A stretch of DNA of 21,248 bases from a virus. Both the position numbers and the translations under genes were made by a program. Below, piece by piece: positions 1 through 21,248 of the stretch (the first letter of the stretch is position 1; every line of letters starts with the position of its first letter). A model generated the notes under the pieces. The model ran no database searches and was not told the origin of the DNA. It was given only the letters and a program-made list of their open reading frames with translations. The stretch spans positions 1 to 21,248 of the IMG/VR virus record IMGVR_UViG_3300020175_000070; one strand, written 5' to 3'.

Positions 1-3
1 AAA

Positions 4-216
4 ATGAACGAAGTCCACCCCAACTGTCATCCTTCATGGATCGGCAAGGTCAAGCCATCATTCATCGCAAGATTCAAATATGGTCCTTACAAGCCCTGGA
101 AGGCCTGGGTCAATTTCTTGACAAAGAATGTTAGCGTGGAAACGTATTTGAAATTAGCAGGGGATACCTCTCCTGTCGATGCAATGAGAGAACTTGGATA
201 CAGGGGGAAAATATAA
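4..216 (+). CDS. Small protein of unknown function (70 aa)
   Basis: A 70-residue basic, aromatic-rich protein with several Trp, Tyr and Pro residues in its first half and no signal peptide or membrane segment. I do not recognise a family. Its stop (214-216) overlaps the start of the next gene by one base (TAATG), typical of a compact phage operon. The ATG at position 4 is the first visible start, but the window begins three bases upstream, so a longer N-terminus cannot be excluded. It heads a run of six small genes that ends at the first late promoter. Confidence 0.6.
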   Translation: MNEVHPNCHPSWIGKVKPSFIARFKYGPYKPWKAWVNFLTKNVSVETYLKLAGDTSPVDAMRELGYRGKI

Positions 217-356
217 TGGGAAGCATGAGCGATTTACATATTGAAATGACTGAGGATGCTCTTCATCTTCTCACTTATCGCGATTTCGTTGCTAAGTGGG
301 GTGAGCGCTATGCTCATATGTACGACGATATTCGTCGAGAGGAGATAGGACTATGA
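216..356 (+). CDS. Small protein of unknown function (46 aa)
   Basis: A 46-residue acidic/aromatic protein, beginning MGSMSDLHIEMTED and containing YRDFVAKWGERYAHMY. Its start overlaps the preceding stop by one base, and its stop (354-356) overlaps the next start in an ATGA arrangement. This exact fit between two neighbours is the main reason for calling it a gene. An internal ATG three codons downstream (position 225) could also be used. It is probably soluble, and no family is recognised. Confidence 0.6.
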   Translation: MGSMSDLHIEMTEDALHLLTYRDFVAKWGERYAHMYDDIRREEIGL

Positions 357-595
357 TACGAGTGCTTGTAATGGATGATAGGAATAGAGTCTGCAAAGAC
401 GTTTCGTTTGATGAGCGTAAGGATGAGGATGCTGTCAAGAAAGCATTTATTGAATGCGACAGATCCGTGTGGAGTTATGATCCAGGTCAAGTAATTGGCT
501 TGTGGCAGAACAACAGACTTTTGAGATCTTTCGCTAGTGAGGAACAGGGTTGGGTCTTTGTTAATAATAATGGTATATACAACTTAGGAGATTGA
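353..595 (+). CDS. Small protein of unknown function (80 aa)
   Basis: An 80-residue soluble protein that starts in an ATGA overlap with the previous stop and is preceded by a GAGGAGA Shine-Dalgarno around 339-345. It starts MIRVLVMDD and ends with an aromatic Gly-rich segment (GWVFVNNNGIYNLGD), suggesting a small beta-rich domain. No family is recognised. It is probably translated coupled to its neighbours in the small-gene operon. Confidence 0.65.
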   Translation: MIRVLVMDDRNRVCKDVSFDERKDEDAVKKAFIECDRSVWSYDPGQVIGLWQNNRLLRSFASEEQGWVFVNNNGIYNLGD

Positions 596-596
596 T

Positions 597-770
597 ATGT
601 CAAATCACTGTACAAATATTGTAAAAGCGTGTCTTATGGATGAGTTTTATGCTGATATAGATAAAGCTCGTGATTGGCTTGAGTATGATCAGAATGCAGT
701 AACGTCAGGTTTGAGTTACGACGAGCTTTGTGATTTGTTCGTCGAATACAGTTTGGCAGCAATGCAATGA
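597..770 (+). CDS. Small protein of unknown function (57 aa)
   Basis: A 57-residue acidic protein starting MSNHCTNIVKACLMDEFY. It begins one base after the preceding TGA, with a good Shine-Dalgarno (TAGGAG, about 585-590). Its TGA (768-770) overlaps the following ATG as ATGA. It contains three Cys residues with no evident metal motif and appears largely helical. No family is recognised. The spacing, ribosome site and overlap on both sides support a real gene. Confidence 0.6.
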   Translation: MSNHCTNIVKACLMDEFYADIDKARDWLEYDQNAVTSGLSYDELCDLFVEYSLAAMQ

Positions 771-964
771 GCGATATCAAAGAAATTATTCGGGAGGTGA
801 CCGACTGGGATTATCCTGGTCACATCTACCTATTGAACGAGGCTGACAAGCTCAAAGGTTACATTAAGAAAGATCAGGATGACATCACATGGTTCAAAAA
901 ACCCTTGAGCTTCAGTAAGCGACTTAGAAAGTTCAAAAAGTTGAAGGAGATTGATATACTATGA
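767..964 (+). CDS. Small basic-tailed protein of unknown function (65 aa)
   Basis: A 65-residue protein with an acidic N-terminal half (MSDIKEIIREVTDWDYPGHI) and a strongly Lys/Arg-rich C-terminal third. It starts in an ATGA overlap with the previous stop and ends in another ATGA overlap with the next gene, so translational coupling is likely. No family, signal peptide or membrane segment is seen. Confidence 0.6.
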   Translation: MSDIKEIIREVTDWDYPGHIYLLNEADKLKGYIKKDQDDITWFKKPLSFSKRLRKFKKLKEIDIL

Positions 965-1173
965 ATCAACGTAAAGGAAAATGGAAACCTGCTACTATGC
1001 AAGATGGTGGCAATATGTCCACAGTTAATTTTTTTAAGTATGCGAAAGAGATGTTGGCCGAACGTGGTGAAGAAGATGCAGCGTTCTATTTTGAGCAATG
1101 TGAAGAACACCTACGTTCTGGCAAAGAGCTTTCGTCGGATAAAAATAATATAGCGAGGATACTTGGCCTTTAA
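961..1173 (+). CDS. Small protein of unknown function (70 aa)
   Basis: A 70-residue soluble protein, last of the small-gene run. The start overlaps the previous stop (ATGA) and has a GAAGGAG Shine-Dalgarno around 943-949. The C-terminal 45 residues look helical and acidic (FFKYAKEMLAERGEEDAAFY). An alternative internal ATG lies at 1015. The gene is followed directly by the AT-rich late promoter region, so it marks the boundary between the small-gene operon and the late structural block. Confidence 0.6.
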   Translation: MNQRKGKWKPATMQDGGNMSTVNFFKYAKEMLAERGEEDAAFYFEQCEEHLRSGKELSSDKNNIARILGL

Positions 1174-1182
1174 ATTATAAAT

Positions 1183-1190
1183 TATAAATA
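1183..1190 (+). promoter_or_regulatory. T4-type late promoter (TATAAATA)
   Basis: An exact match to the T4 late promoter core, in an AT-rich gap 31 bases before the ATG at 1222. T4-like phages read this element with a phage sigma-like factor (gp55) and the sliding clamp. It should drive the 1222-3389 gene pair. The core lies in a short tandem AT repeat. Confidence 0.75.
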
Positions 1191-1221
1191 TAGGACACTC
1201 TATTGATCACGGAAACATCAA

Positions 1222-2166
1222 ATGTCCAAAGTCTATACAGGTTTATCAGCATCCAATCTGAGAGACAGGCCAGCACGTGCCCAAACGATGCTTGATAAAA
1301 TAGAAAAAAAAGAAGATTTCTATTTGACAGATGGATCTACAGTTAAGATAGATGCAGACAACAGTGTTGAGTTTGTTCTAAGTTTGCATGAGCTGCTGAG
1401 AACTGGTAATCAGAGAAGATTGTCTGCTGCATCATTTAGGACTACGAGAGGAGTTCCTTTAAAACTTACTGCTCTTGGCAAGTCTGGTGAATTTGGTGGT
1501 AAGGGAGCGGGTGGTGGAACTGTTGCTGAAGACAGAGCACTGAGTGATGTAAGAGGTAAATTAATGGCTATCTTGGAAAAAGAAAAGAAGCCATTCATAA
1601 AAGTTAAAGTAGGAAAGGAAATTATTGAAGCAGCTGATATTATCTCTACACCCGGTACACCGAAATCCGACTTTCATTTTGTTGATGCATCAGGTCAAGA
1701 AGTGGCTTGGATATCCCATAAGGATGGTACTACTGCTAAAGCCTATCAACAGTACGGTGGGCTGACAGAATTGGACAAATTGTTTCCTGGACATCCAGAA
1801 ATCAAGAAGTTCATTGAGGATACAAAAGCACTTACAAAAGGTCAGTTTCAAACAGGTCAATCTTTTATGAGGCCGTTGAAAGATGATAGGATAAAAAAAG
1901 CAGCTGTCTATGGAATTGATTACACGAAACCAAATGGCCGGCAGCATGTCAATATGCTTTGTCAGGGAATAATGAACCTACAAAAGTCAGGTCAATACTA
2001 TATCTTAAAATCTTCACATGATATGTCTTCTGGTACACTTCCCGCTGCAGACTACAGATGCATGTTTTTTGTCAGAAAAGGCGACAGAAGTAACTTCGGT
2101 GTTGGTAGTGCTAGATATATGGTAGCTCCTTATGCATTGAGAAGAGGAACAACAAAAGACATATGA
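1222..2166 (+). CDS. Conserved phage protein, possibly nuclease-like (314 aa)
   Basis: A 314-residue soluble protein directly behind a late promoter. Residues 86-99 form a Gly-rich loop (GKSGEFGGKGAGGG). Around 144-180 comes a conserved-looking stretch (PGTPKSDFHFVD, then EVAWISHKDG and QQYGG). The D150 / E160 / K167 arrangement on apparent beta strands is reminiscent of PD-(D/E)XK nucleases, but the final E-x-K spacing is not canonical. The nuclease idea is therefore only a suggestion. Its stop overlaps the next start (ATGA at 2163), pairing it with the DUF6267-like gene. I recall similar unannotated proteins in marine T4-like phages. Confidence 0.7.
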   Translation: MSKVYTGLSASNLRDRPARAQTMLDKIEKKEDFYLTDGSTVKIDADNSVEFVLSLHELLRTGNQRRLSAASFRTTRGVPLKLTALGKSGEFGGKGAGGGTVAEDRALSDVRGKLMAILEKEKKPFIKVKVGKEIIEAADIISTPGTPKSDFHFVDASGQEVAWISHKDGTTAKAYQQYGGLTELDKLFPGHPEIKKFIEDTKALTKGQFQTGQSFMRPLKDDRIKKAAVYGIDYTKPNGRQHVNMLCQGIMNLQKSGQYYILKSSHDMSSGTLPAADYRCMFFVRKGDRSNFGVGSARYMVAPYALRRGTTKDI

Positions 2167-3389
2167 AATTTTCATCCTTCTTAACTGAACAAAAGAACGC
2201 TCATATGGAACACTTGGAAGATATGATCTTCAATGATGGTGTTGAAGGAGCTCGTCTTGCTATAACCTCTCTACAATCTTTGAGAGATATGTTAGCTGGC
2301 CGAGCAAAAGAGAGAGTCAACATGACGGTAAAATGGGATGGAGCTCCAGCTATCTTTGCTGGTGTCGATCCTTCTGATGGTAAATTTTTTGTAGCTAAAA
2401 AGGGTGTGTTTAATGCGAATCCTCAACTATTTAAAAGTGAAAAAGATATCGATGCAAGCCTCTCTGGTGATCTTGCGAACAAATTTAAGATTGCATTACG
2501 GGAATTTTCTAAGCTGGGAATCAGGAAAGGCATGTATCAAGGAGATCTCATGTTCACTAAAAGTGATCTTAAAGTCTCTAATATCTCTGGTGAAAAATAT
2601 ATTACATTTCAGCCTAATACTATTGTGTACGCCGTACCTGTTAATAGTCAGCTTGCTAGGATTATACAAAGGAGCCAGATCGGAGTTGTCTGGCATACAA
2701 CATATACTGGACGTACGTTACGACAAATGAAGGGATCGTTCGGCAAAGGAATTGCTTCTAAAATGAAGCAAACGAGAACGGTGTGGATGGACGATGCAAC
2801 TTATAGAGACGTATCTGGTAACGCAACCTTTACTGAAGAAGAAACAAATGAAATAACAAAAATGTTATCAGCTGCAGGAAAAATGTTTCGAAAGATTCCA
2901 AGTACTGCTCTTGCAGTCATTCGAGATGATGAGGAGCTCAAACAAAAAATAAAGACATACAACAACACATTTGTAAGAGCACAAGAGCCATTTCCTGAGC
3001 CAAGAGCTCATGTTAAAGGTTTATATCAGTACATCACTGACTGGTATCAAAAGGAAATCGATTCTAAAAAACAAGAGAAAACAAAACAGGCCTGGACAGC
3101 TAAAAGAGATAATGTACTCAAGAAAGTATTTCAGAATACAGAAGAGCTCATATCAATATTCGAGTTAATGAACTTACTTGTTCAAGCTAAGCAGATGGTT
3201 ATCGATAAACTCAATAGGACATCATCTATAGGCACATTTCTTAGAACAAAGAAAGGTATCAGAGCAACAAACCAAGAAGGTTTTGTAGCCATAGATAGAT
3301 TGACTGGTGGTGCTGTCAAACTCGTTGACCGTATGGAATTCTCTTATGCTAACTTTTCACCAGAGGTTTTGAAAGGCTGGGATAAATAA
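2163..3389 (+). CDS. DUF6267-like protein with ligase-type KxDG motif
   Basis: A 408-residue protein resembling the phage family I know as DUF6267. The N-terminus MKFSSFLTE followed by Gln10 closely resembles the T4 capsid-targeting peptide of internal proteins (MKTYQEFIAE), which gp21 protease cuts after an (I/L)xE motif. Residues 55-66 contain TVKWDGAPAIFA. KxDG is the nucleotidyl-lysine motif of ATP-dependent ligases and capping enzymes. YQGDLMF (125-131) and IGVVW (173-177) could be later motifs of that fold. The C-terminal 170 residues are helical and charged. Seen: motifs and order. Inferred: a nucleotidyltransferase packaged in the head. Cotranscribed with 1222-2166 through an ATGA overlap. 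Confidence 0.75.
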   Translation: MKFSSFLTEQKNAHMEHLEDMIFNDGVEGARLAITSLQSLRDMLAGRAKERVNMTVKWDGAPAIFAGVDPSDGKFFVAKKGVFNANPQLFKSEKDIDASLSGDLANKFKIALREFSKLGIRKGMYQGDLMFTKSDLKVSNISGEKYITFQPNTIVYAVPVNSQLARIIQRSQIGVVWHTTYTGRTLRQMKGSFGKGIASKMKQTRTVWMDDATYRDVSGNATFTEEETNEITKMLSAAGKMFRKIPSTALAVIRDDEELKQKIKTYNNTFVRAQEPFPEPRAHVKGLYQYITDWYQKEIDSKKQEKTKQAWTAKRDNVLKKVFQNTEELISIFELMNLLVQAKQMVIDKLNRTSSIGTFLRTKKGIRATNQEGFVAIDRLTGGAVKLVDRMEFSYANFSPEVLKGWDK

Positions 3390-3392
3390 TAT

Positions 3393-3400
3393 TATAAATA
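3393..3400 (+). promoter_or_regulatory. T4-type late promoter (TATAAATA)
   Basis: An exact late-promoter core in the 48-base gap between 3389 and 3438, with a near-match GATAAATA just upstream that overlaps the preceding stop. An AAGGAAA Shine-Dalgarno follows near 3424, ahead of the ATG at 3438. Confidence 0.75.
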
Positions 3401-3437
3401 TACACAAATGATGCGTTAAGTCTAAGGAAAACACGCA

Positions 3438-5492
3438 ATGAAGAAAGCAGTTATAGCTTGGGGTCGCATGAACCCTCCAACAATCGGTCACGAGAAGCTC
3501 GTGAATCGTGTTGCTGCTGTAGCTAAAAGAGAAGGTGGCGAACCGAAAATATATCTCAGTCACACACAAAACCCCAAGAAAGATCCCCTCCAGTATCGTG
3601 ATAAAATAAAATATGCTCAAAGAGCATTCGGCAATATTGTCAAGCCGTCTACATCACGAACCATTATAGAACTTATGAAAGAATTGCAGAATGCTGGCTA
3701 CAAGCAGGTAACTGTTGTAGCTGGTTCTGACCGTGTGCCTGAGTACAACAAATTATTACAAAAATATAACGGTAAAGATTATACGTTTGATAAAATAAAA
3801 ATCGTTAGTGCAGGTGAAAGGGATCCTGATGCTGAAGGTGTTTCTGGCATGTCTGCTACAAAGGTAAGACAGGCAGCTGCAAATGGCGATATGGAATTAT
3901 TCCAAACAGGTACTCCATCTAAACTTTCGAAAAGAGATGTGACAGATCTCTACAACAAATTGAGAAAGGGTATGCTCGTGGAAGAGATAGAAAAAATGAT
4001 AGAGAAAAAGAAAAAAGAGAAAAAAGTTGATAGCGCTGACTTTTCTGACCCCGAGCTAAAGAAAGCTGTCGATACAATGAATGAAGAAGAGCTCGATGAA
4101 GATATTGAAGAACTCGAAGAACGAGCTCCTCTTACTATTCAGCAACGAATGAAGAAGTCTAGGCAGATGAAACGTCTTGCGCCTAGAATGAAACGTCTTC
4201 GTCAGATTAAAAAGTTTAGAATGGCTCCTGTAGAAAGATTGCAGATGCGAGCTCGCAAACTTGCAAAAAATTTGTTACGTAAGAAGTTTGCAGGTAATAA
4301 AGGCGGTAAGTATGCATCGCTTTCTCCTTCTGAAAAAATTACTGTGGATAGATTAGTAGCTAACAAAGGTCCTGTCATAGACAGACTCGCCAAAAGAATG
4401 CTTCCAATGATGCGTAAAAAAGAAATTGCTCGCATTAGACAGGCAAGGCAGACTAGAAGTGAAGGCATTGAAAAAATAATTGACGACGTGAGTGTATTAT
4501 TTGAAAAGACACAAACTCGTCAAGATCCAGATATAAAAGACAGAGAAGGGACACAGCCTGTTCGATATCATTCTGGTTTATCGAAAGTAACAAAAGCTGT
4601 ACGAGATGCTCAGTTTAAAAGACAAACAAAGATGGCGTCTGACGATCCAAGAGCATATAACCCTGCACCAGGTGATGCTACTGCAAAAACTAAACCAAGC
4701 AAGTATACAAAAATGTATAAGAATATGTTTGGTGAAGGTGAAGCAGAAAAAGCAGCTAGAGAAAGGATACGAAGAGAAAAGGAACAAACAAAAAGAAGAC
4801 ATGATTCCATACTTGATAGAGCTCGTACTCAAGACACACGTGTAGTTAATAGAAAAGAAGAGTTTGAGTTGACAGAAAAGTCTATGGAAGCTCTAAAAAC
4901 TAAAGCATCAAAGTCAGGCTATTCGTATGGAACATTGAAGAAAGTATATGACAGAGGTGTTGCAGCTTGGCGGACTGGCCATCGACCTGGTACCACTCCT
5001 CAGCAATGGGGTTATGCAAGAGTGAATGCTTTCATTGCAAAGCAGAAGTCTGGACAGAAACTCAATCACGACACAGATCTTGCAAACGAATATGTACCAG
5101 AAGAAGCTCCAACAATAGGTGGAGTAAAAATGAAGAAGCTGGGTTCCGGGAAACCAGGCTCGTATACAAACTTGGTCAGGAAACATTTAGGTGCTCGTGC
5201 AGCCCAGAAACTTGACAAGACAGATGGTAACGCTCTTGTTGCCAAAGGAAAGAAAACAGGTAATAAAGATCTAGTTCGCAAAGGTTCGTTTATCAGAAAC
5301 GTCATTGCAAAAGAAGAAGTGCAAATAGAAAAAGGTGCTGGGATTGGGAGATTTATGACAGCTTCAGATTTTGGATTCAAATTTGAAGGTGCGTTTGATT
5401 ATTATCCATCTGTGCAGGAAGAAGGTGGTGCAGGTGAAGAGGGCACTAAAAAACTTAAAGATAAATATAAAGAAGAGACACCGGGCGAATGA
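3438..5492 (+). CDS. Modular virion protein with HIGH-type nucleotidyltransferase domain
   Basis: A 684-residue multidomain protein. Residues 1-165 are a cytidylyltransferase/NMN-adenylyltransferase-type Rossmann domain: AWGRMNPPTIGH (7-18, the HxGH site in TIGH form) and GMSATKVR (137-144, the SxTxxR-type motif). An acidic linker (200-228) precedes a very Lys/Arg-rich helical module (229-345). A module ending SKYTKMYKNMFGE (421-433) and a module at 481-550 (SYGTLKKVYDRGVAAWRTGH) follow; I believe the last is DUF5824. Sites of the form (I/L)xE lie at 226-228, 354-356 and 478-480, near module junctions, as expected for prohead-protease processing. It has its own late promoter. I infer a capsid-internal, possibly injected protein. 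The substrate of the enzyme domain is unknown. Confidence 0.8.
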   Translation: MKKAVIAWGRMNPPTIGHEKLVNRVAAVAKREGGEPKIYLSHTQNPKKDPLQYRDKIKYAQRAFGNIVKPSTSRTIIELMKELQNAGYKQVTVVAGSDRVPEYNKLLQKYNGKDYTFDKIKIVSAGERDPDAEGVSGMSATKVRQAAANGDMELFQTGTPSKLSKRDVTDLYNKLRKGMLVEEIEKMIEKKKKEKKVDSADFSDPELKKAVDTMNEEELDEDIEELEERAPLTIQQRMKKSRQMKRLAPRMKRLRQIKKFRMAPVERLQMRARKLAKNLLRKKFAGNKGGKYASLSPSEKITVDRLVANKGPVIDRLAKRMLPMMRKKEIARIRQARQTRSEGIEKIIDDVSVLFEKTQTRQDPDIKDREGTQPVRYHSGLSKVTKAVRDAQFKRQTKMASDDPRAYNPAPGDATAKTKPSKYTKMYKNMFGEGEAEKAARERIRREKEQTKRRHDSILDRARTQDTRVVNRKEEFELTEKSMEALKTKASKSGYSYGTLKKVYDRGVAAWRTGHRPGTTPQQWGYARVNAFIAKQKSGQKLNHDTDLANEYVPEEAPTIGGVKMKKLGSGKPGSYTNLVRKHLGARAAQKLDKTDGNALVAKGKKTGNKDLVRKGSFIRNVIAKEEVQIEKGAGIGRFMTASDFGFKFEGAFDYYPSVQEEGGAGEEGTKKLKDKYKEETPGE

Positions 5493-5761
5493 AAAGATTT
5501 AGAGAGTTTACAGAAGCAACCTATAATGGTAAAAAGGTAAGCCTTGGCAAGCCTTTTAGAACTCCTGACGGACCAAAAAAGTCTGCAGTATACGTTGACC
5601 CAGATGGGGATGGTAAAGCAAAGATTGTTCGGTTTGGTGATCCTAATATGAGTATCAAAAAGGATCAACCAGCTAGGAGAAAGTCGTTTAGAGCAAGACA
5701 CAATTGCGATAACCCTGGTCCTAAAGATAAAGCAAGATACTGGTCATGTAAGGCCTGGTAG
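5489..5761 (+). CDS. DUF6321-like small head protein
   Basis: A 90-residue basic protein whose body matches a module I know from marine phages as DUF6321. It runs from YNGKKVSLGKPFRTP (12-26), through FGDPNMSIK, to RRKSFRARHNCDNPG and a terminal YWSCKAW. The paired Cys residues and the His near the end could bind a metal. The N-terminus MKRFREFTE followed by Ala10 resembles the T4 capsid-targeting peptide, although the residue three before the cut is Phe rather than Ile/Leu. It starts in an ATGA overlap with the upstream modular protein. Probably a packaged or head-associated protein; the biochemical role is unknown. Confidence 0.75.
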   Translation: MKRFREFTEATYNGKKVSLGKPFRTPDGPKKSAVYVDPDGDGKAKIVRFGDPNMSIKKDQPARRKSFRARHNCDNPGPKDKARYWSCKAW

Positions 5762-5770
5762 GAGTATAAA

Positions 5771-7195
5771 ATGTCATACAAATCATTAGAGAGTATAATT
5801 AAAAGTGTGGTTCTTGAAGAAAGCATTCAAGAAGCTGCGTTAGGAGATCATAAAGGCCTGCAAGCTCTTGCTAAACGCAAGACAGGTGAAGAAAAGAACG
5901 TGTTGATGCGCGCAGCTGATATGATGCGTAGAGGTCAGACGAAAGATCTCAATATGTTCATGAAAGCTATGGATCAGTCAACACACAAAGCTATGATGCC
6001 TTATGTTGACAAAAAACATCACAAAGCATTGCATGAAGACATTGAGGATCTTAATGAAGCTGAACCTACTGGTCTTAAAATTTATCACAAAGACAAATCT
6101 GGCAAAGCCGGCCATGCGATTGTATTTACAGCTCGTGATGCACAACGTCGTCATAATGAAATTAAAAAAGCTGGTCACACAGCAACTCATCATGCATTGA
6201 TGTACGGTACAAAAGAAGGACCAAGGAAGCCAATAAAAGAAGAGCTTAACTTAGATTTTCTTGACGAGAAGAAACTTACTCCAGCAGAACTAAAGAAGCG
6301 TGAAGAGATAGCAAAGTCCATTGAACGTGACAACCCTGACATGCCAATGGATAAGAAGATGGCTATTGCTACTGCTACTGCTAAGAGAGTTGCAGAGGAA
6401 ACAAAAGTAATCGTTGAAGGTGGCCACGAGGATGTTGTGTCTGCTAAGAATCAAGTAAAGATTGCTATGGCAGCATTGCAAAAAATGAATGGCGAGCTCG
6501 ACAAACTCGGTGAGGAAGACGAACTTCCAACTTGGTGGACTAACAAAGTAGCAATTGCCGTAGACAAACTAGACGGTATGGCTGATTATCTTGACACACA
6601 AGTAGAAGCCTGTTGGGATGGATACGAACAAGAAGATATGAAAAAGAAAATAGCAGAGGTTCGCGGTGGGGCTGATGAACCAGACAAGCATATTGTTATG
6701 CAGCTACGTAAAGCTCAAGATGTTGATGGTAATCATCCTATAACATTTAGAGGTGGTAAAAAGGCTAAAGTATCTAAGAAACATATTGATAAGATTCTAA
6801 AGACGCATGATCATCCAAGTGTTAAGCCAGTGCAGAAAAGAATGATGAGAGTAGCTATCAGCAAGTCTCCACAGCATTTGGCTAATTTTGCTGATAAACT
6901 TAAAGAAGATTACGATACAGATAATGTAGATAGTGTCTTAAACGAGGCGCAGAAGAAGCAGGATATGTCTCAGCAGATGGCCGATAAAGCGAAGAGAGAT
7001 AATATTTCACAATCAGATAAAGATAAACTAGCCAAACTACACAGGACGATGAAAAATGCTAATGAGGATACAGATGATGATGGAAGAGAAGTAATCCATA
7101 CTCGTAAAGCAGACTATAAACTTGCAAAAGTTCGTTTACCTAGTGGTAAGATGGTTTACCGAAAAGTCAAGAAAGAAATATCTATAGAAAAGTAA
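5771..7195 (+). CDS. Mosaic internal-head-type protein with repeated (I/L)xE sites
   Basis: A 474-residue charged, helical, modular protein. Prohead-protease-like sites occur at 19-21 (IQE, then Ala), 94-96 (LNE, then Ala), 164-166 (LDE), 214-216 (IVE, then Gly) and 390-392 (LNE, then Ala). Each appears to separate distinct modules. Recognisable modules are residues 168-210 (LTPAELKKREEIAKSIERDN, then an AIATATAKR segment) and 218-280 with LPTWWTNK. I recall similar modules in head-internal proteins of marine T4-like phages. An AGGAG Shine-Dalgarno overlaps the previous stop. Likely a scaffold/core or packaged protein cut into pieces during head maturation. The cleavage is inferred, not observed. 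Confidence 0.7.
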   Translation: MSYKSLESIIKSVVLEESIQEAALGDHKGLQALAKRKTGEEKNVLMRAADMMRRGQTKDLNMFMKAMDQSTHKAMMPYVDKKHHKALHEDIEDLNEAEPTGLKIYHKDKSGKAGHAIVFTARDAQRRHNEIKKAGHTATHHALMYGTKEGPRKPIKEELNLDFLDEKKLTPAELKKREEIAKSIERDNPDMPMDKKMAIATATAKRVAEETKVIVEGGHEDVVSAKNQVKIAMAALQKMNGELDKLGEEDELPTWWTNKVAIAVDKLDGMADYLDTQVEACWDGYEQEDMKKKIAEVRGGADEPDKHIVMQLRKAQDVDGNHPITFRGGKKAKVSKKHIDKILKTHDHPSVKPVQKRMMRVAISKSPQHLANFADKLKEDYDTDNVDSVLNEAQKKQDMSQQMADKAKRDNISQSDKDKLAKLHRTMKNANEDTDDDGREVIHTRKADYKLAKVRLPSGKMVYRKVKKEISIEK

Positions 7196-7211
7196 GCCAA
7201 CTATAAAAAAA

Positions 7212-7230
7212 GATAAATAGAATATAAATC
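7212..7230 (+). promoter_or_regulatory. Possible late promoter (near-consensus)
   Basis: The 50-base gap before 7246 contains GATAAATA (7212-7219) and TATAAATC (7223-7230), each one base off the T4 late consensus. A strong AAGGAGA Shine-Dalgarno (7233-7239) precedes the ATG at 7246. Either could act as a weak late promoter. TATAAATC would start transcription close to the Shine-Dalgarno, so GATAAATA is the better placed. Confidence 0.4.
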
Positions 7231-7245
7231 TTAAGGAGAGATATA

Positions 7246-7974
7246 ATGTTCGGTAAATTCGGAATCTCTGATAGCCTGCTTAACGCTGTCAAGAACGTAA
7301 CAAAAGAAGGTAAGGAGGTGTCTCAGCATCGTGCCTTCGGATACACAACAGAAAAGAAGATGGATCCAGTTGGCAAAGCTGATGCTGATATAGATAACGA
7401 TGGTGACGTAGATAAGTCAGACAGCTACTTGAAGAATCGTCGTAAAGCCATTAAAAAGTCTATGGGTAAAGAGTCTAAAGTAGTAATTAACCCAGAAGTT
7501 AAAGAAGAAGTCCAAGAGATTGAAGAAGTCTCTAAGAAGACTTTAGGTTCTTACATTAAGAAAGCAACCGGTGAAGTTCGTGGTAATTCAAGAGCAGGTA
7601 AAGACTTTGAACGAGACGCTAAGGCTGCTAGATCAGATAAAAATAAAAATATTAATAATCGAATATCCATGAATTTTTCTAAAAGAGCAGCAAAAAGAAT
7701 ATCTGGTATTGAAACAGCGGCAGACAAACTAGCCAAGGAAGAAACAAAAGTTGACTCTGGTCTAGAGAATCCACATAACTGTGCCACTCACGTGTACAGT
7801 GAGCAGTGGGGTGATGGTAGAACTGTAACTACCATGCACGCAGATCCGGATGAGTACGGACAAATAGATTGGTACGATGTAATATTTGAGCATGGTATCG
7901 AACAAAGAGTGCCTATCGAAGAATTGAAGGTTCTAAAATCAAGTATGCACGGTCATAAGAAAAGAGGTAAATAA
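7246..7974 (+). CDS. Head-type protein with dockerin/EF-hand calcium loop
   Basis: A 242-residue protein. Residues 48-59 form a perfect EF-hand/dockerin-type loop (DIDNDGDVDKSD, acidic at loop positions 1, 3, 5, 7, 9 and 12) followed by a basic helix (YLKNRRKAIKK). An IEE site (92-94) precedes a basic module (95-165). The C-terminal domain (172-236) runs NCATHVYSEQWGDGRTVT and ends near MHGHKK. I recall all three modules from marine T4-like phage structural proteins. Calcium binding is predicted from the loop. The structural role is inferred from context between internal-head proteins and small virion-type proteins. Confidence 0.7.
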   Translation: MFGKFGISDSLLNAVKNVTKEGKEVSQHRAFGYTTEKKMDPVGKADADIDNDGDVDKSDSYLKNRRKAIKKSMGKESKVVINPEVKEEVQEIEEVSKKTLGSYIKKATGEVRGNSRAGKDFERDAKAARSDKNKNINNRISMNFSKRAAKRISGIETAADKLAKEETKVDSGLENPHNCATHVYSEQWGDGRTVTTMHADPDEYGQIDWYDVIFEHGIEQRVPIEELKVLKSSMHGHKKRGK

Positions 7975-7976
7975 AA

Positions 7977-8453
7977 ATGTCTAGCTGGGGAAATAAAGAC
8001 GATATCGCATCACCTGGTACAGTAGACCTCAGTGGACTAACTGTTACAGGTAGCGGTACATTTTTTGCAAATAATTATTCTAGTGGTCAAGTAATTAACA
8101 TTGCTGGCGCTGGAGATGCTGCTATTAACGTAATTACCAATGAAACATCAATGACTATTGTCTCTAACACTGAAATTAGTGTTGGTTCTGTTTCAGGTGC
8201 AGGTTACACAGTAAGCGAAAAGCCTGTATACGTTGTTGATTCAGATACTAACATTGTTGCAGATGACGTGTTTGGTGTGTCTGTAGCTGAGCAGGGTGTA
8301 ACAACTGCTAACACTCACCATGCAGGTTGGGTACGCATTGGCGATCGTTACACGGACGCTAATGGCAATGTTCGTCAGAAGTCAGAAGTACTTGTAGCTA
8401 TGTCTACAATTGCTGGCGATGCAGATGATGACGTACAGCTGCCTGACGCATAA
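7977..8453 (+). CDS. Putative virion (head-decoration-like) protein
   Basis: A 158-residue beta-rich protein, high in Ser, Thr, Gly and Val with few basic residues, typical of extracellular phage structural proteins. The second half (VFGVSVAEQGVTTANTHHAG, then GWVRIGDRY and SEVLVAMSTIAGDADDD) resembles small structural proteins I recall from pelagiphages and cyanophages. It starts two bases after the previous stop behind GAGGTAA. No signal peptide or catalytic motif. The decoration role is a guess; a virion component is likely. Confidence 0.65.
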   Translation: MSSWGNKDDIASPGTVDLSGLTVTGSGTFFANNYSSGQVINIAGAGDAAINVITNETSMTIVSNTEISVGSVSGAGYTVSEKPVYVVDSDTNIVADDVFGVSVAEQGVTTANTHHAGWVRIGDRYTDANGNVRQKSEVLVAMSTIAGDADDDVQLPDA

Positions 8454-8468
8454 TAGGAAATAAGCATT

Positions 8469-8888
8469 ATGGCTGACAGAAAAATAACTGAGCTTAATGC
8501 TCTTACAGCTCCAAGCCAGAAGGATCTTCTCTATGTAGTAGATGATCCTTCTGGTACACCAGTGTCGAAGAAAATTAGCCTATATGATTTGTTTGGTTCT
8601 GTTCCTGCCAATACATCTGTTTCTGGTACGTTAACCGTTTCAGCAAATTCAACAATCAATGGTGCCAACTCTGTTGTATCAGCTAACCTAAATATTACAT
8701 CTACCAATGGTCCTAAAGTGGACGCAGGTTACGTAACACTGGCTAGCAAAACAACTGTGGGAAGCAACAACGCAACAACAGTTCTTGGCCAGGGTGGCCT
8801 ACAAGGTAGTATTTTCTGGGATGATAATTATTTGTATGTAGCTACAGCAAACAATTTGATTAAGAGGGTTGCGCTGTCAGTATTCTAA
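8469..8888 (+). CDS. Putative virion structural/fibre-like protein
   Basis: A 139-residue beta-rich protein. The N-terminus MADRKITELNALTAPSQKDL, then LYVVDDPSG, is the short attachment-type domain common at the start of marine phage tail and fibre proteins. A Ser/Asn/Val repeat region follows, then a C-terminal segment (GSIFWDDNYLYVATANNLIK) like the last strands of fibre-shaft domains. An AGGAAA Shine-Dalgarno lies about 10 bases upstream. Probably a small virion accessory protein. Confidence 0.65.
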   Translation: MADRKITELNALTAPSQKDLLYVVDDPSGTPVSKKISLYDLFGSVPANTSVSGTLTVSANSTINGANSVVSANLNITSTNGPKVDAGYVTLASKTTVGSNNATTVLGQGGLQGSIFWDDNYLYVATANNLIKRVALSVF

Positions 8889-8905
8889 TAACTGAGTTGT
8901 AATTG

Positions 8906-9292
8906 ATGTTTGAAAATTTGACTGAAAAAAACTTTTCATTGTATGCTGCAAAATTTTATGAAGATCCAAATTGTATAGACATATTGGACTTTCAACAAGA
9001 TCTTGATAGAATTAAATATCTGAAAAGATTGTTTAGACGATACGAAGAGAAGGGTGATTTAAAAGAGCGTTTGATTTTAAATCACCTGGTCGTCTTATAC
9101 AATGTTTTTGATTCCGAAGCATTAACTCGTATGTTAGCATTCAAACTGTACGAACACCTTCATCTACTGAAACCTTTTTTGTTACTTCTTGGCCAGTGGC
9201 CAAAAGTCATACGCGGTATAGATGGTATAAATATACTGAGCGAAGAAATAAAACCGCATCAGGATATTGTAACCAAACTAGGTACTATCTAA
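8906..9292 (+). CDS. Conserved marine T4-like phage protein (DUF7207-like)
   Basis: A 128-residue protein from the ATG at 8906; the frame stays open from a TTG one codon earlier. Sequence such as DLDRIKYLKRLFRRYEEKGD (33-52), then LKERLILNHLVVLYNVF, is characteristic of a small conserved family in T4-like marine phages, which I tentatively equate with DUF7207. It is helical with no membrane segment. Its stop overlaps the next start by one base (TAATG), and a late promoter lies inside its 3' end. Function unknown, though its consistent position near structural and lysis genes suggests late expression. Confidence 0.65.
   Translation: MFENLTEKNFSLYAAKFYEDPNCIDILDFQQDLDRIKYLKRLFRRYEEKGDLKERLILNHLVVLYNVFDSEALTRMLAFKLYEHLHLLKPFLLLLGQWPKVIRGIDGINILSEEIKPHQDIVTKLGTI
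9226..9233 (+). promoter_or_regulatory. T4-type late promoter inside a coding region
   Basis: An exact TATAAATA within the last 70 bases of the 8906-9292 gene, about 59 bases before the ATG at 9292. It is well placed to drive 9292-11281, including the lysozyme. Promoters buried in the 3' end of the upstream gene are usual in T4-like genomes. Confidence 0.6.
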
Positions 9293-9843
9293 TGGCCTCA
9301 CAAGCAGTAGACTTATATGTTCTTTATCAGATCATAAAGAGAATATCAACTCCTTTCAAGGATACTGATGCCTTTAAGTTTGGTCTTATTGATGAAAAAG
9401 GTAAGCGCCTCAAGAAAGCTAAGACAGATGAAGAAAAGAAAGCGATGACGTATCTTGATCGTTTTGTTTTCAATATAAAAAGAACGTTGAGCAAAGTCGG
9501 TCTTGATAGTAAACTAGCTACATATGCAGGAGCTTTGTTTTTAATCAAAGAATCAGAAACAAAACAAATACCATCAGAAGATAAAATTATTGAGGGTATA
9601 AACGAAGAGATGTCATATCTTGCTGAATGCACGGATTTGACATTTGATGAGTTGTTTGAGGACGCTCCTGCTATGGCTACAGGTCCAGCAGTTGCAGGTA
9701 CTGGTGATGATCCAGTTCACTGGCGACATAAAGGTAGACCAAGAACAAGAGGCAGAGCAATTGATGCTACAGCTTTTTTGAAGAGGATGTTAAAAAGACG
9801 TGACAATGAACAGAGAAGCAGTATACGAACAACTAAAAAATGA
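9292..9843 (+). CDS. Conserved T4-like phage protein of unknown function (183 aa)
   Basis: Start chosen at 9292 (MASQAVDLYVLYQIIKRIST) because it overlaps the previous stop as TAATG. The frame is open a further 32 codons upstream, but that part shadows the previous gene. The protein is helical and basic (LDRFVFNIKRTLSKVGLDSK, then LATYAGALFLIKE). An acidic segment follows, then a Gly/Arg-rich tail with RHKGRPRTRGRA and a terminal Lys/Arg cluster. It resembles a conserved marine T4-like protein of unproven, possibly structural, function. Its last 38 bases overlap the lysozyme gene in a different frame, an unusually long overlap for this genome. Confidence 0.65.
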   Translation: MASQAVDLYVLYQIIKRISTPFKDTDAFKFGLIDEKGKRLKKAKTDEEKKAMTYLDRFVFNIKRTLSKVGLDSKLATYAGALFLIKESETKQIPSEDKIIEGINEEMSYLAECTDLTFDELFEDAPAMATGPAVAGTGDDPVHWRHKGRPRTRGRAIDATAFLKRMLKRRDNEQRSSIRTTKK

Positions 9844-10267
9844 TGAAGGTGTAGAGTATGAAATCTATAACGACCATCTCGGCTACCCCACATTTGGAGT
9901 CGGCCACCTTATCAAAGAAAGTGATCCCGAACATGGACAACCAGTTGGAACAGAAGTCAGCGAAGAAAGAGTCCGTGAATGTTTCGAAGAAGATCTCGAA
10001 ACGGCCATATCCGAATGTAACACTTTATACGGAGAACGGAACTTTGGAAAGCTCCCGGCCGAAGTACAGGAGATCTTGGTTAACATGATGTTTAATATGG
10101 GGCGTCCTCGCCTGTCTGGTTTCAAAAAGTTTAATGCTGCTATTGAACAAAGCAATTGGTTGGAAGCAGCAAAAGAAGGAAGAGACAGCCGTTGGTACAA
10201 TCAGGTAACCAACAGAGCTGAAAGATTGATGGTTAGATTAGAGTATTTAGCGAGTGTAGGACGATGA
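9806..10267 (+). CDS. T4-type lysozyme (endolysin, GH24)
   Basis: A 153-residue glycoside hydrolase family 24 muramidase that cleaves the MurNAc-GlcNAc bond of peptidoglycan. The catalytic triad corresponding to T4 lysozyme Glu11/Asp20/Thr26 is visible as E14 (NDEGVEY), D23 (IYNDHLG) and T29 (YPTFGVGH). Near the C-terminus SRWYNQVTNRAERL matches the T4 SRWYNQ-NRAKR segment, and length agrees with T4 lysozyme (164). No signal peptide, so release needs a holin. The ATG at 9806 is preferred over the GTG two codons upstream because it aligns with the family N-terminus. Its stop overlaps the next start (ATGA). Confidence 0.93.
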   Translation: MNREAVYEQLKNDEGVEYEIYNDHLGYPTFGVGHLIKESDPEHGQPVGTEVSEERVRECFEEDLETAISECNTLYGERNFGKLPAEVQEILVNMMFNMGRPRLSGFKKFNAAIEQSNWLEAAKEGRDSRWYNQVTNRAERLMVRLEYLASVGR

Positions 10268-10473
10268 AGATCAGAGATCAATTGCTTGACGCAAGCAGAG
10301 CACATTTTGAAGGCCACATACAGAAACACCGAGCTAATATTGAGGTTTATTTAAAAAACCCAGTCGGTATAGGAGAGCATCCAGACATTATGGAAGCTAT
10401 TGAGAGCGAGCTCGCACAGATGGCCGAATACGATGATAAACTAGAAATGTTAGACAAATACTTCGGAGACTAA
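10264..10473 (+). CDS. Small conserved phage protein (69 aa)
   Basis: A 69-residue helical acidic protein starting MKIRDQLLDASRAHFEGHIQ and containing NPVGIGEHPDIMEAIESELA. I recall this short protein as conserved in marine T4-like phages, without a known function. It starts in an ATGA overlap with the lysozyme stop, so the two are probably coupled in translation. No membrane segment is seen. Confidence 0.7.
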   Translation: MKIRDQLLDASRAHFEGHIQKHRANIEVYLKNPVGIGEHPDIMEAIESELAQMAEYDDKLEMLDKYFGD

Positions 10474-10475
10474 CA

Positions 10476-10946
10476 ATGGCAAAATTCAACAGATTGCTTG
10501 ACGCAGACTTCCAGCCACCCCGAACTTGGATTCTAGACCTGTCGCTGTCTTATGATTGCGATGTCTTAAATGAAAAGGAAGCAGCCTCATTAAAAGATGT
10601 GAGTGCAAAGATTAACAAGAACAATAAGATTACTGTGCCCAAAGGATTCAAAACAGATCTTGCATCGGTGCCTCGAGGTATATGGTGGTTCATTGCTCCG
10701 TTTGATGTGGCACGTGCTGGAGTTGTCCATGATTATCTGTATTGGTGCATCCGGCAGTATCGTGACGCCCAGGGTGAGAATCAAGATATATGTGTAGTTG
10801 CAGATGCCAAAGCAGCAGCAGACAAAGTATTTAAAGAAGCTATGGATGTTTCTGCAGATCATGTAGCTGGTTGGAAAAAGTGGTGTGCATGGAAAGCTGT
10901 ATGTTGGTTTGGCTATAGCTCTATTGTTCCTAGGGAAGAACTGTAA
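10476..10946 (+). CDS. DUF1353 family protein
   Basis: A 156-residue protein with the DUF1353 hallmark VPKGFKTDLASVPR (54-67), followed by AGVVHDYLYW (81-90). The conserved His85-Asp86 and Asp61 suggest a metal- or substrate-binding site, but the family has no proven activity that I know of. DUF1353 proteins are frequent in phages near endolysin and tail genes, in keeping with its place two bases after a short gene coupled to the lysozyme. The C-terminus is Trp/Cys-rich (GWKKWCAWKAVCWFG). Its stop overlaps the next start (TAATG). Confidence 0.85.
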   Translation: MAKFNRLLDADFQPPRTWILDLSLSYDCDVLNEKEAASLKDVSAKINKNNKITVPKGFKTDLASVPRGIWWFIAPFDVARAGVVHDYLYWCIRQYRDAQGENQDICVVADAKAAADKVFKEAMDVSADHVAGWKKWCAWKAVCWFGYSSIVPREEL

Positions 10947-11281
10947 TGTTTTGGATACTTGTCAGAGCTGCGTTGACAGGTATTTTTGGATCTGCGTTTG
11001 GTAAATGGTTTCTTTCTACACGTATGGGAAGGTGGTTTCAAACCAAACTGGATCGGTTCATGGAGTATCTGGCAAACAAATATGACATACGTCTTGCTAA
11101 AAAAGAAGCTAAGTGGCGAACAGAGTTTCCTCACTTAGCTGACAAGATAGATAATCTTGAAGGTAAAGCTGACAGTTTGGCCGAACAACTTGGTGCTTAT
11201 CGGGATGAAGTAAAATTGACGCGAGAGCAAACAAATGCCATTAGAGATTTGGCAATGGATATCATAAAGAAAAATACCTAA
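10946..11281 (+). CDS. Small membrane-associated phage protein with coiled coil (111 aa)
   Basis: The N-terminus MFWILVRAALTGIFGSAFGK is hydrophobic and could be one transmembrane or membrane-inserted helix. A Trp/Arg-rich amphipathic segment follows (WFLSTRMGRWFQTKLDRFME), then a helical, coiled-coil-like region (about 55-105). I recall similar proteins in marine T4-like phages, unannotated. Position after lysozyme and DUF1353 makes a lysis accessory role plausible, but nothing in the sequence proves it. Its start overlaps the previous stop (TAATG), and its stop is followed by the 141-base control region of the redox cassette. Confidence 0.7.
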   Translation: MFWILVRAALTGIFGSAFGKWFLSTRMGRWFQTKLDRFMEYLANKYDIRLAKKEAKWRTEFPHLADKIDNLEGKADSLAEQLGAYRDEVKLTREQTNAIRDLAMDIIKKNT

Positions 11282-11348
11282 AATATTAACAAACATTAAT
11301 AAAAAATTAATAAAACCTTAATCGTTGTTAGATTCATGTTGATTATTC
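11282..11348 (+). other. AT-rich intergenic leader upstream of the cassette
   Basis: The first 67 bases of the 141-base gap are extremely AT-rich, with three TTAAT-type repeats. I see no open frame, tRNA or convincing intrinsic terminator (no GC stem with a U-tract), so read-through from 9226-driven transcription into the cassette is possible. That read-through is what would make the downstream inverted repeat matter. Confidence 0.5.
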
Positions 11349-11417
11349 TTCTCCGTGGTTGTATTCTATAAATAGAAGACAAAGCTGTTCTATTTCTTTG
11401 TTCACAACCACGGAGAA
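11349..11417 (+). promoter_or_regulatory. Inverted repeat enclosing a late promoter; Shine-Dalgarno sequestration switch
   Basis: Arm 1 (11349-11362, TTCTCCGTGGTTGT) and arm 2 (11404-11417, ACAACCACGGAGAA) are perfect 14-base reverse complements separated by 41 bases. Arm 2 contains the GGAGAA Shine-Dalgarno (11412-11417) for the ATG at 11423. The TATAAATA late promoter (11367-11374) lies in the loop. RNA reading in from upstream would carry both arms and bury the ribosome site. RNA started at the late promoter (about 11380) would lack arm 1 and leave it free. This matches the known layout at T4 gene e. Sequence seen directly; regulation inferred. Confidence 0.8.
11367..11374 (+). promoter_or_regulatory. 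T4-type late promoter (TATAAATA) of the redox cassette
   Basis: An exact late core, 48 bases before the ATG at 11423 and inside the loop of the inverted repeat. T4 spacing puts the transcript start near 11380. It is the only exact late-promoter core I found between 9233 and 16277, so it should drive all five redox genes and probably the downstream spanin pair. Confidence 0.8.
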
Positions 11418-11422
11418 ACATC

Positions 11423-12739
11423 ATGAAGAAATTTCTACTTCTAATGTTGTTGCCTGTTCTGGCAACAGCTCAAACATACACAGACGATGTTGCTGAGATT
11501 ATCAACAACAATTGTGTAACGTGTCACCGTCCTGGTGGCGTTGGCCCAATGAGTTTTGAGACATACGATCAAGTTAGACCATGGGCACCTCTTATTCAAA
11601 TGCGAGTAGCAAATAGAGAAATGCCTCCTTATGCTTACGACCAGCATATAGGTATCCAAGATCTTGAAGGTGACTGGAGATTGTCTGATGAACAAATTGC
11701 TACAATCGTTGATTGGGTAAATGCAGGTTCACCTTATGGTAATCTTGATATTGTACCTCAACTTCCTGAGATGCCTGATCCAGATGATTGGCGTTTCGCT
11801 GCAATGTTCGGACAACCAGACCTTATTGTTGCTTCACAGGCATATGATATTCCTGCCAAAGGTAATGACCTGTGGAGTAAAGAGTTTGTAGATCCTGGAC
11901 TTACTGAAAGCAGATGTATCAAAGCTGTTCAAGTAAAGCCAAGAGGTGATGCAGCAGCAGTAGTACATCACGCTAACTCTGACGTATATGTTTTTGACGA
12001 AGAAGGTGAACTTGTACCTTACGGCCAATTGACTGAATACGCTATGGGCAAGTGGGGTGAGTTAATGCCAGAGGGTGTTTGCCGAACCATGCCTGCTAAT
12101 TCACAAGTACGCTGGGATATTCATATGTTTCCAGGTGGTGTGGGTGCAACTGCTGAAGGTGGTATGATTAAAGACAATGTTGTAGAGATTGGTCTTTGGT
12201 TCCATGATGAAGATTATGCAGAAATAAACGATGTGTATAATCAAGACCTTCGTTTGTATGCTTTGAGAGAAGGTTATGAGAACGGGCATCTTATTATTCC
12301 TCCTCATGGCTATGCAATGACTCAAGGCTTTCATAGCTTTGACCATCCTGTCCGTATTGATAGTTTTCAACCACACGGTCATTTGCGTATGAACGCAGCT
12401 AGTTTAGAGATTTATTATCCTGAGACAGGACGTACAGAATCTATAAGTCAGATTTCAAATTGGTCAGCAACATGGCATCACAGTCATATATACGCAGAAG
12501 ATGTAGCACCTCTTGTTCCAACAGGTGCTGTATTAGTAATCAAGCAGTGGTATGACAATACTGTCGATAATCTTAACAATCCTGATCCTGATATGTGGGT
12601 AGTGGATGGCAGTAGAACGGGTGATGAGATGTCACACGCTTGGATTGCTGTAACACATTTGGATGATGAAGGATATGAAAAGATTTTAGCAAACAGAACT
12701 GAAAGTGAACAAAGGAGAATTGCATCAAGTGATGATTAG
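11423..12739 (+). CDS. Exported cytochrome c / PHM-like copper monooxygenase fusion
   Basis: A 438-residue periplasmic protein. Signal peptide MKKFLLLMLLPVLATA, with cleavage likely before Gln17. Residues 20-110 form a monohaem cytochrome c domain: CVTCH at 31-35, GGVGPMSF, and REMPPY with likely axial Met67. Residues 125-415 resemble type 2 copper monooxygenases (peptidylglycine alpha-hydroxylating / dopamine beta-monooxygenase fold): His182-His183 (VVHHAN), His234 (DIHMF), HxH at His318/His320 (QPHGHLRM), and Met403 in GDEMSHAW, comparable to the DEM copper-M methionine of PHM. The order HH...H...HxH...M fits both copper sites. Haem would be attached by the host Ccm system. Substrate unknown. 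First gene of the cassette, behind the late promoter switch. Confidence 0.88.
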   Translation: MKKFLLLMLLPVLATAQTYTDDVAEIINNNCVTCHRPGGVGPMSFETYDQVRPWAPLIQMRVANREMPPYAYDQHIGIQDLEGDWRLSDEQIATIVDWVNAGSPYGNLDIVPQLPEMPDPDDWRFAAMFGQPDLIVASQAYDIPAKGNDLWSKEFVDPGLTESRCIKAVQVKPRGDAAAVVHHANSDVYVFDEEGELVPYGQLTEYAMGKWGELMPEGVCRTMPANSQVRWDIHMFPGGVGATAEGGMIKDNVVEIGLWFHDEDYAEINDVYNQDLRLYALREGYENGHLIIPPHGYAMTQGFHSFDHPVRIDSFQPHGHLRMNAASLEIYYPETGRTESISQISNWSATWHHSHIYAEDVAPLVPTGAVLVIKQWYDNTVDNLNNPDPDMWVVDGSRTGDEMSHAWIAVTHLDDEGYEKILANRTESEQRRIASSDD

Positions 12740-13043
12740 AATTATTTTATTGATGGGACTTTTGTCTCAAGTTGTAGTAGCACAAGAGACTGATTTTAGT
12801 AGTATTGAAACAAATTGGAGAGTATGTGCTTCATGTCATGGTAACAAAGGTGAGGGGAAGCCAGGCTTCCCCTCACTAAACAAACTAACAAGCGAATACG
12901 TTATAGAAGCACTTACCGATTATAGGGATAGTGTTTATAGAGGCGACCAAAGTGCTATTATGTTTGGTATGGCAGCAGCCTTAACAGACGAACAAATTGA
13001 TTTGTTAGGCAAATACGCCGAAGAGGTTTTGAATGATGAATAA
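12732..13043 (+). CDS. Small exported monohaem cytochrome c
   Basis: A 103-residue periplasmic class I cytochrome c. Signal peptide MIRIILLMGLLSQVVVA, cut before Gln18. Haem motif CASCH at 32-36, followed by the family-typical GNKGEGKPGFPSL. Candidate axial Met77 or Met80 lies in AIMFGMAAALTDEQI, close to the C-terminal pattern of cytochromes c4/c5/c553. Expected role: one-electron carrier. ATG 12732 is chosen because it begins a clean signal peptide and overlaps the upstream stop by 8 bases (ATGATTAG). GTG 12729 and a GTG at 12705 are alternatives. An AGGAG lies 14 bases upstream. The coding sequence contains a 13-bp perfect palindrome. Confidence 0.9.
   Translation: MIRIILLMGLLSQVVVAQETDFSSIETNWRVCASCHGNKGEGKPGFPSLNKLTSEYVIEALTDYRDSVYRGDQSAIMFGMAAALTDEQIDLLGKYAEEVLNDE
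12850..12876 (+). repeat. Perfect GC-rich palindrome inside the cytochrome gene
   Basis: GTGAGGGGAAGCC (12850-12862) and GGCTTCCCCTCAC (12864-12876) are exact reverse complements around a single A. In RNA this gives a 12-bp stem with a 3-base loop plus an outer G-U pair. It spans codons 40-49, just after the haem motif. The codons used (GGG, AAG, GGC, TTC, CCC) are unusually GC-rich for this AT-rich gene. No T-run follows, so it is not a standard intrinsic terminator. Confidence 0.85.
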
Positions 13044-13731
13044 ACTATGGATACTAACAATCTTGTTTTGTACACAAGTTGTTGCACAAGACTTTGGTCT
13101 TATTGATACTGATGGAGTTTATCATAAGGCAAGTTATTATAGTAATTACGACCAAATAGCTGTTATGACTGCATCTTCTCAAAGTGATGCTGAAGCAAAG
13201 CAGAGATTTTTCTCAACTGTAAATGCTAAACCTGACTTCAAGTTTTTCCTTTTGAATCCTACAGGAGAAGGAAGGGATGTTGAGCAAAATGCTACCGATA
13301 GTAGAGTTGCTATGTTGATGGATGATGCAAAAATTGTTTCCAAAGCATTCGGTATGACACAACTTAATGAAGTTGTTTATATTGATACTGGTACGATGGA
13401 AGTTGGTTATAGAACAGTGCTTGCAGACGGTGAGCCCATAGAAACAGATTGGGGTGAGCCTTCCTATACTAATGATATAGCACCAATACTTATTGACAAT
13501 TGTGTTACCTGTCATAGGTATGGTGGTATAGGACCTTGGGCAATGACTGGTCACGCCATTGTTCAAGCATTTGGTCCTGCAATAAACGAAGCGTTGTTGA
13601 CATTACGTATGCCTCCTGGACAATTGGATCCAACTATAGGAGAGTTTACGAATGATATGAACTTAACTGTAGACGAACAACAAAAACTTATACAATGGAT
13701 AGCGAATGGAGCGCCTGCAGATTATGAATAA
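13036..13731 (+). CDS. Exported redoxin-like / cytochrome c fusion (redoxin cysteines absent)
   Basis: A 231-residue periplasmic protein. Signal peptide MNKLWILTILFCTQVVA, cut before Gln18. Residues 20-132 resemble a redoxin/thioredoxin-like domain (VAMLMDDAKIVSKAFGMTQL, then VVYIDTG, then YRTVLADG). The position where the peroxidatic CP would be reads TASSQS, and the mature domain has no Cys, so thiol chemistry is excluded. Residues 140-231 are a cytochrome c domain related to that of 11423-12739: CVTCHRYGGIGP (156-167) and LRMPPG with likely axial Met192. Bacterial proteins with redoxin, cytochrome c and PHM-like domains in one chain are known to me; this gene looks like the first two parts. 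Starts in an 8-base overlap (ATGAATAA). Confidence 0.82.
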   Translation: MNKLWILTILFCTQVVAQDFGLIDTDGVYHKASYYSNYDQIAVMTASSQSDAEAKQRFFSTVNAKPDFKFFLLNPTGEGRDVEQNATDSRVAMLMDDAKIVSKAFGMTQLNEVVYIDTGTMEVGYRTVLADGEPIETDWGEPSYTNDIAPILIDNCVTCHRYGGIGPWAMTGHAIVQAFGPAINEALLTLRMPPGQLDPTIGEFTNDMNLTVDEQQKLIQWIANGAPADYE

Positions 13732-14359
13732 ATTATTAAGCGTAATACTACTATTGCCTTCACTAGCTTTTGGTCTTGAAGAACCAAAATATGAAATGAT
13801 AGGTGAATATGATGATATTGAATATAGAGAATACGCCGACTATATTGTTGTTGAAACATTAGTTGAAGGAGACCATTCAAGAGACGAGGCTTCTAACATT
13901 GGCTTCAGACGATTGTTTAGATACATCACTGGAGAAAATGATGGTGGTACAGAAATTAGTATGACTGCACCTGTACAAGTAGCAGAACCTCAAGGAGCAG
14001 AGATAGCAATGACTGCTCCCGTGCAAAGCGTAAACACGGAACAAGGATGGACTATATCATTCGTTGTTCCAGGAAAATATACTTGGGATACTGTACCACA
14101 GCCCACAAACCCAGATGTTTACTTACGACAAGCATCACCTGGAAAAATTACAGCTGTGATACGATTCTCTGGTAGATGGACTGAGAAAAATGCACTAAAA
14201 GCACGTAACAAGTTATATGAAAAGTTAGAAGAAGTAAATGTTTCACCCGTAAGTAAACCAATCATAGCTGCATATAATTCACCTTTTTCAATACCTTGGT
14301 TTCGTAGAAATGAAATCTTGGTAGAGGTGGATACTGCACCACTAGAATACATTCTTTAG
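13724..14359 (+). CDS. Exported SOUL-family haem-binding protein
   Basis: A 211-residue protein with signal peptide MNKLLSVILLLPSLAFG and a full SOUL domain. KYEMIGEYDDIEYREYADY (22-40) leads to NIGFRRLFRYITGEN. Two ISMTAPV/IAMTAPV motifs follow (78-84 and 94-100), then AVIRFSGRW (144-152) and WFRRNEILVEV near the end. SOUL/HBP proteins bind haem or other tetrapyrroles non-covalently; bacterial roles are poorly defined. The neighbours are covalent haem proteins, so haem delivery, storage or shielding in the periplasm is a reasonable guess. ATG 13724 is preferred because it overlaps the previous stop by 8 bases (ATGAATAA) and starts the signal peptide. The in-frame ATG at 13706 only adds six residues. 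Confidence 0.92.
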   Translation: MNKLLSVILLLPSLAFGLEEPKYEMIGEYDDIEYREYADYIVVETLVEGDHSRDEASNIGFRRLFRYITGENDGGTEISMTAPVQVAEPQGAEIAMTAPVQSVNTEQGWTISFVVPGKYTWDTVPQPTNPDVYLRQASPGKITAVIRFSGRWTEKNALKARNKLYEKLEEVNVSPVSKPIIAAYNSPFSIPWFRRNEILVEVDTAPLEYIL

Positions 14360-14368
14360 GAGACTACA

Positions 14369-15319
14369 ATGAATAAATGGCTGGCACTTTTAACAGTATT
14401 GCCAACACTAGCATTAGCAGAAGATCCTCTCGCACTATATGAGGCTCCGACCACAAAATGGACTGGAGCTTTAGAACTAAATCGAGAGCCTGATCTAATT
14501 ATAGATCTACCTGCACAAGAAATACCTGCCACTGGTATGATTCCATATCGTTACGTGACAGTAGATATTCCCTTAGAGGAAGATCGCTGGGTACAAGCGA
14601 GTGAATGGTTGCCCGGTGATAGAACTGTACTACACCATACGCTAAATCAATTAGTGGCGCCTGATTCAAGACCTAGTTTTCAAGGCTTTCTTGGTAATCA
14701 ATCTGGCAGGGACTCAGATCAAGTAGATTTGGCTGCTTATGTTCCAGGTGGGACTGCTACAGTTTTTCCTGAGAACACTGGCGGATTACTCAAAACAGGG
14801 TCAAGCCTACAACTGCAACTACACTATACTACAAATGGAACCGCAGCAGTAGATCATTCTAAACTCGGTGTTTGGTTTTACCCAGAAGGCGAAGTACCTG
14901 AAGAAAGAATGACCGGTATGTGTGCTTGTATCTTCCCTGATGAATGGACTAACATTCCTCCAGGCGATCCTAACTTTGTACAAACACAAAGCATTAATGT
15001 CAGAAATGATATTGAACTACATACTTTCTTGCCTCATATGCACTGGAGAGGTAAGAGTATGAAGGCTGTAGCATATTATCCTGATGGTACACAAGAAGAT
15101 TTAATCAATGTTGCTAACTACGATTATGATTGGCAACTTGCTTATACATGGGAAGAACCTAAGTTTATTCCTACAGGAACAACCATCACTGTAGATGGTG
15201 CTTTTGATAATTCAGCAATGAATCCTGCAAACCCAGATCCTGAGCGTTCAGTACCTTGGGGGCAAATGTCAGAGGACGAAATGTTCTTTGGCGCAATGAC
15301 ATGGAAAAACCTAAAATAA
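14369..15319 (+). CDS. Exported PHM-like type 2 copper monooxygenase
   Basis: A 316-residue periplasmic protein with signal peptide MNKWLALLTVLPTLALA, cut before Glu18. Copper-ligand pattern of the PHM/DBM fold: His89-His90 (TVLHHTLNQ), His152 (LQLHYTT), His223/His225 (LPHMHWRG) and Met305 (SEDEMFFGAM), in the order and rough spacing expected for CuH and CuM. Cys185 and Cys187 (MCACIF) may form or extend a disulfide. It has no haem motif. It resembles the C-terminal part of bacterial redoxin-cytochrome-PHM proteins and is a paralogue of the copper half of 11423-12739. The Shine-Dalgarno TAGGAG overlaps the stop of the SOUL gene, seven bases before ATG. Substrate unknown. Confidence 0.87.
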   Translation: MNKWLALLTVLPTLALAEDPLALYEAPTTKWTGALELNREPDLIIDLPAQEIPATGMIPYRYVTVDIPLEEDRWVQASEWLPGDRTVLHHTLNQLVAPDSRPSFQGFLGNQSGRDSDQVDLAAYVPGGTATVFPENTGGLLKTGSSLQLQLHYTTNGTAAVDHSKLGVWFYPEGEVPEERMTGMCACIFPDEWTNIPPGDPNFVQTQSINVRNDIELHTFLPHMHWRGKSMKAVAYYPDGTQEDLINVANYDYDWQLAYTWEEPKFIPTGTTITVDGAFDNSAMNPANPDPERSVPWGQMSEDEMFFGAMTWKNLK

Positions 15320-15330
15320 GAAGTATAATT

Positions 15331-15401
15331 CATGTATGGCGGCATTCCATTATTTGTAGTATTCTGTTTAATATTGATTGCGTGTGATACCGCCATTCAT
15401 G
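15331..15401 (+). repeat. Inverted repeat around a small ORF start
   Basis: CATGTATGGCGG (15331-15342) and CCGCCATTCATG (15390-15401) are complementary except for one T-T mismatch, separated by 47 bases. The upstream arm includes the start codon at 15332. No late promoter lies in the loop and no T-run follows, so its role is unclear: a long hairpin after the last redox gene, or coincidence within a coding region. Confidence 0.5.
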
Positions 15402-15451
15402 TTATGATTCAGATGTATTTTGAAGGACACCCAGCTTTCAATGATAAATAG
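15332..15451 (+). CDS. Small membrane protein of unknown function (39 aa)
   Basis: A 39-residue ORF filling the gap between the copper protein and the i-spanin. IPLFVVFCLILIACDTAIHV (5-24) is a good single transmembrane helix, followed by a short polar tail ending FEGHPAFNDK. It begins 12 bases after the previous stop with only a weak purine stretch (AAGAAG) upstream, and ends three bases before the i-spanin ATG. Placement in a lysis region suggests a small lysis-associated membrane protein (accessory holin or regulator), but no family is recognised. Confidence 0.5.
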   Translation: MYGGIPLFVVFCLILIACDTAIHVMIQMYFEGHPAFNDK

Positions 15452-15454
15452 AGC

Positions 15455-15847
15455 ATGGGACTCAAGATTGCACTATTTGTTATACTTTTAGCATGCGCTG
15501 GTGGTGGTGCTGGCTATATCTATATCCAGAATCTTCAAAACGAGATAGAAGGTCAACGAAGAGTTATAGCAGCTCAAGATTTGGCCGATCAGCAACAAAA
15601 GCAAACCATTGCCTCGCTCCAGCAAAATCTTGAAACTCAAACAAATGCATTGCGTGTTCAAACACAAAGATCCCAAGAAATTGAAGTAGAGATGAACAGA
15701 TATCTTGATATCTTTCGTCGTCACAATTTAACTAAATTAGCGTCAGCCAGGCCTGGCCAAATAGAAACTCGTTTTAACACTAACACCAAGGAGGTATTCG
15801 ATGCGTTGGAAGCTGATAGCGCTGCCCTTGATAGCCTTGATGATTAG
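15455..15847 (+). CDS. Putative inner-membrane spanin (i-spanin)
   Basis: A 130-residue protein with one N-terminal transmembrane helix (about 4-24, IALFVILLACAGGGAGYIYI) and a Gln-rich coiled coil (25-85). A conserved-looking periplasmic end follows (RRHNLTKLASARPG, then TKEVFDALE). This is the layout of Rz-type i-spanins: anchored in the inner membrane, spanning the periplasm, and joining the outer-membrane lipoprotein to fuse membranes at lysis. The next gene overlaps it by 47 bases in another frame and encodes a lipoprotein, the classic overlapping spanin pair. Called from architecture and context rather than strong sequence identity. Confidence 0.78.
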   Translation: MGLKIALFVILLACAGGGAGYIYIQNLQNEIEGQRRVIAAQDLADQQQKQTIASLQQNLETQTNALRVQTQRSQEIEVEMNRYLDIFRRHNLTKLASARPGQIETRFNTNTKEVFDALEADSAALDSLDD

Positions 15848-16307
15848 TGGTTGCTCATTATTTGTTAGACCTCCTGTCGAAGTTGAAATACAAACAGTAG
15901 AAATTCCAATAGAGATAGCTCAACCACCTTTACCAAGAGCTATTGATATGAAAGAACCCAAATGGTATGTTGTCAGCGATAGGCGTATACCTAACCGTTG
16001 TGTCCGAGACGAAGAAACAAATGAGACACCGGTTAATGAAGATGGTACGTGTGGCCTTGGTAGGGAACATCCAGACTGGCCTGAGGGTTATACATACTTA
16101 GATAGATTCTTGGAGGACATAGTTGAAGAGTCGGATGCACTAGTCTTCACTGCTATGTCGATAGCTGATTATGAACTAATGAGTTACAATCTTCAAGAGA
16201 TAAGAAGATACGTGCAACAAATGAATGAAGTTATTGTTTATTACCGAAAAAACACCATGGTGAATAATTCAGATGATATAAATAAATCAGAAGGAAAGGA
16301 ACGGTAA
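15801..16307 (+). CDS. Putative outer-membrane lipoprotein spanin (o-spanin)
   Basis: A 168-residue lipoprotein. Signal MRWKLIALPLIALMISGC with lipobox ISGC and lipidated Cys18. A Pro/Val-rich stretch (RPPVEVEIQTVEIPIEIAQP) then PLPRAIDMKEPKWYVVSD follows, like the proline-rich periplasmic arm of Rz1-type proteins. It is longer than typical o-spanins and carries Cys67 and Cys84 (likely disulfide) plus a helical C-terminal domain. A near-perfect Shine-Dalgarno AAGGAGG (15788-15794) lies inside the i-spanin gene, which it overlaps by 47 bases. The stop overlaps the next start (TAATG). The late promoter 16277-16284 is embedded in its last codons. Confidence 0.75.
   Translation: MRWKLIALPLIALMISGCSLFVRPPVEVEIQTVEIPIEIAQPPLPRAIDMKEPKWYVVSDRRIPNRCVRDEETNETPVNEDGTCGLGREHPDWPEGYTYLDRFLEDIVEESDALVFTAMSIADYELMSYNLQEIRRYVQQMNEVIVYYRKNTMVNNSDDINKSEGKER
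16277..16284 (+). promoter_or_regulatory. T4-type late promoter (TATAAATA) inside the o-spanin 3' end
   Basis: An exact late core, 30 bases before the ATG at 16307, followed by AGGAAAGGA as ribosome site. It should drive the EF-hand membrane protein and, with no other late core seen before the fibres, the fibre genes as well. Confidence 0.7.
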
Positions 16308-16651
16308 TGGCTAAAAAACTTTCAGACGATTCAAAATATGCCAAGTACGATGCTGATGGTGATGGTATTGTTAGCGATGAAGAGATAGCAGCCTCGGAGA
16401 AGATTATGGAATTAGAGCATGAAAAAATTCGCATGGAAAATGAAGACAAGAAAGAGGACGCTATGCGTAAGATGGCATGGTTTGCTCTACTTGGAATGCT
16501 TCTTTATCCATTTGCAGTTATTATAGCTGAAGCAACAAATCACATACAAGCAAGTGAAATACTAGGGGATATGGCAGCAACATACTTTGTATCTGTTGCT
16601 GGTATCGTAGCAGCATTCTTTGGTGCGCAAGCACTGGCCAAGAAAAGTTAG
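16307..16651 (+). CDS. EF-hand two-TM membrane protein, holin candidate
   Basis: A 114-residue protein. The cytoplasmic-looking N-terminus holds a canonical EF-hand loop at 15-26 (DADGDGIVSDEE; D15, D17, D19, S23, E26). A charged helix (27-55) then leads to two transmembrane segments (about 56-76, MAWFALLGMLLYPFAVIIAE; and 92-112, TYFVSVAGIVAAFFGAQAL). Size, two TM helices and place next to the spanins suggest a holin, the pore former that releases the signal-less lysozyme. I recall similar EF-hand membrane proteins in marine phages. Calcium binding is predicted; calcium control of lysis is speculation. Its start overlaps the o-spanin stop by one base. Confidence 0.7.
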   Translation: MAKKLSDDSKYAKYDADGDGIVSDEEIAASEKIMELEHEKIRMENEDKKEDAMRKMAWFALLGMLLYPFAVIIAEATNHIQASEILGDMAATYFVSVAGIVAAFFGAQALAKKS

Positions 16652-16661
16652 GTAACCAATT

Positions 16662-18311
16662 ATGGCAACTAGAGCAAGATCAGGAGCGGATTTAGCGTCA
16701 ACAATTAACGCTAATACTTCAGCTCCATCAAATACAATTGTTGTATCGTCAAGTGGTAATATAACAACTGCCAATGACCTGTCACTATCAGGTCATCTAG
16801 TTGGCTACGTTAGTAATACCTACTTACAAGCAACCTTTGCACAGAACACTGCCACAGCCTCACTTGCAACAGACAGGTTACAGGTAGCTAATGCAGCAAC
16901 GACTTACTTAACCAAGTCTGTTTCATTAACATCTAACAACTCTTTAGTCAATCTAATTAATGACAGGGAACAGGTAGCAAACGCTAGTGTTTCATATGTA
17001 ACAAAGGCTGTTCACTTAACATCAAACAACGCATTGATCAATCTGATCAATGATAGGTACCAACCTGCTAACCTTGCTTCGGATCTTGTTAGCTACTGGC
17101 CAAGTGCTAACATCATTGCTTACGTAGGTAGTGCTGGTGGTGGCACTTCAATGCAAACCAATACCAGTATCTTTATTGCTACTGGTGGTGAGACAGAAGT
17201 AGCTATACCTTATTCGAATACTAATTACCTTTCGGTCAAGCTGAACGGTGTACGTTTGACTCCTGGAGAAGACTATACATCTGCCAACAATACCCATATT
17301 GGTAACATGCTCGCACTAGCAGCAGCTGACGTTTTGACGGTAACCGAATACAAACAACACACGGCCAACTTAGTCAATAGGTCATCTGGTGGTGGCGGTG
17401 GAGGTGGCTTCCAAGGATCTACGTCTGGATATTCATCTGGTGGTAGATGTGTACCTTCCTTTGGAGTAGTCAACATTATTGATAAATTTCCATTCAGCTC
17501 AGATTCTAATGCAACTGATGTTGGGGATTTGACTGTTGCAAGAGCGGGCGCATCTGGTCAATCATCGTCTGAAAATGGATATTCGTCTGGTGGTATCGCG
17601 CCTCCAACCAGTCCATACTCTAACATTATAGACAAATTTCCATTCAGCTCTGATTCAAATGCTACTGATGTAGGTGATTTAGTATTACCAGCAAGGGAGA
17701 CAGCTGGTCAATCATCGTCTGATAATGGTTATGTATCTGGTGGTAGTAGTCCCGCAGGCGGAGGTTATGTAAATTGTATTCAAAAATTTCCATTCAGCTC
17801 AGATTCCAATGCATCAGATATTGGTGATTTGACTGTTTGTAGATATGCGATGGCTGGTCAATCATCGTCTACTAATGGATATTCGTCAGGTGGTTCTGCA
17901 CCTCCATCCAGCAATGTTATAGACAAATTTCCATTTGCATCGGATGGAAATGCAACTGATGTTGGTGATTTGACCCTAGCGAGATTTCTTGTCGTTGGTC
18001 AATCATCGGACACTAGTGGTTATTCGTCTGGTGGTTCTCCTAGTGGTTCTCCTCCAATGGTGAACACAATTGACAAATTTCCATTCAGTTCTGATGCTAA
18101 CGCGACTGATGTTGGTGATTTGAGCTGTACAAGGTATCAAGGTGCTGGCCAGTCATCGACTACTAATGGATATTATTCTGGTGGCTATTCAAATCCACCT
18201 TATGGTAACCGCAGTGAAATAGATAAATTTCCATTCAGTTCTGATGCTAACGCGACAGCTGTCGGTAATTTAACCGTTGCACGGTTTATGCTGGCAGGAC
18301 AACAAGTTTAA
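16662..18311 (+). CDS. Tail fibre/adhesin with six kelch-like repeats (paralogue 1)
   Basis: A 549-residue fibre protein. N-terminal domain 1-70. Two 30-residue tandem repeats (71-100 and 101-130: DRLQVANAATTYLTKS..., DREQVANASVSYVTKA...). A beta domain follows (165-230, IFIATGGETEVAIPYSN, then VKLNGVRLTPGEDY). A Gly7 linker (243-249) precedes six repeats of about 47-50 residues (roughly 255-545). Each repeat has GYxSGG, then N-x-I-DKFPFSSD, then ATDVGDL and an AR...GQSS turn. This fits the kelch plan (GG doublet, YD-like, W/L-like, AR), so a six-bladed propeller is likely. Probable receptor binding at the tail or capsid surface. The start has GGTAAC just upstream. Confidence 0.78.
   Translation: MATRARSGADLASTINANTSAPSNTIVVSSSGNITTANDLSLSGHLVGYVSNTYLQATFAQNTATASLATDRLQVANAATTYLTKSVSLTSNNSLVNLINDREQVANASVSYVTKAVHLTSNNALINLINDRYQPANLASDLVSYWPSANIIAYVGSAGGGTSMQTNTSIFIATGGETEVAIPYSNTNYLSVKLNGVRLTPGEDYTSANNTHIGNMLALAAADVLTVTEYKQHTANLVNRSSGGGGGGGFQGSTSGYSSGGRCVPSFGVVNIIDKFPFSSDSNATDVGDLTVARAGASGQSSSENGYSSGGIAPPTSPYSNIIDKFPFSSDSNATDVGDLVLPARETAGQSSSDNGYVSGGSSPAGGGYVNCIQKFPFSSDSNASDIGDLTVCRYAMAGQSSSTNGYSSGGSAPPSSNVIDKFPFASDGNATDVGDLTLARFLVVGQSSDTSGYSSGGSPSGSPPMVNTIDKFPFSSDANATDVGDLSCTRYQGAGQSSTTNGYYSGGYSNPPYGNRSEIDKFPFSSDANATAVGNLTVARFMLAGQQV
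18066..18118 (+). repeat. 53-bp exact repeat shared with fibre 3
   Basis: Identical, base for base, to 20927-20979 in the third fibre gene, both covering the IDKFPFSSDANATDVGD part of a repeat unit. Other repeat units use different synonymous codons, so this identity suggests recent exchange rather than only protein-level conservation. Confidence 0.8.
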
Positions 18312-18335
18312 GGTAACTAAAGTTTAAGGTAACTA
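18304..18335 (+). repeat. Tandem 16-bp duplication at the fibre 1 end
   Basis: AAGTTTAAGGTAACTA occurs twice in direct tandem (18304-18319, 18320-18335), covering the stop of fibre 1 and the ribosome-site region of fibre 2. The same 16 bases appear once at the fibre 2/fibre 3 junction (19963-19978). It looks like a replication slippage or recombination scar at a shared gene boundary. Confidence 0.85.
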
Positions 18336-18338
18336 ACT

Positions 18339-19970
18339 ATGGCAACTAAAGCAAGAAGAGGTGGTAGTCTAGCTACCATATTAAATGCCAATACATCGGC
18401 AGCTTCAAACACGGTCGTAATAGACTCAGGCGGTGACATATCGCTATCTGGTAGTCTTACGGTAACAAGCGGTGTTGTTGGTTACGTTACCAACACAACA
18501 CTGCAAGCTGCATTTGCTCAGAACACAGCAATAACGTCACTCAATGCTGACTATTTGCAAGTCGCTAATGCTGATGTACTATATGTTACCAAGTCCACTG
18601 CACTAACGTCCAACAACTCGTTAATCAATCTAATCAATGATAGATATCAAGTTGCTAATGCTGATGTTAAGTTTGCAACTAAATCAGTTCAACTTACATC
18701 CAATAACTCGTTAATCAACTTAATCAACGACAGAATCCAGGCTGCTAACGTATCTACAACATTAGGTACTTATTGGCCAAGTGCAAACGTAATTGCGTAT
18801 ACGGATACAGTTGTAACTGGTTCAACAAAATCAGTAAACAGTAGCATTTATATTGCATCTGGTGGAGAGAATAGAGTCGCTATACCTTACACTAATACAA
18901 ACTACATGCTTGTTTATTTGAATGGTGTACTCTTAACTGAAGATACTGACTATGTTGCAGCTAACAATGTTCATATAGGAGGCATTGATCCAGTGCTTGC
19001 AGCTGGAGATGTTCTCCTCGTAGAAGAATATAAGAACCACAATGCAAACACGCAGAATAGATCAGCTGGTGGCGGTGGTGGATATAGTTTCCAGGGATCT
19101 ACTTCAGGATACACGTCTGGTGGTTATTACAGCCCACCGTATACGCAATCAAACGTTGTTGACAAATTTCCATTTAGTTCAGACACTAATGCAACAGATG
19201 TTGGTGATTTGACAGAGGGTCGAAGCGCAGCTGCTGGATCGAGCTCTACATCTAGTGGATACACTGCTGGTGGTTCGAACCCATCATCAGGTAAATCAAA
19301 TGTTATAGACAAATTTCCATTCGCATCAGATGGTAATGCTACAGACGTTGGTGACCTAACTGTAGCTAGAAATGGTATCCATGGTGGAGCAAGTTCTGAA
19401 GATAATGGTTACACATCTGGTGGTCGAAATCCATCGAATGCCACTGTCAACATTATTGATAAATTTCCATTTGCGTCAGATGGTAATGCAACAGATGTTG
19501 GTGATCTAATAGCGCCAACATGCCAATCATCAGGTCAGTCATCGACAACACATGGTTATCGTGCAGGGGGAAACAATGGATCCTGTAACGACATAGATAA
19601 ATTTGCTTTTGCATCTGATGGCAATGCAACGGATGTTGGTGATCTAGCTTTTGCAGGTATTGAAGGAGCTGGCCAGTCATCCTCAACACATGGTTATATG
19701 ACAGGTGGTGATCATCCAAGCAGTGGTGTGAATAATGTGATACAAAAGTTTCCTTTCAGTTCGGATGCCGGTTCATCTGATGTAGGAGATTCAACTCAGC
19801 CACGTTTTGGAGGTGCTGGTCAATCATCAACAGTTTCTGGTTATATAAGTGGAGGTCGACATCCATATTTGAATGTTATAGAAAAATTTCCTTTTAGTTC
19901 TGATACTAATGGAGCTGATGTTGGTGATTTGACAGTCGCACGTACACGGCCAGTAGGACAACAAGTTTAA
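18339..19970 (+). CDS. Tail fibre/adhesin with six kelch-like repeats (paralogue 2)
   Basis: A 543-residue paralogue of the preceding fibre with the same architecture in the same register: N-terminal domain, two 30-residue repeats (71-130, DYLQVANADVLYVTKS... and DRYQVANADVKFATKS...), the beta domain, a Gly-rich linker (AGGGGGYSF), and six kelch-like repeats ending GQQV. Its repeat units diverge more than those of fibre 1, for example one with IDKFAFASDGNATDVGDLAF and one with IQKFPFSSDAGSSDVGDS. N-terminal conservation with repeat divergence suggests a common attachment point with different binding surfaces. Ribosome site AAGGTAAC nine bases before ATG. Confidence 0.78.
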   Translation: MATKARRGGSLATILNANTSAASNTVVIDSGGDISLSGSLTVTSGVVGYVTNTTLQAAFAQNTAITSLNADYLQVANADVLYVTKSTALTSNNSLINLINDRYQVANADVKFATKSVQLTSNNSLINLINDRIQAANVSTTLGTYWPSANVIAYTDTVVTGSTKSVNSSIYIASGGENRVAIPYTNTNYMLVYLNGVLLTEDTDYVAANNVHIGGIDPVLAAGDVLLVEEYKNHNANTQNRSAGGGGGYSFQGSTSGYTSGGYYSPPYTQSNVVDKFPFSSDTNATDVGDLTEGRSAAAGSSSTSSGYTAGGSNPSSGKSNVIDKFPFASDGNATDVGDLTVARNGIHGGASSEDNGYTSGGRNPSNATVNIIDKFPFASDGNATDVGDLIAPTCQSSGQSSTTHGYRAGGNNGSCNDIDKFAFASDGNATDVGDLAFAGIEGAGQSSSTHGYMTGGDHPSSGVNNVIQKFPFSSDAGSSDVGDSTQPRFGGAGQSSTVSGYISGGRHPYLNVIEKFPFSSDTNGADVGDLTVARTRPVGQQV

Positions 19971-19981
19971 GGTAACTAACT

Positions 19982-21248
19982 ATGGTAACTAGAGCTAGAT
20001 TTTCAGCAGACTTAGTATCAACGGTCAATGCTAATACTTCGTCCCCAGCTAATGCGATATTCATTAGTTCGGGTGGTGATGTTACCATTGCAAACAGTAT
20101 TACCGTTGGTGGTAACATTACTGGATTTGTTCAGAACACATATCTGTATTCGACGTTTGCACAAAACACAGTAACGACAAATCTTTTTGATGACAGGCTA
20201 CAGGTTGCCAACGCTGCAACAACTTACGTTACTAAGTCTGTACATTTAACATCCAATAACGCATTAATCAACCTGATCAATGATAGAATTCAGATTGCCA
20301 ATGCTGATACAACATATGTTACTAAATCGGTAGCATTGAGTTCGAATACAGCTCTTGTTGGTCTCATCAATGACCGACTTCAGGTAGCAAACTTAACTAG
20401 TGAGTTATCTACTTACTGGCCAAGTGCTAATGCAATAACATACATCAATGCAAATGCTACTGCCAGTGACATGACCGTCAATACAAGTATCTTTGTAGCA
20501 TCTGGTGGAGAGACATCAGTAGAAGTACCTGTAACATCTAACAATAACTTACTACAAGTTTATCTAAACGGTTTTGCTCTGTCAAGAAGTATTGACTGGA
20601 CAGCCAACTCGACACACATCAAAGGTATTGAAGCACTGGCAGCTGGTGACATTGTACAGGTTCATGAATACAAACTACACCCTGCCAACACATTAAACAG
20701 ATCAGCTGGTGGTGGCGGTGGTGGCGGTGGTGGTATCGGAGGATCAACATCTGGATATACGTCAGGTGGTGAACCGACCTTGAATACTATTGATAAATTT
20801 GCATTTGCTTCTGATGGCAATGCATCTGATGTTGGAGATCTGACCCTAGCAAGAGGTGATGTAGCAGGTCAATCCTCGACTGCGAGTGGATACACTTCAG
20901 GTGGTTACGGTCCCACAATTGTGAATACAATTGACAAATTTCCATTCAGTTCTGATGCTAACGCGACTGATGTTGGTGACTTAACGCTAGCAAGAAAGGG
21001 GGGTGCAGGTCAATCCTCGACTGCGAGTGGATACACTTCAGGTGGATCTGCTCCACCTTATTCTAATGTTGTTGATAAATTTCCATTTGCGTCAGATGGT
21101 AATGCAACGGATGTAGGCGACTTAACACTTGCTCGAGGTGCCATCGGAGCAGGTCAATCGTCGTCAGCTTCTGGATATACATCAGGTGGTTTTCCTACCA
21201 CCGGTGGTGTAATTGATAAATTTCCATTCGCATCAGATAGTAATGGGC
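19982..21248 (+). CDS. Tail fibre/adhesin with kelch-like repeats (paralogue 3, partial)
   Basis: The open frame runs off the window end (422 codons visible). It begins MVTRARFSADLVSTVNANTS and repeats the architecture of the two upstream fibres: the 30-residue repeats (DRLQVANAATTYVTKS and relatives), a beta domain (SIFVASGGETSVEVPV), a longer Gly9 linker (AGGGGGGGGGIGG), then at least three and a half kelch-like repeats. Two adjacent repeats carry an identical 41-bp segment (20864-20904 and 21005-21045), and one shares 53 bp with fibre 1. By analogy about two more repeats should lie beyond the window. Confidence 0.77.
   Translation, partial: MVTRARFSADLVSTVNANTSSPANAIFISSGGDVTIANSITVGGNITGFVQNTYLYSTFAQNTVTTNLFDDRLQVANAATTYVTKSVHLTSNNALINLINDRIQIANADTTYVTKSVALSSNTALVGLINDRLQVANLTSELSTYWPSANAITYINANATASDMTVNTSIFVASGGETSVEVPVTSNNNLLQVYLNGFALSRSIDWTANSTHIKGIEALAAGDIVQVHEYKLHPANTLNRSAGGGGGGGGGIGGSTSGYTSGGEPTLNTIDKFAFASDGNASDVGDLTLARGDVAGQSSTASGYTSGGYGPTIVNTIDKFPFSSDANATDVGDLTLARKGGAGQSSTASGYTSGGSAPPYSNVVDKFPFASDGNATDVGDLTLARGAIGAGQSSSASGYTSGGFPTTGGVIDKFPFASDSNG
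20864..21045 (+). repeat. Pair of identical 41-bp direct repeats within fibre 3
   Basis: Bases 20864-20904 and 21005-21045 are identical over 41 positions (both encode AGQSSTASGYTSGG), spaced 141 bp apart, exactly one repeat unit of 47 codons. This indicates recent duplication of a whole propeller-repeat unit by in-frame recombination. Confidence 0.8.

Follow-up and report, generated by a model that had tools for sequence, protein, structure and literature searches.

The three tandem genes at the 3' end of the window, by which we mean the whole stretch of 21,248 nucleotides analysed here, probably encode phage tail fibres. Each fibre would consist of an anchor and stalk and a six-bladed kelch-type receptor-binding tip, with the propeller module exchanged slot by slot. 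The basis for this is observed: the repeats, the constancy of six units, the predicted fold, the variability of the loops, the structural-gene neighbourhood in relatives and the slot-wise replacement of propellers.

The fibre genes

The sequence-only reading of this DNA had described three tandem paralogues with common N-terminal domains, 30-residue repeats and Gly linkers. The ORFs, direct repeats and identities all agree with that description. Over their full length fibre 2 is 60% and fibre 3 is 63% identical to fibre 1. By region the three are 55-61% identical in the N-terminal parts and 60-65% in the repeat parts. The direct repeats in the window are tandem 90-nt (30-residue) stalk repeats, Gly-rich linkers and 16 copies of the unit core, and a leader of type AAGGTAACTAACTATGG also recurs among the fibre genes (direct-repeat family D13). 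The units are about 47 residues long (43-50) and share the frame GYxSGG...NxIDKFPFxSDxNATDVGDLTxxR...GQSS. Six units had been claimed for fibres 1 and 2 and at least three and a half for the visible part of fibre 3, and we count 6, 6 and 3.5. Fibre 3 is unreadable past that point because the record itself has only 21,248 bases.

Table 1. Positions of the fibre genes, their parts and their upstream neighbours in the window.
Feature	Position	Strand	Remarks
Two overlapping spanin-like genes, upstream of fibres	15455-15847, 15801-16307	+	PHROG Rz-like spanin matches
Small membrane protein just upstream of fibre 1	16307..16651	+	weak, sub-threshold holin-X match
Fibre 1 gene	16662-18311	+	ORF, 549 aa
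Fibre 1 N-terminal stalk/anchor, 251 aa	16662..17414	+	30-residue repeats 16911-17093; Gly linker near 17387
Fibre 1 propeller, six units	17415..18308	+	unit spacing 50, 50, 50, 47, 50
Fibre 1/fibre 2 junction	18309..18338	+	stop codon + 27 nt; 16-nt leader stretch doubled before fibre 2 start
Fibre 2 gene	18339-19970	+	ORF, 543 aa
Fibre 2 N-terminal stalk/anchor, 252 aa	18339..19094	+	repeats 18588-18770; Gly linker near 19067
Fibre 2 propeller, six units	19095..19967	+	unit spacing 50, 50, 49, 46, 49; modelled residues 254-543
Fibre 2/fibre 3 junction	19968..19981	+	stop codon + 11 nt
Fibre 3 gene	19982-21247	+	ORF, 422 aa, cut by record end
Fibre 3 N-terminal stalk/anchor, 252 aa	19982..20737	+	repeat 20231-20323; Gly linker near 20713
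Fibre 3 propeller, cut by record end	20738..21247	+	three full units + 25 residues of fourth (~3.5)

The repeat region is predicted to be a propeller

Fibre 2 was modelled as a single chain with AlphaFold2 using 79 aligned sequences. The model is a closed propeller with four strands per unit and a block-mean pLDDT of 86-98 from residue 251 on; before residue 250, in the anchor, confidence is mostly low. The best solved matches in a Foldseek search with this model (E 1.7e-18) are designed six-bladed kelch propellers, human KLHL12 and Keap1. By VIA it gives a Z of 41.0 and an rmsd of 1.7 A over 277 residues against the designed propeller 7onc, and a Z of 39.8 against Keap1 (1x2j). A degenerate paralogue, L009:12748-14028, is 25% identical to fibre 2 and is modelled, at moderate confidence, with six four-stranded units (Z 35.0, mean pLDDT 64). 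A closed six-bladed kelch-type propeller is thus supported for the repeat region of fibre 2 as a high-confidence prediction. This is the fold that had been expected from six units, and the monomer prediction closed instead of giving extended, non-propeller repeats. In the DSSP order of the model strand b comes first in the chain and strand a last, and the disc would then be closed by a strand from the nearly invariant GQQV end.

Kelch repeats as a sequence family have a conserved Tyr/Trp pair. The double glycine in the second strand is present here (G at column 5 in 936 and at column 6 in 944 of 1002 units), there is no conserved Trp column in the 1002 aligned units, and F is found instead of Y at the likely Tyr place. 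No Pfam Kelch family matched at E 0.001 in 79 proteins (the three fibres plus relatives), where six other families did, and a search with only the three fibres gave none even at E up to 1. "Kelch-like" must therefore be understood as a statement about fold and not about sequence family. Searching the PDB by sequence with fibre 2 alone found nothing relevant; a profile search found three matches only, all of them kelch chains (E 0.016-0.08). Pfam matches to DUF4907, NucA/NucB and THDPS_M are short and, where shown, inside the repeats, and we regard them as chance. The DUF4907 match in fibre 1 passes the curated cut-off. The PHROG family phrog_19111 matches 77 of the 79 proteins, and the N-termini of some relatives match TIG (3/79), Mtd_N (2/79) and tail-fibre PHROGs.

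Six units across the family

A profile of 13 window units was searched against every ORF of the window and of 65 related viral loci (numbered with an L below). It found 270 ORFs with units, 249 of them uncut, and exactly six units in 241 of the 249. The loci of this set are those that best matched a query with six units, and some of the contigs overlap. After clustering at 90% the figure is 167 of 172. Unit length is 44-52 residues in 913 of the 1002 units, which is inside the kelch repeat range of about 44-56 residues. Chance repeats can be rejected, since hundreds of genes share the number of units and their spacing. The exceptions were reread by eye. Those in L020, L024, L067 and L009 (with copies in L012 and L019) appear to be diverged six-unit proteins, and the one in L047 is an 84-residue remnant. 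L019 also has a five-unit allele where the L012 allele has six, which is either a true loss or an assembly collapse. The cyanophage S-SKS1, a distant cousin, has ORFs of nine units, so six is not universal beyond the family. A very different repeat number in fibre 3 would have spoken against a shared architecture. Its 3.5 visible units and the six units of its homologue in L005 do not point that way.

One variable face

Across the 1002 units variability peaks in the columns that follow GYxSGG and in those that follow DLT, and insertions are concentrated at columns 7-13. According to the DSSP of the model these columns are the BC and DA loops, which lie on one side of the antiparallel four-stranded blade. 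Keap1 uses the BC/DA side of its propeller for ligands. Mean column entropy is 2.52 bits in BC+DA versus 1.34 in CD+AB, a difference reached by 93 of 20,000 permutations in a test that takes its loop borders from the DSSP of the first unit alone and assumes independent columns. The dN/dS ratio is 0.99 in BC, 0.91 in DA, 0.54 in AB, 0.39 in the N-terminal part and 0.12 in the core, over 12 hand-picked pairs (11 from 197 pairs of 70-99.9% identity, plus window/L005; gapped columns excluded). Pooled dN/dS is not above 1, and the loop variability could also be compatible with another selective pressure or with relaxed constraint.

We also considered amplification blade by blade and inheritance of blades by position. 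The signal for these is weak. For 69 of 300 units the closest unit of another protein stands at the same blade index (50 expected), and blades are 60.4% identical within the same protein versus 56.9% otherwise.

Probable exchange of propellers between phages

The N-terminal parts of the relatives range from 26 to 316 residues, taking the first Met after a stop as the start (possibly wrong for some genes), and many groups of them have no detectable mutual similarity. Comparisons within and between loci used one locus from each of 37 groups of linked loci. Anchor identity is 30% within a locus versus 19% between loci. Propeller identity is 58.8% within versus 57.0% between (406 and 1500 pairs), so recent tandem duplication inside one phage is unsupported for most genes. 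L016 and L055 (the contig containing the L018 sequence) have an 88% identical propeller on different anchors (22%). L036 and L053 show the reverse, with one identical anchor (100%) bearing propellers that are 58% identical. Judged from these alignments, anchor and propeller are uncoupled in both directions.

Two sister pairs, selected for showing exchange, make the point slot by slot. The flanks of L036 and L053 outside the propeller genes are 97.7% identical over 5107 positions. In slots 1-5 their propellers have nucleotide identities of 63.6, 98.6, 56.0, 67.0 and 99.6%, and their anchors 99, 97, 90, 88 and 90%, the fifth gene being cut. L034 and L060 have flanks that are 99.6% identical over 4855 positions. 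Their propellers in slots 3 and 5 are 62.2 and 66.6% identical on anchors of 90% and 100%. In slot 4 both parts are close (96.1% for the propeller, 97% for the anchor); in slot 2 it is the anchor that has changed (54%), under a propeller of 82%. There is no propeller exchange in some other nearly identical contig pairs, for example L018/L055 and L045/L053. For a role in specificity, we regard the replacement of single propellers amid conserved surroundings as the most direct evidence.

The window has a similar relation to its nearest relative, L005, which has two genes of the fibre kind. The first is cut at its start, is fibre-3-like and has six units. Its anchor is 89.7% identical to that of fibre 3 over 175 aa and its propeller 77.2% identical over 167 residues, a smaller divergence than that of the fibre 1 propeller from its own counterpart and a point against our reading. 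The second gene is that counterpart, an orthologue of fibre 1 with a 90.8% identical anchor and a 62.5% identical propeller, and the leader before it is the leader before fibre 1. The two genes stand in the opposite order to those of the window, and the L005 contig begins inside its first gene. A primase, a ribonucleotide reductase and a sugar nucleotidyltransferase-like gene (the last assigned by eye) lie 3' of the L005 array. The NDRxQVAN-type stalk of the window recurs in a baseplate-region fibre ORF of L054.

One can imagine a more elaborate tip-exchange system, which we put forward only tentatively. Each virion would bear many fibres whose anchors are specific to the phage, and entire six-bladed tips would be swapped between slots and phages via two conserved stretches, QGSTSGY at the border of anchor and propeller and GQQV at the end. 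Near-identical phages would then differ mainly in their tip set, and the products of the sulfotransferase and oxygenase genes nearby may act on the tips or on what these bind.

Genomic neighbourhood and function

Runs of at least two adjacent propeller genes are found in 52 of 66 sources, and the longest run is nine. Near the arrays in relatives there are neck genes (head-tail adaptor and head closure; T4-like) and sheath, tail-fibre, collagen and S74-chaperone genes, and propeller genes do occur among tail structural genes there. The window array has spanins as its upstream neighbours and no neck genes alongside, which counts against the tail-fibre reading. Propeller units are found in 0 of 80 loci anchored on the spanin gene and in 0 of 80 anchored on the cytochrome gene, both lower bounds with many loci short or cut; with two more loci added the spanin-anchored set has 1 of 82, the L005 contig. 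A divergent query, L009:7544-8818, matched only itself, S-SKS1 is the only named phage with relatives (two records of the same phage), and a pattern search of cellular genomes, reaching close relatives only, found one relative on a MAG contig.

It is worth considering whether the propellers instead decorate the virion, act as enzymes on glycans of the surface or are set free by the infected cell. The kelch fold is found in proteins of many functions. Genes for a sulfotransferase and for 2OG-Fe(II) oxygenases are frequent next to the arrays, the former in 23 of 66 sources and three kinds of the latter in 38, 21 and 11, and a methyltransferase gene is near arrays in 17 (these counts were set beside loci from another genome region, a comparison that is no control). 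Kelch proteins of jumbo phages, including Erwinia phage pEa_SNUABM_12, have no known function, and it is described as not elucidated in the available text of a 2020 paper (PMC7760394). However, the anchors of some relatives resemble tail-fibre modules, the arrays adjoin tail and neck genes, and tips are exchanged by slot between sister phages. We consider such a role unlikely. The sequences and the exchange both have the layout of a tail fibre, with an N-terminal anchor, which would sit on the virion, and a variable C-terminal tip.

Expression of the arrays

The fibre genes of the window are 11-27 nt apart and have matching leader sequences. A promoter scan of the window gave fewer matches than shuffles did. 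Terminator-like sites are in excess in the window (6 versus a mean of 3.0 in shuffles); two are on the + strand at 16593-16615, before fibre 1, and none on that strand lies between the fibre genes. A diversity-generating retroelement was also sought by a reverse-transcriptase motif scan of the propeller loci, and the sole ORF flagged turned out to be a baseplate wedge-like protein. The sequence-only reading had proposed a built-in host-range reservoir, and for a switchable one we find no support: the gaps are short, the leaders match, and the scans gave no promoter excess, no + strand terminator between the genes and, by motif, no reverse transcriptase. It is more likely that all three fibres are made together, and the diversity seems to come from phages of the population exchanging sequence with one another. 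That the three make one mixed fibre, as the same reading suggested, is a conjecture. The other part of that proposal, that the fibres are receptor binders, fares better, as a binding role fits the one-face loop variability and the slot-wise exchange.

A stronger version of switching would make the arrays largely silent cassettes that are switched singly to change host range. The many paralogues per phage, in runs of up to nine, and the independent assortment of anchors and propellers could be read this way. Yet every gene has its own anchor and start codon, neighbouring genes are mostly less than about 40 nt apart (eight sources), and the scans gave neither a promoter excess nor, by motif, a reverse transcriptase. 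Close packing and separate start codons disfavour switching, and we hold this scenario to be quite improbable. An extended or open solenoid is very improbable indeed for the repeats: single-blade differences do occur (L019 with five units versus L012 with six), but six units are the near-constant rule and the model closes with high confidence.

We argue for tail fibres as follows. Each gene would encode a tail-fibre protein in which an anchor and stalk carry, at the C-terminus, a closed six-bladed kelch-type beta-propeller. In the propeller the strands and the CD side would stay constant, and the BC and DA loops of the six blades would form one variable face that most likely binds a host surface component. 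We infer that the proteins are present in the virion, form trimeric fibres and bind a receptor. Several fibres lie in one co-directional run, so the phage probably displays several tips at once. The anchors would stay fixed in each gene slot, matched to the virion, and the propeller bodies would be replaced slot by slot through recombination with other phages.

Relation to known propellers

Keap1, KLHL12 and the designed SAKe6 propellers resemble the fibres in having six four-stranded blades, the GG doublet and a disc closed by the chain ends (Z 39-41). They differ in sequence, with 14-22% identity to the fibre propeller, whose unit lacks the conserved Trp column and a Pfam Kelch match. The fibre propellers sit on phage stalks and not on BTB/BACK modules.

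Propellers are known among phage receptor-binding proteins. That of phage phi11, Gp45, has a five-bladed propeller platform and was solved as a trimer, and the same paper lists PRD1 P2 (five blades) and phiKZ gp131C (seven blades) (PMC4901313). Gp45 is like the fibres in that a propeller on a stalk is the host-recognition module. It has five blades instead of six, and the available text of that paper mentions neither near-symmetric kelch units nor gene arrays. The jumbo phage vB_PcaM_CBB has several kelch propellers (CBB_550, 552, 554), one of them found in virions (PMC5259590), and CBB kelch proteins appear among the structural-search matches of the fibre 2 model. Several propellers per phage is a likeness to our arrays, but slot-wise exchange is not described in the parts of the jumbo-phage papers available. 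Pelagimyophages and cyanomyophages have a hypervariable host recognition cluster, a tail-fibre island between VrlC and gp14 (neck) (PMC7029224). The propeller arrays in relatives occupy a like setting, although in its available text that paper does not use the word kelch or describe propeller arrays. A Kelch-repeat protein has been noted in cyanophage P-HM2 (PMC3037559), and Kelch repeats are enriched in long-read marine viral data (PMC9238414), as far as the available text of each goes. In that of PMC10674732 and PMC13331135 "kelch" is only an author name or part of one.

Propeller receptor-binding proteins (phi11 Gp45, PRD1 P2, phiKZ gp131C) and jumbo-phage kelch proteins are therefore already known. 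Tandem arrays of kelch-tipped fibres were not found described in the literature searched, which covers the accessible text of open papers, with subscription papers and preprints outside it. Nor did that literature yield a case of kelch tips that are near-symmetric, six-bladed, arranged in tandem and replaced slot by slot. The family phrog_19111 is annotated as "unknown function", and its name was not found in the same literature.

What the arrays mean

The analysis offers a concrete, testable role for phrog_19111, an abundant unnamed phage family, and for phage kelch proteins. A near-symmetric six-blade scaffold with one variable face would be a natural counterpart of designed binding scaffolds. 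Between sisters the propeller is swapped and its mounting and surroundings are kept, in keeping with a set of interchangeable tips that grip the host. Through arrays whose tips are replaced slot by slot there would be a direct route to how phages of near-identical DNA differ in host recognition.

Haem and redox genes of the window

All five genes of the window cluster have signal-peptide-like starts. The haem-c motif CVTCH occurs in two of them and CASCH in one, and a SOUL haem-binding protein is also encoded here (Pfam E 2.6e-44). The five genes are read as a redox cluster carried by the phage, with a probable periplasmic location. The HMH-containing protein had no match in Pfam or PDB. By eye, the first gene resembles copper monooxygenases. 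Relatives of this gene are carried by 202 viral stretches, and in the best 80 of these, which were retained (67-94% identity), a lysozyme-like gene often adjoins it.

Coordinates of the features discussed
Feature	Source	Positions
Five adjoining genes, putative redox cluster	Window	11423-15319
Repeat array related to propeller family	L210 (cyanophage S-SKS1)	194266-208007
Array-associated enzyme genes (examples; similar loci occur)	L024	13318-15515
	L008	10894-14496
918-residue ORF, mostly DRMQVAN-type stalk repeats, following gp5-like gene	L054	8580-11336

Propeller and stalk repeats

The S-SKS1 array lies close to the end of the linear record. It includes ORFs with nine units, some frames are broken, and one nine-unit stretch has no annotated gene. 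Two viral loci differ by one blade: L019:1857-2894 has five units and L012:2315-3499 has six, but the genes are otherwise nearly identical. Either the five-unit gene is a deletion allele, or the assembly collapsed there. The L054 ORF shares its stalk motif with the window fibres; the gp5-like call was made by eye. A motif match in another locus, L038:13542-16868, suggested a reverse transcriptase, but this was a false lead, as PHROG gives a baseplate wedge-like protein.

Enzymes beside the arrays

Among 66 sources (65 related loci and the window), genes that recur beside or between the propeller arrays encode 2OG-Fe(II) oxygenases (in 38 sources), an unknown protein (33), a sulfotransferase (23) and a methyltransferase (17). 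The products of these neighbours might modify the tips or host glycans.
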